Part shown: positions 1 to 64,000 of the stretch, one piece after another
Numbering within the stretch: the first letter of the stretch is position 1
How the letters are laid out: every line of letters begins with the position of its first letter
Source of the DNA: Methylotenera sp.
GTDB taxonomy: Bacteria; Pseudomonadota; Gammaproteobacteria; Burkholderiales; Methylophilaceae
Direction: 5' to 3'
Assembly: GCA_013141075.1 (NCBI GenBank)
Contig: JABFRQ010000004.1
Coordinates: forward strand, 129,073-193,072
Length of the DNA stretch: 64,000 nucleotides
Made by a program: the position numbers and the translations under genes
The notes under the pieces: model-generated
What the model was told of the DNA's origin: nothing
Seen by the model: the letters and a program-made list of their open reading frames with translations, nothing else
The model's database searches: none

Positions 1-1094
1 GTAAAGTGGCGGGCGTATTTACCTTGAATCAATTTTGCGCAGCTCCTGTGATTTTGTGCAAAGAGTTTTTAGCGCAAACATCAAGCATCCGCGCATTGCT
101 GGTGAATACGGGTTGCGCCAATGCAGGCACAGGTGAAGATGGCTTAAGCCGCGCCAAGCAAAGTTGCGAGGCTTTAGGTGCCTTGCTAAATTTGCAAGCC
201 AACCAAATATTGCCATTTTCAACAGGCGTGATTTTAGAGCCATTACCCGTTGATAAAGTGATTGCGGGCTTGCCAGCGGCGATTAAAAATCTAAAAGAAG
301 ATAATTGGCTAAACGCCGCTGAAGCGATTATGACCACGGATATTGTGGCTAAAGGCACATCACGCCAGATTCAACTCGATGGTAAAACCGTAACTATTAC
401 TGGCATAAGCAAAGGCAGCGGCATGATACACCCCAATATGGCGACTATGCTGGGCTATGTAGCTACCGATGCCGCAGTGAGCCAGTCTGCGCTTGAAAGT
501 ATCATCAAATACGCGGTGAATAAATCGTTTAACTGCATCACGGTTGATGGCGATACATCCACCAATGATAGTTTGATTTTGATGGCAACTAATCTTGCGG
601 GTAACGCTGAAATCACTGAAATGCATGCTGATTATGTAGTATTGCGTGATGCCTTAACTGATGTTGCCATCGAGCTGGCACAGGCAATAGTGCGCGATGG
701 CGAAGGTGCAACAAAATTTATGACGGTGAAAATTGAAGGTGGAAAAGATGAAGCCGAATGCCGCAAAGTGGCCTACGCAATCGCCCATTCACCTTTAATC
801 AAAACAGCATTTTTTGCATCTGACCCAAACTTAGGGCGTATTTTGGCGGCCATTGGTTATGCAGGTGTTGAGAAATTAGATGTAAGCAAGCTGAAGCTGT
901 ATTTGGGCGATGTGCTAGTGGCTGAAAATGGCGGCAGAGCAACGGCCTACCGTGAAGAGCAAGGCAGTGCGATTATGAAAGAAGCTGAAATTTTAGTACG
1001 CGTAGATTTAGTGCGTGGCGATGCGAGTTGCACAGTTTGGACCTGCGACTTTTCTTACGATTACGTGAAAATTAACGCAGATTACAGGTCGTAA
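1..1094 (+). CDS. argJ: ArgJ, bifunctional ornithine acetyltransferase / N-acetylglutamate synthase (5' end missing)
   Basis: This enzyme transfers the acetyl group from N-acetylornithine to glutamate in the cyclic arginine pathway, in the cytoplasm. The reading frame is open from the window edge, so the true start lies upstream; the first possible in-window start (a GTG at 6) is internal, because the frame already reads family sequence ([13 protein letters not shown]). The self-cleavage site is present as NMATML (the Thr of the Ala-Thr pair becomes the new N-terminal nucleophile) within [16 protein letters not shown]. The C-terminus ends with the usual DYRS tail. The stop overlaps the next start by one base (TAATG), so the two genes are probably co-translated. 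Roughly 360 of about 400 residues are visible. Confidence 0.96.
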
Positions 1095-1969
1095 TGAGCG
1101 AATTTAATCAGCTAATACAGCGAGCTGAAGACTTGCTGGAAAAATTGGAAGACTTTATTCCTAGTCTGCCAAGCCCACCAGATTGGTCTGGCATAGCATG
1201 GCGCTGGCAACATAATAAAGATTATGGCTATTTGGAACTGATTCCTCATCCGCATTCTATTCAACTAGATGATTTGCATCATATTGATACGCAAAAAACC
1301 GAAATCGTGCGCAACACAGCGCAGTTCGTTAAGGGTTATACCGCGAACAACGTATTATTAACAGGTGCACGCGGCACAGGTAAATCATCCATCGTTAAAG
1401 CTTTATTGAGTCAGTTCTCAGGTGATGGCTTGCGAATTATTGAAGTAGATAAGCAAGACTTGATTGATTTACCGAAAATTACCACCTTGCTTCGCAGCCG
1501 CCCAGAACGGTTTATAGTGTTTTGTGATGATTTGTCGTTTGAAACGGGCGATGGTGGGTATAAAGCTCTGAAGGTAGTGCTGGATGGCTCTATGGCAGCA
1601 ACTTCAGATAATATTTTAGTGTATGCCACATCAAATCGCCGTCATTTACTACCTGAATTTATGTCAGAGAGCTTAGAAACTCAACATTTAGGTGGTGAAG
1701 TTAGACCAGGCGATACGGTAGAAGAAAAAACTTCATTGTCAGATCGTTTTGGCATGTGGCTTGCATTTTATTCGTTTGATCAAGATGAGTATCTAGTGAT
1801 TGCAGCACAATGGCTACGTCATTACGGCATACAAAAGTTTGATGATGCGGCGCGAACAGCGGCTTTACATTGGTCACATATGCGTGGTTCTCGTAGCGGT
1901 CGAATCGCTTACCAATTTGCACGTGATTATGCAGGTAGAAAGCAGCTTGAAGCAACTTCACCTAACTAA
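1094..1969 (+). CDS. DUF815-family AAA+ type ATPase
   Basis: This is a 291-residue cytoplasmic P-loop protein of the DUF815 family. Walker A is GARGTGKS at residues 91-98 and a Walker B-like strand, IVFCDD, lies at about 141-146. The N-terminal third carries a Trp-rich stretch (PDWSGIAWRWQH) typical of the family. The biochemical role of DUF815 proteins is not established to my knowledge. It begins at the argJ stop codon (TAATG overlap), and argJ-DUF815-Nudix is a common betaproteobacterial order. The start is the only one compatible with that overlap. The family call is firm; the function is unknown. Confidence 0.85.
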   Translation: MSEFNQLIQRAEDLLEKLEDFIPSLPSPPDWSGIAWRWQHNKDYGYLELIPHPHSIQLDDLHHIDTQKTEIVRNTAQFVKGYTANNVLLTGARGTGKSSIVKALLSQFSGDGLRIIEVDKQDLIDLPKITTLLRSRPERFIVFCDDLSFETGDGGYKALKVVLDGSMAATSDNILVYATSNRRHLLPEFMSESLETQHLGGEVRPGDTVEEKTSLSDRFGMWLAFYSFDQDEYLVIAAQWLRHYGIQKFDDAARTAALHWSHMRGSRSGRIAYQFARDYAGRKQLEATSPN

Positions 1970-1994
1970 ATCAGTTTGAGCATAAATTCGCACA

Positions 1995-3014
1995 ATGAAT
2001 GCTGTTAAACCTGATGTTACCCATGCCGCAGTCGGTGTGATTTTGCGTGAAAACGGCTTGGTATTATTGGGCGAGCGCCCAATAGGCAAGGCGTGGGCAG
2101 GCTATTGGGAGTTTCCTGGAGGTAAAATTGAAGCGGGAGAAACTCCAGAAAACGCACTAAAGCGTGAACTGCATGAAGAGCTAGGCATCACCGTAACTAC
2201 ACTTTATCCGTGGCTCACACGCTCGTTTGATTATGCCGCAAAATATGACACGGAAGGTCAATTAGAAGCGCCTGCCAAAACTGTTAAACTTCATTTTTTT
2301 ATCGTCACAGAATGGCAAGGCGAGCCGCTCGGCATGGAAAAGCAAGTCTTGAGTTGGCAAAATCCTGAAAAACTAACGGTTACCCCCATGTTGCCAGCTA
2401 ATACACCTATTTTGACAGCACTGAGTTTGCCTGCGATTTATGCCATTACCAATTTGAGCGAGTTGGGCGAAGATTTATTTTTTAAGCGCTTAAAAATTGC
2501 TTTGGATAATGGCTTGATGATGATCCAAGTGCGTGAAAAGCAGCTTTCAAATGACGATTTACAACTGTTTGTTGAGCGTTTAGCTGAGGTGTCTGCGCCG
2601 TATGAAGCTAAAATATTTTTGAATTCTAGTAGCTTAGATGAAAGTGAGTTAGATTTAAGCCATTTGGATATCAATTTTACGCAGGCATTGCATGTCACAG
2701 GCTTACATTTTACAGCGCAAGCTTTAATGCAGTTGTCGCAAAAACCTATTGGAATGTTATGCGGCGCCTCTTGCCACAATCACCAAGAGTTGGCGCAAGC
2801 TGAGGCGCTGGGGTTGGATTATGTGCTGCTATCGCCCGTGCAAGCCACGCTTAGCCATACTGATGCCGCGCCTTTAGGTTGGGATAATTTTCGTGATTTA
2901 ATCGCAGATTATTCATTACCTGTATATGCGCTAGGTGGCATGCAAGCGCCTGATATACACACGGCTAGATTACATGGCGCACATGGTATCGCTATGCAAC
3001 GTGGCATTTGGTGA
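1995..3014 (+). CDS. Nudix hydrolase (MutT-like) fused to a ThiE/TenI-like domain
   Basis: This is a two-domain 339-residue protein. The N-terminal half is a MutT-type Nudix hydrolase: the Nudix box runs from GGKIEAGETPENA to RELHEELGI at about residues 42-65, with all catalytic Glu residues, so hydrolysis of oxidised or non-canonical NTPs is the likely activity. The C-terminal half (about 150-339) has the TIM-barrel pattern of thiamine-phosphate synthase (QVREKQLS, LDYVLLSPVQ, YALGGM). The usual NDR/GVHLGQ active-site segments are replaced by LNSSS and GLHFTAQ, so it resembles TenI-like or degenerate ThiE rather than an active ThiE. The fusion is recurrent in proteobacteria. It follows the DUF815 gene by 25 bases and is probably in the same operon. 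Confidence 0.88.
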   Translation: MNAVKPDVTHAAVGVILRENGLVLLGERPIGKAWAGYWEFPGGKIEAGETPENALKRELHEELGITVTTLYPWLTRSFDYAAKYDTEGQLEAPAKTVKLHFFIVTEWQGEPLGMEKQVLSWQNPEKLTVTPMLPANTPILTALSLPAIYAITNLSELGEDLFFKRLKIALDNGLMMIQVREKQLSNDDLQLFVERLAEVSAPYEAKIFLNSSSLDESELDLSHLDINFTQALHVTGLHFTAQALMQLSQKPIGMLCGASCHNHQELAQAEALGLDYVLLSPVQATLSHTDAAPLGWDNFRDLIADYSLPVYALGGMQAPDIHTARLHGAHGIAMQRGIW

Positions 3015-3051
3015 TTATGCTAGCTTTTACAGCAGAGTTTTATGCAGGGTT

Positions 3052-3522
3052 TTAAGTGGGATCTTTTACTGGCGCTTGAATTGTTTGTTTAAATGTCACA
3101 TTTTTATTGTTTTTAAATGTCAGCGTAAAATTGACCAGTTCGCCCGTAGTTAGTGGTTTTTTTAAATCAAACAGCATGAAATGAAAGCCACCAGGCATAA
3201 GCTTGTAAGGCACGCCTGCCTTGAGTGGTAGCGTATCAAGCATGCGCATTTCCATCACGCCATTTTCCATCGTCATGCTGTGAATCTCTACACTTTTAGT
3301 CGCATCAGCCTCAACACTGATTAGGCTCATATCCTGCTTGCTGGTAAAAGTCATATAGGCCGCACCTACTTCTTGGCCAGGGTTGGTAGGGCGCACCCAA
3401 GCGTCTTGTATAGAGACGGATCGTTCAGATTTTTCATCCACAGCACAAGAAAATAAGGCGCTGAGTGTAAGTAGCAATAGTAGGGAGTAACGTGGAATTA
3501 GCGTGTTTGTAAGCGTTAACAT
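3052..3522 (-). CDS. PCu(A)C-family copper chaperone, probable lipoprotein or periplasmic protein
   Basis: This protein binds Cu(I) in the periplasm and typically helps metallate the CuA or CuB centre of haem-copper oxidases. The family copper-binding pattern is visible: IHSMTMENGVMEMRM followed by PGGFHFMLFDL, giving the conserved His and Met ligands. I place the start at the ATG at 3522 rather than further upstream. It gives an export signal (RYSLLLLLTLSALFSC, possible lipid-modified Cys 26) and removes an overlap with yacG, whose stop is five bases away. Length is 156 residues, normal for the family. It is downstream of yacG but functionally fits the cbb3 oxidase genes elsewhere in the window. 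The lipobox is weak (Phe at -2), so cleavage by signal peptidase I is the alternative. Confidence 0.88.
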   Translation of the reverse strand: MLTLTNTLIPRYSLLLLLTLSALFSCAVDEKSERSVSIQDAWVRPTNPGQEVGAAYMTFTSKQDMSLISVEADATKSVEIHSMTMENGVMEMRMLDTLPLKAGVPYKLMPGGFHFMLFDLKKPLTTGELVNFTLTFKNNKNVTFKQTIQAPVKDPT

Positions 3523-3526
3523 TATT

Positions 3527-3736
3527 TTAATGTCCAGATAATTGATTTTCAAGCAGCTCAATATCCTCAGGTTTAAGCGCTTCTGGAAGCGTGTAGCCTT
3601 CACTTGCCCACACGCCTAAATCAATGAGCTTGCAGCGCTCGCTACAAAATGGCCGAAAAGCATTGCTGGGAGAAAATTCGGATAAATTTTTGCAGTTAGG
3701 GCAAGCAACTAAGCGTTTTTTAGTAGATTTCATCAT
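3527..3736 (-). CDS. yacG: YacG, zinc-binding DNA gyrase inhibitor homologue
   Basis: This is a small cytoplasmic zinc protein of about 69 residues. Four Cys zinc ligands are seen as CPNC near the N-terminus and CSERC about 15 residues later, followed by the conserved [12 protein letters not shown]. In E. coli YacG binds GyrB and inhibits gyrase. Two consecutive ATG codons (3736 and 3733) are both plausible starts; a TTG just before them is less likely. It sits in the conserved order coaE-zapD-yacG, transcribed leftward, here in the direction pilD-coaE-zapD-yacG. Confidence 0.88.
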
Positions 3737-3769
3737 CAAGCTATTTAATCAAGCCGTTAAATTAAACAA

Positions 3770-4528
3770 TTACAAGTTGCAAAGTGTTAACGTAAAGTTG
3801 ACATCTTCATCATATTTTTGAGGTTTTTGGGTGAAATCAAGTACATTAAAGCGGATGTTAATGGCGTATTTATTGGCACTCACTTCAGGAAAACACGTTA
3901 GATTGTCGGCGAGATCAATTTTTAGCATTTGTGCTGGTTTTGCGCCGCCAAGCATTTGTTGATAAGCGCCAGAGGATGCTAATAATTTGGTTGAAATGCC
4001 GCTACCACGCAAAATATGCAAAATAATGACAATGGCTTTATGCATGGGTAACAAGGGGTTAAGCCAATTTAGCAAGTCTTCTCTACGTCTTGATTCGCCA
4101 AGCCCAAGCCAGTAATGGTATGACGGCACATCAAACTCGCAAACGCCACCAGGAATACCCGCACGTTGCTTAATGCTCATTAACCATTCATTAGCGCGTA
4201 AAGATTGACCTAACTTAGTATTTTCAGCGCGCAATGCATCAGAAGCGACATCAATATCATTGATAATGGATTTTAACGTGTCGGCAGCAATGGCTGGATT
4301 GCCTACCAACAAACTCATGGTGTTTTTTTGGCGCTCAAGCTCTTGCAATAAATCTAATTTCAGCTCAGAGCGATCAACCACATCTAAAATCTGTAAAAAT
4401 GTCAGTAATGCACTATGGTGATTGTATTCGTGCCCAGCTTCTACGTGATACAAAACTTTGGCGAACAAATCCTCTACGCGCAACAGTGTACGTATGCGCT
4501 CGTTAAAAGGATAGTCGTAGCTAGGCAT
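3770..4528 (-). CDS. zapD: ZapD, Z-ring-associated cell division protein
   Basis: ZapD crosslinks FtsZ filaments at the division site in the cytoplasm. The 252-residue product matches the family in length and in its characteristic N-terminus (YPFNERIRTLLRVEDLF) and central motif (PSYHYWLGL). It lies between coaE and yacG, its usual context. About 80 AT-rich bases separate it from coaE. Confidence 0.93.
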   Translation of the reverse strand: MPSYDYPFNERIRTLLRVEDLFAKVLYHVEAGHEYNHHSALLTFLQILDVVDRSELKLDLLQELERQKNTMSLLVGNPAIAADTLKSIINDIDVASDALRAENTKLGQSLRANEWLMSIKQRAGIPGGVCEFDVPSYHYWLGLGESRRREDLLNWLNPLLPMHKAIVIILHILRGSGISTKLLASSGAYQQMLGGAKPAQMLKIDLADNLTCFPEVSANKYAINIRFNVLDFTQKPQKYDEDVNFTLTLCNL

Positions 4529-4608
4529 GATTCATTAACTGGTTTTACATTCAATAAAATAATCAGTAAAATTGTAGTGTAAATTAAAGTTGAACTGAAT
4601 TATCAAAG

Positions 4609-5226
4609 TTATTGGCTAACTATGCAAGTTTTAATGAACTTTTTATGAAACTCAGTGACATTGTTGCGCAAATCTGCCAAAGATTCGTTATTGGTGATAA
4701 CCTCATCTGCACTATTTAACCGTACAGCCCTTGCTACCTGTACGTTTAGCATGGCTTTTACTTGAATTTCTGTGAGTTGGCTACGCGCCATTGCACGCTG
4801 AATTTGCAGGCTTTCGTCACAATCAATGACTAAGATTTTATCTACAGCGCCATCATAACGATTGTTCTCAAATAAAAGTGGTACAACCAAAATTTGGTAT
4901 GCGGGGTGTAGTGCGCTTTCATTTGAAGCCAGTTCCTTTAAAGCATTCGCGTGAATAATGGGGTGCAACAAGGCTTCAAGCTTATGGCGTTCAGCAGGGT
5001 TATTAAAGACGTGCGCACGCAGTTTTGTGCGGTTTAATGAGTTGTCTGCGTTTAAAAATTTCGCACCAAAAATGCGGCTGATGTCATTGAGGATCGGCGA
5101 GCCAACAGCTGTGAGCGCATGAGCAATCACATCGGTATCGACCACTGGCACACCCAATGCTACAAATTGCTTTGCAGCTTCTGATTTTCCACTACCGATG
5201 CCACCTGTGAGCGCAACTACAAACAT
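4609..5226 (-). CDS. coaE: CoaE, dephospho-CoA kinase
   Basis: This enzyme phosphorylates the 3'-hydroxyl of dephospho-CoA, the last step of coenzyme A synthesis. The P-loop GGIGSGKS is at residues 8-15, and the substrate-binding VDTD and the LLHP and VPLLFEN segments follow in order. The length of 205 residues is standard. It follows pilD by 21 bases on the same strand. Confidence 0.96.
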   Translation of the reverse strand: MFVVALTGGIGSGKSEAAKQFVALGVPVVDTDVIAHALTAVGSPILNDISRIFGAKFLNADNSLNRTKLRAHVFNNPAERHKLEALLHPIIHANALKELASNESALHPAYQILVVPLLFENNRYDGAVDKILVIDCDESLQIQRAMARSQLTEIQVKAMLNVQVARAVRLNSADEVITNNESLADLRNNVTEFHKKFIKTCIVSQ

Positions 5227-5247
5227 ACGTTTGGGTTAAATAATAAC

Positions 5248-6117
5248 TTAGGTTAAGTAATAGCTAGCAAGTTGTGGCCCCAAAAACAGCGCTGCAACGC
5301 CGCCTATGGCCAAAAATGGGCCAAATGGCATCGGCACTTCACGGCCGCGTTTTGTGAACACAATAAGGCTAATACCAATGACCGCACCCAGCACAGAGGA
5401 TAATAAAATCACCGCAGGCAATAACTGCCAGCCAAACCATGCGCCAATGGCAGCTAATAATTTAAAGTCGCCATAACCCATGCCTTCTTTACCAGTTGCA
5501 AATTTAAACGCCCAAAAAATTGACCATAAAATTAGGTAGCCTGCCACTGCGCCAATCACGGCAGATTTAATGTCAGTAAAGCCATTGTTCAGGTTAAACA
5601 ACAAACCTAACCATAGCAGTGGCAAGGTGATGTCATCGGGTAATAGTTGCGTGTCAAAATCAATAAAAGTAAGCGCTATTAGTGCAAAGGTAAAAATCCA
5701 AGCAAAAAGCGTAATGCTTGAGTAGCCAAATTTCCAGCTCACTAAACCTATCAGTATACCAGTCAGCGCTTCTATCAATGGGTAGCGCATGCTAATGGCG
5801 GTTTTGCAGCCACTACATTTTCCTTTCAAAAATAGGTAGCTGATGACTGGAATGTTTTCTAAAGCAGTAATCATGTGGCCGCAGCTTGGGCAGGCGGAGC
5901 GCGGGTGTGCGAGTGTATATTTTACGGCTTGGGTGACTTCTTTACCTTGCAGCTCAAGGCAATTGTTATGCCATTCACGCTCCATCATTTTAGGCAGTCG
6001 ATGAATTACTACATTTAAAAAGCTGCCAACCATTAAACCGAAAATAACCGATATGGTGATAAAGATAGTGCTGTTTTGCTGCAATATGTGAGAAATATCA
6101 GAAAATCCGCTGAACAT
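5248..6117 (-). CDS. pilD: PilD, type IV prepilin peptidase / N-methyltransferase
   Basis: This inner-membrane aspartyl protease removes prepilin leader peptides and methylates the new N-terminal residue. It has two CxxC pairs of the methylase zinc site (Cys 76/79 and 101/104). The two catalytic Asp regions are FIDFDTQLLPDD (about 151-162) and GYGD (about 214-217). Some eight hydrophobic segments are visible in 289 residues. No pilin or other pil gene is in the window; pilD-coaE-zapD linkage is usual in beta- and gammaproteobacteria. Confidence 0.95.
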   Translation of the reverse strand: MFSGFSDISHILQQNSTIFITISVIFGLMVGSFLNVVIHRLPKMMEREWHNNCLELQGKEVTQAVKYTLAHPRSACPSCGHMITALENIPVISYLFLKGKCSGCKTAISMRYPLIEALTGILIGLVSWKFGYSSITLFAWIFTFALIALTFIDFDTQLLPDDITLPLLWLGLLFNLNNGFTDIKSAVIGAVAGYLILWSIFWAFKFATGKEGMGYGDFKLLAAIGAWFGWQLLPAVILLSSVLGAVIGISLIVFTKRGREVPMPFGPFLAIGGVAALFLGPQLASYYLT

Positions 6118-6259
6118 AACAGTCCTTAAAAATATGCCTGAAAAAACGAGTCAAAAATCGACACGATGTAAACTAAACGCATCATCGCATCGTTAAGTGA
6201 TTGTGGCAACTGGGGCTTGAAATTATAGTAGCTATCACCATTAAATGACTACGCCACGT

Positions 6260-6265
6260 TATAAT
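6260..6265 (+). promoter_or_regulatory. Candidate -10 element (TATAAT) for the gene at 6304
   Basis: A perfect TATAAT lies 38 bases before the start codon, in the divergent gap between pilD and this gene. I see no good -35 hexamer at 16-18 bases, so this is only a partial promoter match. Confidence 0.35.
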
Positions 6266-6303
6266 GACGACAGAATGGTGGGAATAAGCAAGAGGTATAT
6301 AAA

Positions 6304-6684
6304 ATGACAGAATTAAAGCAATCAAACATAATCGAATTACTACAGGGGGAGTTTAATCACCCAGAATGGAATGAGCCCATTATTTGCCGTGTAGAGGTTG
6401 ACTTGCCCGCATGGCTCACAAAATTAACAGGCGGCCCTAACTGGGAGGTTTACTCAGAAGCAGAAGAAGAAAACTGCATTAGCTTTGCTATGCGTGAAGG
6501 TTCTAAGTCTGCGACTAAGCTTGCGCCTAAGTTGGCAGAAGTGACCTTATACCACAATGGCTACGCAATTGTTGACGTGGACGGTAGCTCGCTGTTTGAT
6601 GGGTCACTCACTTCAGGCGCAAATGATTACGCGCATTTGACTTATTATCATGCAGATAGCGGTGAGAAAATTACGCTGAATTAG
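6304..6684 (+). CDS. Conserved-looking hypothetical protein, 126 aa
   Basis: I do not recognise this protein. It is acidic, has no signal peptide or membrane segment, and contains several aromatic positions (LPAWLTKLTGGPNWEVY, YAHLTYYHAD). The start is supported by AGAGG at 6291-6295, eight bases upstream, and by a TATAAT box further up. It is a single-gene unit: divergent from pilD and convergent with ispB, whose stop is only two bases away. Coding character (codon use, good ribosome site, no competing frame) makes it a real gene, but function cannot be stated. Confidence 0.75.
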   Translation: MTELKQSNIIELLQGEFNHPEWNEPIICRVEVDLPAWLTKLTGGPNWEVYSEAEEENCISFAMREGSKSATKLAPKLAEVTLYHNGYAIVDVDGSSLFDGSLTSGANDYAHLTYYHADSGEKITLN

Positions 6685-6686
6685 CG

Positions 6687-7727
6687 CTAAAAACTCCGCT
6701 TAACCGCAAATTCTGCTAAGGCAATTAATGCCTGCTTATAGTTAGAATCTGCAAAGTGCGCAATCACAGCGCAGGCTAGTTCGGCCTCTTTAGCTGCAAC
6801 TTGCCTTACGTGTTGTAACGCGCCAGAGCGCTCAACTGCACTTAATACGGTTGGCAAATCTTCCAGTCCACCTTGTTCTATGGCGTGTTTAATCATTGCT
6901 GTTTCATCTGCCGTGCCGTTGCGCATGGCGTATAGCAACGGCAGGGTAGGTTTACCTTCGCTTAAATCATCGCCTATATTTTTACCAATTACTTGCGTGT
7001 CACCACTTAAATCTAACACATCATCTATTAGTTGAAACGCGGTGCCTATATGCATGCCGTATTGGCTCAGCGCCTCTTCATCCGCTGGTGTGGCGTTACT
7101 CATTATTGCGCCTAGCCGCGTTGAAGCTTCAAATAACTTGGCAGTTTTATAATGAATGACTTGTAAATATGCTTCATCGGTAATATCCGCATTGTGCAAA
7201 TTAAGTAGCTGCAACACTTCACCTTCAGCAATCACATTGGTTGCGTTGCTTAACACTTCCATTACACGCATATTTTGCACGGCAACCATCATTTGAAACG
7301 CGCGTGAATAAACAAAATCACCTACAAGCACGCTAGCAGCATTGCCAAACAGTGCATTGGCAGTATTTTGCCCACGGCGTTTTGAAGACTCATCCACAAC
7401 ATCATCATGCAATAAAGTGGCAGTATGTATAAATTCAACTACAGCCGCTAGTTGATGATGCTCAGGTTTTATTTTGCCAAATAGCCCCGCAGAAAGCAGC
7501 ACCAACATTGGGCGCAGGCGTTTTCCACCACTACTTATAATGTACTCAGCCACTTGATTCACAAGTGTGACTTCTGAGTGCAATGCGTGTTGAATCACTT
7601 GATTCACAGCGGTAATATCTGCTGAAATACATGCTTGAATATTTGCTAATGGTGTTGTGGTGTTCGGGCTGTGGCTTTGCGTCACTTTAGTAAACCTAAG
7701 TTGTAAATCTATAAAAATAGCTAACAT
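6687..7727 (-). CDS. ispB: IspB, octaprenyl (all-trans polyprenyl) diphosphate synthase
   Basis: The enzyme extends farnesyl diphosphate with isopentenyl diphosphate to make the side chain of ubiquinone. The first aspartate-rich motif is DDVVDESSKRRG and the second QLIDDVLDL, with GGKRLRP upstream, as in trans-prenyltransferases. The 346-residue frame is slightly long; a GTG at 7685 (residue 15, giving VTQSHSP) is an alternative start and brings the length nearer the family norm. It works upstream of the ubi genes found near 55 kb. Placement opposite rplU-rpmA, sharing the promoter region, is typical. Confidence 0.94.
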   Translation of the reverse strand: MLAIFIDLQLRFTKVTQSHSPNTTTPLANIQACISADITAVNQVIQHALHSEVTLVNQVAEYIISSGGKRLRPMLVLLSAGLFGKIKPEHHQLAAVVEFIHTATLLHDDVVDESSKRRGQNTANALFGNAASVLVGDFVYSRAFQMMVAVQNMRVMEVLSNATNVIAEGEVLQLLNLHNADITDEAYLQVIHYKTAKLFEASTRLGAIMSNATPADEEALSQYGMHIGTAFQLIDDVLDLSGDTQVIGKNIGDDLSEGKPTLPLLYAMRNGTADETAMIKHAIEQGGLEDLPTVLSAVERSGALQHVRQVAAKEAELACAVIAHFADSNYKQALIALAEFAVKRSF

Positions 7728-7878
7728 TTTAACACAGCCAACTTTTGTACAAGCGGTCAGGCGCTATTATTCGCTTATAATTTCATGAATAAGCCGTAGG
7801 ATAATAGTACTACGAGTTTGTTACCGTAATATTTTTCTTTAGCGTGCAATTATGGTTTGCTTTACAGCATTATCTGCG

Positions 7879-7884
7879 TATAAT
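7879..7884 (+). promoter_or_regulatory. Probable rplU promoter -10 (TATAAT)
   Basis: TATAAT sits 39 bases before rplU, with a weak TTGCTT at 7857-7862 (16-base spacer) as possible -35. A second TATAAT at 7776-7781 lacks a recognisable -35. Together they suggest one or two promoters for the ribosomal protein operon in this 195-base divergent gap. Confidence 0.45.
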
Positions 7885-7922
7885 GCCGAGTTCTTTAGAA
7901 AGCGTAATTTAAGGCTCAAATC

Positions 7923-8288
7923 ATGTATGCAGTAATTAAAACTGGTGGTAAGCAATATCGCGTAATTGCAGGCGAGAGATTAAAAGTTGAAAAATTAGAA
8001 GTTGAAGTCGGCGGTACTGTGACGCTAGATCAAATTTTAATGGTTTCAGATGGTACAACAGCGACTATCGGCTCACCTCTCATTAATGGCGCAACTGTTA
8101 AAGCAACCGTGCTTTCACATGGTCGTGGCGATAAAGTAATGATTTTCAAATTCCGTCGTCGTAAGCATTACCGTAAAACGCAAGGCCATCGCCAAAGTTT
8201 TACTGAAATTCAAATCGGCGAAATTTTAGCGGCTGGTCAAGCTGCTGCAAAACCAGCAAAAGCAAAAGCTGCTAAAGCTGCAGAATAA
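7923..8288 (+). CDS. rplU: Ribosomal protein L21 with Ala/Lys tail
   Basis: L21 binds 23S rRNA in the large ribosomal subunit. The first ~103 residues are a standard L21 ([14 protein letters not shown] at the start, [17 protein letters not shown] near the end). About 18 further residues form a low-complexity Ala/Lys/Pro tail ([15 protein letters not shown]). Such tails are seen in some betaproteobacteria. It heads the rplU-rpmA operon. Confidence 0.97.
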
Positions 8289-8322
8289 TTTTCTGGCAAT
8301 TTAGTTTAAGGATTAGAGAAAA

Positions 8323-8583
8323 ATGGCACACAAAAAAGCAGGCGGTAGTTCACGTAACGGTCGCGATTCACATTCACAACGACTAGGTGTTAAAGCCTTT
8401 GGCGAAACAGTAGTAACAGCTGGTAGCATTATCGTGCGTCAGCGCGGTACAAAAATGCACGCTGGTGAAAACGTAGGCATGGGTAAAGACCATACTTTGT
8501 ATGCAAAAGCACACGGCAAAGTTACATTTGCAATTAAAGGCGCGTTAAAACGCCACACTGTTAGCATTATTGCTACAGTTTAA
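8323..8583 (+). CDS. rpmA: Ribosomal protein L27
   Basis: L27 reaches the peptidyl transferase centre with its N-terminus. The 86-residue product begins [16 protein letters not shown], the normal unprocessed form (no Firmicutes-type leader). It lies 34 bases after rplU, and the operon ends in a terminator directly downstream. Confidence 0.97.
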
Positions 8584-8601
8584 GTTAAATTAACTTTATT
8601 A

Positions 8602-8630
8602 AAGCCTCATCGTTTGATGGGGCTTTTTTA
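8602..8630 (+). terminator. Rho-independent terminator after rpmA
   Basis: A ten-base-pair stem (AAGCCTCATC / GATGGGGCTT, one G-T pair) with a four-base loop is followed by a T run. It starts 18 bases after the rpmA stop and separates rplU-rpmA from obgE. Confidence 0.9.
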
Positions 8631-8643
8631 TTTGGTAAACCTA

Positions 8644-9904
<1,261 letters not shown>

Positions 9905-9937
9905 AACAAAAAATGTAGACCAAAGAAACTTAAAGTA

Positions 9938-11056
9938 ATGAAATCTTTACTATTAGACGCAAAAGTAATTGTGGTGAAAGTAGGTTCTAGCCTCGTCACT
10001 AACGATGGCAACGGCTTGGACCAAGCCGCAATAGCCGCTTGGGCAGCGCAAATAGCAATTTTAGTGCAGCAAGGCAAGCAAATTGTACTGGTTTCAAGCG
10101 GTGCGGTTGCCGAAGGCATGCAAAGATTAGGCTGGAAAAAGCGCCCAACGGCCATTAACGAGCTACAAGCCGCAGCGGCGGTTGGTCAAATGGGTTTGGT
10201 GCAAATGTATGAAAGCTGCTTTAGCCAGCATCAACTACACACCGCGCAAGTGTTGCTCACGCATGATGATTTGGCAGATAGAAAGCGTTATTTAAACGCG
10301 CGTAGCACATTACGCACTTTGCTAGACTTAAAAGTGATTCCAATTATTAATGAAAATGATACGGTAGTTACCGACGAAATTCGCTTTGGCGATAACGACA
10401 CATTAGGTTCGCTGGTGGCGAATTTGATTGAAGCTGATACGCTGGTGATTTTAACTGATCAGCAGGGCCTATATTCTGCCGACCCACGTAAAGATAAAGA
10501 TGCAAAATTCATACAACACGCCACCGCTGGCGATGTGGCACTCGAGCAAATGGCGGGTGGTGCAGGCAGTAATGTAGGTACTGGCGGCATGTTAACTAAA
10601 ATATTAGCGGCAAAGCGTGCCGCTAGAAGTGGCGCGAATACGATTATTGCTTCAGGTCGTGAAGCCAATGTGCTGGTGCGTTTAAGTGAGGGGGTAGTGA
10701 TAGGCACGCACTTACAAACGACTGAAATGAAAACCACCGCACGCAAACAGTGGCTCGCAGACCATTTGCAATTGCGTGGTAAATTAACATTAGATGCAGG
10801 CGCTGTAAAAGTGATTAAGCAAGATGGCAAAAGCTTATTAGCCATAGGCGTAACTGCGGTTGAAGGCCATTTCGAGCGCGGCGAAGTTGTCGCGTGTTGC
10901 GATGTTGGTGGCGTAGAAATCGCACGTGGCTTGGTGAATTATTCGGCCGCAGAAGCCATACGCATTATGCGAAAACCAAGTAACGAGATTGAGAAAATAT
11001 TGGGCTATGTAGAAGAAGCAGAATTGATACATAGAGATAATTTGGTCTTGTTGTAA
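9938..11056 (+). CDS. proB: ProB, glutamate 5-kinase
   Basis: ProB phosphorylates glutamate in the first step of proline synthesis. The N-terminal amino-acid-kinase domain begins [12 protein letters not shown], contains [10 protein letters not shown] and the FGDNDTL segment, and is followed by a C-terminal PUA domain (about 280-372: [15 protein letters not shown]). Length (372) is typical of the two-domain form. proA is not adjacent. The obgE-proB order is common in betaproteobacteria. Confidence 0.96.
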
Positions 11057-11087
11057 CTGCATTAAGCTAAAAACAGAAGGAATGACA

Positions 11088-11585
11088 ATGAAAAAACAAG
11101 CTTTGGTTGCCATTATTATGGGGTCAGATAGCGATTGGCCGATTATGAAAGCTGCTGCGCAAATGCTGGCTGACTTTGATATTGCTTACACGGCAGAGGT
11201 TGTTTCTGCGCATCGTACGCCAGATTTAATGTTTAGTTTCGCTGAAACTGCCGCCCAAAAAGGTTACCAAGTCATTATCGCAGGTGCAGGCGGCGCGGCG
11301 CATTTGCCAGGTATGGTTGCGGCTAAAACCACGTTACCAGTGTTAGGCGTACCAGTGCCAAGCAAGCATTTGCAAGGTCAAGATTCATTGTTGTCTATCG
11401 TACAAATGCCCAAGGGTATTCCAGTAGCTACGTTTGCAATAGGCGAGGCGGGCGCTGCGAATGCTGGCTTGTTTGCCGCTTCAATATTGGCGAATCACGA
11501 TGTGGTTTTAGCACAAAAGTTAGCGGAATTTCGCGTTAAGCAAACGGTTAAAGTGCAAGCAATGGAGTTAAGTGATAAGCCGTAA
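11088..11585 (+). CDS. purE: PurE, N5-carboxyaminoimidazole ribonucleotide mutase
   Basis: PurE converts N5-CAIR to CAIR in purine synthesis. The active-site loop MGSDSDWP near the N-terminus and the [10 protein letters not shown] and [11 protein letters not shown] motifs are intact. I chose the ATG at 11088 over the one at 11082, because the strong AGAAGGA (11075-11081) directly abuts the first but sits six bases from the second. It is followed 60 bases later by purK, its partner. Confidence 0.95.
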
Positions 11586-11645
11586 TAGTTATTAGCATAT
11601 AGTCGGTAGTTAAAACATAAGTACACCATACAAATACACCAGAAT

Positions 11646-12824
11646 ATGAACCAAAATTTAGAACAAAATATAGCGATTCTTCCACCCGCCATGCTAGGCA
11701 TGCTTGGAGGCGGTCAACTTGGGCGTTTTTTCGTGATTGCCGCACACGAGATGGGCTATAAAGTCACTGTACTTGACCCAGATGCTAATAGCCCCGCAGC
11801 AAAAATTGCCGATGCACATATTTGTGCAGCTTTTGACGACAAAGCTGCACTATTGAAGTTAGCAAATACTTGCGCGGCGATTACGACTGAATTTGAAAAC
11901 GTACCTGCAGATTCGCTGTCATTTTTGGCGGAAACCAAACCAGTACGTCCAAGCGCCTACAGCGTAGCCATTGCGCAACATCGTGTAAGTGAAAAAAACT
12001 TTCTAAAGCATGCAGGTTTACCAGTAGCACCTTATGCAGTTGTGAATGAAGTTGAAGATTTGCCCGCTGATGACAGTGATATTTACCCAGCTATTTTAAA
12101 AGTGGCGCGTTTTGGCTACGATGGTAAAGGCCAAGCCAGAGTTAAGAATCAGCACGAAGCGCAAACCGCTTTCATGCAATTTGAGCGCGAAGAATGTGTG
12201 TTAGAGAAAATGTTGAAGCTCGATTATGAAGTTTCTGTGGTGCTAGCGCGTGATGTGCAAGGTAATGTGGCGACTTTTCCTACGGCAGAAAATAGCCATT
12301 TGAATGGTATTTTAGATGTATCCATAGTGCCAGCGCGCGGTAGTGATGCGATTAGTCATCAAGCGCAAAAACTGGCAATCCTAGTGGCAGAAAAACTTGC
12401 TTACACAGGCGTATTGGGCGTAGAGTTTTTTGTGTGTAATGGTGAGTTATTAGTGAATGAAATGGCGCCACGCCCGCATAATTCAGGGCATTATACGATG
12501 GATGCATGCATCACTAACCAGTTTGAGCAACAAGTGCGCGTGTTAACAGGCCTGTCACTAGGTAGCGCAAAGCAACATAGCCCAGCAGTTATGGTGAATA
12601 TACTTGGTGATATTTGGCCAGAGGGCGATGCGACAGAAGGTATTCAACCACAGCCAGAATGGCAGCACGCTTTAAATAACCCACAATTAAAAATGCACTT
12701 GTATGGTAAGAATGAGGCGCGCACTGGCCGTAAAATGGGACACTATACAGTCATCAACGTGAGCCGTGATGAAGCTATTAAACAAGCGATGCAAGTACGC
12801 TCGGATTTAAATATCGGGGGTTAG
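11646..12824 (+). CDS. purK: PurK, N5-carboxyaminoimidazole ribonucleotide synthase
   Basis: This ATP-grasp enzyme makes N5-CAIR from AIR, ATP and bicarbonate, feeding PurE just upstream. The 392-residue protein starts near LGGGQLGRFF, contains ILKVARFGYDGKGQ for ATP binding, and the VNEMAPRPHNSGHYT signature. It is the last gene before a bidirectional terminator. Confidence 0.96.
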   Translation: MNQNLEQNIAILPPAMLGMLGGGQLGRFFVIAAHEMGYKVTVLDPDANSPAAKIADAHICAAFDDKAALLKLANTCAAITTEFENVPADSLSFLAETKPVRPSAYSVAIAQHRVSEKNFLKHAGLPVAPYAVVNEVEDLPADDSDIYPAILKVARFGYDGKGQARVKNQHEAQTAFMQFEREECVLEKMLKLDYEVSVVLARDVQGNVATFPTAENSHLNGILDVSIVPARGSDAISHQAQKLAILVAEKLAYTGVLGVEFFVCNGELLVNEMAPRPHNSGHYTMDACITNQFEQQVRVLTGLSLGSAKQHSPAVMVNILGDIWPEGDATEGIQPQPEWQHALNNPQLKMHLYGKNEARTGRKMGHYTVINVSRDEAIKQAMQVRSDLNIGG

Positions 12825-12874
12825 CATTACGTTTTGCGAGTGTTGAATGCAAGTATCAAGTAATCACGAACAAT

Positions 12875-12904
12875 AAAAAAGCCGAACATCAGTTCGGCTT
12901 TTTT
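12875..12904. terminator. Bidirectional terminator between purK and rpsT
   Basis: GCCGAAC-ATCA-GTTCGGC forms a perfect seven-base-pair stem flanked by an A run on the left and a T run on the right, so it can serve both convergent genes. Confidence 0.92.
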
Positions 12905-12919
12905 GTTACATGCTACTGA

Positions 12920-13294
12920 TTAAACAGTTTTAGCTTTAGGTGCTGCTTTAGCTTTAGGCGCAGCTTTTACTGCTGGCGCTGCTTTAGCCTTTGGTGCAGC
13001 TTTCACTTTAGCAACAGCAACTGGCACTTCACCAGACATCGCTTTAATCGCAGCATTTAAGCGGCTTTTATGACGTGATGCTTTATTCTTATGAATAATG
13101 TTTTTGTCCGCAATGCGGTCAATCACACTTACGTTTTCACTGAAAGCAGCAGCAGCAGCAGCTTTGTCGCCACCTTCAACTGCTTTAATAATTTTTTTAA
13201 TCGCTGTACGCAAAGTAGAACGCAAACTTGCATTGTGAGCGCGTTGCTTAACTGCTTGACGAGCACGTTTTCTTGCTTGTGCGGTATTTGCCAT
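12920..13294 (-). CDS. rpsT: Ribosomal protein S20 with long Lys/Ala/Pro tail
   Basis: S20 binds 16S rRNA in the small subunit. Residues 1-88 match S20 ([35 protein letters not shown]). About 36 extra residues follow, made of repeated AAPKAK units, taking the protein to 124 residues against the usual ~87. The gene is alone on its strand, divergent from murJ. Confidence 0.95.
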
Positions 13295-13484
13295 CTGTGG
13301 TTATTTCCTAAAAGTTGCCTAAAAGCTATTCAAAATACGAAGCCCATAATAATAGCTATTTTCTAAAATTATTGCAAGTTAAAATCAAGTAAATATCATT
13401 GGTAATTGCCGCATGATAATAGCTGGCATGATAAAATCGTTAATTATGTTGTTTGCATACCAATACACACAAAAATTATAAAGC

Positions 13485-15026
13485 ATGAATCTACTTAAAG
13501 TATTAGCTAAAATTGGCAGCATGACGTTTATCTCGCGTATTTTGGGCTTTGTGCGCGATACGCTAATTGCGCGTGCTTTTGGGGCAAGTATGGTGAGTGA
13601 CGCATTCATTGTCGCGTTCAAAATTCCCAATTTGTTGCGCCGTATTTCAGCGGAAGGTGCGTTTAGTCAAGCTTTTGTGCCTATTTTGGGTGAATACAAA
13701 AGCCAGCGCAGTTTTGATGAGACGCATGCACTGGTGAGCCGTGTAGGTAGCTGGATGGGCTTAATTTTAGTTATCGTCACTTTGCTGGGCATGTTGGCCG
13801 CGCCGTTTATTGTGATGCTTATTGCCCCAGGTTTTAAAGCGGAGGCAAGCAAAATGCAGCTCACTATTGAGTTGCTACGCATTACTTTCCCTTATATTTT
13901 CTTTATCTCGCTGGTTTCAATGGCGGGTGGCGTGTTAAACACGTATAACAAATTCAGCATCCCAGCCTTTACGCCTGTTTGGTTGAATCTAGCTATGATT
14001 GTGGCGGTGCTGTTTTTTGCAGATAGTTTTGATGAGCCAATTAAGGCGTTGGCATGGGCGGTGTTTGTAGGTGGCGCCTTGCAATTGGCATTTCAAATAC
14101 CATTTTTAAAGAAAATCGGCATGTTGCCAAAGTTAGATTTCACACATGACGACGGCGTTTGGCGCATTTTAAAGTTGATGGGGCCTGCCGTGCTGGGTGT
14201 TTCTGTGGCGCAAGTATCGCTTATTTTAAACACCGTGTTCGCTTCATTTTTAATATCTGGTAGCGTGAGTTGGCTGTATTACGCTGATAGGCTCATGGAG
14301 TTTCCCTCTGGCGTGCTGGGCGTGGCGCTAGGTACTATTTTGCTGCCAAGTTTATCTAAAGCATTTGCTAGCAAAGATGAAGTGGAATATAAGCAGTTGA
14401 TGGATTGGGGCTTGCGCCTTAGTTTTATGTTGGCCGCACCCGCTGCCGTGGCGTTGGCGGTGTTGGCTACACCTTTAGTGAGTGCGTTGTTCTATTACGG
14501 CAAGTTTACCGCGCATGATGTAGCGATGACTGAGCAAGCAGTTATCGCTTACAGCGTGGGTTTAGTGGGCTTGATTTTGGTGAAAATACTCGCTCCAGGG
14601 TTTTACGCGCGGCAAGATGTAAAAACGCCTGTAAAAATAGGACTAGTTGTATTAGTGCTAACGCAGTTGATGAACTTGCTCTTTGTGTTTCAGCTAAATT
14701 TAGGCCACGCTGGGCTGGCATTGTCGATTGGTCTAGGTGCGTGCGTAAATGCTACTTTATTGTATTATTTTTTACGCAAATCTAATGTGTATCAACCACA
14801 GGCTGGCTGGCTGGTTTTTTTGCTTAAGTTAGCCGCCGCGCTGGTGGTGATGGGCTGCGTATTATATTTTGCAATGGGTGATGCGGGCGTGTGGATTAAA
14901 TACGGCGCGCTGCACCGCATTGTTTATTTGAGCGGCTTGGTGGTATTGGGCGGCATTGCTTATTTTGCAACTTTATTTTTGCTAGGCTTTAGGCCAAAAG
15001 ATTTTATGCGTAGGGTTGCCCGTTAA
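13485..15026 (+). CDS. murJ: MurJ, lipid II flippase
   Basis: MurJ moves lipid II across the inner membrane for peptidoglycan synthesis. The 513-residue, highly hydrophobic protein begins [25 protein letters not shown], characteristic of MurJ/MviN, with some 14 membrane segments. The opposite-strand rpsT and the TAATG overlap into ribF are the usual betaproteobacterial setting. Confidence 0.96.
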
Positions 15027-15934
15027 TGCAAATTTTTAGGCACATCCCAGCCGCGTTACAACCCCCATGCGCTTTGGCGATAGGCAATTTTGACGGTATG
15101 CACTTAGGGCATCAAGCTTTATTACGTAAGCTAGTTGAAACCACAAAGGCGCAAGGTTTAACTTCAGCCGTAATGACATTTGAGCCGCATCCACGCGAGT
15201 TTTTTACGCCAGAAAGCGCACCAGCACGGCTGTGTTCAATGCGCGAAAAGTTAGAATATATTGCGGCGGCAGGTGTTGAGCGCGTGTATGTTTGCAGGTT
15301 TAATCAGCGTTTTGCAAAAGTCACAGCAGATGCATTTATACACACCATTTTGCGTAACTCACTCAATGCACAAGCCATTATTGTGGGCGAAGATTTTAGG
15401 TTTGGCGCCATGCGCGCAGGCTCGGTGGCTGATTTTATAGCAGCCAAGCTCAATTTAATTAGCCTGCCAAAAGTGGCGCTAACTGGCGAAAGAATTTCAA
15501 GTACCCGTGTGCGCGCGGCTTTGGCGGCAGGTGATTTTTTAGAAGCCAGCCAATTATTAGGTCGGCCTTATAGTATGAGCGGCAATGTAGTACATGGCGC
15601 AAAACGCGGTCGTCAACTTGGCTTTCCTACAGCCAACGTTCACATGCGGCATGAGCGGCCAGCCTTAAAAGGCGTTTATGCGGTAAAATTAGACGGTTTA
15701 AATGCCGTGGCAAATCTAGGCATTCGCCCGACCATTGCAGGTGTACCAAAGCTCATGTTAGAAGTTCATGTGCTTGATTTTAATGGTGATTTATATGATA
15801 AGCATGTGCATATAGAATTTTTGCACAAAATTCGTGATGAAATGAAGTTTGATGGTTTGGACGCGCTAAAAGCGCAAATTGCGGCGGATGTTGCCGTTGC
15901 GCGAGAATTTTTTAAATCCGTCATTCCCGCGTAG
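15026..15934 (+). CDS. ribF: RibF, bifunctional riboflavin kinase / FAD synthetase
   Basis: RibF makes FMN and then FAD from riboflavin. The N-terminal adenylyltransferase domain shows GNFDGMHLGH (residues 20-29) and the SSTRVR motif; the C-terminal flavokinase begins near residue 185 with GNVVHGAKRGRQLGFPTANV. The last residues (SVIPA) and the TAG stop are read from an inserted palindromic repeat that starts at 15920, so the original C-terminus has been replaced. The change is confined to the tail and need not affect activity. Confidence 0.96.
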   Translation: MQIFRHIPAALQPPCALAIGNFDGMHLGHQALLRKLVETTKAQGLTSAVMTFEPHPREFFTPESAPARLCSMREKLEYIAAAGVERVYVCRFNQRFAKVTADAFIHTILRNSLNAQAIIVGEDFRFGAMRAGSVADFIAAKLNLISLPKVALTGERISSTRVRAALAAGDFLEASQLLGRPYSMSGNVVHGAKRGRQLGFPTANVHMRHERPALKGVYAVKLDGLNAVANLGIRPTIAGVPKLMLEVHVLDFNGDLYDKHVHIEFLHKIRDEMKFDGLDALKAQIAADVAVAREFFKSVIPA

Positions 15935-15990
15935 GCGGGAATCCAGTTAAGGTAGATGCTTGCCTAGATTCCCGCCTACGCGGGAATGAC
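15920..15990. repeat. Paired dRS3-like palindromic repeats (hairpin) at the 3' end of ribF
   Basis: Two copies of the pattern ATTCCC-N8-GGGAAT (15923-15942 and 15968-15987) lie in opposite orientation. The 27-base outer arms (15920-15946 and 15964-15990) pair with one mismatch around a 17-base loop. The motif resembles the Neisseria dRS3 repeat and similar dispersed repeats in other proteobacteria. It overlaps the ribF stop and ends 26 bases before ileS. Confidence 0.85.
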
Positions 15991-16016
15991 AAAAATAAGA
16001 TGTTTGAGATTGTGAA

Positions 16017-18866
16017 ATGACCGAAGAAAATAAAGATTCAAAATACAAATTAAACCTACCAGAAACCACCTTCCCCATGCGTGGTGATTTAGCCAAGCGT
16101 GAGCCAGCGTGGCTAAAACAATGGACGGATAAAAAGCTTTACGAGCGCATTCGTGCTTCACGTAAAGGCAAAACCAAATTCATTTTGCATGACGGCCCGC
16201 CGTACGCCAATGGTGATATTCACATTGGCCACGCCGTTAATAAAATCTTAAAAGACATCATTATTAAAGCCAAAACCATGGATGGTTTTGATGCGCCTTA
16301 TGTGCCAGGATGGGATTGCCACGGCTTGCCGATTGAATTGGTGGTTGAGAAAAATCACGGCAAAAATATTGCCCCTGCGAAGTTTCGTGAGCTTTGCCGT
16401 GCCTACGCGGCAGAGCAAGTGGAAAAGCAAAAGAAAGATTTTATTCGTTTGGGTGTGTTGGGCGATTGGGATAATCCATATTTAACGATGGATTTTAAAA
16501 CTGAAGCCGATATTATGCGGGCTTTGGGTGACGTCTATAAAAATGGCTACCTATACCAAGGCAGCAAACCCGTGCACTGGTGCGTAGATTGCGGCTCAGC
16601 ATTGGCTGAGGCTGAGGTGGAATATGAAGATGTGAATTCGCCTGCGATTGATGTGGGGTTTAAGGTTGTGGATAACAAAGCGTTAAGTCTGGCGTTCCCT
16701 CACCCTAGCCCTCTCCCAGAGGGAGAGGGAGTTTGTGCGGTGATTTGGACAACAACACCTTGGACGCTACCAGCAAACCAAGCGGTAAGCATACATCCTG
16801 AGTTTGATTACGATTTAATTCAAACCAGTAAAGGGCTACTAATTTTAGCGCGTGACTTGGCAGAAAAGACTCTTGCAAGATACGGCGAGGAAAATGCCAA
16901 AGTTTTAGCAAGTTGCAAAGGTGAGACTTTACGAGGTCTGATGTTGCAGCATCCTTTCGACAACCGCCAAGTGCCAATTATTTGCGGTGAACATGTTACA
17001 ACGGATGCAGGTACTGGTTTGGTTCATACCGCCGCCGCACACGGTAATGATGACTGGTTGGTTATGAGTGTGAATTTCCCTCATGAAAAACCACGGATAT
17101 TAATGGGTGGCGATGGTAAGTTCTTTAATAGCGATTTAGTCGAGTTTGAAGCAATTCGTGGATTAACGCGTCAAGAAGCTAATAAGGTGATTTTGGCAGC
17201 GATGACAGAAAGTGGTGCTTTGTTAGCAAGCGCGCGTTTGAGCCATAGCTTCCCTCATTGCTGGCGTCATAAAACGCCATTAATGCAATTGGCAACGCAT
17301 CAATGGTTTATTGGGATGCTTACTTTGACATATGGTATTGCTCCAAATAACAAGTTGCATAACCTTCGTGATATTGCAAATAAAGCCGTTGATGCCACCC
17401 AATTCTTCCCAGCTTGGGGACGCGCCCGCCTTGAAGCGATGATTAAAAATCGCCCTGATTGGTGCGTGTCGCGCCAGCGTAACTGGGGCGTGCCGATGCC
17501 GTTTTTTGTACATAAAGAAACTGGCAATCCGCATCCTGAAACGGCTAAATTATTAGAACTTGCTTGCCAGCTCGTTGAAAAAACAGGGGTTGAGGCTTGG
17601 TTTAGTTTAGATGGGGCTGCTTTCTTAGCGCAATACGCCCCAGAAAATGCGGATGACTATAAAAAAGTCACTTACACTTTAGATGTTTGGTTTGATTCAG
17701 GCGCGACCCATGCGGCGGTGTTAAAGCGTCGTCCTGAGTTGGCTTTCCCCGCAGATTTATACCTTGAAGGCTCAGACCAACATCGCGGTTGGTTTCAATC
17801 TAGCTTGCTCACAGGTTGCGCCATCGATGGTCGTGCGCCTTATAAAGCCTTGCTCACGCATGGTTTTGTGGTGGATGGTGCTGGCCATAAAATGAGTAAA
17901 TCTAAAGGCAATGTGGTTGCGCCGCAAAAGGTGATGGACACTTACGGCGCAGATATTCTGCGGCTTTGGACAGCATCCACCGATTACTCGGGCGAGCTGA
18001 CGATTTCAGACGAAATTTTAAAACGTGTGGCAGAAAGTTACCGCCGTATTCGCAATACCATGAAATTTTTGCTGGCGAATATTGCAGACTTTGATGCGAG
18101 CAAAGATTTGTTGCCCGTTGAAGAATGGCTCACCATTGACCGCTATGCGCTGCACTTAACCACTAAATTGCAAACGGAAGTTTTGGCAGATTATGACCAA
18201 TACACGTTTCATTTAAGTGTGCAAAAATTTGTGAGTTTTTGCTCTGAAGATTTAGGTGGCTTTTACTTAGATATTTTGAAAGACCGCCTCTACACCGCAG
18301 GTGAAAGCTCGCATGCACGCCGCGCCGCACAAAGTGCCTTGCACCATATTACGCATTGCATGATGCGTTTAATGGCGCCAATTTTGAGCTTTACGGCCAA
18401 CGAAATTTGGCAAACTTTAGGGCTAGATGCCGAGAAAACTGTGTTTGAAGATGTGTGGTATGACTTGCCAAAACATGGCTTAACGGATGAGCAACTGCAA
18501 GCTTGGGGCGCGATTATCGTAGCGCGTGGACTCGCCGCTAAAGAGATTGATACAGTACGTAGCGCAGGCCAAATCGGCTCATCTTTGCAGGCGGATTTAG
18601 CATTTTATGCGGCGGACTCAAGCTTTGAAGCCATGAATGATTTAGGTGATGATTTGCGTTTTGTGATGATTACTTCAAGCGCAAAAGTGTACAAAGTGGC
18701 TACTGAAGCTGAGCAAAAAACAGTGGTTACGCCAAGCACACATATTAAATGCGACCGTTGCTGGCACTACCGCGCCGATGTTGGCGCTAATGCTGAGCAT
18801 CCAAGTATTTGTGGGCGCTGTGTGAGTAATTTGTTTGGTGCGGGTGAGGTGCGCAAACATGCTTAA
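16017..18866 (+). CDS. ileS: IleS, isoleucyl-tRNA synthetase
   Basis: IleS charges tRNA-Ile and edits misactivated valine. HIGH is at residues 69-72, KMSKS near 625, and the C-terminal zinc site is KCDRCWHY with CGRC. At about residues 226-238 the sequence [13 protein letters not shown] is encoded by a dispersed palindromic repeat inserted in frame between the N-terminal catalytic region and the editing domain ([14 protein letters not shown]). The total of 949 residues is close to the family length, so the insertion is tolerated or replaces a loop. It lies between ribF and lspA, the classical order. Confidence 0.96.
16696..16730. repeat. Palindromic repeat inserted in frame within ileS
   Basis: The core CCCTCTCCC-AGA-GGGAGAGGG (16709-16729) is a perfect nine-base-pair hairpin with a CCCTCACCC lead-in. 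This matches a repeat common in proteobacterial intergenic DNA, which when translated gives [10 protein letters not shown]. Here it is part of the IleS reading frame. Confidence 0.85.
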
Positions 18867-18883
18867 TTGTCAAAATAATAGCG

Positions 18884-18945
18884 GTCATTCTGATGCAAGT
18901 CAGAATCTGCTTAATAACGAGATGCTGAAACAAGTTCAGCATGAC
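18884..18945. repeat. Inverted-repeat element between ileS and lspA
   Basis: The left half (18884-18909, GTCATTCTGATGCAAGTCAG...) and right half (18919-18945, ending GTTCAGCATGAC) are diverged arms. Each half contains its own small hairpin, for example ATGCTGAA-ACAA-GTTCAGCAT. The right half read in reverse (GTCATGCTGAACTTGTTTC) is a very widespread bacterial dispersed repeat. No gene is disrupted. Confidence 0.75.
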
Positions 18946-18971
18946 AGTTGTAAATTGGGTGGGCGAGTCAA

Positions 18972-19439
18972 ATGAGTGGCACTTGGTACAAATGGCTAAG
19001 CCTTAGCGCAATCGTCGCGGTACTAGACCTTTACACAAAACATTTAATCCAACAAGCGTTTGCGTATGGAGATCTACTGCCAATCACTAGTTTTTTTGAT
19101 TTAGTGCGCTACCATAATGAAGGTTCAGCCTTTGGCTTTTTAAATGATGCTGGAGGCTGGCAAAAGTGGTTTTTTGCAGCAATTTCAGTGCTTGCCGTGA
19201 TAGTGATGACTTACTTAATTAGAAAGCATCGCACTGAGAAACTTTTTTGCGCGGGTTTGGCCTTAGTATTAGGTGGCGCAATCGGTAATTTGTATGATCG
19301 TGTCACGCTGGGGTATGTGGTGGATTTTTTAAATTTTCATTATCAAAATTATTACTGGCCAGCATTTAATGTGGCCGATAGCGCGATTTGCGTGGGTGTG
19401 GCTTTGCTGTTATTAGATAGTTTTAAAAAGCCGAATTAA
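18972..19439 (+). CDS. lspA: LspA, lipoprotein signal peptidase II
   Basis: LspA cleaves lipoprotein signal peptides at the inner membrane. The 155-residue protein has four membrane segments and both catalytic Asp motifs: GNLYDRVTLGYVVDF and FNVADSAI. It serves the several lipoproteins predicted in this window. Repeat elements flank it on both sides. Confidence 0.96.
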   Translation: MSGTWYKWLSLSAIVAVLDLYTKHLIQQAFAYGDLLPITSFFDLVRYHNEGSAFGFLNDAGGWQKWFFAAISVLAVIVMTYLIRKHRTEKLFCAGLALVLGGAIGNLYDRVTLGYVVDFLNFHYQNYYWPAFNVADSAICVGVALLLLDSFKKPN

Positions 19440-19449
19440 CACTTGGTTT

Positions 19450-19515
19450 GTCATTGCGAGCGAAGCGTGGCAATCTAATCATTATTACAGATTGCCGCGC
19501 TTCGCTCGCAATGAC
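19450..19515. repeat. Inverted-repeat element between lspA and the molybdopterin oxidoreductase gene
   Basis: The 27-base arms 19450-19476 and 19489-19515 are complementary at all but one position (a G-T pair) around a 12-base loop. The sequence (GTCATTGCGAGCGAAGCGTG) belongs to a dispersed repeat family common in proteobacteria. In one frame it reads PRFARND and creates a false upstream start for the next gene. Confidence 0.85.
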
Positions 19516-19536
19516 ACCTTAATGAGCGAGGGTGAT

Positions 19537-20178
19537 ATGCCAGATTGGAAAAAACTGATTGAAGGTAAAATTGCCCTCGCCAAACGTGGTGCAAAGCCGA
19601 GCAAGGCAGTTACCAATATCCGCGTACCTGCTGGCCAAACTGAGGTTAAAAACTTCCCCGTACTTGATTTAGGCATCAAGCCAGAAATCGCACTGCCTGA
19701 TTGGCGTTTGCGTGTTTACGGTTTGGTAGAGCAAGAGCTGACCTTAGATTGGGCGGCTTTTCAAGCGTTTCCACAAATCATCGATATTTCAGATTTTCAC
19801 TGTGTCACACGTTGGAGCCAGCTAGATATGGATTGGCAAGGCGTGAGCGTACAAGCCATTTTGGCGTTGGCTATGCCGTTAGCTAAGGCCAATTTTGTAA
19901 CGCTACACGGTTACGATAATTACACCACTAATTTACCCCTACATGCGCTATTAGATGACGATGTGCTAATTGCGCATTCAGTATTTGGCAAGCCGCTCAC
20001 CCGCGAACACGGCGGCCCTGCGCGCATGATTGTGCCAAAACGCTATGCTTGGAAAGGCGCAAAATGGCTAAAAGCCATAGAGCTGCACGAGCATGATAGA
20101 CGCGGCTTTTGGGAAGTGCGCGGCTACCATAACGAAGCTGACCCGTTTAAAGAAGAGCGATTTTCGGACGACGAATAA
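19537..20178 (+). CDS. Sulfite-oxidase-like molybdopterin oxidoreductase
   Basis: This is a soluble protein of the oxidoreductase molybdopterin-binding family (YedY/MsrP and sulfite oxidase fold). The Mo-ligand Cys lies in DFHCVTRWSQLDMDWQGV, and the GGPARMIVPKRYAWKGAKW motif is intact. There is no Tat or Sec signal, so it appears cytoplasmic and is not MsrP itself; no msrQ follows. I chose the ATG at 19537, preceded by GAGGGT, over 19522 and over the longer frame that begins inside the repeat (PRFARND). The substrate is unknown. Its stop overlaps the next start (TAATG). Confidence 0.85.
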   Translation: MPDWKKLIEGKIALAKRGAKPSKAVTNIRVPAGQTEVKNFPVLDLGIKPEIALPDWRLRVYGLVEQELTLDWAAFQAFPQIIDISDFHCVTRWSQLDMDWQGVSVQAILALAMPLAKANFVTLHGYDNYTTNLPLHALLDDDVLIAHSVFGKPLTREHGGPARMIVPKRYAWKGAKWLKAIELHEHDRRGFWEVRGYHNEADPFKEERFSDDE

Positions 20179-20492
20179 TGGTTGATTTAAGCTTTACATT
20201 CACAGGTGAATGCTGGCTTTGGCAAACCACTGCAACAGCTTGGCATTTCATCACTTTGCCTGAAGATAAATCTGAAGAAATCAAATTTTTTAACGAAAAT
20301 CTACATGGCAAAACCCGTGGTTGGGGCGCGGTGCGCGTACAAGTAACGGTTGGAAAAACTATTTGGGAAACTTCAATATTCCCTTATGCAAAATCTAAAG
20401 CTTATATTTTGCCGATTAAGGCCGAAGTGCGCAAAAAAGAAAAGATTTTAGCTGGTGATGTTGTGGAGGTGATGCTCAAAATTAACGTGTAG
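20178..20492 (+). CDS. DUF1905 domain protein
   Basis: A 104-residue cytoplasmic protein matching the DUF1905 beta-barrel family (LSFTFTGECWLW, TAWHFITLPED, GWGAVRVQVTVG, KSKAYILPIKAEVRK). The function of the family is not known. It is translationally coupled to the molybdopterin oxidoreductase by a one-base overlap, which suggests a shared role but does not define one. Confidence 0.85.
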   Translation: MVDLSFTFTGECWLWQTTATAWHFITLPEDKSEEIKFFNENLHGKTRGWGAVRVQVTVGKTIWETSIFPYAKSKAYILPIKAEVRKKEKILAGDVVEVMLKINV

Positions 20493-20624
20493 TTTGCGTT
20501 ACTAAAATCCCCGAGAGATTTTTATGCCTCTGTGAGCCTCTTAGAATAAGGCTTGTAGAGGTGGTTAAATGATGTCGTGCTAAATTAGCCTAAATTTTAA
20601 CGATATTTTGAAGTCAGTTTAGTG

Positions 20625-21536
20625 TTATTTTTTAGGTAGAAATTTACTTACTAACGTAAACACGGCCACGCAAATTGCGCCAACTAAAAGCCCAATTATG
20701 CCATCTAATAATATAGGTAATGCAAAAGAAATCTCTTTCATTGGCTCAGCTAAGTGATGCAAAGCAGGGATGCCATGCCCAATAATGCTGCCGCCCACTA
20801 AAAACATGGCCGCTGTGCCAAGTACGGTTAAAGCGCGCATTAACTTTGGCGCAAAATTAAGTAGCATACTGCCGATTTTGCGTAGCAATTGCTTATAAAA
20901 ACTTTTGCCTTGCTTCAACATAAAATGTAGGCCAAGGTCGTCTAGTTTTACAATACCTGCCACTAAGCCATATACGCCAATAGTCATGATGATGGCGATT
21001 AAACTAACAACGGTGATTTGCTTGCTAAATGCTGCTGTGGCAACCGTACCGAGCGAGATGACGATAATTTCAGCAGATAAAATGAAGTCTGTACGAATTG
21101 CGCCTTTAATTTTGTCTTTTTCAAGCGCTACTAAATCTACGGTTGGATCAGCAACTGCTTGCGCTAGCTCAGCATTATTTTGCACATCTTCATGTGTGCT
21201 ATGCAAAAATTTGTGCGCTAATTTCTCAAATCCTTCAAAGCATAAAAATGCGCCACCTATCATTAACAACGGCGTAATTGCCCAATTTGCAAAATAGCTA
21301 ATGGCGAGTGCGGTTGGCACTAAAATGAGTTTATTAAGAAACGAGCCTTTAGCAACCGCCCATACCACAGGCAGTTCGCGCTCGGCAGATACGCCTGAAA
21401 CTTGCTGCGCATTGAGCGCTAAATCATCGCCTAACACCCCCGCAGTTTTTTTTGCGGCGACTTGTGTCATGACGGAAACGTCATCTAATATGGTTGCGAT
21501 GTCATCTAAAAGTGCGAGTAAACTGCCTGCGGCCAT
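20625..21536 (-). CDS. DUF808 family inner-membrane protein (YedI-like)
   Basis: This 303-residue protein begins MAAGSLLALLDDIATILDDVSVMTQVAAKKTAGVLGDDLA, the family hallmark, and has about six membrane segments. Members are known in E. coli as YedI; their role is unproven. It is transcribed away from DUF1905 and in the same direction as the regB-regA pair upstream of it, 39 bases after regA, so it could be co-transcribed. Confidence 0.88.
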   Translation of the reverse strand: MAAGSLLALLDDIATILDDVSVMTQVAAKKTAGVLGDDLALNAQQVSGVSAERELPVVWAVAKGSFLNKLILVPTALAISYFANWAITPLLMIGGAFLCFEGFEKLAHKFLHSTHEDVQNNAELAQAVADPTVDLVALEKDKIKGAIRTDFILSAEIIVISLGTVATAAFSKQITVVSLIAIIMTIGVYGLVAGIVKLDDLGLHFMLKQGKSFYKQLLRKIGSMLLNFAPKLMRALTVLGTAAMFLVGGSIIGHGIPALHHLAEPMKEISFALPILLDGIIGLLVGAICVAVFTLVSKFLPKK

Positions 21537-21575
21537 GCTTTTTCCTGAGTTTTAATTTTAAGGTTTAACGTTAAT

Positions 21576-22118
21576 TTAATGATTTTTACTTAATTTTCTT
21601 TGCAAGGTGCGCCTGTGCATATTCAAGCTACGTGCTGTGGCTGATATATTACCATCATGCTCGCTTAATACGCGCTGAATATGCTCCCATTCTAACCTTT
21701 CGATTGAGAGCGGGTTGCTTGATAGCTCTACTTCAGCATCACCATTTTTCTTGCCAAATGCACTGACAATTTCATCTGCGTCTACTGGTTTTGCAAGGTA
21801 ATGTGTTGCGCCTAATTTAATGGCTTCAACGGCTGTGCTAATGCTAGCAAAGCCAGTGAGCACCACAATTTTTGTGCCTGCTTCAAGGCTGGCGAGTTGG
21901 CGCACTAATACCAAGCCAGAGTTGCCAGACATTTTAAGGTCAACCACAGCATATTCTGGCGCTTCTTGCTTAGCTAGTTCAAAAGCACTTTCTGCGCTAT
22001 TGGCAGTAGAAACTAAAAAGCCGCGCTTAATCATTGCGGGCGCGAGTGCACTTAAAAAATCAGCGTCATCATCTACTAAAAGTAGGGTAGGTTTTTCGTC
22101 TGTGATATGCGCACTCAT
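21576..22118 (-). CDS. regA: RegA/PrrA/RoxR-type redox response regulator
   Basis: This is a DNA-binding response regulator for global redox control. The receiver domain has the acidic pocket DDD near residue 16-18, the phosphorylation Asp at residue 60 (VVDLKM) and Lys in AKPVD. The C-terminal Fis-type helix-turn-helix (NISATARSLNMHRRTLQRKL) is nearly the RegA signature. At 180 residues it is typical. It overlaps regB by four bases (ATGA) and is thus co-translated. RegA-type boxes are visible at 23488-23517 and 37603-37617. Confidence 0.92.
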   Translation of the reverse strand: MSAHITDEKPTLLLVDDDADFLSALAPAMIKRGFLVSTANSAESAFELAKQEAPEYAVVDLKMSGNSGLVLVRQLASLEAGTKIVVLTGFASISTAVEAIKLGATHYLAKPVDADEIVSAFGKKNGDAEVELSSNPLSIERLEWEHIQRVLSEHDGNISATARSLNMHRRTLQRKLSKNH

Positions 22119-23452
22119 TGTGTGGCCTTTGATAATGGAATGCGTAATTTTGCTAATGGCAGCTTTACGGTGGTCAGCACGCCGCCTTCTGCATGGTTGT
22201 TTAAGTTTAATTCGCCATCGTATCGCGCTAATGTAGTTTGTGTTAAATACACGCCTAGCCCCATGCCTGAGCCAGTGCCCTGCTCATTTTTTGAAGTAAA
22301 AAATGGTGTGCCGAGTAATTTTTTTGTTTCTGTACTTAAGCCTTTGCCAAAATCTCTTATTTGAATTTTGAGTAATTTTTCATCCCAATCAGCATTCAAT
22401 AATATGCGTTCAGGCGACTCGTCTGCGGCGTTATCGAGTAAGTTTTGCAAGGCTTGCGTGAGCGTTCTATCCATTAAAATAAGTGGGTTAATGGTTGTGG
22501 TTGGCAGTTGAACTACTAACTCAGTAGCAGGGCGCGTGTCGCGCCAGCGCTGAATGGCGTCTTCTACAAACTCGCGTAATGGCAAGCCTTGCCCTGCATC
22601 AGCGCGGCTTTGGCCTGCGTTGCGAGTAATGCTTGATAAAATTTCTTTGCAACGTGACACTTGTTTTTGCAATACGGCAAGTTGGGCTAAAAGCTCGGGT
22701 TGGTTGGCATAATCTTGCGTGAGTTCACGGCTCACCACTGCCATTGTCGCAAGCGGCGTGCCTAGCTCGTGCGCAGCGCTGGTGGCCAGCGTGCCAAGCG
22801 CTAACATGCGCTCGCTCATCAGTGCTTTTTCGCGTACTTGGGCTTGTTTTTGATCGTAATCACGCAAGTTTTGCCCAATGCGCGCGATAAAAATGGCCAC
22901 AATGACAGCGCTTACGACAAAGCCAATCCACATGCCGACCAAGTGAATATCTAACTGCGTGTCACCGTGCATGTGCATATGTAAGTGTGAAAGTGGAATG
23001 TGATAGAACATTAGCAAGGTGTAGCAAGCAATGCTCAAGCCCGCAATCAACCAAGCATAAACTGCTCGCAACGCGACTGCAGCAACGGTAATGGGCAATA
23101 AATACATCCAAATAAACGGGTTGCTGTAGCCGCCACTAAAATAAAAAATCAGTGAGAAGGCCGCAATATCACCTAAAAGTTGTAGCAATAACTCTCTTTG
23201 TGACATGTGTGTTGTGGTACGTAAACGCCACCACGCAATGACGCTTAATAAACCCAATAAAACTATGCCTGCCGATAATGGCACAACATGCAGAGGAATA
23301 CCCGCAAGGCGTAAGCCAAAAATCACCAAGCCAAGGCACAGCATCACCACGCCACGCAGCATCATTAAACGCTGCATATTTTGGCGGGTAGCACTCAATA
23401 AATGGTCGGATGTAGGCTGCAAAATAGAGTTGAGGTGAGTAAACATTAACAA
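22115..23452 (-). CDS. regB: RegB/PrrB/RoxS-type redox-sensing histidine kinase
   Basis: This membrane kinase senses the redox state of the quinone pool and respiratory flux. Six membrane segments occupy residues ~30-190. The heptad GGYSNPF (107-113) matches the RegB quinone-site motif GGxxNPF. The H-box is AAHELGTPLA with His 228, and Cys 268 (VSRCKEIL) aligns with the redox-active cysteine. ATPase N and G boxes follow (LLDNAADES, GSGMGLGVYL). A His/Met-rich loop (HLHMHMHGD, about 157-164) lies between membrane segments 5 and 6. It is followed directly by regA. Confidence 0.92.
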   Translation of the reverse strand: MLMFTHLNSILQPTSDHLLSATRQNMQRLMMLRGVVMLCLGLVIFGLRLAGIPLHVVPLSAGIVLLGLLSVIAWWRLRTTTHMSQRELLLQLLGDIAAFSLIFYFSGGYSNPFIWMYLLPITVAAVALRAVYAWLIAGLSIACYTLLMFYHIPLSHLHMHMHGDTQLDIHLVGMWIGFVVSAVIVAIFIARIGQNLRDYDQKQAQVREKALMSERMLALGTLATSAAHELGTPLATMAVVSRELTQDYANQPELLAQLAVLQKQVSRCKEILSSITRNAGQSRADAGQGLPLREFVEDAIQRWRDTRPATELVVQLPTTTINPLILMDRTLTQALQNLLDNAADESPERILLNADWDEKLLKIQIRDFGKGLSTETKKLLGTPFFTSKNEQGTGSGMGLGVYLTQTTLARYDGELNLNNHAEGGVLTTVKLPLAKLRIPLSKATQ

Positions 23453-23487
23453 ACGTCATTATAAGGCTTTCATCACAATTTTACCCT

Positions 23488-23517
23488 GCGACAAATTGTC
23501 GCGCGACAACGTGTCAC
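23488..23517. promoter_or_regulatory. Two abutting RegA-type operator boxes
   Basis: GCGACAAATTGTCGC (23488-23502) and GCGACAACGTGTCAC (23503-23517) are adjacent 15-base imperfect palindromes. They fit the GCGNC-N5-GNCGC type of site described for RegA/PrrA/RegR, the second with one deviation. They lie in the divergent gap between regB (start 23452) and the TonB-dependent receptor (start 23590) and could regulate either or both. Confidence 0.6.
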
Positions 23518-23589
23518 ATTCCGCTCAATTAGATTTATCTCTACAATCGCGCAATATAAAAAACGCCAACATAATTTAGGGTTAGGAAT

Positions 23590-26031
23590 ATGAAAAAAAT
23601 AGCATTAGCAGTATTTTTGGTGTGTAACAGTGGGTTGTTGATGGCCGAGGAAGTGGTTGTAGCTCCATCAGAACAAGTGAATGCAGGTGTGGAAGATGTA
23701 ACAGAGTTAAGGCCTGTACAAATACGCGCAAAAGCGGCTGATTTGGCTGTGGTGCCAGCCAATGTCCCTAATACGGTAGAAGGTGTTAGTGCTAAACAAA
23801 TTAGCGAGAGTATTAACGCAGTCACTACACCGCAAGTGTTGCAATATTTACCCAGCGTACACGTGCGTGAGCGCTATATTGGTGACGTGAATGGCGTGCT
23901 GGTGATGCGTGTGAATAGCTCAACTTCTAGTGCGCAAACCACCGTTTATGCCGATGATTTGTTAATTTCGAATTTTCTGAACAATAGTTTTAGCACTGCG
24001 CCACGTTGGCTGATGGTGTCGCCAGAAGAAATTGACCGCGTAGATGTTATGTACGGCCCATTCTCTGCACTTTATCCTGGTAACTCTGCGGGTGGTGTGG
24101 TGGTGATGAAAACCCGTATGCCGGAAAAATTTGAAGCGCATGCGAAATTTGATTATTTTGGCGAGAATTTCAAACTTTACGGCACAGATAAATATTACGA
24201 TGGCGTGCATGGCGCGGCCTCTATCGGCAGTAAATTCAACGATTTTTCATTTATCGTGAATGCAGATCATTTAGATAATCACGCCCACCCGATGACATTT
24301 ACTGCAGCTACCGCAAAAACAGGGGCTGCTGCTGCGGCAGGTCAATTTACAGTGGTGAATGGTGCTTATAATGACATTGATACTTCTGGTAACCCACGCG
24401 TAACTACAGCAGCGGCGAGTATTGACCATACCGTGCAGGATAATCTTAAAATCAAACTAGCTTATGACATAACGCCAAGCATTCGCGTAGCTTATACTTT
24501 AGGCTACTGGCAAAATGATTCTGAAAAACGCGGCGAAAGCTTTTTAACCAATGCTGCTGGTAATACGATTTACGGCTCAACTACTACAGCGGGCCTTTTT
24601 AGGTATTTGCGAATCAATGGTAAAGATTATTCTGTCACAGCACCAGCCTCCAGCAACACTGAAAGCGAACATGTGATGCATGGTTTATCACTAAAGTCTG
24701 ACACTGGTGGCACTTGGGATTGGGGCGTGGTGGCCAGTTACTTTAATCAGGGTAAAGATTTAACGCGCTCATCAACAGGTAATTTTGGTTTAAATGCTAG
24801 TGATGGCGCAACCGTAGTTGGTGGAACAATAGCCGATGCCAGTGGAACGGGTTGGAAAGGGTTAGATTTACGCGGCGACTGGCGGCCAAGTGGGGATTTA
24901 AAAAGTGAGCATCAAGTAAGTTTTGGGTATCACTATGATAATTACGAAACAAAAACTGATACTTATGGCGTTGTTGCGGGTAAAGACTGGCGTACAGGCG
25001 CAAAAGGCGTATTAAATACAAATTCAAGAGGTGCGACGCAAACGCAAGCACTCTACTTGCAAGATGCTTGGCAGCTGAACCAAGCTTTGAAGCTGGTGGT
25101 AGGCGGTCGCTGGGAAAAATGGAATGCTTTTAATGGTAGCAATTATGCAGCTGGTACCAATGTAACTTATGGAGACCGTACTATTTATGCTTTTTCACCT
25201 AAGGCGTCACTCACATTTCAAGCAACAGATGATTGGTCACTGCGCGGGTCTTATGGTGAGGGTGTACGTTTCCCAACAGTTGGTGAATTGTTTACCAATT
25301 TAGGTATTACTGACGCAGCTGGTGGAACGCTCACAGCCCTTCAAATTGCTACATTGCCTGCACCCTATAACTTGGCAAAAACCAATGATCCATCGTTAAA
25401 GCCTGAAAGAGTGAATTCTTTTGAGCTAACGATAGAGAAATTATTTGCACGTAGTATGTGGCGTAATTCATTCTTTTATGAAGACAAAGAGGATGCGCTG
25501 ATTAGCCAATCAGATTACACAACCTTACCTAGTTATCGTATTAATAGTGTACAAAATGTGGATAAAGTGCGTACTTACGGCTTGGAATCATCATTGCAAA
25601 TCAAAGACTTATTGGTAGATGGGTTTGATCTAAGTGGAAGCGTAACTTGTGTAGATTCAACCATTACTAAAAATAGCAAGAATCTAGGCTTAGAAGGCAC
25701 AGATCAACCGCGAATTCCTGATTTTCGCGCAACGTTAATGGGCGTTTATCGCGCTAACGATAAGCTAACTTTGAGTTTGGCAGGTCGTTATAGTGGGCGT
25801 CAACATAACAGCCTTTATGATACGGTAAACAAGAAATATACTGATGTAAACCCTAATGTGTATGGTGCGGTGAGTCACTATTTTGTGGTGGATGCTAAAG
25901 CCACTTATAAAGTGGCGGATCAATGGTCAGCTGCGCTTGGTGTCAATAATTTAAATAACTTTAAATATTATGTGAATCCAAACCCGTATCCGCAACGTAC
26001 TTGGTTTGCTACGATGAAGTTTGATTACTAA
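23590..26031 (+). CDS. TonB-dependent outer-membrane receptor
   Basis: This 813-residue protein has a signal peptide (MKKIALAVFLVCNSGLLMA), a plug domain (about 55-170: VSAKQISESINAVTTPQVLQYLPSVHVRERY, VDVMYGPFSALYPGNSAGGVVVM) and a long beta-barrel ending in the outer-membrane signature RTWFATMKFDY with terminal aromatic Tyr. The substrate cannot be named; siderophore, vitamin or metal chelates are all possible. I see no obvious Fur box. It is followed by a 310-base gap and tonB-exbB-exbD, which would energise it. Two RegA-type boxes lie upstream. Confidence 0.92.
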   Translation: MKKIALAVFLVCNSGLLMAEEVVVAPSEQVNAGVEDVTELRPVQIRAKAADLAVVPANVPNTVEGVSAKQISESINAVTTPQVLQYLPSVHVRERYIGDVNGVLVMRVNSSTSSAQTTVYADDLLISNFLNNSFSTAPRWLMVSPEEIDRVDVMYGPFSALYPGNSAGGVVVMKTRMPEKFEAHAKFDYFGENFKLYGTDKYYDGVHGAASIGSKFNDFSFIVNADHLDNHAHPMTFTAATAKTGAAAAAGQFTVVNGAYNDIDTSGNPRVTTAAASIDHTVQDNLKIKLAYDITPSIRVAYTLGYWQNDSEKRGESFLTNAAGNTIYGSTTTAGLFRYLRINGKDYSVTAPASSNTESEHVMHGLSLKSDTGGTWDWGVVASYFNQGKDLTRSSTGNFGLNASDGATVVGGTIADASGTGWKGLDLRGDWRPSGDLKSEHQVSFGYHYDNYETKTDTYGVVAGKDWRTGAKGVLNTNSRGATQTQALYLQDAWQLNQALKLVVGGRWEKWNAFNGSNYAAGTNVTYGDRTIYAFSPKASLTFQATDDWSLRGSYGEGVRFPTVGELFTNLGITDAAGGTLTALQIATLPAPYNLAKTNDPSLKPERVNSFELTIEKLFARSMWRNSFFYEDKEDALISQSDYTTLPSYRINSVQNVDKVRTYGLESSLQIKDLLVDGFDLSGSVTCVDSTITKNSKNLGLEGTDQPRIPDFRATLMGVYRANDKLTLSLAGRYSGRQHNSLYDTVNKKYTDVNPNVYGAVSHYFVVDAKATYKVADQWSAALGVNNLNNFKYYVNPNPYPQRTWFATMKFDY

Positions 26032-26341
26032 TTCGCAAAATTAATGCATCGCATTCATGGTAATCTTATTTTGGGTGATTGTGGTTCTAATTTAGTCGAG
26101 TTAGCAGCTTCTTTGGCTCAATTAGATTTTAGACGCATATCAATAGCGTTGCTCTGCGAGCCAGTTTTTATGAGGCTTCCAGCCCGATATTTTTCTATCG
26201 AGTACATTTTTGTATGTTTTAAAGAAAAATGATGGACATTTTTTGCGCGAAAAAAATCAGCGTATGGTATATTCCAAGTGCTTTATTGAAGTTAAATGTT
26301 AACGTATACGTGGCAGGATTTTAGTTGAAAGTTTTTAGGTA
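26032..26341. other. 310-base intergenic region before tonB
   Basis: It contains a 62-codon frame at 26044-26232 without convincing ribosome site or similarity, which I do not call. The last ~75 bases hold a candidate extended -10 promoter. I see no terminator hairpin for the receptor and no Fur-type 19-base repeat. Confidence 0.5.
26265..26273 (+). promoter_or_regulatory. Candidate extended -10 promoter for tonB-exbB-exbD
   Basis: TGGTATATT has the TGn extension and a good -10 hexamer, 69 bases before the tonB start. The -35 region (TTGCGC, 19 bases upstream) is weak, as is common with extended -10 sites. Confidence 0.35.
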
Positions 26342-27022
26342 ATGAACGAGAACGTATCGGAAAATCGCACCAGTAAAATGGTCGGTTTGCTATTTGTTGT
26401 GGCAATTCACCTTGGCTTACTTTATTTAGCCATGAGCTATAAACTCATTCCGCCGCCGCAAGAAGCGCTCACTTTAATGGTGAATTTAATCAATCCGCCA
26501 AAAAAAGAAGAACCGCCACCACCACCCGAGCCGCCAAAACCACCACCTAAAGAAGTGAAGTTGGTGAAAGAAAAGCCGATTGAGCGCCCAAAACCTGCAC
26601 CAGTGTTAGTGGCAGAAACCCCAGTAGTGACGGCTAGCGAGCCCGTGGTGGAAAAACAGCCTGAACCTGAGCCTATTAAAGAAGCTCCGCCGCCAGAACC
26701 TGTTGCTGAAGCCCCAGCTAAGCCTGCTGGGCCAGTTACTTTGTCTGAGTTGTCGCTTGCTTGCCCACAACGCTCAGAACCTAACTACCCAGCGGTGTCG
26801 CGCCGTAAAGGTGAGCATGGGCAAGTGAGGTTGCGTGTGGAATTAGATGAGTCTGGCCATGTAGTTTCAGTAAAAGTGGCGCAGAGTTCAGGTTTCAAGC
26901 GCTTGGATGATGCAGGAATAGCCGCAGTGAAAAGCTGGCAATGTAACCCAGCCATGCGAGACGGCAAAGCGGTGCGCGCAGTTGCGTTGCAACCATTTGA
27001 TTTTATTTTAGAAGGGGAATAA
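26342..27022 (+). CDS. tonB: TonB-family energy transducer
   Basis: TonB couples the proton motive force to outer-membrane receptors. It has one N-terminal membrane anchor (MVGLLFVVAIHLGLLYLAM), a Pro/Glu/Lys-rich periplasmic spacer (about 55-140, with EEPPPPPEPPKPPP), and a C-terminal TonB domain (YPAVSRRKGEHGQVRLRV, GFKRLDDAGIAAVKSWQ). It lies four bases before exbB and between two TonB-dependent receptors. Confidence 0.94.
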   Translation: MNENVSENRTSKMVGLLFVVAIHLGLLYLAMSYKLIPPPQEALTLMVNLINPPKKEEPPPPPEPPKPPPKEVKLVKEKPIERPKPAPVLVAETPVVTASEPVVEKQPEPEPIKEAPPPEPVAEAPAKPAGPVTLSELSLACPQRSEPNYPAVSRRKGEHGQVRLRVELDESGHVVSVKVAQSSGFKRLDDAGIAAVKSWQCNPAMRDGKAVRAVALQPFDFILEGE

Positions 27023-27026
27023 TAAT

Positions 27027-27740
27027 ATGGCAACAGAAGCAGCGCAACAATTAGGCTTCGCAAATTTTATTGCGAATGTGGATACGGTAGGCAAAGTGGT
27101 TTTATTTTTCTTGTTGGTGCTTTCAATCGCCAGTTGGTATTTAATTTTTACAAAAAGTTTTGCAAACTGGCTAGAGGCCAAACGCGCTAAGGCTTTTTTA
27201 GCTAAATTTAGAGAAGTAAGCTCATTAGAGCAGCTTGGTGGGCTGTTAAAACAAACTAAGCCAGATAACGCATTTGCAAATTTGGCAGCTGAAGGCTTAG
27301 AGGCGCAGCGCAGTGCGGGAAGTTTTGGGGCTCAAAAAATTGCGGTGGCAGGTGGCCTGTCAGAATTCATGACCCGCGCCGTGCGAAATGGCATCGACCA
27401 AGAATCTGCGCGTAGCGAAAATGGCTTAACGATTTTAGCCTCAGCAGGTTCAGCCTCACCTTATGTGGGTTTATTTGGCACTGTTTGGGCGATTTATCAC
27501 GCATTGGTGAACATCGGCATGAGCGGTCAGGGCACCTTGGATAAAGTAGCAGGTCCAGTGGGTGAAGCACTGATTATGACGGCCATTGGTTTGGCGGTGG
27601 CGATTCCAGCCGTATTTGCTTACAACGCATTTAATCGCCGTAACCGTATGTGGCTAGCCAAATTAGATGCCTTTGCCCACGATTTATTTGTGATGCTCAC
27701 AGTAGGAAATGGTGAAAATAAAGTAGGAAATATATCATGA
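27027..27740 (+). CDS. exbB: ExbB, TonB-system proton channel subunit
   Basis: This is an inner-membrane MotA/TolQ/ExbB protein. Three membrane segments are visible, with conserved LASAGSASPYVGLFGTVWAI and VGEALIMTAIGLAVAIPAVFAYN. Length is 237. A GAAGGGGA ribosome site precedes the start. It overlaps exbD by four bases. Confidence 0.94.
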   Translation: MATEAAQQLGFANFIANVDTVGKVVLFFLLVLSIASWYLIFTKSFANWLEAKRAKAFLAKFREVSSLEQLGGLLKQTKPDNAFANLAAEGLEAQRSAGSFGAQKIAVAGGLSEFMTRAVRNGIDQESARSENGLTILASAGSASPYVGLFGTVWAIYHALVNIGMSGQGTLDKVAGPVGEALIMTAIGLAVAIPAVFAYNAFNRRNRMWLAKLDAFAHDLFVMLTVGNGENKVGNIS

Positions 27741-28156
27741 GTTTCGGCAGCTTTAATTCAAATCAACAGCAAACCAAGGCGGAAATCAATGTCGTGCCGC
27801 TAGTGGATGTGATGTTAGTGCTATTGGTGATTTTTATCATCACCGCGCCTTTACTCACGCACTCGGTGAAAATTGATTTGCCTAAAGAATCTAACATCCC
27901 CGTTATTACTAAGCCAGACCATGTTGAATTAGCGATTAAAGAGGATGGTAGCTTGTATTGGAATGGCGAGTTAGTGCAGAAAGAATCACTACCTGAGCGC
28001 TTTGCGCTTGAAGTTAAAAAAAATAAAGATACAGAATTACATATTAAAGCCGATAGTACATCTCAATACAAAAATGTTGCGCACGTCATGGCGGTTGCTG
28101 CCAAAACTGGGCTTACTAAAATTGGTTTTGTGACTGACCCTTCGCAAACGCCGTAG
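27737..28156 (+). CDS. exbD: ExbD, TonB-system accessory subunit
   Basis: ExbD forms the proton channel with ExbB. The single membrane segment carries the essential Asp (VVPLVDVMLVLLVIFIITAP), followed by the periplasmic domain (LHIKADSTSQYKNVAHVM). Length is 139. It ends the tonB-exbB-exbD operon; a hairpin lies about 100 bases downstream. Confidence 0.94.
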   Translation: MSFGSFNSNQQQTKAEINVVPLVDVMLVLLVIFIITAPLLTHSVKIDLPKESNIPVITKPDHVELAIKEDGSLYWNGELVQKESLPERFALEVKKNKDTELHIKADSTSQYKNVAHVMAVAAKTGLTKIGFVTDPSQTP

Positions 28157-28260
28157 ATTAAAGCTCAGTAACGCAGTTCTTTGTTGGAACGAATTTTTTT
28201 AGTAAGCAGTAGGTTTACGAGCTATTGCACTATACTTTTGTTCTAATACCCGCTTGTGGA

Positions 28261-28293
28261 AAAGCCCATTTTGCTTGTTGCAGAATGGGCTTT
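28261..28293 (+). terminator. Strong hairpin downstream of exbD (terminator-like)
   Basis: The 14-base arms 28261-28274 and 28280-28293 (AAAGCCCATTTTGC / GCAGAATGGGCTTT) pair with one G-T position around TTGTT. The run of T after the stem is short (three), so termination may be incomplete, and mRNA 3'-end protection is an alternative. Confidence 0.6.
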
Positions 28294-28364
28294 GCGCCAT
28301 ATTCTGTTAGCTAAAAACTTCCGTAACTAGCATATTTAGTATTGAGTATATAAAGACAAAACCT

Positions 28365-30470
28365 ATGATGAACAAGTGCTTAATTGCCACTATTTTATTT
28401 TTGGCAGTGCCATTTGCGCAAGCAGAAGAAAGCACCACGCTAGAAACTATTACCGTAACAGGTGCGCGCGATGACGTCACCATGCGGCGCGATGCCGCCA
28501 CACAAAAAGTGATAATAGACCGCAAAGAGCTTGATAGCTATAGCGTGATGACCATAGGCGAAGTGCTAGGCAAATTGCCTGGTGTAGAAATTAAAGGCGG
28601 CGGCCAGCGCGCCCGTGGTATGTCGCGCGATTCAGTGCAAATTTTAATTGATGGCGAGCGGCAGGCAGGCGGCGCAATGGGCGCTAGCGGCGTGTTGGGA
28701 CGTATGCCATCAGATAATTTAGAGCGTGTAGAAATTCTACGTGGCTCTTCGGCTGAGTATGGCGGTTCTGCACCACTTACGGTGAATATTGTGCTTAAAA
28801 AAGCGCTGCCCAAGCGCTCTACCGATTTTAAAGCTGGGATTGGTGTCCGTGGTGAAGAGCCCAATTACCAGCTTTCTTGGACTGAAAATGGCGGTTCTGG
28901 TAACTTTGCTTGGTCGCTGCCAATCTCGCTAAACTTCAATAATTCAACGTCTCATTCGCTGAGTGATAGGCAAGATTCCACAGCTGGCACACGCACTTTG
29001 TGGCAGCAAGAAAATACCAATAGCCTGACAAAGTTCGGCCATCACGCATTTTCGCCGCGCCTTACTTGGAAGTCAGGCAAAGACAGTTTAACCATTTCCC
29101 CCATGTTTTTTAATGGACCAATGGATAAAACAAGTGATACCCAATTAACGCAATATACTAACCCAGCGGCGGGTACTGGCGTGGTTTTTAACGGCGAGCG
29201 GGTGTCACGTGAAGAAGCCACAAATCGCATGTGGCGCTTGCGAGTGGAAGGTGAAAAACATGTAGGTGAAACTAAACTAACTGGCCGCGTAGCGTTTAAT
29301 AACGGTCGCCGCACTTTAGATGTCGTCCGTGATGCGCGAGATGCCGCCAATGTGCTAACAACCTTTACCGAAAGCACGCGCAGCACAGACAACGAATTTA
29401 ATTCGGCGATGCGGTTAGACCAATCTTTTGGCATGCATTTGCTCTCGGTGGGCGCAGAATATGTGAACGTGCGGCACAATGACGCACAGCAATTTGGTGG
29501 CGGTTTTGCAGCCCAAGGTGACCACAATACAGCGTCGCGCGATTCTATCGTGTGGCTGCAAGATGACTGGACACCGCAAGATGCGTTTACGCTTACTACA
29601 GGTTTGCGTTTAGAAAACATGCGCTTAGATGCTGAAAACATCTCACAGCAACATGTCGGTTTATTACCGTCTATCGCGGCGCGCTGGCAGCCTACAGAGC
29701 AATGGGTGTTGCGTACCTCGCTAGGCGCGGGTATGAAAATGCCTAAGTTAGATGAAATTAGCGAATCAACTACGCGTAGCGTGGCAGCCAATACGCCTGT
29801 TGAGGCAGATAAACGCGGCAACGCCAGCTTGCGCCCAGAGCGCAGCGTGAATTTTGAAGCGGTAGTCGAGCATTATTTACCGCAAAAAGCAGGCGTAATT
29901 GGCGCGAATATTTATGTGCGCTCCACCAGTGATTTTACCGAGCGGCGCGTGCAGCTTGAAGGCGCGCGCTGGGTAGATAGACCGTATAACGAAGGTGATG
30001 CGCTACATTATGGTGTGGAGTTAGATGCGAAAGTAAAAATGGATGGCATCGGTTGGAAAGGCGCAACCGCCAAAGCGCATCTCACCCTGCCACATGCGCG
30101 GGTAGACGATGTGCGGCTAGGGTTTACGCGCATGGCACGCGATACGCCTAACTATGTGTTTTCGATGGGGCTAGACCAAAGCATACCAAAATGGCAATCT
30201 AGCTACGGCGTTTCATTGCAACTTTCAGGGCGCAGCGAGACTGATATTCCTAACGAGCAAAGCGCATATACTGAGGCGCGTACAACGCTAGATGCTTTTT
30301 GGCTATATAAACTCACACCAATATTTAACGTGCGGCTTGCTGGCAAAAACTTGCTTGCGGCTGATACACGCAACCAAAGTACATTTGTTTCAGGTAGTAA
30401 TGATTGGCAGTTGAATACGTTTAGTAATGGTCAACGCAGCTTAATGCTGACGCTAGAAGGGCGCTGGTAA
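28365..30470 (+). CDS. TonB-dependent outer-membrane receptor (second)
   Basis: This 701-residue protein has a signal peptide ending AQA (MMNKCLIATILFLAVPFAQA) and a TonB box-like LETITVTGA just after it. The plug has IGEVLGKLPGVEIKG and LERVEILRGSSAEYGGSAPLTVNIVLK, and the barrel ends SLMLTLEGRW. It differs clearly from the receptor at 23590 and is not a recent duplicate. The downstream BNR protein (28 bases away if the later start is used) is probably co-transcribed. The substrate is unknown. Confidence 0.9.
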   Translation: MMNKCLIATILFLAVPFAQAEESTTLETITVTGARDDVTMRRDAATQKVIIDRKELDSYSVMTIGEVLGKLPGVEIKGGGQRARGMSRDSVQILIDGERQAGGAMGASGVLGRMPSDNLERVEILRGSSAEYGGSAPLTVNIVLKKALPKRSTDFKAGIGVRGEEPNYQLSWTENGGSGNFAWSLPISLNFNNSTSHSLSDRQDSTAGTRTLWQQENTNSLTKFGHHAFSPRLTWKSGKDSLTISPMFFNGPMDKTSDTQLTQYTNPAAGTGVVFNGERVSREEATNRMWRLRVEGEKHVGETKLTGRVAFNNGRRTLDVVRDARDAANVLTTFTESTRSTDNEFNSAMRLDQSFGMHLLSVGAEYVNVRHNDAQQFGGGFAAQGDHNTASRDSIVWLQDDWTPQDAFTLTTGLRLENMRLDAENISQQHVGLLPSIAARWQPTEQWVLRTSLGAGMKMPKLDEISESTTRSVAANTPVEADKRGNASLRPERSVNFEAVVEHYLPQKAGVIGANIYVRSTSDFTERRVQLEGARWVDRPYNEGDALHYGVELDAKVKMDGIGWKGATAKAHLTLPHARVDDVRLGFTRMARDTPNYVFSMGLDQSIPKWQSSYGVSLQLSGRSETDIPNEQSAYTEARTTLDAFWLYKLTPIFNVRLAGKNLLAADTRNQSTFVSGSNDWQLNTFSNGQRSLMLTLEGRW

Positions 30471-30497
30471 ATAAATTGGATAATGGTAGAAAAGAAT

Positions 30498-31712
30498 ATG
30501 AAAAATTTACGTAATTTTGGTTTAATGCTGCTCGTATCTTTAGGGCTAAGTACCATTGCCACCGCACATGAAGAACACACCATGCAAAAATCAACGATGC
30601 AAAAAAGTACGCTGGCGATTAGCGTGACATTTGATGCGCAAGGTGTTTTGTGGCGTGCAGGCGTGAGTGAAGGTTTTGTGCTGGTGGATAAAAGTAGCGA
30701 CTTAGGTAAAACGTTTTCAGCGAAAGTCAAAGTGAACCCAAGCGCGCAAAAAATTGGCGCAGATGGCGAAGCGCGGCCTAAAATCGCCATTTCGCCAGAA
30801 GGTAATGTTTACCTCACTTGGACAGAAGCCCTAAAAGCTCCATTCGCTGGCTATATTTGGTTTGCACGCTCAACTAATGGTGGAAAAAGCTTTGAAAAAC
30901 CTTACATCGTGCATCAAGATCGTGCGGAAATTACACATCGGTTTGATGCGCTTAACCTCGCGCCAAATGGCAATGTTACAGTTTCGTGGGTCGATAAACG
31001 AGACTTAATTGCTGCCAAAGTCGCAGGTAAAAAGTACGATGGCGCGGCTATTTATTATGCAGTTTCATCTGACAAAGGCACGAGTTTTGCGCCTGAGCAA
31101 AAGCTGGCAGATAGCAGCTGCGAATGCTGTCGAATCGTCACCACTAATAAACCTGACGGTACTGTTGTAGCCATGTGGCGCCATGTGTTTGAAGGCAGCG
31201 AGCGTGATCATATGATGGCTGAAATACCTGCCCTGGGAGGCAAGCAGAATGCGGCTCCCAGACGTGCTACTTTTGGTCATTGGAAGATTGATGGTTGTCC
31301 GCATCACGGCGCTGCGCTTGCTAGCGGCGGCGAAGGTAAAGACTGGTGGGGTTATCACATGGCGTATTTTGATGGCAATGACGCTAAACCTGGCCTATAT
31401 TATAGCCGCATGGATGGCGTGGCTTGGGCATCTTCGCCGCCTAAGAAATTTGGTGATAATAAAAACCAAGCGGGGCATCCTGCAATATTGAGCACAGGCG
31501 AGAATGTGTGGCTGGTTTGGCGCGAGATTAATGAAGGCAAAGCCAGCATTTTAGGCATGTATTCAGATGATGGTGGTAGAAGCTGGGTTAACGCCAAAAT
31601 GCTTGCGGGCAGTGCAGGTAAGGCAGATTACCCACACTTGATTGCAAAAGGTAATCAAGTTTATTTGGCGTGGAACAGTGAACAGGAAGGTTTTCAGCTA
31701 ATTGCGTTATAA
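30498..31712 (+). CDS. Secreted BNR/sialidase-fold protein with Cys cluster
   Basis: The ATG at 30498 is preferred over 30483 because it gives a clean Sec signal (MKNLRNFGLMLLVSLGLSTIATA). The mature protein begins HEEHTMQKSTMQK, rich in His and Met. Asp-box (BNR) repeats of a beta-propeller are seen as SxDxGxxF/W: STNGGKSF, SSDKGTSF and SDDGGRSW. A CECC cluster (coding bases 31119-31130) and GCPHHG suggest metal or disulfide chemistry. I do not claim sialidase activity, as key catalytic residues are not evident. It is linked to the TonB-dependent receptor upstream, so a surface or periplasmic capture role is an inference. Confidence 0.75.
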   Translation: MKNLRNFGLMLLVSLGLSTIATAHEEHTMQKSTMQKSTLAISVTFDAQGVLWRAGVSEGFVLVDKSSDLGKTFSAKVKVNPSAQKIGADGEARPKIAISPEGNVYLTWTEALKAPFAGYIWFARSTNGGKSFEKPYIVHQDRAEITHRFDALNLAPNGNVTVSWVDKRDLIAAKVAGKKYDGAAIYYAVSSDKGTSFAPEQKLADSSCECCRIVTTNKPDGTVVAMWRHVFEGSERDHMMAEIPALGGKQNAAPRRATFGHWKIDGCPHHGAALASGGEGKDWWGYHMAYFDGNDAKPGLYYSRMDGVAWASSPPKKFGDNKNQAGHPAILSTGENVWLVWREINEGKASILGMYSDDGGRSWVNAKMLAGSAGKADYPHLIAKGNQVYLAWNSEQEGFQLIAL

Positions 31713-31717
31713 AAAAT

Positions 31718-32377
31718 CTACATGCACCAAACTTTGGTTTTGTGGGTTAATTCCATCCAAATAGCCCATGCGCTGGCGCTACTCAATAACAAGCCCGCAA
31801 GGCGTATGCCGTAAGGTTCTACTAAGTTAGTTTTGAGCTTTAGCCACAGCCATGGCGCAAAAAATAATGACACGCTAGAACCCACTGCAAACGCTGCCAT
31901 ACTCAACGCACCGCCTAGCGCATTGCCATTAAATGAGGCAATAATGAGTGCTGAATAGAGTAAGCCGCAGGGCATTAACGCCCATAACATGCCGATGTAA
32001 AAATTGCCGCCTTGCTTCAGACTAAGTTTTTTAACGTGTCGCCAAATACCTCTGCCAGCTTTATCAACCCAAATGGGTTGGCGCGCATAAATAATCAGCA
32101 ACAGACCCCAAAAAAATACCAGCACATGAAAAAATGTCCAAAGCGGGTGAAGTATTGCGCTGTAACTAGAAGCCCAAGCAATGCTTTGTATGCCAAGTGC
32201 GGCAATTGCGCCAAGCAAGGCGTAGCCACATAGCCTGCCTAGATGATAAAGCTGGATTGCGTAAGGTTGTGATGATGTTTGCGTTATTGACGTGCAAGCC
32301 GCACCACACATAGCCACGCAGTGCGGCCCACCCGCTAAGCCCATGATTAGAGCGCTATAGATTAGGGCGGTTTGCAC
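31718..32377 (-). CDS. TauE/SafE-like (DsbD-type) membrane protein of the cbb3 cluster
   Basis: This is a 219-residue inner-membrane protein with about six segments. It begins with GLAGGPHCVAMCGAAC, a Cys/His motif typical of the TauE/SafE-like proteins that accompany cco genes in beta- and gammaproteobacteria and are thought to handle copper or redox steps of oxidase assembly. A second motif WALMPCGLLYSAL contains another Cys. It is the last gene of the ccoNOQPGH transcript. The family annotation as sulfite exporter is generic and probably misleading here. Confidence 0.8.
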   Translation of the reverse strand: MQTALIYSALIMGLAGGPHCVAMCGAACTSITQTSSQPYAIQLYHLGRLCGYALLGAIAALGIQSIAWASSYSAILHPLWTFFHVLVFFWGLLLIIYARQPIWVDKAGRGIWRHVKKLSLKQGGNFYIGMLWALMPCGLLYSALIIASFNGNALGGALSMAAFAVGSSVSLFFAPWLWLKLKTNLVEPYGIRLAGLLLSSASAWAIWMELTHKTKVWCM

Positions 32378-32407
32378 GATTATTTATGGTATTTTTGAGC
32401 GCTTAAA

Positions 32408-32689
32408 TTAGGGTTGCGCATTTACGCCAGTGGCTGCGTGGTTACGTGCTAAATTCGCAGGTTCTAGCGAGTTGCGCTCAGCAATAGTATTTGCTTCTAA
32501 TGTTTTGTTGATATTGATGCCATTTTGATAATAATCATCATCAATCACAGGGTCTGGCCTAGTGATGGCTAAGTACAAGGTGATAAAACCCGCAACTACT
32601 ACCAATGCTGGCCCTGCGATAATGTACCAAACGTAGCCATATTTCCACCAAGGTTTTGTATCTAATATTTCCACGGCATGACCTTTCAT
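32408..32689 (-). CDS. ccoH: CcoH/FixH, cbb3 oxidase assembly protein
   Basis: A small membrane protein needed for cbb3 assembly. The 93-residue product has one membrane helix (YIIAGPALVVVAGFITLYLAI) after the WWKYGYVW lead and the conserved DDDYYQNGININ segment just outside the membrane. It is shorter than classical FixH (~150 residues), as in many betaproteobacteria. It lies 30 bases after ccoG. Confidence 0.88.
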   Translation of the reverse strand: MKGHAVEILDTKPWWKYGYVWYIIAGPALVVVAGFITLYLAITRPDPVIDDDYYQNGININKTLEANTIAERNSLEPANLARNHAATGVNAQP

Positions 32690-32719
32690 TTGAATTTATA
32701 AAATACTATTGCCTAAATG

Positions 32720-34219
32720 TTACCGAGGTACTAAAAATACAGACTTTTCTTTTACAATTTCTTTGCTTTCTACAGCTTGCACTTCAAACATAATTTTGTG
32801 TGAGCCTGATTTTACCGCGCCATCAGGTAATTTTAGGTCGACTACTAACCAGCGTGATTCGCCCGCATTTACTTTAATTGATTGGTTGTTTTTTTCGTCA
32901 TCACCATCTTCACTGTCGTCGCTGTTTTCTGCTTCAATTTCTAGGCCTTCTAATCCTGAGACCTTGAGCTGGAAATGCTGCGTAGCTTCAGTGCCATTCA
33001 TAATTTTTAGGCGATATACATTTTCTAATTTTCCGTCGTCAGTTACGCGCGCAGTTACTCCTCTATCACGTATTACATCTACTCTAAAATGCGTTCTAAG
33101 CCATAAACTTGCGGCTAATCCAATAATTAACAATGCCAGTACGGCCGCATAAATAATCACCCGTGGGCGCATAATGCGTTGCAACATTTGGTTGTGTGAC
33201 CATTTATTGGTAATGGCATTTTGAGATGAATATTTGATTAGGCCGCGTTCATAGCCCATTTTATCCATTACGGTATCACACACATCGGCACATGCGCCGC
33301 AACTGATGCATTCATATTGCAAACCTTTGCGAATATCAATGCCTGTAGGGCAAACTTGTACACACAGGCTGCAATCAATACATGATCCTAATGCTTTGGA
33401 ATTGGTTTTTACGTCATTGACTTCAGCTTTGCGTGAACGGCCACCACGCGGCTCGCCACGGGCTTCATCATAGGTTACAACTAATGTGTCGTCATCAAAC
33501 ATAGCACTTTGAAAACGCGCGTATGGGCACATGTATTTGCACACTTGCTCACGCATGTAACCAGCATTGCCGTAAGTTGCAAAGCCGTAAAAGAGCACCC
33601 AGAAAGTTTCCCATGGGCCGAGGTTGAAGCTTAGCATTGCGCTTGCAAGCTCCCGAATGGGTGTGAAATAACCGACAAAGGTAAAGCCTGTCCAAAATGC
33701 AAAGGCAATCCATACAATTTGTTTGGCTGTTTTGCGCAATAGCTTTTTACTTGACATTGCTGACGCGTCTAGCTTCATACGCGCGGCACGGTCACCTTCA
33801 ATTTTTCGCTCAAACCATAGAAAGATTTCGGTATAAACGGTTTGTGGGCAAGTGTAGCCACACCATAGGCGCCCCGCAATCGCAGTAAATAAAAAGAGCG
33901 ATAATGCTGAAATGATAAGAATGGCGGTGAGGTAAATGAGGTCTTGCGGGTATAACACTAAGTTGAAAATATAAAAGCGCTTTGCTTCCAAGTCAAACAG
34001 CCACGCTTGCCGATTACCCCATTGTAGCCAAGGTACGCCATAAAAGAATATTTGGGTAATCCAAATCATCACCCAGCGCCACTTGGTGAAAAAGCCTGAA
34101 ACGCTACGCGGATAAATTTTCTCTTGTGAGGCGTAAAGAGAAACCATTACGTCATCTAATGGAATTTTTACTTCTGCTGTTTTATTAGCAGTGCCTTTAT
34201 CAACGGGTGAAGCGCTCAT
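32720..34219 (-). CDS. ccoG: CcoG/RdxA/FixG, ferredoxin-like cbb3 assembly factor
   Basis: CcoG is a membrane iron-sulfur protein implicated in Cu(II) reduction for the oxidase. About five membrane helices occur in 499 residues. Two [4Fe-4S] motifs are CIDCSLCVQVCPTG and CISCGACADVCD, with further Cys in CGYTCPQTVYTE and CKYMCPYARFQ. A C-terminal Ig-like domain (about 380-499) follows the last helix. It is separated from ccoP by 114 bases with a hairpin. Confidence 0.95.
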   Translation of the reverse strand: MSASPVDKGTANKTAEVKIPLDDVMVSLYASQEKIYPRSVSGFFTKWRWVMIWITQIFFYGVPWLQWGNRQAWLFDLEAKRFYIFNLVLYPQDLIYLTAILIISALSLFLFTAIAGRLWCGYTCPQTVYTEIFLWFERKIEGDRAARMKLDASAMSSKKLLRKTAKQIVWIAFAFWTGFTFVGYFTPIRELASAMLSFNLGPWETFWVLFYGFATYGNAGYMREQVCKYMCPYARFQSAMFDDDTLVVTYDEARGEPRGGRSRKAEVNDVKTNSKALGSCIDCSLCVQVCPTGIDIRKGLQYECISCGACADVCDTVMDKMGYERGLIKYSSQNAITNKWSHNQMLQRIMRPRVIIYAAVLALLIIGLAASLWLRTHFRVDVIRDRGVTARVTDDGKLENVYRLKIMNGTEATQHFQLKVSGLEGLEIEAENSDDSEDGDDEKNNQSIKVNAGESRWLVVDLKLPDGAVKSGSHKIMFEVQAVESKEIVKEKSVFLVPR

Positions 34220-34278
34220 TTAACTAACCTTCTTGGATTACAAACTTAAGATTGCAAACTTAAGACTACATAATGACA

Positions 34279-34317
34279 AAGCCCTCATCAAATGTTGCTG
34301 ATAATTGACGAGGGCTT
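34279..34317 (-). other. Intercistronic hairpin between ccoP and ccoG
   Basis: Thirteen-base arms (34279-34291, 34305-34317; AAGCCCTCATCAA and TTGACGAGGGCTT) pair with one mismatch. No T run follows on the transcribed strand, so partial termination or RNA processing between the structural and assembly genes is more likely than full termination. A nearby direct repeat, CAAACTTAAGA (34241-34251 and similar at 34255), adds to the structure. Confidence 0.55.
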
Positions 34318-34333
34318 AGATACTTACTTAAAA

Positions 34334-35239
34334 CTACTTGTTGTTTGATAAACCCCAAACATAAGCCGCTAACACCTGTATTTGTGCAGGTGTAAATTTA
34401 GTTTCCCAAGCTGGCATTTGGTTCACTTTACCTTCATTGATACGTTTAATAATGGCGGCTTCACCAGCGCCGTGCAACCAAATGTTATCAGTTAGATTCG
34501 GTGCACCAATATCTTGGTTACCTTTACCATCGGCGCCATGACAAGCGGCACACACTGCAAACTTATCTTGGCCTAATCCTGAGCGGCCTGAATCATGCAT
34601 GCTGCCAGATAAGCTCAATACATAGTTCGCTACATTTTTAACATCTTCTGCAGTGCCTACCGCTGCGGCGATGGGCGGCATCATGCCAATACGGCCGCCA
34701 GTGATAGTTTCTTTAATTTTTTCAGGGCTACCGCCATGAATCCAATCATTATCAGTCAGGTTTGGAAAACCGCGGCTACCTCGAGCATCTGAGCCATGAC
34801 ACTGCGCACAGTTGTTCATAAATAAACGTTCGCCAATGGCTTTGGCTTCAGGGTTCTTAGAAAGATCTTCAGCGCTCATTGCCGTGAATTTAGCATACAT
34901 TGGCTCTAAAGCTTTGTTAGCCGCCGCCACTTCTTTTTCATACTGATTTGTAGATGTCCAACCTAGTTTGCCTGCATAGCTACCCGCACCTGGATAGGCT
35001 ACCAAATAAAATAGTGCGAAAATAATAGTGAAAATAAACATGCCCACCCACCAGCGTGGTAGAGGGTTATTCATTTCACGAATATCTTCATCCCATACAT
35101 GGCCGCTGGTATTGTCACCAGGCTTGCTTGCCACTTTAATTCTGCTTGTTAGCCATAATCCTAATGCACAGGCTAGAATGCCACCCACCGCGATGACCGT
35201 AATAAAAATCGGCCAGAAATTACTTGTAAAGTCGCTCAT
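34334..35239 (-). CDS. ccoP: CcoP, dihaem cytochrome c subunit of cbb3 oxidase
   Basis: CcoP passes electrons to CcoO. It has two N-terminal membrane segments and two haem c motifs, CAQCH at residues 144-148 and CAACH at 230-234, each followed by its axial Met region (RIGMMPPI, KVNQMPAW). Length is 301. It starts 17 bases after ccoQ. Confidence 0.96.
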   Translation of the reverse strand: MSDFTSNFWPIFITVIAVGGILACALGLWLTSRIKVASKPGDNTSGHVWDEDIREMNNPLPRWWVGMFIFTIIFALFYLVAYPGAGSYAGKLGWTSTNQYEKEVAAANKALEPMYAKFTAMSAEDLSKNPEAKAIGERLFMNNCAQCHGSDARGSRGFPNLTDNDWIHGGSPEKIKETITGGRIGMMPPIAAAVGTAEDVKNVANYVLSLSGSMHDSGRSGLGQDKFAVCAACHGADGKGNQDIGAPNLTDNIWLHGAGEAAIIKRINEGKVNQMPAWETKFTPAQIQVLAAYVWGLSNNK

Positions 35240-35255
35240 TTTATTTTCCTTTAGC

Positions 35256-35393
35256 TTAATCTTCTTTAAAGGGCAGGTTAGCTGCCTCTTTAAAGTCTGA
35301 AGATTTTCGATTCCGCCCTACCCATACAACAATGCCAATAAATACAATGAAACTGACCACTGTTGCTACGATACGGAGTGTATTAATGTCCAT
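35256..35393 (-). CDS. ccoQ: CcoQ, small cbb3 oxidase subunit
   Basis: A 45-residue protein translated from the ATG at 35393: MDINTLRIVATVVSFIVF begins it, one membrane helix follows, then VGRNRKSSDFKEAANLPFKED. This is the standard CcoQ layout, with a short basic turn and an acidic tail. CcoQ stabilises the interaction of CcoP with the CcoNO core. It sits between ccoO and ccoP as expected. Confidence 0.93.
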   Translation of the reverse strand: MDINTLRIVATVVSFIVFIGIVVWVGRNRKSSDFKEAANLPFKED

Positions 35394-35404
35394 GATATTT
35401 GTCC

Positions 35405-36031
35405 TTACTTCAAGTGAATGCCTAGTACCTGTAAATAGGCAATCATGGCATCCATTTCAGTTTTACCTTTAACTGCTTCCGCAGCACCCGCAATATCGGC
35501 ATCGGTATAAGGCACGCCTACTGCACGTAGCGCTTTCATGTGTGACGGCATTGCGTCGCTATCTACTAGATTGGTGTCTAGCCAGGGGTAAGCAGGCATA
35601 ATTGATTCAGGCACTAAATCGCGCGGATTGATTAAGTGAATACGATGCCAATCATCACTAAGCTTGCCGCCAACACGGTGTAAATCTGGTCCTGTACGTT
35701 TACTACCCCATTGAAACGGGTGGTCGTAAACAAATTCGCCAGCAACAGAGTAATGACCGTAGCGCAAAGTTTCAGCACGGAACGGACGTATCATTTGTGA
35801 ATGACAGTTGTAGCAACCTTCACGCGTGTAGATGTCGCGCCCTGCTAATTGTAATGACGTATACGGCATTAAGCCTTTAATTGGCTCCGTGGTTGATTTT
35901 TGAAAGAACAGTGGCACAATTTCCACCAACCCACCAAATGCGACTGTAATCAAAATTAAAACGATCATCAGAAAGCTATTGGTTTCTACCTTTTCGTGTT
36001 TATTACCTACTTTTTGTTCATGATTTGACAT
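35405..36031 (-). CDS. ccoO: CcoO, monohaem cytochrome c subunit of cbb3 oxidase
   Basis: A membrane-anchored cytochrome of 208 residues. The N-terminal helix is followed by [13 protein letters not shown] (haem c motif) and the conserved [16 protein letters not shown]. It lies between ccoN (12 bases away) and ccoQ. Confidence 0.96.
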
Positions 36032-36042
36032 GATTATTTTCC

Positions 36043-37494
36043 TTAAGCGTGAGCATGAACTGGAGGAATGGCAACAATTGCAGCCTTGCCGCTAGTTGCT
36101 GTTTTAATCACATTCCACAACATAATAGACATGCCACTTAGATAAAGCAGACCACCCAACATACGAATAATGTAGTAAGGCGTTTTAGCTTTTACTGATT
36201 CAACAAAAGTGTAAGTTAAAGTGCCGTCTACATTGATTGCGCGCCACATTAAACCTTCCATTACACCAGAAATCCAAAGTGCTGAAATGTATAACACGAT
36301 GCCAACAGTGGCTAACCAAAAATGCAATTCAATGGCTTTAATGCTGTGCATTTCTTTTTTGCCAAATAGTTTTGGAATCATAAAGTACAGCGCACCCATA
36401 GAAACCATGCCCACCCAGCCTAGCGCACCAGAATGCACGTGACCAACGGTCCAATCCGTATAGTGAGAGAGTGAGTTTACGGTTTTAATTGCCATCATCG
36501 GGCCTTCAAATGTACTCATGCCGTAGAAAGAAAGTGAAACAATTAAAAAGCGAAGAATTGGGTCTGTACGCAATTTATGCCATGCACCCGACATTGTCAT
36601 AATGCCGTTAATCATACCGCCCCAGCTTGGTGCCAGTAATACTAATGAAAACACCATACCTAATGACTGTGTCCAATCAGGTAACGCCGTGTAATGCAAA
36701 TGGTGAGGACCCGCCCACATATACGTAAAAATCAATGCCCAAAAGTGAATGATAGACAAGCTGTATGAGTAAACAGGACGACCTGCTTGTTTAGGTACAA
36801 AGTAGTACATGATGCCTAGAAAGCCAGCAGTTAAGAAAAAGCCAACCGCGTTGTGACCGTACCACCATTGCACCATTGCATCTTGTACGCCAGCATAAGC
36901 AGAATATGATTTCATGTAGCCAGCAGGTATTGCAGCACTATTCACAATATGCAACAAAGCAACGGTAAGAATAAATGCACCAAAGAACCAGTTTGCAACG
37001 TAGATATGCTTAATATTACGTTTAGCAATCGTGCCAAAAAACACAATGGCATACGACACCCAAACCACAGCAATCAACAAATCAATTGGCCATTCTAGCT
37101 CAGCGTATTCTTTACCTTGCGTGTAACCTAGCGGTAAAGAAATCGCCGCCGCCACAATCACGAGCTGCCAACCCCAAAAGGTAAAGCTAGCAAGTTTAGG
37201 CATGAATAGTGCTGTTTGGCAGGTACGTTGCACCACATAATAGGAGGTAGCAAATAAAGTACAGCCACCAAATGCAAAAATTACCGCATTGGTATGCAAT
37301 GGTCGCAAGCGGCCAAAACTAGTCCAAGGTAAGCCGAGATTAAGTTCTGGCCAAACAAGTTGGGAGGCAATAATCACCCCCACCAACATGCCCACCACGC
37401 CCCAAACCACGGCCATGATTGAAAATTGTCGTATCACACCATCGTGATACGTATTTCCCCCGCGTGTAATTGAATGTGTGTCTATATTTTCCAT
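36043..37494 (-). CDS. ccoN: CcoN, catalytic subunit of cbb3 cytochrome c oxidase
   Basis: This high-affinity terminal oxidase subunit reduces oxygen at a haem b3-CuB centre. Twelve or so helices are present in 483 residues. Ligand regions include [25 protein letters not shown] (with the crosslinked His-Tyr region nearby), [13 protein letters not shown] and [12 protein letters not shown] strong AGGGGG ribosome site precedes the start. An FNR box and a RegA-type box lie 110-155 bases upstream. Confidence 0.97.
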
Positions 37495-37602
37495 TGTTAT
37501 TACCCCCTAAAAACCACTTAAATCTTGTGTGAAACCTACGTATGTAAAACCTTCTTAAATTTTGAGTTATCGAATTTTACCGAACCCAACAATGATTACA
37601 AT

Positions 37603-37617
37603 GTGACATTTTGCCGC
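37603..37617. promoter_or_regulatory. RegA/RegR-type box upstream of ccoN
   Basis: GTGACATTTTGCCGC agrees with the RegR-type pattern as I recall it, GNG(A/G)C(A/G)TTNNGNCGC, at every fixed position. It lies 109-123 bases before the ccoN start, close to the FNR box, and fits regulation by the RegB/RegA pair encoded at 21.6-23.5 kb. Confidence 0.6.
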
Positions 37618-37635
37618 AGCAAGCCTAATTCTCAT

Positions 37636-37649
37636 TTGACTTATATCAA
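37636..37649. promoter_or_regulatory. FNR/ANR-type box upstream of ccoN
   Basis: TTGAC-TTAT-ATCAA differs by one base from the FNR consensus TTGAT-N4-ATCAA. It lies about 142 bases before ccoN, between ccoN and ccoS. Oxygen control of cbb3 operons by FNR homologues is well known. The TSS and -10 are not evident, so its exact class is unclear. Confidence 0.75.
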
Positions 37650-37693
37650 GCGCGCTAAAAGTTTAAACGCTTAATTTTCTAACTAACAATCAT

Positions 37694-37834
37694 TTACTGA
37701 TCATCTTCTAAAATTCTTTTGCCCTCATCTTCAATATCTTCAAACTGGCCGCGATACACCGCCCACCAAAGCCCAGCCAGCACAAATAGCGCCATAACAA
37801 CTGAGAGCGGAATAAGTATAAATAATATATCCAT
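37694..37834 (-). CDS. ccoS: CcoS, cbb3 oxidase maturation protein
   Basis: A 46-residue protein: MDILFILIPLSVVMALFVLA opens it, then GLWWAVYRGQFEDIEDEG and a short acidic end. One membrane helix and the FED...EG motif are CcoS hallmarks. CcoS is required for haem b and CuB insertion. The start codon overlaps the ccoI stop (TAATG), so the pair ccoI-ccoS is co-translated. Confidence 0.94.
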   Translation of the reverse strand: MDILFILIPLSVVMALFVLAGLWWAVYRGQFEDIEDEGKRILEDDQ

Positions 37835-40155
37835 TAGCTAGTCTTTGAGAATTGCGTTAACCGTAATGCATTGGCGACTACAATGAGCGAGCTAATCGCC
37901 ATACCTAAGCCTGCCAACCAAGCTGATAGCACGCCAAAAAATGCCAGTGGTATGCAAACGGCATTGTAAATAATTGCCCAAGCGATATTTTGTTTAATCA
38001 CCCGCATGGTTTTTTGCGCATGCCGTATCAGTTGCGGAATCTGGCTGATATCACCATTTAATAAAATGTAGTCTGCATGGGCAAGCGCAAGCGGTACACC
38101 TTTGCCCATGGCGATTGAAACGTGGGCGCTAGCTAATATTGGGCCATCATTTAAGCCGTCACCCACCATCAGTACTTTTTTTCCTTGTTGTTTCAGTGTT
38201 TGTAGACGCAATAATTTATCGTGCGGGCTACAAGCTGCTTGAAATTTTGAAATGCCGATTTCACGCGCCATATTTTCTACAGTGTGCAACTGGTCGCCAG
38301 ACAATAATTCAACGTCCAGTTTTGCGTTATTAAGTTGCGCTATGGTAAGCGCGGTATTGGCCTTAATCGCCTCATGCAAGCTAAATGTAGCTAGCCAGCC
38401 GCCATTGTTTGTAAGGTACACCAGCTGATCTAATTTATCTGTGACTTGTGTTACCAAGTTTTTAAGGCCACAGAATTTTGCAGAGCCAAGTTTTAATTGG
38501 CCTGAATAGGTCAGGTCGTTTGTTAGTATGGCGCGCATGCCAGCGCCGATTTCTTCTTGAATATCATTCAGCGAAATTATCATGCTTTGTGGCGCGTTGT
38601 TTTTAGTAACATTTTTTGCATGCGCATTGACCAACGCGCGTGAAACAGGGTGCATGGAATGCGCGGCAATGGCCGCCGCTAGGGCAAGCGCGTGGCCTTC
38701 AGTCAAGCCTTCTTTAACGTTAATCGCACTTACTTCAATGTGGTTATCAGTGAGCGTACCCGTTTTATCAAAGATAACCGTGTCTATATCGGCAATGCTT
38801 TCAATGGCTTGTAAACGCCTAATTAAAATGCCACGTTTCACAAAAGCGCTGGCGCTGGCAAGCATGGCCGCAGGTGTGGCTAGCGATAACGCGCATGGGC
38901 AGGTCACAATCAGCACGGCCGCCGCAGTCATTAAAGCACGTGCGTGATCAACATTCCAAAGTAGCGCACCTGCCACGATGGCGCTGAGCATGACAAATAG
39001 CAAAAACGGCCTAGCGATACGGTCAGCCAATTGCGATAGTCTTGGTTTCTCGGTCGCGGCTTGGTTAATTAAATGCACAATCTGCCCGTATTGGGTAGAT
39101 TCGCCTATGGTTTCGAGCACAATATTGACGGTTTGACCTAAGTTATAGCTACCCGCAACAACGTTATCATGCAGGGTTTTTTGAATCGGCGTTGATTCAC
39201 CCGTTAATAATGATTCATCAGCTTTTGTGCTGCCCAATACTATTTTTCCGTCCGCAGGGAAAGCCTCGCCCAAATGCACGCGAGCAATATCGCCTATTTT
39301 AAGTTGGCTATTTAATACACGCGTAAACGTGCCATCTAAGTTTTGCCGCTCAATGCTTTCTGGAATGCGGCTTACTAGACTTTCCATCGAGCCCAGTGTT
39401 TTGGCATGGAGTTTGACTTCAATTAAACGTGCAGAAAGTAAAAAGAACACAAACATGGTGAGTGAATCAAAATACACCACATGCCCCCACCAGCCGCTTG
39501 GGTCAAAGGTAGCGGCAGAACTAACAATAAAGGTAATGGCAATGCCGATAGCAACGGGTAAATCCATGCTGATTTGCCGTAATTTCAAATCGCGAAATGC
39601 GTTACTAAAAAATGTACTGCAAGAAAATAACAAAACAGGCAGGCTGAGTAACCACGCCGCCCAATTGAGCAAATGTAAGATGTCAGCTGAGATTTCACCT
39701 GTTTTTGTGAAGTAGGTAGGGCTGGCGTACATCATCACTTGCATCATACAAAAACCAGCCACTAACCAACGCCAAAAAGCCGCTTGATTTTTTTTAGTGG
39801 CATTGAGTTGGTTTTCATTATGCGAGGCTGGGCTTGCGCTATAGCCCATGGTTTGAATCGCGCTGAGTATGCTTGACGGTCGCGTGAGCGCTGGTGACCA
39901 CACCACAACCGCTCGTTTTTTAGACATGCTCACCCGCACGCTCACTATGCCAGGCAAGTTGCTCAAGCCATGCTCAACAATGCCAGAACACGCAGCACAG
40001 CGTAAGCCATCAAGCAGTAAGTTAGACTGCACAAGTGGCTCAGCAGGGTTGTCACCAAAAGGTTGGCTAAAGCTTTGCCACTGATCTTGGGTGTCTAAAA
40101 TCGCCCAAGATGGGTTTGGCGTAACGGCTTCAGAGGTGTAAGCATTCGCTAACAA
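37834..40155 (-). CDS. ccoI: CcoI/FixI, Cu(I)-translocating P-type ATPase
   Basis: CcoI exports copper to the periplasm for insertion into the oxidase. The N-terminal metal-binding domain has LRCAACSG (about residue 52-59). The membrane ion path has TCPCALSLATP, and the catalytic Asp is in DKTGTLT, with the hinge VGDGLNDGP. Length is 773. It is upstream of ccoS and transcribed toward ccoN, making a single assembly-plus-structure locus. Confidence 0.95.
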   Translation of the reverse strand: MLANAYTSEAVTPNPSWAILDTQDQWQSFSQPFGDNPAEPLVQSNLLLDGLRCAACSGIVEHGLSNLPGIVSVRVSMSKKRAVVVWSPALTRPSSILSAIQTMGYSASPASHNENQLNATKKNQAAFWRWLVAGFCMMQVMMYASPTYFTKTGEISADILHLLNWAAWLLSLPVLLFSCSTFFSNAFRDLKLRQISMDLPVAIGIAITFIVSSAATFDPSGWWGHVVYFDSLTMFVFFLLSARLIEVKLHAKTLGSMESLVSRIPESIERQNLDGTFTRVLNSQLKIGDIARVHLGEAFPADGKIVLGSTKADESLLTGESTPIQKTLHDNVVAGSYNLGQTVNIVLETIGESTQYGQIVHLINQAATEKPRLSQLADRIARPFLLFVMLSAIVAGALLWNVDHARALMTAAAVLIVTCPCALSLATPAAMLASASAFVKRGILIRRLQAIESIADIDTVIFDKTGTLTDNHIEVSAINVKEGLTEGHALALAAAIAAHSMHPVSRALVNAHAKNVTKNNAPQSMIISLNDIQEEIGAGMRAILTNDLTYSGQLKLGSAKFCGLKNLVTQVTDKLDQLVYLTNNGGWLATFSLHEAIKANTALTIAQLNNAKLDVELLSGDQLHTVENMAREIGISKFQAACSPHDKLLRLQTLKQQGKKVLMVGDGLNDGPILASAHVSIAMGKGVPLALAHADYILLNGDISQIPQLIRHAQKTMRVIKQNIAWAIIYNAVCIPLAFFGVLSAWLAGLGMAISSLIVVANALRLTQFSKTS

Positions 40156-40470
40156 AGTTTAATTCCTGCTATTGTTGAGAGTAGATTAGCCAATCTTTAG
40201 GTTAATAAGTTCGCGTGAATATGTAAAAATCACACTTCAGATTGTTATATAAATAAACATTATATAATTTAATATATTAACTTAATTTTGAATTAAATTC
40301 TATGATTAAAAGTATACGCCTTGTTAGTATTCAAAAATGTTACTAAATGTTTGAATTAGCTTTGTACAAGACCTCGTACTAGGCGATGTGATAAGTGATG
40401 AAGTCGTATATTGAAAAGCTGCTAATCAGCCCCATGTTAAAAACATAATCAACTTTAATTGGAGTGAATC
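40156..40470. other. 315-base divergent region between ccoI and clpB
   Basis: The ccoI-proximal half is very AT-rich (several A/T runs at 40240-40300) with no gene. The clpB-proximal end carries the sigma-32 promoter. I see no FNR box before ccoI. Confidence 0.5.
40411..40437 (+). promoter_or_regulatory. Sigma-32 (RpoH) heat-shock promoter of clpB
   Basis: TTGAAA (40411-40416), a 13-base spacer, then CCCCATGT (40430-40437) matches the sigma-32 consensus (CTTGAAA / CCCCATNT) nearly perfectly. It lies 34 bases before the clpB start codon. The sigma factor itself is encoded at 60.3 kb. Confidence 0.9.
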
Positions 40471-43056
40471 ATGCGCTTTGATAAATTAACCACCAAATTT
40501 CAACAAGCACTGGCCGATGCGCAAAGCTTGGCTGTGGGTGCGGATAACACCGCCATTGAATCTCAGCATTTATTGCTTGCGCTGCTGCAAGAAGAAAATG
40601 GTGGCGCGTCATCATTGCTTTCGCGCGCAGGTGTACAGCTAAATTCGCTAAAAACTAGCTTGAATGCCGCAATCGGAAATTTGCCAAAATCACCTGACGC
40701 GAGTGGTGAAGTGGCAATTTCTCGCGACCTCAATAATCTATTGAATGTTACTGATAAATTAGCACAAAAACGTGGTGATGCTTACATTGCCAGCGAAATG
40801 TTTTTGTTGGCGTTAGCCGATGATAAAGGCGAAACAGGTAAATTATTGAAGGCTAATGGCTTAAATAAGGCTGCCCTGGAAGCCAGTATCCATGCGGTTC
40901 GTGGCGATGCCAATGTGGATAGCCAAGAGTCAGAAGGTCAACGCGAGGCGCTAAAAAAATACACGGTGGATGTGACTGAGCGCGCAAGTTTAGGTAAGCT
41001 TGACCCAGTGATTGGCCGTGATGACGAAATTCGCCGCGTGATTCAAATTCTTGGGCGTCGCACTAAAAATAACCCTGTGCTAATCGGCGAGCCTGGTGTG
41101 GGTAAAACCGCGATTGTAGAGGGCTTGGCACAACGTATTGTAAATGGTGAAGTGCCAGATTCACTCAAAGGCAAAAAAGTTTTAAGCCTTGATATGGCAG
41201 CTTTATTGGCGGGTGCTAAATACCGTGGAGACTTTGAAGAGCGCTTGAAATCAGTGCTAAAAGAGTTGTCGCAAGATGAAGGCCAAACCATCGTATTTAT
41301 TGATGAAATTCACACCATGGTAGGCGCAGGCAAGGCCGAAGGTGCGATGGATGCAGGCAATATGTTGAAGCCTGCTTTGGCGCGTGGTGAATTGCATTGC
41401 GTGGGCGCAACAACGTTGGATGAATATCGTAAATACATCGAAAAAGACGCAGCTTTAGAGCGCCGTTTTCAAAAAGTGTTAGTTGATGAGCCAAGCGTAG
41501 AAGCCACTATTGCGATTTTGCGTGGCTTGAAAGAGAAATATGAGCTGCATCATGGCGTGGAAATTACCGACCCTGCGATTGTGGCGGCGGCGGAATTATC
41601 ACACCGTTATATTACCGACCGTTTTTTACCAGATAAAGCGATTGATTTGATTGATGAAGCAGCTTCACGTATCAAAATGGAAATTGATTCTAAACCAGAA
41701 GTGTTGGATAAACTAGAGCGTAGACAGATTCAGCTAAAAATTGAACGTGAAGCGGTGCGCCGTGAAAAAGATGAGGGTTCGCTGAAGCGCTTTGGTTTGA
41801 TTGAAGAAGAAATTGCCAAGCTTGAAAAAGAATATGCAGATTTAGAAGAAATTTGGAAAGCCGAAAAAGCGCAAGTGCAAGGCTCTGCGCACATTAAAGA
41901 AGCGATTGAAAAAGTTAAATTTGAGATGGAAGAAGCCACGCGTAAAGGCGAATGGCAAAAAGTTTCTGAGTTGCAATATGGCAAGTTGCCAGCGCTTGAA
42001 ATGCAATTAAAACAAGCTTCTAGTGCTGAAGTGAACATAGAAAAAGGCAAACACCGAATGCTACGCACTGAAGTGGGCGCAGATGAAATTGCTGAGGTGG
42101 TGAGCCGCGCAACGGGTATTCCTGTGTCTAAAATGATGCAAGGCGAGCGTGGCAAGTTGCTGACCATGGAAACTAAATTACACGAACGTGTTGTTGGTCA
42201 AGATGAAGCCGTGCGGCTGGTTTCTGACGCGATTCGTCGCTCACGTTCAGGCTTGGGCGACCCGACGCGACCTTACGGTAGTTTTCTTTTTCTCGGCCCA
42301 ACAGGCGTGGGTAAAACTGAGCTTTGCAAAGCGTTGGCTAACTTTTTGTTTGATTCTGAAGACCATTTAATTCGTATTGATATGAGTGAGTTTATGGAGA
42401 AACATTCAGTCTCACGCATGATAGGCGCGCCACCAGGCTATGTGGGCTATGAAGAAGGCGGTACGCTCACAGAAGCGGTTCGCCGTAAACCTTACAGCGT
42501 AATTCTGCTCGATGAAGTGGAGAAAGCACACCCAGATGTGTTTAATGTGTTGCTGCAAGTGTTGGATGATGGTCGGCTAACGGACGGTCAAGGTCGCACG
42601 GTAGACTTTAAAAATACCGTGATTATTATGACCAGTAATTTAGGCTCGCAAATGATACAAAGCATGGCCGACCAAGATTACCAAGTGGTGAAATTAGCGG
42701 TGATGGGTGAAGTTAAAACGCATTTCCGCCCAGAGTTCGTCAACCGTATTGATGAAGTAGTCGTTTTTCACGCATTGGGTGAAGAAAACATTAAGTCGAT
42801 TGCCAGCATTCAATTGCAATACTTAGCTAAACGCTTAAGCGCGATGGATATGCAGCTAGAAATTACCGATGCTGCAATTGCAGAAATTGCTAATGCTGGG
42901 TTCGACCCTGTATATGGTGCACGGCCGCTTAAACGGGCGATTCAAAGTGAAATTGAAAACCCATTGGCGCGAGAAATTTTATCGGGTACTTTTTCCGCAA
43001 AAGATATTGTGAAAGTTGACTGCAAGGCGGGTAAGATAGTGTTTGCAAAAGCATAA
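40471..43056 (+). CDS. clpB: ClpB, protein disaggregase
   Basis: ClpB works with DnaK to dissolve aggregates. The N-domain is followed by two AAA+ modules: GEPGVGKTA (Walker A of NBD1, about residue 206) and GPTGVGKTE (NBD2, about 609), with the coiled-coil M domain (about 405-530) between. A GGAG ribosome site precedes the ATG. Length 861 is normal. The next gene starts 20 bases after the stop and is probably on the same heat-inducible transcript. Confidence 0.97.
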
Positions 43057-43076
43057 CACTTAATAAAAGGCTGTAA

Positions 43077-44048
43077 ATGGCAAAGTTTATTCACATAAGT
43101 TTATGGTGTTTGTTTGCCATCTTAAGCTTTACTTTAAGCCCTGTGGCGGGTGCGTACACAGGCGCAGAACTTGAGACTTTTGATAACGAGCCACCAGTGA
43201 TTAAAGATTTGCTTGAGCGTGCTGGCGTGTTGGTGAGTGATGAAAATGACGTTGAGGCTTCATGGCAAGCGGCTATTTTGTATTGCGAAGCTGCACGTTA
43301 TGGCAGCGCAGAAGGTGTTTATAGGTTAGGTATGCTATATGCTTTTGGGCGCGGAGTACCAGAAAATCGGGATTATGCGGCCAATTTGTTTAGCATCGCA
43401 GCAACGCACGGGCATTATGATGCGCAACAAATGCTTGAAACTATTCAAATTAACACCTCAGATACGCCCGCTTGTATTATCAATGAGATAACGCCAGAAA
43501 AGGCGCCAATGCCTAAGGTTGAGTTGGTAGCGGTAACACCAGCAATAGATCATTACATTGCCAATTTACCCAAAAATAAACGCTGGGTTTTACGCTTGGT
43601 GAAGAGTATTTCAAAGTGGTATAAGGTGGATGAAAAATTGGTGTTGTCGATTATTTCGGTTGAATCAAATTTTGTGAATGTTGCAACTTCTAACAAAAAT
43701 GCACATGGCTTGATGCAGTTAATACCAGAAACCTCGGAGCGTTTTAATGTTAAAAACGCCTATGATGCAACACAAAACATTAAGGGCGGCGTGGCTTATT
43801 TACGTTGGTTATTGGCTTATTTTAAAGGTGATGTTGCGCTGACAGTGGCCGCATATAACGCTGGAGAAGGCGCGGTGAATAAGTACAAAGGCATTCCACC
43901 TTATGCCGAAACACGGTTATATGTAAAAAAAGTGCAGGCACGCTATCCGTACAAAACACACCCGTTTGATATGAATATTAGCGCGCCTTCACCTATGTTT
44001 AAGCAACTAGCCAATAAGCGCCGCAATCGCGCAGTGAAGGAATTGTAA
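43077..44048 (+). CDS. Lytic transglycosylase with Sel1 repeat
   Basis: A secreted peptidoglycan lyase. The signal peptide (LWCLFAILSFTLSPVAGA) is followed by a Sel1-type repeat (GSAEGVYRLGMLYAFGRGVPENRD, about 80-115) and a C-terminal SLT domain (about 180-300) with catalytic Glu in SVESNF, then AHGLMQLIPET and AYNAGEGAV. Its place 20 bases after clpB suggests co-expression in stress. The Sel1 module may mediate protein contacts. Confidence 0.9.
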   Translation: MAKFIHISLWCLFAILSFTLSPVAGAYTGAELETFDNEPPVIKDLLERAGVLVSDENDVEASWQAAILYCEAARYGSAEGVYRLGMLYAFGRGVPENRDYAANLFSIAATHGHYDAQQMLETIQINTSDTPACIINEITPEKAPMPKVELVAVTPAIDHYIANLPKNKRWVLRLVKSISKWYKVDEKLVLSIISVESNFVNVATSNKNAHGLMQLIPETSERFNVKNAYDATQNIKGGVAYLRWLLAYFKGDVALTVAAYNAGEGAVNKYKGIPPYAETRLYVKKVQARYPYKTHPFDMNISAPSPMFKQLANKRRNRAVKEL

Positions 44049-44066
44049 AAGTGAAGGAGTTGTAAA

Positions 44067-44636
44067 ATGGTTCAACATCAATATGGTTTGATTAAAGTAG
44101 GGTTTGTTTTGTGTGGTGTGCTTATTTTATCGGCTTGCGCAACACATTCTAAAACAATGCCTGCAAAGTCACCGCAGATTGATAGAGTGTCAGAGGCGGA
44201 ATTAGCACGCATTATGCCGACACCTGTTGCCGCCTTGAGTTTAGATGACTTGGTAAAGCTAACTAAAGAAGGCGCCACACCCGAGCAGTTGATTGAAAAA
44301 ATTAAAGCAAGTAACTCAATCTACGATTTAACGCCCAGCCAAAGCGTAGAATTAAACAAACAAGGTGTTGATAGCAAAGTGCTTGATTACATGCATATTA
44401 GTCGCGAGCAAGCTTTAAGGAACAATGTTGCTGATGAGCTCAATAAACGTGAAAAAAGCAAACGCCAAGCTTTAAATGATTTAAAGCTCGAGCAGCAAAA
44501 GCAAAATTACTACAATAACTTTTGCGGTTACGGCCGCTATGGATTGCGCCCGTATGGTTATGGCGCTTATGGATCACGATTCGGCCGCAGATTTGGCGGA
44601 GGCGTAGGTTTTGGTATGCCGATTGGTTGCTGGTAA
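44067..44636 (+). CDS. Lipoprotein with Gly/Tyr/Arg-rich C-terminus, unknown function
   Basis: The signal peptide ends in the lipobox LSAC (Cys 24), so this is a lipoprotein. Residues ~50-110 form an alpha-helical region (LSLDDLVKLTKEGATPEQLIEKIKAS, LNKQGVDSKVLDYMHI), reminiscent of small conserved proteins that pair such a helical stretch with a Gly/Tyr-rich tail. The tail (about 150-189: YGRYGLRPYGYGAYG) is low complexity and ends MPIGCW. I cannot assign a function. It follows the transglycosylase by 18 bases and precedes yjbQ by two. Confidence 0.75.
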   Translation: MVQHQYGLIKVGFVLCGVLILSACATHSKTMPAKSPQIDRVSEAELARIMPTPVAALSLDDLVKLTKEGATPEQLIEKIKASNSIYDLTPSQSVELNKQGVDSKVLDYMHISREQALRNNVADELNKREKSKRQALNDLKLEQQKQNYYNNFCGYGRYGLRPYGYGAYGSRFGRRFGGGVGFGMPIGCW

Positions 44637-44638
44637 CG

Positions 44639-45058
44639 ATGCGACAACTCACGCATAAAATCGGCATTAACACACAAGGGCGCAGGCTTTACGACATTAC
44701 GCCTGAAGTGATTTCGTGGGCGAAAAATAGCGGCCTGCATACGGGTTTAATCACTTTGTATATTCAGCATACTTCAGCCAGTTTGCTCATTAACGAAAAT
44801 TACGATGCTGACGTATTGGTAGATTTAGAAGCCTTTTTTAATCGGCTAGTGCCAGATGGCGACCCGCTGTTTATTCACACCGTAGAAGGCCCAGACGACA
44901 TGCCAGCCCATGTGCGAACAGCTCTTACGCAAACCAGTTTATCAATTCCACTTTTAGATGGCAAAGCCGCTTTAGGTCAATGGCAAGGTGTATTTTTATA
45001 CGAACATCGGCACGTGCCGAGTATGCGTAAAGTGTTGCTTCATCTCATTGGCGAATAA
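44639..45058 (+). CDS. YjbQ/UPF0047 family protein
   Basis: A 139-residue cytoplasmic protein of the YjbQ (UPF0047) family. Its landmarks are ITLYIQHTSASLLINENYD, VEGPDDMPAHVRTALTQTSLSIPL, and ALGQWQGVFLYEHR. Members have been linked to thiamine-phosphate synthesis as a side activity; the true role is unresolved. The start at 44639 lies two bases after the previous stop; the longer upstream frame is Arg/Trp-rich noise from the neighbouring gene. Confidence 0.9.
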   Translation: MRQLTHKIGINTQGRRLYDITPEVISWAKNSGLHTGLITLYIQHTSASLLINENYDADVLVDLEAFFNRLVPDGDPLFIHTVEGPDDMPAHVRTALTQTSLSIPLLDGKAALGQWQGVFLYEHRHVPSMRKVLLHLIGE

Positions 45059-45062
45059 CTTT

Positions 45063-45443
45063 ATGTTCGAACAAGGCCGCCCATTAAGCGCCACAGAGCA
45101 CGCTTTGTTTCAGCCATACTATCAGCGGCATACTTTATACAAAGTGCGAATTATAGAAAATAAAGTGCCATTTTGGTTGCGTAAAGATATGTGCGCGGTA
45201 GTGCTAGGGCATCGTATTTTTTTTCGCAAAAATGCTTACCAAGCCAATACTAGTCAGAGCCTAGAGTTATTAGCGCATGAATTAACCCATGTAGAGCAGT
45301 ATTTAACTGGCATGAATGTTTTTAAGTACATTTGGGCTTCGCGGTATGGGTATAGACAAAATCCGTATGAAGTAGAAGCCTATGCCAAGGGCGCTTATGT
45401 AAGCGCACAGATATTAGCTGGTAGGCGAGCCAATAGCGTTTAA
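45063..45443 (+). CDS. Small HExxH protein (DUF4157-like)
   Basis: A 126-residue protein with the zinc-peptidase motif LLAHELTHVEQYL (residues ~77-89), a DUF4157-type core. The N-terminal half (VRIIENKVPFWLRKDMCAVVLGHRIFFR) resembles DUF4157 domains. There is no signal peptide or downstream toxin partner, so it is a stand-alone protein. The ATG at 45063 lies five bases after the yjbQ stop. Peptidase activity is inferred from the motif only. Confidence 0.75.
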   Translation: MFEQGRPLSATEHALFQPYYQRHTLYKVRIIENKVPFWLRKDMCAVVLGHRIFFRKNAYQANTSQSLELLAHELTHVEQYLTGMNVFKYIWASRYGYRQNPYEVEAYAKGAYVSAQILAGRRANSV

Positions 45444-45476
45444 AACGAGTTGTAAAAAAGTGTGAATATGCCATGA

Positions 45477-45506
45477 TTGACATTGCTTTGTGTTACGCTG
45501 TAAATT
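45477..45506 (+). promoter_or_regulatory. Candidate sigma-70 promoter for the BON-LysM gene
   Basis: A perfect TTGACA (45477-45482), an 18-base spacer and TAAATT (45501-45506) lie about 65 bases before the start. The following leader contains AGGAG next to the ATG. Confidence 0.5.
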
Positions 45507-45570
45507 GCTAAATTGGCAGTGGTGATATTTTGTATTTAATATTTGTAATCTTAAAATTAGGAGAATAAAA

Positions 45571-46068
45571 ATGGGCATGTTTTCATTTATTAAAAGTGCA
45601 GGCGAAAAATTATTTGGTATTGGTGAAGCAAAAGCCGCAGATGTTGTAGCAAAAGCAGACCCAACACCAGTAAATGTAGATGCAGCTAATAAAGCTGCTG
45701 CAAATGCAATTGCAGGTTATGTAGCAAAAATGAATTTAACCGCACAAGATTTAGCCATTGGTTTTGATGGCGCTTCTTCAACCGTGATTGTGCAAGGTAC
45801 TGCAGCCACGCAAGAAGACAAAGAAAAAATCTTATTATGTTGTGGCAATGTAGCGGGTGTTGAAAACGTGCAAGACCAATTGGGTGTGGTAGAAGCGGCT
45901 GCTGAGCCAGTGTTCTACACAGTGGTAAGTGGCGATACTTTATCTAAAATTGCAAAAGAGCAATATGGTAACGCAAACTCATATATGAAGATTTTTGAAG
46001 CGAATAAGCCAATGTTAAGCCACCCAGATAAAATTTATCCAGGGCAAATGTTGCGTATTCCAGCTTAA
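45571..46068 (+). CDS. BON-LysM domain protein (Kbp/YgaU-like)
   Basis: A 165-residue protein with an N-terminal helix, a BON domain (about 50-108, NLTAQDLAIGFDGASSTVIVQG, VAGVENVQDQL) and a C-terminal LysM domain (about 115-164, YTVVSGDTLSKIAKEQYG). This matches E. coli Kbp, a potassium-binding stress protein of the cytoplasm or periplasm. No signal peptide is seen. It has its own promoter and terminator. Confidence 0.88.
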   Translation: MGMFSFIKSAGEKLFGIGEAKAADVVAKADPTPVNVDAANKAAANAIAGYVAKMNLTAQDLAIGFDGASSTVIVQGTAATQEDKEKILLCCGNVAGVENVQDQLGVVEAAAEPVFYTVVSGDTLSKIAKEQYGNANSYMKIFEANKPMLSHPDKIYPGQMLRIPA

Positions 46069-46154
46069 ATTTAATGATTGTGTAGATAAGTATTTAATTA
46101 CAAAGCGTTAAAGTTAAGTTAAAATGTGCGCTTGTGATTTTAGCAAGCTAAATC

Positions 46155-46187
46155 AATCCTTGAAGCTTGTTAGATTCAAGGATTTTT
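46155..46187 (+). terminator. Terminator after the BON-LysM gene
   Basis: AATCCTTGAA (46155-46164) pairs perfectly with TTCAAGGATT (46175-46184) around a ten-base loop and runs into T. Confidence 0.75.
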
Positions 46188-46263
46188 GATTTTTATATAT
46201 AATTTTTTACAAACGCGCGATTTTTATTTGCAAACTTTTTATTCGCAAACCAAGGAGATTGAA

Positions 46264-46545
46264 ATGTCAGTACTTTTACGTTCTATGTTGGTATTAAGTG
46301 TTACTAGTTTATTATTAGTTGGCTGTGGTGAGAAAGCTGAAACGCCAGTTGAAGCTGCACCAGCCGCCGCAACAGATGCTGCTGCACCAGCAGAAGCCGC
46401 ACCAGCAGCAGAAGCTGCTGCACCAGTGGCAAGTGGTGGCGGTTACGAGCCTACAGCTGAAGAGCGCATTCCAGGCATTACCTTAGATGCAGCTGCGGCA
46501 CCTGCTGAAGCTGCACCAGCGGCTGAAGCACCAGCAGCTCAGTAA
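46264..46545 (+). CDS. Small Ala/Pro/Glu-rich lipoprotein
   Basis: A 93-residue lipoprotein. The signal peptide ends in LLVGC (Cys 21). The mature part is almost wholly Ala/Pro/Glu (repeats of APAEAAPAAEA) with one less biased segment, GGGYEPTAEERIPGITLD. I chose the ATG at 46264, which has AAGGAG just upstream, over the frame beginning at 46186. Function is unknown; it is perhaps a periplasmic spacer or surface protein. A strong terminator follows. Confidence 0.8.
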   Translation: MSVLLRSMLVLSVTSLLLVGCGEKAETPVEAAPAAATDAAAPAEAAPAAEAAAPVASGGGYEPTAEERIPGITLDAAAAPAEAAPAAEAPAAQ

Positions 46546-46597
46546 TAGCGTAGATACCTAAGCATAAAGCTTAGGTGTCAAAACGAAGTAAATAAAA

Positions 46598-46625
46598 AAG
46601 CACGCTTAGGCGTGCTTTTTTTATT
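46598..46625. terminator. Bidirectional terminator between the small lipoprotein gene and lolB
   Basis: AAGCACGC-TTAG-GCGTGCTT is a perfect eight-base-pair stem with A and T runs on either side, serving both convergent genes. Confidence 0.9.
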
Positions 46626-46647
46626 TAGGTGGCATTCGGATGGCTGT

Positions 46648-47262
46648 TTAATTACCAACAATTCTCCAATTTTCTACGAGTAACTTTAAATGCGCTTTGT
46701 CGTTTCTAAGTATGATTTTTTTGGGTAAAAAATGTCCGTTTTGCTCTGTGTAATTTTGATATTCTATGTCCCAACCTTCTTGTTTTAACGTGTTTAGATG
46801 GCCTTGTTCATCAAGCGTGCTAGCTTGAATTTCGCCAGTTGCAGGGCGACCCAGAGACCAATCAGCGAGGCCAGCTAGTGGTAGTTTCCAGCCGAGTGCG
46901 TTTTGCGTGAGAGTTTCTGCATCGGCCGCTGAAATGCTATTACCTTTTGCGTCTTCTAGCGTCACGTTATTGGCAGTTTTTTTAATGCTGGCGACTTGCC
47001 CACCAAGGGGCGAGTACAGCGCAATGTCATCGCTAGATATATTATGTTGCCAAGTTAAGCTACCAGAAAAGCCCTTGCCTTCAGTTTGTACGCCAATGCG
47101 GCCTTGTAATGTGAACGCAGTAATAGTGCTTAGATTTTGCAAATGGCGCTGATGCATTGCAAGCAATGCTGCGTTGTCGATAGGTTTGCTGGTGGGTATG
47201 CCAACGCAGGCTTGTAGCAAAGCAAGCAAGCCCATTAGCCATGTAGCGCGAAATATTGTCAT
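46648..47262 (-). CDS. lolB: LolB, outer-membrane lipoprotein receptor
   Basis: LolB inserts lipoproteins into the outer membrane. The signal peptide ends LLQAC (Cys 19). The mature protein has TLQGRIGVQTEGKGFSGSLTWQH and YSPLGGQVASI, typical of the family, and is 204 residues long. The usual ispE neighbour is absent here; the gene follows the TPR lipoprotein by eight bases. Confidence 0.9.
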   Translation of the reverse strand: MTIFRATWLMGLLALLQACVGIPTSKPIDNAALLAMHQRHLQNLSTITAFTLQGRIGVQTEGKGFSGSLTWQHNISSDDIALYSPLGGQVASIKKTANNVTLEDAKGNSISAADAETLTQNALGWKLPLAGLADWSLGRPATGEIQASTLDEQGHLNTLKQEGWDIEYQNYTEQNGHFLPKKIILRNDKAHLKLLVENWRIVGN

Positions 47263-47270
47263 GTAAATAT

Positions 47271-49067
47271 TTATGATTTAAATTTGGCGGTGATGGCTAA
47301 TAACACTTCATTGCTAGGGTCAATTGCGAGTGCGTCATTCCAAATCTTTTTTGCTTCAACATGCATGCCTTTTTTCCAAAGCACTTCACCCAAATGCGCG
47401 GCAATTTCAGGGTCTTGCTGTGTTTTGTAGGCTTGTTGTAAATAGGTGATGGCTTTGTCTAAATTGCCTTTGCGGTAGTGCGCCCAGCCTAGGCTGTCTA
47501 ACATGTAATGGTCGTTTGGGCTTATTTTTAATGCGCTTTCAATGAGTTTTATGGCTTCATCTAGTTTAATGTTGCGGTCTGCAAATGAGTAGCCAAGCGC
47601 GTTGTAGGCGGCTGCAAAATCTGGTCTTGCAGCGATTGTTTTGCGTAACTCACTTTCCATTAAGTCAAACTTTTTTATGCGCTCAGCGGCAAGTGCGTAG
47701 TCGTAAACCAATTCGGGCGTATTGGGTAAGTTTCTGGTCGCTTTATCAAGCAAATCAAATGCTTCTTGGTCGCGCTTGGCTTTGGCTAATAAACTTGCTT
47801 GTGCTTGAATTACTAAAATTTGTTGCTCGGTTGTTAAGTCATCAATTGCATCAAGTTTTTCTATTGCTTTGTCGGCTGACTGCGTGCGGGCAATGACGTT
47901 TGCTAGGTTTAATTGCGCTTCAAGATAATGCGGATCATTCGCTGGTATTTTGTTATACCAAGCAATGGCGGCATCATCGCGTTTTTGTTTTTCAGCCACT
48001 TGCGCTAAATAAAGATGAATTTGATTTTCATCTTTAAAACCTAAAGTAAGTGCTTGTTGAAAGTAATTGTCAGCGGCGGCGTAATCAGATGATTGCAATG
48101 ATAGCAAACCAATGACTGCAGTCACTTCGGCACTATTATTTATGGAGCCAGTTTTTGCAGCACCGTCTTTGGCTGTTTTAATAATAATCGGATATTCTTT
48201 TTTTGCCGCATCGTATTGCTTTTGGTTCACCAAAATTTTCGCCATATTTAGGCGCACTTCATTTGATTCTGGATGTTTTGTCAAAAACCCTTGATAAAAA
48301 GTAATGGCAGCTTGCGGTGATTTTTCAAATAGTATTTGGCCTTTTAATAGTGCGGCGATGGTCCAGCCGGATTTTAGCGTTTCCGCCTGATTAAGTGCTT
48401 GTAAAGCCGTGCCATCTTGCTTGGCAGCCCATGCAGCTTGTGCAATGGCAAATTGTGCCTCAGCCAGAGTTGGGTAAGGTTTGGCGAGTGATTGTACCAA
48501 GCTTAATACGCCAGCTTTATCTGTACTTTTGCTGAGTAAATTATTAAGGAACAAAAAACCACCAGCACGCGTATCTTCTTTGACTAATAATTGCGCTAAG
48601 TAGGGTTTTGCTTCACTAAGTTTATTGGTTGCGATTAGCGTTTCTGTCATGGCTTGCTGTGCCTCGGTTGAGGTCGGGTCAAGCTCAGCCCAAAGCTGAA
48701 CCGCAGGAATCGTCAAGCCAGACACATGCCCGTAAGCCGCCGTTTTGGCGGCACGCTCGGCCAGACTTGCGTCACCTGTAGTTTTGGCTAAGTCATAAAA
48801 AATACTGCCAGAAGTGGCTAAATCACCACGTTGACCTGCAATCTCAGCCACTAAATATTTGTATACAAATTCAGCAGTTAATCGACTTTCTATGGCTTTC
48901 GGCGTGTTATTAGTTTTATTTGCAGTTTTAATGCCAATGCCTGTAGCGCATCCATTGAGTAGCAGTGAGCAAGCCAGTATGCAGGCACTTAAAGTTCTGG
49001 GGTAAGCGCTGGAAAATGTTTTAGTTTTACAGGTTTTAGCTGGGTATAAAGTCGTTGTAAGGGTCAT
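47271..49067 (-). CDS. TPR-repeat lipoprotein
   Basis: A 598-residue outer-membrane-type lipoprotein. The signal peptide ends in LLLNGC (Cys 40), with an N-terminal extension before the hydrophobic stretch. The rest is a run of tetratricopeptide repeats; the C-terminal ones are clearest (AAYNALGYSFADRNIKLDEAI, DSLGWAHYRKGNLDKAITYL). This protein commonly sits directly upstream of lolB in betaproteobacteria. The role is not defined but is presumably in envelope assembly. Confidence 0.88.
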   Translation of the reverse strand: MTLTTTLYPAKTCKTKTFSSAYPRTLSACILACSLLLNGCATGIGIKTANKTNNTPKAIESRLTAEFVYKYLVAEIAGQRGDLATSGSIFYDLAKTTGDASLAERAAKTAAYGHVSGLTIPAVQLWAELDPTSTEAQQAMTETLIATNKLSEAKPYLAQLLVKEDTRAGGFLFLNNLLSKSTDKAGVLSLVQSLAKPYPTLAEAQFAIAQAAWAAKQDGTALQALNQAETLKSGWTIAALLKGQILFEKSPQAAITFYQGFLTKHPESNEVRLNMAKILVNQKQYDAAKKEYPIIIKTAKDGAAKTGSINNSAEVTAVIGLLSLQSSDYAAADNYFQQALTLGFKDENQIHLYLAQVAEKQKRDDAAIAWYNKIPANDPHYLEAQLNLANVIARTQSADKAIEKLDAIDDLTTEQQILVIQAQASLLAKAKRDQEAFDLLDKATRNLPNTPELVYDYALAAERIKKFDLMESELRKTIAARPDFAAAYNALGYSFADRNIKLDEAIKLIESALKISPNDHYMLDSLGWAHYRKGNLDKAITYLQQAYKTQQDPEIAAHLGEVLWKKGMHVEAKKIWNDALAIDPSNEVLLAITAKFKS

Positions 49068-49216
49068 AGATTTCTTAGTATTAAAGTATTCAAATAAGAT
49101 GGTAAGCCATTGTAGCTATATTATATAGCCTCAAAGTTTAATCGTTAACTCTTTGTCCGTGACAGTAAGCCTAAGTTCCGCCATAATTATGAATTGACTG
49201 AAATGCATGTCAACAG

Positions 49217-49255
49217 TATTTAACCTGTAGAATTTAAACCATAGAATTTAACCCA
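49217..49255. repeat. Iterated TAGAATTTAAACC motif
   Basis: Three near-copies, TATTTAACCTG (49217), TAGAATTTAAACCA (49228) and TAGAATTTAACCCA (49242), lie in the divergent gap between the TPR lipoprotein and the ABC transporter genes. The last two have a 14-base period. They could be an operator or a slipped duplication. Confidence 0.45.
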
Positions 49256-49285
49256 TGTTGAAATTCCGTATTTAAAAATTGAGCA

Positions 49286-50254
49286 ATGATGACTAATTTT
49301 ACTGTAGAAGCACTCGAACTTACGCGACTTTATGGCGGCCGCGAAGCCGTTAGCAATGTAAGCTTTAATTTAAGCAAAGGCCAAGTATTGGGCTTTTTAG
49401 GCCCTAATGGTGCGGGTAAATCCACCACCATGAAAATGCTCACGGGCAACCTTGCACCGAGCAATGGCTCTGTTAAAATCTGTGGCATCGATATGATGGA
49501 AAACCCGAAAGAAGCCAAAGCGCTCATCGGCTATTTGCCTGAAATGCGCCCGCTATATAAAGAGTTGACGGTAGATGAGTATTTAACTATTGCTGCACGC
49601 TTGCATCGCGTAAGCTCAAGTCAAATTAAAAAAGCGGTTGAAGTGGCAAAAGAGCGCTGCGGTTTAGGCCATATGAGCAAACGCCTGATTGAAAATTTAT
49701 CTAATGGTTATCAACAGCGCGTAGGTATTGCGCAAGCGATTATTCATAACCCGATGGTGGTGATTTTAGATGAGCCAACCGTTGGGCTAGACCCAATTCA
49801 AATTCGTGATATTCGTGCGCTGATTCGTGAAGTAGGTAGCGAACGCAGCGTGATTATTTCTACTCATATTTTGCCTGAAGTTGAAATGGTCTGCGACCAC
49901 GTACAGATTATTGACAAAGGTAAGTTGGTATTTAATGGGTCTATTGATGTGCTTAAAAAGCAGCGCATTGGTAATAAGCTATTGATTGGGTTGAATAACA
50001 TGCCAGCAACGGATGATATGCTCAAAATTGCAGGCGTTGTTGAAGCTGAAGCCTTGCCTGGCAATTTAATGCGCATTCGCTTTGCTGATGATACCGCACC
50101 AGCTGAGGCTATTGTACAAGCAGCTGTTAAAAATGGTTGGGGCTTATACCAAATTGCGCCAGATCAAACCAGCTTAGAAGATGTATTTGTGCAGCTTACT
50201 TATCAAGACCAAGCCGCCCCTGAACAAGTAAACTTAGAACAAGCTGCAGCATAA
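49286..50254 (+). CDS. ABC transporter ATPase, GldA-like
   Basis: A 322-residue ATPase with GPNGAGKSTT (Walker A), LSNGYQQRVGIAQ (signature) and VVILDEPTVGLDP (Walker B), plus a C-terminal accessory region typical of ABC-2 type exporters. It forms an operon with a permease, a GldG-like protein and a DUF4340 protein. In Bacteroidetes these relate to gliding; in proteobacteria the substrate is unknown and no gliding is implied. A second ATG lies three bases in. Confidence 0.9.
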   Translation: MMTNFTVEALELTRLYGGREAVSNVSFNLSKGQVLGFLGPNGAGKSTTMKMLTGNLAPSNGSVKICGIDMMENPKEAKALIGYLPEMRPLYKELTVDEYLTIAARLHRVSSSQIKKAVEVAKERCGLGHMSKRLIENLSNGYQQRVGIAQAIIHNPMVVILDEPTVGLDPIQIRDIRALIREVGSERSVIISTHILPEVEMVCDHVQIIDKGKLVFNGSIDVLKKQRIGNKLLIGLNNMPATDDMLKIAGVVEAEALPGNLMRIRFADDTAPAEAIVQAAVKNGWGLYQIAPDQTSLEDVFVQLTYQDQAAPEQVNLEQAAA

Positions 50255-50264
50255 GGGATAGAAC

Positions 50265-51011
50265 ATGATTATCAACGTAGCAAGAAAAGAACTCAAAAGT
50301 ATGTTTGCCTCGCCAATGGGCTGGGTAATTTTGTCATTACTAATGTTTGCATTTGGCACTTATTATTTAAACGGCGTGAATGATTATTTTGCGGTGATGT
50401 CAGGCGCAATGCGCCCTGCAGAGCGTACTGGGGTGACACAGTTTGTTGGGCAAAACGTCTATGGTTTTACGTCGTTTATGGTGTTGTTTGCCGTGCCATT
50501 GCTCTCAATGCGTTTAATTTCAGAAGAGCGCCGTAGCCAGACCTTACCATTTTTATTCAGTGCGCCAATCTCACTCACAGAAATTGTACTAGGTAAGTTT
50601 TTAGGCTTAGTCGCATTTTTAAGTATTTTGGTGGTGTTTATTGGCCTAATGCTCTCAACGCTTAATATTTGGGCAGACATTGATTTCGGTTATCTCATTG
50701 CCAATTCAATCGGTTTGCTACTCATGATTGCTAGCTTTTCTGCGCTTGGGCTTTATTTTTCAAGTATGACGCAGCAGCCAGTAGTAGCGGCAATTTTAAC
50801 GTTTATTGCCTTATTCGCCTTGATGTTTTTAGATCGCTTTTTTGCTGGCGACCCAAGTAACACCTTGGCTAGTTTGTCGCTCACACGGCACTTTCAATCA
50901 TTCTCAAGTGGCTTAATTGATACTGCAGACATTGCTTATTTTGGCTTATTCATCGTAACATTTTTAACGCTAACAGTCCGTCGCCTAGATGCTGACCGTC
51001 TGCGTGGTTAA
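50265..51011 (+). CDS. ABC-2 type permease, GldF-like
   Basis: The 248-residue inner-membrane permease has about six segments and the conserved N-terminus NVARKELKSMFASPMGWVILSLLMF. It pairs with the ATPase ten bases upstream. Confidence 0.9.
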   Translation: MIINVARKELKSMFASPMGWVILSLLMFAFGTYYLNGVNDYFAVMSGAMRPAERTGVTQFVGQNVYGFTSFMVLFAVPLLSMRLISEERRSQTLPFLFSAPISLTEIVLGKFLGLVAFLSILVVFIGLMLSTLNIWADIDFGYLIANSIGLLLMIASFSALGLYFSSMTQQPVVAAILTFIALFALMFLDRFFAGDPSNTLASLSLTRHFQSFSSGLIDTADIAYFGLFIVTFLTLTVRRLDADRLRG

Positions 51012-51026
51012 TCGGACTTAGTAAAC

Positions 51027-52412
51027 ATGAACATCAATCGTAAATTACGTTTTCAGCTTTTAGTACAAAACGGCTTTTTTGTCGTACTATTTTTAATGCT
51101 AATTGTGTTGTTAGGCTACCTGGCTAGCCAATATCATGTGGCAAAAGACATTACGCAAGCTAATCGCAATATTCTTACGCAAGGCAGTGTAAACGTGCTT
51201 AAGCAGATGAAAGAGCCCGTAAACATTACTGTGTTTGCAACCAAAGATGATGCGTCAGGTGGCGACAATTTCCGCAAAGGGATGATTGATTTTGTGGCGC
51301 GTTATCAGCGCGAAAAAAAGAATGTGAATTTAACTTTTATTAACCCTTCTATCGAGCCAAAACTTGCGCAAGATGCTGGCATTAAAGAAGATGGTGAAGT
51401 GATTGTTGAGTACAACAAGCGCGTAGAGCATATTATTCCGCCCATTGCCGAGCAGGAAATGACCAATTTATTGGTGAGGCTTTCTCGCACCAATCAGCAA
51501 GCGGTGATGTATTTAGATGGCCACGGCGAGCGTAATTTAATTGGTATTAAAAACAATGACATTGGTGAGTTTGGTAAACAATTAGAGAAAAAAGGCTTTA
51601 AATTTGCCAACCCAGATTTAACCATAGCACAAGCTGTGCCTAGCAATGGCGCCATGCTGGTGATTGCTAGCCCGCAAGTGGATGTAAGCGATGTTGAAGC
51701 AAAAAAAATTAAAACATATCTTGAAAGTGGCGGCAATTTATTGTGGCTATTAGATGACGATAATTTACGCGGTTTAAAAGAAGTGGCAGATTATTTAGGC
51801 ATGACCGTGTCACCAGGCATCGCAATGGACATGGCATCAGCCCAATATGGCGCAGATGCACGTGTGTCGTTCGCAAGCTTGTATGGTGAGCATGCGATTA
51901 CCAAAAACTTTATGTTGCGTACTTTATTTCCAGAAGCGCATCAGGTAACAGCAATCGGCACCGATGATAACGGTTGGAAAGTCAGTAATTTGGTTGAAGT
52001 GGCACCTAATGGCTGGTTAATGGCTGGACCGTTAGCAAAAGATGCCAAGCCAACCTTTAATGAAAAAACAGATAAGCGCGGCCCAATCAACATTGGCGTG
52101 GCGCTAGAGCGTATCTACGGTAAAAAAGGCCAGCGCGTTGTGGTGATGGGTAATGGTAATTTCTTATCAAATACGTTTATTACCAACGGTGGCAACTTAG
52201 ATTTAGGTGTGAATATAGTTAACTGGTTAGCAGGTGATGATAAGCTCATCACTATTCAACCCATGCCACTTAAAGATATTAACGTGACAATTCCAGACAC
52301 GGATTCAGGCCGTTTGGTTGCTTGGATGGTGTTCCACGGATTTCAATATTTCATTCCACTGGCGATGATGATCGCGGGCTTTTTCTTTTGGTGGAAGCGT
52401 AGAAAAGCATAG
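51027..52412 (+). CDS. GldG-like auxiliary protein of the ABC transporter
   Basis: A 461-residue protein with a membrane helix at each end (about 10-30 and 435-455) and a large extracytoplasmic domain between (NLVVRLSRTNQQAVMYLDGHGER, LESGGNLLWLLDDD). This is the family found with GldA/GldF-type transporters (ABC_transp_aux). It lies 15 bases after the permease. Confidence 0.88.
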   Translation: MNINRKLRFQLLVQNGFFVVLFLMLIVLLGYLASQYHVAKDITQANRNILTQGSVNVLKQMKEPVNITVFATKDDASGGDNFRKGMIDFVARYQREKKNVNLTFINPSIEPKLAQDAGIKEDGEVIVEYNKRVEHIIPPIAEQEMTNLLVRLSRTNQQAVMYLDGHGERNLIGIKNNDIGEFGKQLEKKGFKFANPDLTIAQAVPSNGAMLVIASPQVDVSDVEAKKIKTYLESGGNLLWLLDDDNLRGLKEVADYLGMTVSPGIAMDMASAQYGADARVSFASLYGEHAITKNFMLRTLFPEAHQVTAIGTDDNGWKVSNLVEVAPNGWLMAGPLAKDAKPTFNEKTDKRGPINIGVALERIYGKKGQRVVVMGNGNFLSNTFITNGGNLDLGVNIVNWLAGDDKLITIQPMPLKDINVTIPDTDSGRLVAWMVFHGFQYFIPLAMMIAGFFFWWKRRKA

Positions 52413-52427
52413 TTCTAATATATACCT

Positions 52428-52457
52428 CGTCATTGCTTCGCGACGCTTGTAATGACG
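52428..52457. repeat. Degenerate palindromic repeat between the GldG-like and DUF4340 genes
   Basis: CGTCATT (52428) and AATGACG (ending 52457) are perfect outer arms of a 30-base unit with an imperfect GC-rich interior (GCTTCGCGACGC). The sequence resembles a shortened copy of the element at 19450-19515. Confidence 0.6.
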
Positions 52458-52495
52458 ATTGATTTTTTTGAATTCAGTATATTTGAAGGTAAAGC

Positions 52496-53398
52496 ATGAA
52501 AAAACGCTGGTTGCTTAATTTGGTGATGTTGTGTGTTGTTGCAGGCTTGGTGGCTTTTTTATATTTGCGACCAAAAGCTGGGGTTGAGCAAGATAATGCT
52601 CACGAAATTACAAATTACAAATTAGCTGAATTTAACGCCATTAGTGTGGAGTTTCCTACTAAAGCTGCCGTAACTTTAGAAAAAGTAAATGGCTTTTGGC
52701 GGCTTACTGCACCTAAGCAAACACGTGCTAATAAAGATGTGGTGAATCAAATTATATCGATTATTGCCGCAAAATCTAAAGAGAAAGTGCTTATTTCAAA
52801 TGATGCGGATTTAGAAAAATTTGGCCTCAATAACCCTACACTAAAACTAAAATTATTGAGAGATAAAACCAATGCAGAAGAATTTGCATTTGGTACGCAT
52901 AACTCAGTAACCGACGAGCAGTATGTTGCCCATAGAGGTGCTGTTTACTTGGTTTCTAGTAATTATGCTGAAGTCGCTTCAACCCAAGTGATGGAGCTAG
53001 TTGATAAGTCACCATTAAAACCCACTGAAAAAGTTGCGGGCTTCGATTTTAGTCACCTTGAACAATGGGAAGCCGTTAAGCTAAATGTGGACATCGTAGC
53101 AGGGCAATGGAAAGTGTCACTACCCGCGACCAAGCCGCAACAAAACGAGCTTAACGAGTGGTTAGATTACTCATGGGTGTATAACCCAGCGAAGTCAGTA
53201 GAGTTTTATACGCCAGATCGTAAAACGACTTATCCATCACTTGAAGTGAAATTAGCCGATGGTAGCAAAGTGCATTTTGATAAAATTCAAGAATCGCCAG
53301 ATTTATTATTAGGCCGCCCTGACGAAGGGTTGATGTATATTTTTCCGTCAGATTCAGGGTTTACCATGCTCAACCCGCCAATCAATTTGCCCAATTAG
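52496..53398 (+). CDS. DUF4340 protein
   Basis: A 300-residue protein with one N-terminal membrane helix (LLNLVMLCVVAGLVAFLYL) and a periplasmic domain matching DUF4340 (FNAISVEFPTKAAVTLEKVNGFWRLTAP, LEKFGLNNPTLKLKL). It always accompanies Gld-type transporters of this sort. It lies 83 bases after the GldG-like gene, with a repeat in the gap, and 19 bases before mutM. Confidence 0.85.
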   Translation: MKKRWLLNLVMLCVVAGLVAFLYLRPKAGVEQDNAHEITNYKLAEFNAISVEFPTKAAVTLEKVNGFWRLTAPKQTRANKDVVNQIISIIAAKSKEKVLISNDADLEKFGLNNPTLKLKLLRDKTNAEEFAFGTHNSVTDEQYVAHRGAVYLVSSNYAEVASTQVMELVDKSPLKPTEKVAGFDFSHLEQWEAVKLNVDIVAGQWKVSLPATKPQQNELNEWLDYSWVYNPAKSVEFYTPDRKTTYPSLEVKLADGSKVHFDKIQESPDLLLGRPDEGLMYIFPSDSGFTMLNPPINLPN

Positions 53399-53417
53399 CT
53401 TGCTGACAATCTAAATC

Positions 53418-54260
53418 ATGCCAGAACTCCCAGAGGTAGAAACCACGCGCCGCGGGCTTTTACCTCTTGTTGGCAAGGTGGTTCAATCCGTTACCATTCG
53501 CTACCCAACGCTGCGCTGGCCAATTCCGCAACACTTAAACCAAACCTTAGCCAATCAAAGGCTACATGGCCTTACACGCCGCGCTAAGTATATTTTGTGC
53601 GAGTTTGACACGGGTGTTTTGTTGGTGCATCTTGGCATGTCAGGCCGCATTCAATTGCTAGACTGCAATTATCCCCCAGAAAAACATGATCATTTTGATA
53701 TTGCCTTTAAACCAGATATTGAGTTTGTTGAAGGACAAGTACTGCGCCTGCGTGACCCACGCCGTTTTGGCGCAGTGTTGTGGATTGATAACAAAGAAAA
53801 CAATCACAGCTTGTTAAATAGTCTAGGCCCAGAGCCGTTAGAAGAGGGCTTTAACGAAAAATATTTGCTTGCGGCATTAAGTAACAAAACGCTCGCCATT
53901 AAAAACGCTATTATGGATGGGCACGTAGTGGTGGGTGTGGGCAATATTTATGCGAGTGAGTCACTATTTCGGGCGCGTATTCATCCTGAAACATCTGCCA
54001 ATAAGTTGACGTTAAAGCAGTGCGAAAAACTGGTGTTGGAAATCAAAAATACCCTGCAAGATGCGCTGGCCGCGGGCGGTAGCAGCTTACGAGATTTTTT
54101 TGGTACGGATGGTAGCGCAGGCTATTTTCAGCAAGAATATTTTGTCTATGGTCGCACGGACGAGCCGTGTAAAATTTGCGAAAAACCAATTAAAAATATT
54201 CGATTAGGGCAACGCTCAACGTTTTATTGTGAGCAGTGCCAGAAGCGAAAAAACCTGTAA
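53418..54260 (+). CDS. mutM: MutM/Fpg, formamidopyrimidine-DNA glycosylase
   Basis: MutM removes 8-oxoguanine and nicks the backbone. The N-terminal PELPEVETTRRGL includes the catalytic Pro and Glu, and the C-terminal zinc finger is CKICEKPIKN...FYCEQCQ. Length 280. It complements the Nudix protein at 2 kb, which cleans the nucleotide pool. Confidence 0.96.
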   Translation: MPELPEVETTRRGLLPLVGKVVQSVTIRYPTLRWPIPQHLNQTLANQRLHGLTRRAKYILCEFDTGVLLVHLGMSGRIQLLDCNYPPEKHDHFDIAFKPDIEFVEGQVLRLRDPRRFGAVLWIDNKENNHSLLNSLGPEPLEEGFNEKYLLAALSNKTLAIKNAIMDGHVVVGVGNIYASESLFRARIHPETSANKLTLKQCEKLVLEIKNTLQDALAAGGSSLRDFFGTDGSAGYFQQEYFVYGRTDEPCKICEKPIKNIRLGQRSTFYCEQCQKRKNL

Positions 54261-54303
54261 AACTCCCACAAAAATCACCAATAATAGCTACGAGAGAAAA
54301 ACA

Positions 54304-54342
54304 ATGCCCTGCGAGGCACACCCAGCAAGGCTCGCAGAGCAT
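54304..54342. other. Hairpin downstream of mutM
   Basis: ATGCCCTGCGAG (54304-54315) and CTCGCAGAGCAT (54331-54342) form a 12-base stem with one mismatch and a 15-base loop. There is no T run on either side, so it is not a classical terminator. It lies between convergent mutM and ubiB. Confidence 0.45.
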
Positions 54343-54394
54343 CATGTTGGAGTTGTGTTAAATCTAAATAGTACTAGGCGTAATTTATATGACT

Positions 54395-55951
54395 TTATGC
54401 CAGCCACAACATGAACAAAGCTGAAAGTTGCAGCAGTAGCAACAAAGCAACAATTAGTGTTAAGCGTTTTTGCCAACGTGCTTGTTTTTCTTGCGCTTTA
54501 ATCAGTGCATCAATTGCTTGCCGTATAGGCGCATCTTGTTCTACACGCGTTTGTTGGCTTAAAAATTGATGCACTAAACGCGGCATTTGCGGCAGGTTTT
54601 TAGCGATGAAAGGTAGTTCTTTTTTTAAGCTTTTAGCCACGTTGCGCCAGCCAATTTGCTCGCTCATCCAGCGTTTTAAAAAGGGTTTGGCGGTTTGCCA
54701 TAAATCAATATTTGGGTCTAAATCTCGGCCTAAACCTTCAATATTCAGCAAAGTTTTTTGCAACATCACTAATTGCGGCTGAATCACCACGCCAAATTTA
54801 CGCGACATTTGAAATAGGCTGAGTAAAGTACGCCCAAACGAAATGTCTTTTAACGGCTTGTTGAAAACTGGCTCGCAGATGGCGCGCACGGCGGTTTCTA
54901 GCGCTTCCACATTGGTGTCTTTTGGCACCCAGCCAGACTCGATATGCGCCATGGCAACATCACGATAATCGCGGTTGAAAAAAGCTAAAAAATTACGCGC
55001 AAGGTAGTATTTATCGGTGTCGTTAAGCGTGCCCATAATGCCGAAATCTAGTGCAATATAGCGGCCTGCATATTCTCCTTCAGTCGCTACTTGTATATTA
55101 CCTGGGTGCATGTCCGCATGAAAAAAACCATCTCTGAATACTTGCGTAAAAAATATTTCTACACCGTCATGCGCGAGTTTGGCTATGTTAATGCCTTTGG
55201 CGCGAAGCACCTCTATTTGGCTAATCGGCGTGCCAACCATGCGCTGCATCACCATCACTTCTTTGCGACACCAATCCCAATAAACATCAGGGACTAGTAA
55301 AGTTTTATCGGGGAAATTGCCTGCTAAACGTGTGCAATTAGCGGCTTCTAAGGTTAAATCTAACTCGCTTTGCGTGTGTTCAGCAAACTCTGCAACCACT
55401 TCGCGCGGCTTTAAGCGCCGACCTTCGGATGATAGCGTTTGCAGCAACCATGCGCCTGTATCAAGCAGCTCTAAATCATGGCTGATTGTTTTTGCAATAC
55501 CTGGGCGTAGCACTTTAACCGCCACTGGTGTGCCGTCTAGCAAGTGCGAAAAATGGACTTGCGCGACAGACGCGCTGGCGATTGCTACCTCTTCAAAACT
55601 TAAAAACACATCATGCAGCGGTAAGTTAAACGCAGTTTGTATAGTTTTTTCAACTTCAGCAAAGGCAAACGGTGGCACTTGATCTTGTAACTTGGCAAGT
55701 TCATCCGCAATATCCAAAGGAATTAAATCGCGCCGTGTAGAAAGCATTTGCCCAAATTTAACAAAAATTGGGCCCAGTGCTTCAAGCGCTAATCTGAGTC
55801 TCTCGCCACGTGGGCGGTTTTTATTACGCCAAAATAGCAAGCCATTGATTAAACCTCGCAGCGGTTTTAATTTGGTGTGACTTAAGATAAATTCATCTAA
55901 GCCAAAGCGTAGCGCGATATAAATAATGTAAAAAAGCCGAAAAATTCGCAT
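54395..55951 (-). CDS. ubiB: UbiB, ubiquinone biosynthesis ATPase/kinase-like protein
   Basis: UbiB belongs to the ABC1/ADCK family and supports ubiquinone synthesis at the inner membrane. Seen are the KxGQ motif (FVKFGQMLSTRRDLIP), the Ala-rich loop ASASVAQVH, FHADMHPGNIQV, and a C-terminal membrane segment (LTLIVALLLLLQLSALFMLWL). Length 518. It is the last gene of DUF971-ubiE-ubiJ-ubiB. Confidence 0.95.
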   Translation of the reverse strand: MRIFRLFYIIYIALRFGLDEFILSHTKLKPLRGLINGLLFWRNKNRPRGERLRLALEALGPIFVKFGQMLSTRRDLIPLDIADELAKLQDQVPPFAFAEVEKTIQTAFNLPLHDVFLSFEEVAIASASVAQVHFSHLLDGTPVAVKVLRPGIAKTISHDLELLDTGAWLLQTLSSEGRRLKPREVVAEFAEHTQSELDLTLEAANCTRLAGNFPDKTLLVPDVYWDWCRKEVMVMQRMVGTPISQIEVLRAKGINIAKLAHDGVEIFFTQVFRDGFFHADMHPGNIQVATEGEYAGRYIALDFGIMGTLNDTDKYYLARNFLAFFNRDYRDVAMAHIESGWVPKDTNVEALETAVRAICEPVFNKPLKDISFGRTLLSLFQMSRKFGVVIQPQLVMLQKTLLNIEGLGRDLDPNIDLWQTAKPFLKRWMSEQIGWRNVAKSLKKELPFIAKNLPQMPRLVHQFLSQQTRVEQDAPIRQAIDALIKAQEKQARWQKRLTLIVALLLLLQLSALFMLWLA

Positions 55952-55987
55952 AAGTTTGAGTGGGCTGTCGTTAGTTTTATTGGGTGA

Positions 55988-56575
55988 TTATTTTCTTAAT
56001 TCAGTGCTCTTAATTAACTTTGCTAGTCTTTTTTCAAAGCGCGCGACATCAGCGCGTAGCGTATCAACATCAGCATTAAACTGTTCCACATGGCGTTTTT
56101 TAGCAATCATCGGTTTTTCTTCTTGCCAATATTCGCTCAACATTTCAGTTAGATTTAGGCTGGTATCTTTCACTGATTGGGCTGTTTTGCGACTCAAATC
56201 ACCTAATTTATTGGCTGGAATATCGCCGACTAATTTACTTAAATCGTCTTCATAATCCCAGCGAATATTTTGTAGAATTTTAGAAAATTCAGTGGCTAAA
56301 TGCGTATCGCCATCAATTTTTATTTGTGTTTTTGCGGCATCGTCACCAGCTAGGATTCGAAGCGCAAGGCTGGGAGGTAGGTGGATAGTGGCTTCTGGAG
56401 GCATTGTTTCACCTCCGAGCGCTAAACTACCATCTTCTAAAATAATTAGATTGGCTTTTAGCAGCACAAAATCAAACTGAATTGTTTTTCCAGAAAACTC
56501 CAATAAATACGCTTTTGCCCAACTATTTTGTTGCGTCAAGTGCTGCAAAAAACGGGTGGCAAGCGGTTTCAGCAT
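55988..56575 (-). CDS. ubiJ: UbiJ, SCP2-domain ubiquinone biosynthesis factor
   Basis: UbiJ is a lipid-binding scaffold of the Ubi complex. The 195-residue protein has an N-terminal SCP2-like domain (SGKTIQFDFVLLKANLIILEDGSL) and a C-terminal coiled-coil (about 155-192). It overlaps the ubiE stop by one base (TAATG). Confidence 0.9.
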   Translation of the reverse strand: MLKPLATRFLQHLTQQNSWAKAYLLEFSGKTIQFDFVLLKANLIILEDGSLALGGETMPPEATIHLPPSLALRILAGDDAAKTQIKIDGDTHLATEFSKILQNIRWDYEDDLSKLVGDIPANKLGDLSRKTAQSVKDTSLNLTEMLSEYWQEEKPMIAKKRHVEQFNADVDTLRADVARFEKRLAKLIKSTELRK

Positions 56576-57342
56576 TACAGCTTGTAACCTTTATGCAATG
56601 CCACCACACCAGCGCTTAAATTGTAATAATCCACTTTGCCCAAGCCCGCATCTATCATCATTTGCTTAAGCGTTTCTTGGTCGGGATGCATGCGGATAGA
56701 CTCAGCAAGATACTGATAACTTTGGGCATCTTTTGCGAGAATTTTACCCATGAGGGGTAATAATTTAAACGAATACACGTCATAAAGCTTTTCAAGCGGC
56801 TGCCACACTTTTGAAAATTCTAGCACTAATAATCGGCCGCCAACTTTGAGTACACGCTGCATTTCAGCTAGCGCTTTGTCTTTATGTGTCATGTTGCGCA
56901 GGCCAAAAGCCACGATGACGCAATCAAAATAGTTGTCAGGGAAAGGCAGTTTTTCCGCATCGCATTGTAAAGCAGGCACGTTCAAGCCCGCATCTAACAT
57001 GCGGTCACGGCCAACACTTAACATGGATGCATTGATGTCAGTGAGTATGACCTGGCCTTCAGCCCCAATTTTTTTTGCGAATAATTTAGATAAATCACCG
57101 CTACCACCTGCAATATCTAATACTTTATCGCCAGTCTTCACGCCGCTAATCTCGACTGCAAAACGCTTCCAGCCACGGTGCATGCCAGCAGACATTACAT
57201 CATTCATTAAGTCATATTTACTCGCGACCGAATGAAAAACCTCACCCACTTTTTTAGCCTTATCAGCTTCTGAAACGGTTTTAAAGCCAAAATGCGTGCT
57301 TTCTGAATGCGGGTTTTGATTTGTATTTTTCTCAGACATCAT
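56575..57342 (-). CDS. ubiE: UbiE, ubiquinone/menaquinone C-methyltransferase
   Basis: UbiE is an S-adenosylmethionine-dependent methyltransferase. The 255-residue protein shows [25 protein letters not shown], the SAM-binding [12 protein letters not shown], and [24 protein letters not shown]. It is preceded by a DUF971 gene and followed by ubiJ. Confidence 0.96.
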
Positions 57343-57373
57343 GTTCTCTCAACGAAAATTACTCTCAACTAAA

Positions 57374-57748
57374 CTATGCTTTTCTTTGCACGCCAGCAGC
57401 GCTTAACTTGCCTAAATATTCTAACCAAAGCGCCTCGTAATTGCTGCCTAATTCATACAAATAATCCCAAGAATATAGGCCTGTATCGTGCCCATCTGAG
57501 AACGTAAGCTTGACCGCATAGTTGCCTATCGGTTCTATCGCGGTGATATTTACATCCTCTTTATCGAGTTGTAATACTTCTTGCCCGTGGCCATGCCCGC
57601 GCACCTCGGCAGATGGCGAATACACACGCAAAAACTCACAAGACAACATGCATTCGGTATTGTTATCAAATTTTATTTCGAGCAAGCGCGAGGCTTGGTG
57701 CAGGCGAATATCAATCGGGCGTGGTGAATTGGTGCTGAGTCCGCTCAT
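57374..57748 (-). CDS. DUF971 protein
   Basis: A 124-residue protein of the DUF971 family (the N-terminal domain of gamma-butyrobetaine hydroxylase-like enzymes): IRLHQASRLLEIKFDN, CEFLRVYSPSAEVRGHG and the conserved YAVKLTFSDGHDTGLYSWDYL. The role is unknown, possibly in iron-sulfur or Ubi-related chemistry given its fixed place before ubiE. Confidence 0.88.
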   Translation of the reverse strand: MSGLSTNSPRPIDIRLHQASRLLEIKFDNNTECMLSCEFLRVYSPSAEVRGHGHGQEVLQLDKEDVNITAIEPIGNYAVKLTFSDGHDTGLYSWDYLYELGSNYEALWLEYLGKLSAAGVQRKA

Positions 57749-58242
57749 TTAGCAATCATTTAGAAAAAAGTTTTGGGAAGTAAGATGATAACAGAATGGC
57801 ATGGTTTTATGAGCCTGCCTTAGTCAAACCGCTCATCCTATTACTGAGGCCTTTTATCTGAATTATTTTTTATATTCACCTAAAATTTAGCTCGGTGAAG
57901 GCGCTATTTTTGGTGACATTAAATGTAAGTATCACTAATAATTGTCACTACAACATGCCCTTGTAGCAATATTTTAGTAAAAAAATTAAATTAGTGGCGC
58001 TCGTATGTAATTGATTTTATTTGTAAAATAGTGTTAATTTTAATATTTCTCATAACTTAAATATATATGGCATATTTTATGCTTTTCTTAGTGATAGACA
58101 TAAAAGTGGCCTAAAATATTTTAGGCGTAAAAAAAATTGCATCATGTTATTTAAATTAACTACTTAAAGTAACAAATTGATTTGGTTGATTTTTATTAAA
58201 ATGATGATAAAGTTACATATATAAAAATGGGTAAGGACTATT
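57749..58242. other. 494-base AT-rich intergenic region before the dynamin-like gene
   Basis: No gene, RNA or terminator that I can support. It is markedly AT-rich from 57950 on and contains one perfect 18-base palindrome (58109-58126). It must hold promoters for both the DUF971-ubiE-ubiJ-ubiB unit and the GTPase gene, but none is clear by eye. Confidence 0.5.
58109..58126. promoter_or_regulatory. Perfect 18-bp palindrome, possible operator
   Basis: GCCTAAAATATTTTAGGC reads the same on both strands. It is 117 bases before the GTPase start and could be a dimeric-repressor site or a short cruciform. The following A run does not make it a good terminator for the divergent gene. Confidence 0.4.
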
Positions 58243-60210
58243 GTGACTCAAGAAAATTCTAACAGTAAGTTAGCGCATCAATTTGCAGAATATACCGAAT
58301 GGCGTCAAGCCTTGGTTGACACCATAAGTGATTATCGCAGTTGGCTTAATGAGCAAGAGCTAAATGATGGCCAAATGGATCAGCGTATTGGGCAGCTGTT
58401 AGATAGGTTACGTGAAGATAAGCTTAATGTGGCTTTTGTAGCTGAGTTTTCTCGAGGTAAATCTGAGTTGATTAACGCAATTTTCTTTGCGGGCTACGGC
58501 ACGCGATTATTGCCTTCAAGCGCTGGCCGCACCACCATGTGCCCTACAGAGTTGCTTTACGATAAAACCAAACCTAGCTCAATTATGTTGTTGCCGATTG
58601 AAACGCGTCTTTCAGATGCAACGACCACTGAGTACAAACGCTATCCAGATGAATGGAAAACCGTTACTTTTGAAGTAGATTCAAATGAAAGTATGGTCAA
58701 TGCATTTAAAGAAGTAAGTAACACTAAAGCAGTTACATTGCTAGAAGCAGAAAAATACGGCCTGTATGACCCCAACAGCGCTGATGATGCGCTTAGTGTT
58801 AATAAAGATGGCACTATTGATGTGCCATGCTGGCGCTATGCCATGATTAACTTCCCACACCCATTGCTAGAGCAAGGCTTGGTGATTTTAGATACGCCAG
58901 GCTTAAATGCGATAGGTACTGAGCCAGAGTTAACGCTAAATATGCTGCCAAACGCGCATGCTGTGTTATTTATTTTGGCCGCTGATACTGGCGTAACTAA
59001 ATCTGAAATTGAAGTATGGCGCCAATATATTAGCGGCACGCGTTGGAAACAAAAAGGCCGCCTAGCGGTACTTAATAAAATTGATGGCCTTTGGGATGAG
59101 CTTAAAAACGAAACTGACATTCAAGCAGAACTTACCAAACAAATTAAAACCAGTGCTGAGTTGCTTGGCTTAGAGACCAATCAAATATTTCCGATTTCAG
59201 CGCAAAAAGGTTTGTTGGCTAAAGTGAATGGCGATGGTGCGTTGCTGACTAAGAGCCGCATTTTAGAGCTGGAAAAAGCGTTGTCAGATGAGCTAATTCC
59301 ATCTAAAAAAGAAATCGTTCGTGACAACACTAAAAATGAAATTGAAGATTTAATTGCAAGCTCACAACTTATTTTAGACGCACGTATTTCAGGAATCAAC
59401 GACCAGCTAGTAGAATTACGTGGCCTTCGTGGTAAAAACGAAGACGTAGTTGAGCACATGATGAATAAGGTGAAGGTAGATAAAGAAAACTTTGAAAAAG
59501 GTTTACAACGTTTTCAAGCCTTGCGTAGTATTTACTCTCAGCACACCAATCGCTTATTCACTTTGCTAGGTATGGAAGCAGTAAAAAAACACGTACATGC
59601 AACGCGTGAAACCATGATAGACGCTAATTTCACTAAAACCATACGCACTGCGATGGATAACTTTTTCAGTGAGCTGAAAGGTCGCCTAGTTTCATCTGAT
59701 GCGCAAATTGATGAAATTAAAAAAATGATGGATGTGATGTATGAGAAATTTTCAAAAGAGCATGGGTTACGTAAGTCTGACCCGCCAGCTTTTTCAACAT
59801 TACGTTATCAAAAAGAGTTGGCAAAATTAGAGCGTGCTTATAAAGAGCAGTTTAATACCGCTTTTAATATGATTGCCCACGAAAAAATGACATTGACCAG
59901 CAGGTTTTTTGAAACTCTCGCAAGCCGCGTGATTCATGTTTATGAAGTGGCGAACCGTGATATTGAAAACTGGTTAAAAGCAGTTATTTCACCAATGGAA
60001 TCGCAAGTACGTGAGCATCAATTGCAATTACGCCGCCGCTTAGAAAGCATTAAGCGCATCTATAAAGCAACTGACACTTTGGAAGATCGTATTGCTGAGC
60101 TAGAAACGATTGAAAAAGGTATTCAGTCGCAGTTAGATGACTTGAAGGTGTTGAGGATGCACATGAATAATGCGCTAGCATTTGAAGCAACTGAAGCAAT
60201 AGCCGCCTAA
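58243..60210 (+). CDS. Dynamin-like GTPase
   Basis: A 655-residue large GTPase of the bacterial dynamin type, likely acting at the membrane. The G1 loop is AEFSRGKS (residues 67-74), G3 is DTPGL and G4 is NKID. A long helical region follows (about 360-640), with coiled-coil-like stretches near the end. It starts with GTG, preceded by AAGGA (58233-58237); no in-frame ATG is near. The G1 loop has Ala where many relatives have Gly, and GKSE instead of GKST/S. Function is unknown; membrane repair or division are possible. Confidence 0.82.
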   Translation: MTQENSNSKLAHQFAEYTEWRQALVDTISDYRSWLNEQELNDGQMDQRIGQLLDRLREDKLNVAFVAEFSRGKSELINAIFFAGYGTRLLPSSAGRTTMCPTELLYDKTKPSSIMLLPIETRLSDATTTEYKRYPDEWKTVTFEVDSNESMVNAFKEVSNTKAVTLLEAEKYGLYDPNSADDALSVNKDGTIDVPCWRYAMINFPHPLLEQGLVILDTPGLNAIGTEPELTLNMLPNAHAVLFILAADTGVTKSEIEVWRQYISGTRWKQKGRLAVLNKIDGLWDELKNETDIQAELTKQIKTSAELLGLETNQIFPISAQKGLLAKVNGDGALLTKSRILELEKALSDELIPSKKEIVRDNTKNEIEDLIASSQLILDARISGINDQLVELRGLRGKNEDVVEHMMNKVKVDKENFEKGLQRFQALRSIYSQHTNRLFTLLGMEAVKKHVHATRETMIDANFTKTIRTAMDNFFSELKGRLVSSDAQIDEIKKMMDVMYEKFSKEHGLRKSDPPAFSTLRYQKELAKLERAYKEQFNTAFNMIAHEKMTLTSRFFETLASRVIHVYEVANRDIENWLKAVISPMESQVREHQLQLRRRLESIKRIYKATDTLEDRIAELETIEKGIQSQLDDLKVLRMHMNNALAFEATEAIAA

Positions 60211-60230
60211 TCGTTAAGTTGGCGTAATAA

Positions 60231-60253
60231 AAAAGGCTGCAATGCAGCCTTTT
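60231..60253. terminator. Bidirectional terminator between the dynamin-like gene and rpoH
   Basis: AAAAGGCTGC-AAT-GCAGCCTTTT is a perfect stem with A and T runs, placed between the two convergent stops. Confidence 0.9.
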
Positions 60254-60281
60254 TTATTACTTAAATTTTAGTGATTAAAAT

Positions 60282-61151
60282 TTAGCGATTTGCTAACATC
60301 TGCACTTTCATTTTTTGCATCGCTTTTTGCTCAATTTGCCGAATGCGTTCAGCTGAAACGCCAAACTCATCTGCGAGCTCATGCAAGGTTTTACCACCCG
60401 CATCTTGTAACCAACGTGCTTCAACCACGCGGCGGCTACGCTCATCTAAATTTTGTAGTGCGTGCGCTAAGCCAGTAGTTTCTGCCACATCCATTTGCTT
60501 TGCTTGCAATGCTTCTAATGGCCCTAGGCCTTCATCTTGCAGGTAAGCAATAGGGCTGTAGTTTTCATCGCTATCGTCATCTATATTAGCCTCAAGAGAA
60601 ATTTCGTGGCCATTTAGGCGCGCTTCCATCTCGAACACTTCTTCAGGTTTTACGTTTAGCGTGCGTGCTATATGCGCTGCTTCAGCGGGTTGTAAGCTAT
60701 TTAAGCTCGTTTTCATGCTACGTAAATTAAAGAACAGTTTACGTTGCGCTTTAGTGGTGGCAATTTTTACCAAGCGCCAGTTACGCACGATATATTCGTG
60801 TATTTCTGCTTTAATCCAATGCATGGCAAAAGAAACTAAGCGTACACCGCGCTCTGGGTCAAAGCGCTTAACTGCTTTCATTAGGCCAATATTACCTTCT
60901 TGAATAAGGTCTGATTGCGGCAAGCCATAACCATTGTAGCCACGAGCAATGCTCGCAACTAAGCGCAGATGTGACACAATTAACTGGCGTGCGGCTTCTA
61001 AATCATTTTCATTTTTGAATTTTGTGGCAAGCGAATACTCCTCTTCTGCGGTGAGAATTGGGTACGCTTTAATTGCTCTAGAATAGTGTTCTAGGCTATC
61101 GGCAGTGATGGCGGTAGCGGTAAAAACTGGTAATGTTAATGCGTTGCTCAT
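60282..61151 (-). CDS. rpoH: RpoH, heat-shock sigma-32 factor
   Basis: RpoH directs RNA polymerase to heat-shock promoters. The 289-residue protein has region 2 (DLIQEGNIGLMKAVKRFDPERGVRLVSFAMHWIKAEI), the RpoH box QRKLFFNLR and the region 4 helix-turn-helix (LHELADEFGVSAERIRQIEQKAMQKM). It follows ftsE-ftsX as in E. coli. A strong GGAGGA precedes the start, and a CIRCE operator lies 31 bases upstream of it. Confidence 0.96.
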   Translation of the reverse strand: MSNALTLPVFTATAITADSLEHYSRAIKAYPILTAEEEYSLATKFKNENDLEAARQLIVSHLRLVASIARGYNGYGLPQSDLIQEGNIGLMKAVKRFDPERGVRLVSFAMHWIKAEIHEYIVRNWRLVKIATTKAQRKLFFNLRSMKTSLNSLQPAEAAHIARTLNVKPEEVFEMEARLNGHEISLEANIDDDSDENYSPIAYLQDEGLGPLEALQAKQMDVAETTGLAHALQNLDERSRRVVEARWLQDAGGKTLHELADEFGVSAERIRQIEQKAMQKMKVQMLANR

Positions 61152-61181
61152 TGAAATTTATTTCCTCCAATAACTATTATT

Positions 61182-61208
61182 TTAGCACTCTAACTAAGAG
61201 AGTGCTAG
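61182..61208. promoter_or_regulatory. CIRCE operator (HrcA site) upstream of rpoH
   Basis: TTAGCACTC-N9-GAGTGCTAG matches the CIRCE consensus (TTAGCACTC-N9-GAGTGCTAA) in 17 of 18 fixed positions. It lies between ftsX and rpoH, in the rpoH leader, so HrcA repression of rpoH is predicted. Similar arrangement is known in betaproteobacteria. No hrcA gene is in the window. Confidence 0.88.
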
Positions 61209-61247
61209 AGGTATAAAGTTCAATAGTGCTTTAAATTTGAAATGAGT

Positions 61248-62168
61248 TTAAGTGATTTTGATAGCGGCAATAGCGCGCGTCACCGCCAAATAAGAGCCTA
61301 GCCAACCAATAAGCACTGCCGTGCAGATAACACTTATAGATAAATGCATATTAAATAGCGGCAGACTAAAATCGTTGCTGTATAAGCTAGAAAGTTGCGC
61401 TACTGATTGATTAAAGATTATAACAACGGCAGCCAATAACAAAATAGCTAATAAGCCGCCTAACAATCCATACAGTATGCCCGCATATAAAAATGGCATT
61501 CTAATAAAACTGCTGGTAGCACCTATGAGTTTACTGACGACAATTTCATCTTTTTGCGTGAGAATTTGCATGCGCACGGTGTTGCCAATAATCACAAGTA
61601 GCGCAATAGCCAGTAGCGAGGCAATAAACAAAATAATTTTTTTACCTAACGCTAATAAGGTAGCCAGACGCTTTGCCCACTCGGTATTTAATAAGGCTTG
61701 CTCAACGCCTGGTATGTTTTGTAGTTCATTTTTAAGCGCTTCAAGCGCTTCAGGTTCTGTAGATTTTGCTTGAATAAAAAACGCATCTGGCAAAGGATTT
61801 TTTGCGAGTTCGTTCACTTGATTACTCACTTCATTTGCCGCAGATTTTTCTTTAAGTTGCTGCCAAGCTTGGGCTTTGGTGACCAAATGATATTGTTTAA
61901 TCGCAGAATTTTTAGCCAACATTGCATCGATTTCAGAAATTGCATCTTTATCGGCATCCAGCTTAAGAAAAAGGCTGATTTCAGTTTTATCTTGCATGTG
62001 GTTTATGAGCGTAGATAAATGGTCCACACCCATATAAAACAAGCCTGGCACGCACATCGCCACAGCAATGACTAAACTAATCATCAAGGTAGATAGCATA
62101 TTGTTACGCATGCGTGAAAGCACGAGTTTAATTGCCTGTGAATGGTGATTTAGCATAGTGTTAATCAT
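61248..62168 (-). CDS. ftsX: FtsX, cell division ABC-type membrane subunit
   Basis: FtsX activates periplasmic peptidoglycan hydrolases at the septum. The 306-residue protein has a first helix (LSTLMISLVIAVAMCVPGLFY), a periplasmic domain (about 45-170) and three C-terminal helices. It overlaps ftsE by eight bases. Confidence 0.94.
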   Translation of the reverse strand: MINTMLNHHSQAIKLVLSRMRNNMLSTLMISLVIAVAMCVPGLFYMGVDHLSTLINHMQDKTEISLFLKLDADKDAISEIDAMLAKNSAIKQYHLVTKAQAWQQLKEKSAANEVSNQVNELAKNPLPDAFFIQAKSTEPEALEALKNELQNIPGVEQALLNTEWAKRLATLLALGKKIILFIASLLAIALLVIIGNTVRMQILTQKDEIVVSKLIGATSSFIRMPFLYAGILYGLLGGLLAILLLAAVVIIFNQSVAQLSSLYSNDFSLPLFNMHLSISVICTAVLIGWLGSYLAVTRAIAAIKIT

Positions 62169-62877
62169 GGTGTAAATTTTCGCGTAAATTTACTGTAGGT
62201 AAAAATGCACTTTGCGTGATTGCGCTAGATTTTAGTGTGCCATGGTCAATGTGTAGCACCCGATTTCCTTCAATATTTTTGCCAAGGGTATCGTGCGTAG
62301 CCATAATTACCGTCACACCCACTTGGTTAAAGGCATTAAAAATATCCATAATATCTGCGGCATATTGAGCATCTAAATTACCCGTTGGCTCATCAGCAAT
62401 GAGTATAGAAGGGCGGCTTACCACCGCGCGGGCAATGGCCAGCCGCTGCTGCTCACCGCCAGAAAGCGTAATCGGCATCGCTTTTTCTTTATGCAGCAAG
62501 CCCACTTTATCTAACGCCGCACGCACGCGCTTTGCCGCCTCGGTGCCTGAAATACCGTTGATATGCAACGGTAAAATCACATTATCAAAACAATTGCGGT
62601 CATACAGTAATTTATGATCTTGAAAAATCAAACCAAACCGTCGGCGCATAAATGGAATTGCCGAAGGTTTAAGTTTGCTAATATTTTGGTTGGCAATTAA
62701 CACCGTGCCGCTAGTTGGGCGCTCAATGGCCGCAATTAGCTTAAGCAAAGTACTTTTACCCGCGCCAGAATGCCCCGTTACAAATACCAACTCACCAGCC
62801 TCAATATTAAAACTGATATTTTTCAATATTTCATCGCTGCTGGGGTAGCGTTTAGTGACTTGGTCGAATTTAATCAT
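62161..62877 (-). CDS. ftsE: FtsE, cell division ABC ATPase
   Basis: FtsE is the ATPase partner of FtsX. Walker A is GHSGAGKST, the signature is [14 protein letters not shown] and Walker B is [12 protein letters not shown]. The 238-residue length is slightly above average because of a C-terminal tail (about 222-238). No ftsY is seen upstream. Confidence 0.95.
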
Positions 62878-63079
62878 GACAAGATTATATCGCTAAATAC
62901 GTTTGTGGTTCAAAGTGGATGATGTGGAATGTTGGTGGCGCTCTAATACATAGCATTCTAGATGGTATGATTTGGCGTGAAATTAAATTTAATTGTAATT
63001 CGAGTTTAGTTTACAGTTATGTCATCCATTTTTATCCTCTTAATATATTAGTAATATGCAGTAAATAACTGGAATTAGA

Positions 63080-64000
63080 ATGTTTAAATTTCTCGAATCT
63101 CTTATCCATGGTACGCGGGACCATAAAGCAATTACGCCTCCAACTAGGCTGCTGTCTTTCTATTGGCATTTCATTAGCCAAACACCTAGGATTTACGTGG
63201 CGTTGCTGGTCAGCAGCCTGAGTGTTGCTTTGGTGGATATTTCACTTCCTATTTTTTTCGGTAAATTGGTAGCGTTGATGACTGCGCCAAATACGGCTGC
63301 TGCGCTGGCGGCACAAACTTCAGTTTTGTGGATTATGCTGCTTGTGGTGTTGGTAGTGAGGCCGTTAATTCAATTCATCGACACCGCAATCATCAATAAT
63401 GCACTGATTCCAGGTGCCACCGTGCTGGTGCGCTGGCAAAGCCATTGGCATGTGGTGCGTCAGAGCTGGGCGTTCTTCCAAAAAGATTTTTCTGGGCGCA
63501 TCGCTAATCGTGTCATGCAGACTGCAGAATCACTGCGCACAAGCGTAATTATGGCGATTCGTAGTGTATTGTATTTTTTTAGCTGGGGACTTTTGACGCT
63601 GGGATTGATTGCGGGTTTTGATTGGCGGTTATCAGTGCCAACCTTAATTTGGCTGTTGGCATATTTAGTCTTTCTGCGAATTTTCGTGCCACGTCTACGC
63701 GACTTAGCCAAACTAAGTTCGGATGCCAACTCAATGGTGATGGCGCGCGTGGTTGATAGCTACTCCAACATATTGACTGTAAAGCTGTTTGCCAGAACTA
63801 GCGATGAAGATGCTTATGTGCGTGAGGTTATGGATGAACATCAGGTGGCCATCGCCCAGCATATGCGTATGGCTAGTTACGTTGAATTCACCTTGCGAAC
63901 ATTAAATGCAATGCTCATAGTGAGCACCGCCGTAATTGGGCTAAATATTTGGCGGCATGGGCTTATCAGCACCAGCCAGCTAGTGACCGCCTTGCCTTTA
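63080..64000 (+). CDS. ABC exporter, transmembrane domain (3' end missing)
   Basis: The frame is open from the ATG at 63080 to the window edge (307 codons). It starts MFKFLESLIHGTRDHK and contains membrane segments (YVALLVSSLSVALVDISLPIFFG, VLWIMLLVVLVVRPLIQF, WGLLTLGLIAGFDWRLSV) and the coupling-helix region NSMVMARVVDSYSNILTVKLFAR, which is characteristic of type IV ABC exporters (MsbA-like). The ATPase domain would follow beyond the window. The substrate is unknown. GGAATTAGA upstream gives a modest ribosome site. Confidence 0.88.
   Translation, partial: MFKFLESLIHGTRDHKAITPPTRLLSFYWHFISQTPRIYVALLVSSLSVALVDISLPIFFGKLVALMTAPNTAAALAAQTSVLWIMLLVVLVVRPLIQFIDTAIINNALIPGATVLVRWQSHWHVVRQSWAFFQKDFSGRIANRVMQTAESLRTSVIMAIRSVLYFFSWGLLTLGLIAGFDWRLSVPTLIWLLAYLVFLRIFVPRLRDLAKLSSDANSMVMARVVDSYSNILTVKLFARTSDEDAYVREVMDEHQVAIAQHMRMASYVEFTLRTLNAMLIVSTAVIGLNIWRHGLISTSQLVTALPL

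Follow-up and report, generated by a model that had tools for sequence, protein, structure and literature searches.

A 33-nt repeat of the triplex-motif (TM) type is translated within the isoleucyl-tRNA synthetase gene (ileS) of the window, i.e. the whole 64 kb stretch of DNA analysed here, and with a probability of roughly 85% the peptide that it encodes is a tolerated solo TM copy whose frame has been kept, possibly one that stems from a DUF559-linked element. An untagged triplex repeat of this kind gives in-frame peptides across a free-living family, in essential enzymes and repeatedly in the same linkers, and its landing sites provide a natural map of insertion-tolerant sites.

A TM-type repeat in frame within ileS

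The gene, the linker and the parts of the repeat have the following window coordinates:

16017..18866, + strand: ileS, isoleucyl-tRNA synthetase, 949 aa, intact (open frame, NCBIfam match, solved-structure matches)
16617..16769, + strand: variable VEYED...IWTTTPWTL linker, residues 201-251 (linker comparison, 43 to 73 aa in 106 relative loci)
16697..16729, + strand: TM-type repeat, 33 nt (position fixed in the window sequence; compared with the TMECO table, PMC4666352)
16697-16705, + strand: third strand of the TM, CCCTCACCC
16706-16708, + strand: spacer TAG
16709-16717, + strand: first hairpin arm, CCCTCTCCC
16718-16720, + strand: loop AGA
16721-16729, + strand: second hairpin arm, GGGAGAGGG
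16698..16730, + strand: repeat-encoded peptide, codons 228-238 (frame reading, relatives' linkers, local model)

The whole element thus reads CCCTCACCC-TAG-CCCTCTCCC-AGA-GGGAGAGGG (16697-16729). The initial annotation had described a palindrome inserted in frame in an essential gene; the palindrome CCCTCTCCC-AGA-GGGAGAGGG is indeed present (16709-16729, a single copy in the window), as part of what is actually a three-strand motif of 33 nt. In 100 dinucleotide shuffles of the window the palindrome count was 0, and the 21-mer made up of third strand and first arm (CCCTCACCCTAGCCCTCTCCC, 16697-16717) has 1 match in the window with up to 3 mismatches, the expected number being 0.00; a chance palindrome in ileS is ruled out by these two results. 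The in-frame placement was borne out, as the ileS frame (16017-18866) continues without interruption across the repeat and the NCBIfam ileS model covers residues 19-861, spanning the element (869.5 bits vs a cut-off of 621.4). The best solved-structure matches of the protein are isoleucine-tRNA ligases (8c9e, 1ffy). The linker that holds the repeat, between VEYED and IWTTTPWTL, we take to be the start of the CP1 editing region. In an AlphaFold2 model (32 aligned IleS) residues 227-238 are predicted as a coil between a helix (220-226) and a strand (239-245); this model is poor as a whole (pLDDT 63.7) and was used for the local loop alone, where residues 211-250, taken in four blocks of ten, have means of 69-89.

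The gene order around the repeat appears to be ribF, ileS, lspA, with ribF and lspA named from reading the sequence. Other repeats lie nearby. Between ribF and ileS (15919-15990) there is a dimer of CGTC-type REPs arranged head to head (GTCATTCCCGCGTAGGCGGGAATCC plus its inverse), and the final ribF residues and the TAG stop come from it (frame end at 15934). A further palindromic stretch (GTCATTCTGATGCAAGTCAGAATC ... GCTGAAACAAGTTCAGCATGACA) lies between ileS and lspA (18884-18946), and a third repeat type (GTCATTGCGAGCGAAGCG, an inverted pair) is found 3' of lspA (19450-19515). Since the mechanically called ORF at 19492 starts within the GTCATTGCGAGCGAAGCG-type repeat, its true start is probably downstream.

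Lineage specificity and length change in IleS

We extracted the linker from VEYED to IWTTTPWTL at 108 of 117 loci; the nine loci that gave none comprise six other repeat loci of the window's own genome and three relatives (L093, L105, L114). Two of the 108 linkers belong to the own genome and 106 to relative loci, which come from two collections with genomes partly repeated and amount to 89 distinct linkers. A TM-like peptide at the IleS hairpin is absent from all 106 relative loci, and the DNA pattern GGGAGAGGG located 3-30 nt before the IWTTTPW codons turned up in a single genome out of 369 from the class, the one to which the window belongs. The supposition that the insertion is confined to this lineage therefore agrees with what was found among the genomes examined.

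The linker measures 51 aa in the window and 47 aa in 73 of the 106 relative loci, within an overall range of 43-73. Lengths of 43 aa (L026), 51 aa (L063), 56 aa (L018) and 73 aa (L033 and L044) are reached without a TM peptide. The neighbours' IleS reads ALSLAL-GVEVTSDA-YAVIW; in the window about 8 residues are replaced there, with a net gain of 4. The ileS case is therefore not the clean insertion of 12-15 extra residues that had been predicted, and we reject this form of the event.

TM copies in the own genome and across the family

The repeat was expected elsewhere in the genome, and it is there. The own genome (G000; 2.48 Mb, 11 contigs, about 90% complete) contains 7 exact palindromes, and two TM units lie in frame within prmC, where the profile match (45-333) spans the elements at 130-162. 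Other copies are located 5' of an ORF, outside recognised genes or adjoining a DUF559 gene; the ORF downstream of one copy reads like an aspartokinase. As the exact-palindrome count missed variant copies, we used the 21-mer with 1-2 mismatches, which consists of third strand and first arm and does not need the second hairpin arm for a match. With up to 2 mismatches it was found at ten places in the own genome vs 6 for the reversed control (4 and 2 places). Because the reversed control also matched at 2 mismatches, the family survey was set at 1 mismatch; here the reversed control gave one match, in G466.

At this setting a TM-like 21-mer was found in 46 of 187 family genomes. Among the matches listed, the loci taken hold at least 159 distinct TM copies, at least 151 of them within the family, and several of those inside genes differ by 1 mismatch and are of the CCCCC type (e.g. 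QueG, Mfd, RecG, LeuS of G546). The repeat had been called normally intergenic, which does not fit the Methylophilaceae, where many copies lie within genes. Among the at least 151 family copies, 40 have at least 100 open codons on both flanks on one strand: 36 are in phase and open, 1 is in phase with a stop and 3 are out of phase. When 150 codons are demanded, 28 are in phase and open, 1 has a stop and 0 are out of phase.

The profile scan took 40 of 46 candidate ORFs (37 family proteins and three from other families; L119, L154, L162, L178, L200 and L202 were left out). In 28 of the 37 family proteins, from 20 gene families, the TM or a variant has NCBIfam matches to a known protein to either side: IleS, LeuS (3), PrmC (2), HrpA (4), Mfd (2), RecG (2), HsdM, RfbH, Cas1, QueG, Mpl, a ROK kinase, PurL, the TIGR03623 repair protein, TilS, HypF, an ABC exporter, RibD, BioA and RNase R. 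In six of the 28 (L125, L190, L199, L222, L252, L254) the second side comes from a stretch count or another model. A profile match on both sides was missing in 9 of the 37 (L148, L149, L171, L198, L207, L214, L221, L236, L263). As for the three proteins from other families, the match of Cmr3 (L129) spans the element below the family cut-off, and two do not span it. Taken together, TM-type repeats are found in about 20 kinds of protein that are unrelated to each other, in either orientation and in several reading frames, so that the event first seen in ileS is not specific to this gene.

Recurrent landing sites

For LeuS we searched 52 genomes, read 30 loci and measured the stretch from MQRNWIG to TTRPDT, which is 34 aa long in 21 of the 30. 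The LeuS of G002 carries a TM in this stretch (44 aa), while the stretch stays at 34 aa in the related G018, at 96% identity across the matched protein. From class I synthetase anatomy, we take the LeuRS hairpin with the TM to be the counterpart of the IleRS hairpin. The LeuS hairpin also holds four PEPVEG-type and four GLG-type inserts (L298, L303, L310, L311, L314, L317, L320, L323), which recur across several genomes of the genus and look like further repeat families at one site. In PrmC (27 of 30 loci read; L272, L284 and L294 left out) the linker has 30-33 aa in 20 of the 27, contains a TM in 2 (one beside half a CGTC-type repeat) and a CGTC-type dimer in 5. Judged by eye, the TM of HrpA occupies one and the same linker in three genera (L125, L146, L174). 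The HsdM proteins of G032 and G473 are near-identical and differ chiefly at two sites: site one has a TM in G032, and site two has a TM-DUF559 unit in G473 and a short VIPAKAGIH stretch in G032.

DUF559 nuclease genes flanked by TM

DUF559 (PF04480) genes were repeatedly found between TM copies, the own genome having such a unit at G000:C7:14475-14885. In the 122 TM-selected loci (L143-L264) every one of the 7 inward-facing TM pairs 250-700 bp apart encloses DUF559 (7/7, in seven genomes), and none of the closer inward-facing pairs contains it (0/7). Three pairs in other orientations have the same spacing of 250-700 bp; two overlap the same DUF559 units and one is without DUF559.

We then took DUF559 itself as the starting point and read 60 loci, namely 24 of 30 from the family (L349 and L354, at contig ends, and L355-L358, weaker or partial, were left out), 6 of 12 from the order (strong matches) and 30 of 30 from the class, all of them best-scoring loci and not a random draw. 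A TM-like hairpin (up to 2 substitutions) within 200 bp of DUF559 is present on both sides at 36 of the 60, on one side at 8 and on neither at 16 (including 2 of the 6 order loci), compared to control windows with both sides in 0/200 and 0/1000 and one side in 4 and 1. Where one side is clear, the third strand points towards DUF559 for 29 of 33 hairpins upstream of the gene and for 22 of 24 downstream of it. Inverted-repeat scores point the same way: 16 of 25 placed family loci reach at least 18 (8 of them 38-54; best of 400 controls 13), and so do 16 of 30 class loci (controls, n=48, at most 15). Some DUF559 genes carry other inverted repeats (L350-L352).

At the level of whole genomes, 25 family genomes have both DUF559 and TM, 7 have DUF559 only, 21 TM only and 134 neither (Fisher p=1.2e-12, relatedness ignored); in the genus the numbers are 13, 3, 6 and 30 (p=1.5e-5, relatedness ignored), and in both tests TM presence also counts the TMs flanking DUF559 itself. 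The association is weak at the order level, where 3 of 5 genomes having a strong DUF559 match carry a TM and so do 4 of 19 lacking one. The order-mate G050 (27 palindromes) gave no DUF559 match, and G059 (16) gave a weak match in a 1547-aa frame. E. coli, TM-bearing according to the literature, is not among the control genomes matched by PF04480. Of 14 named-record DUF559 loci (among the matches listed, of 38 records), 2 are flanked by TM-like hairpins on both sides and 10 on a single side, and the remaining 2, from Sinorhizobium and Picosynechococcus, have none; these counts stand without control windows. Both E. coli loci have the downstream hairpin only, and two Deinococcus plasmid loci have inverted-repeat scores of 47 and 53.

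The DUF559 protein (128 aa) resembles 3hrl_A, an endonuclease-like protein, and all 16 DUF559 proteins aligned share E20, D49, E60 and D62. In a search that covered titles and abstract openings, with subscription journals mostly outside it, no literature linking DUF559 with TM was found, and in the accessible portion of PMC12907096 the terms 'inverted repeat' and 'palindrom' occur 0 times. TM-like hairpins flanking DUF559 (Vsr-like) nuclease genes are apparently new.

A second DUF559 copy of the own genome, decayed and with TM-like sequence on its flanks, is located where a contig ends (L261, G000:C10:57700-59822). Its upstream flank resembles that of the C7 unit, and it is either a duplication or an assembly duplicate.

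Whole DUF559 units inside host frames

By Pfam, DUF559 was also found within larger host frames:

L367: MmeI-type methylase, MmeI_Mtase in two stretches, DUF559
L359 (own genome) and L362: Type_ISP_C in two stretches, DUF559
L368: Radical_SAM_N in two stretches, then DUF3362, DUF559

We infer that DUF559 sits between the two host-domain stretches in these proteins, as coordinates exist for the better stretch alone. The radical SAM protein of L368 is presumably YgiQ-like. In L335 DUF559 comes after the N6 methylase domain of HsdM, with host sequence again beyond it, and in L364 DUF559 is the sole Pfam domain matched. In L359 (G000:C11:59500-65000) DUF559 lies in frame in a Type ISP-like methylase, between NEGVARSDGVV and TPSLRATPS peptides; by eye, the same methylase site is also filled in G018, G006, G542 and G549.

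Persistence and possible origin of the ileS copy

We propose that a dispersed TM hairpin copy landed in the length-variable hairpin leading into the CP1 editing region of IleRS, where about 8 residues would have been replaced by 11-12 repeat-encoded ones with the frame preserved. The copy would persist because the hairpin tolerates length change, and the peptide is probably without function. Frame retention is what purifying selection leaves, and the spread of TM over frames and genes argues against a specific peptide function. An adaptive insertion, in which the peptide is selected since it alters IleRS editing, folding or expression (e.g. as a translation-pacing mRNA hairpin), would be in line with its position at the entry to the editing region and with the TM in the corresponding LeuRS hairpin of another species (G002); we nevertheless regard it as quite unlikely, given that the repeats occur in roughly 20 kinds of protein without relation to each other, in either orientation and in several reading frames, that IleS hairpin lengths vary without a TM too (43-73 aa), and that the region is modelled as a coil. 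The least probable reading is an assembly or binning artefact: the own genome is a draft in 11 contigs and has the decayed DUF559 copy with TM-like flanks at the end of C10, but ileS is long, open and well within contig C5 (at 145781), and comparable in-frame copies occur in many other genomes.

The solo copy may have come from a small unit in which two TMs facing inward enclose a DUF559 nuclease gene. Solo TMs would then be the non-autonomous ends of the DUF559 unit, as REPs are to RAYT transposases. We see an even chance that solo ends, and even whole TM-DUF559 units, insert in frame and stay translated, the ileS peptide being one solo end; on this same reading, translated solo ends and whole units would make for a peptide-making, domain-inserting element. 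Origin of the ileS copy from such a unit is possible and the boldest reading that these sequence data allow, with a strong anatomy and real exceptions. A rival to be taken seriously, which we rate a little short of even, is that TM spreads nuclease-free, by replication slippage or template switching at the hairpin/triplex, with DUF559 merely often next to it or carried along. Some TM-rich genomes have no strong DUF559 (G050, G059), and the accessible part of the E. coli study (PMC4666352) ties TM to instability and reports that no associated mobile element was found. Against nuclease-free spread stand the inward geometry around DUF559 in 7 of 7 pairs, the TM-like hairpin at 44 of 60 loci and the inverted repeats scoring 38-54 at 8 of 25 family loci and 47 and 53 at two of the 14 named-record loci. 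That a RAYT (Y1 tyrosine transposase) moved the own-genome copies as REPs appears very unlikely: the repeat behaves in a REP-like manner and Y1_Tnp is present in 30 of 52 genus genomes, but the own genome (about 90% complete) has 0 Y1_Tnp matches, which disfavours a RAYT as the mover there, and the ileS element is without a GTAG or CGTC tag.

Neither a precise empty site nor a target duplication was seen at the TM sites. Host residues were lost at the ileS and leuS TM sites, which could reflect later erosion or a replacement event. The peptide's neutrality, the sequence in which events took place in the linker and the source of the ileS copy are inferred. The flanking of DUF559 provides a candidate mover for a repeat that the 2015 study could connect with no mobile element, and it may point to what this domain, still labelled as of unknown function in Pfam, does.

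Comparison with known systems

On the minus strand the ileS element reads CCCTCTCCC-TCT-GGGAGAGGG-CTA-GGGTGAGGG, which has the three 9-nt G/C-rich strands in the identical triplex order of the E. coli TM (TMECO; formerly the PIT motif, with BoxC named alongside). As far as the accessible part of Holder et al. 2015 (PMC4666352) goes, MG1655 has 23 copies of 34-37 nt with TTA/CCG spacers, and inverted pairs occur in E. coli too; the ileS element differs by its length of 33 nt and its CTA spacer. It also lies in a gene and in frame, whereas the MG1655 copies are described there as always intergenic, a feature of one genome and not of the motif. For Enterobacter sp. 638, 100 palindrome copies are given in the portion of PMC2869309 available.

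The initial annotation had drawn a parallel to Rickettsia palindromic elements, which holds for behaviour and not for sequence family. These elements, too, are palindromic repeats in frame in genes likely encoding functional proteins, according to the accessible text of PMC3733652, and the profile match across the element suggests that ileS likewise stays intact. Judged against the description there, in which RPE-6 and RPE-4 correspond to CGTC-1 and CGTC-4 repeats, the ileS element, without a CGTC tag, belongs to another family. Its host is also free-living, with Methylotenera and other Methylophilaceae as nearest named relatives. In-frame REP peptides are a known kind, as GTAG and CGTC REPs are reported to give them in DNA repair genes and in RNA genes, tRNA synthetases among them, of free-living bacteria (same portion of PMC3733652). 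The unpaired end tag of either type is lacking in the TM of ileS, and CGTC-type dimers occupy the prmC linker of relatives.

The DUF559-TM unit would be most like a REPtron, i.e. a DNA-cutting enzyme gene between inverted copies of a dispersed repeat, an arrangement found in many DUF559 loci, with 16 of 60 lacking a TM-like hairpin. It differs in its enzyme: instead of the RAYT tyrosine transposase, this unit, known from sequence, has a PD-(D/E)XK-like nuclease that matches PF04480 and 3hrl_A.
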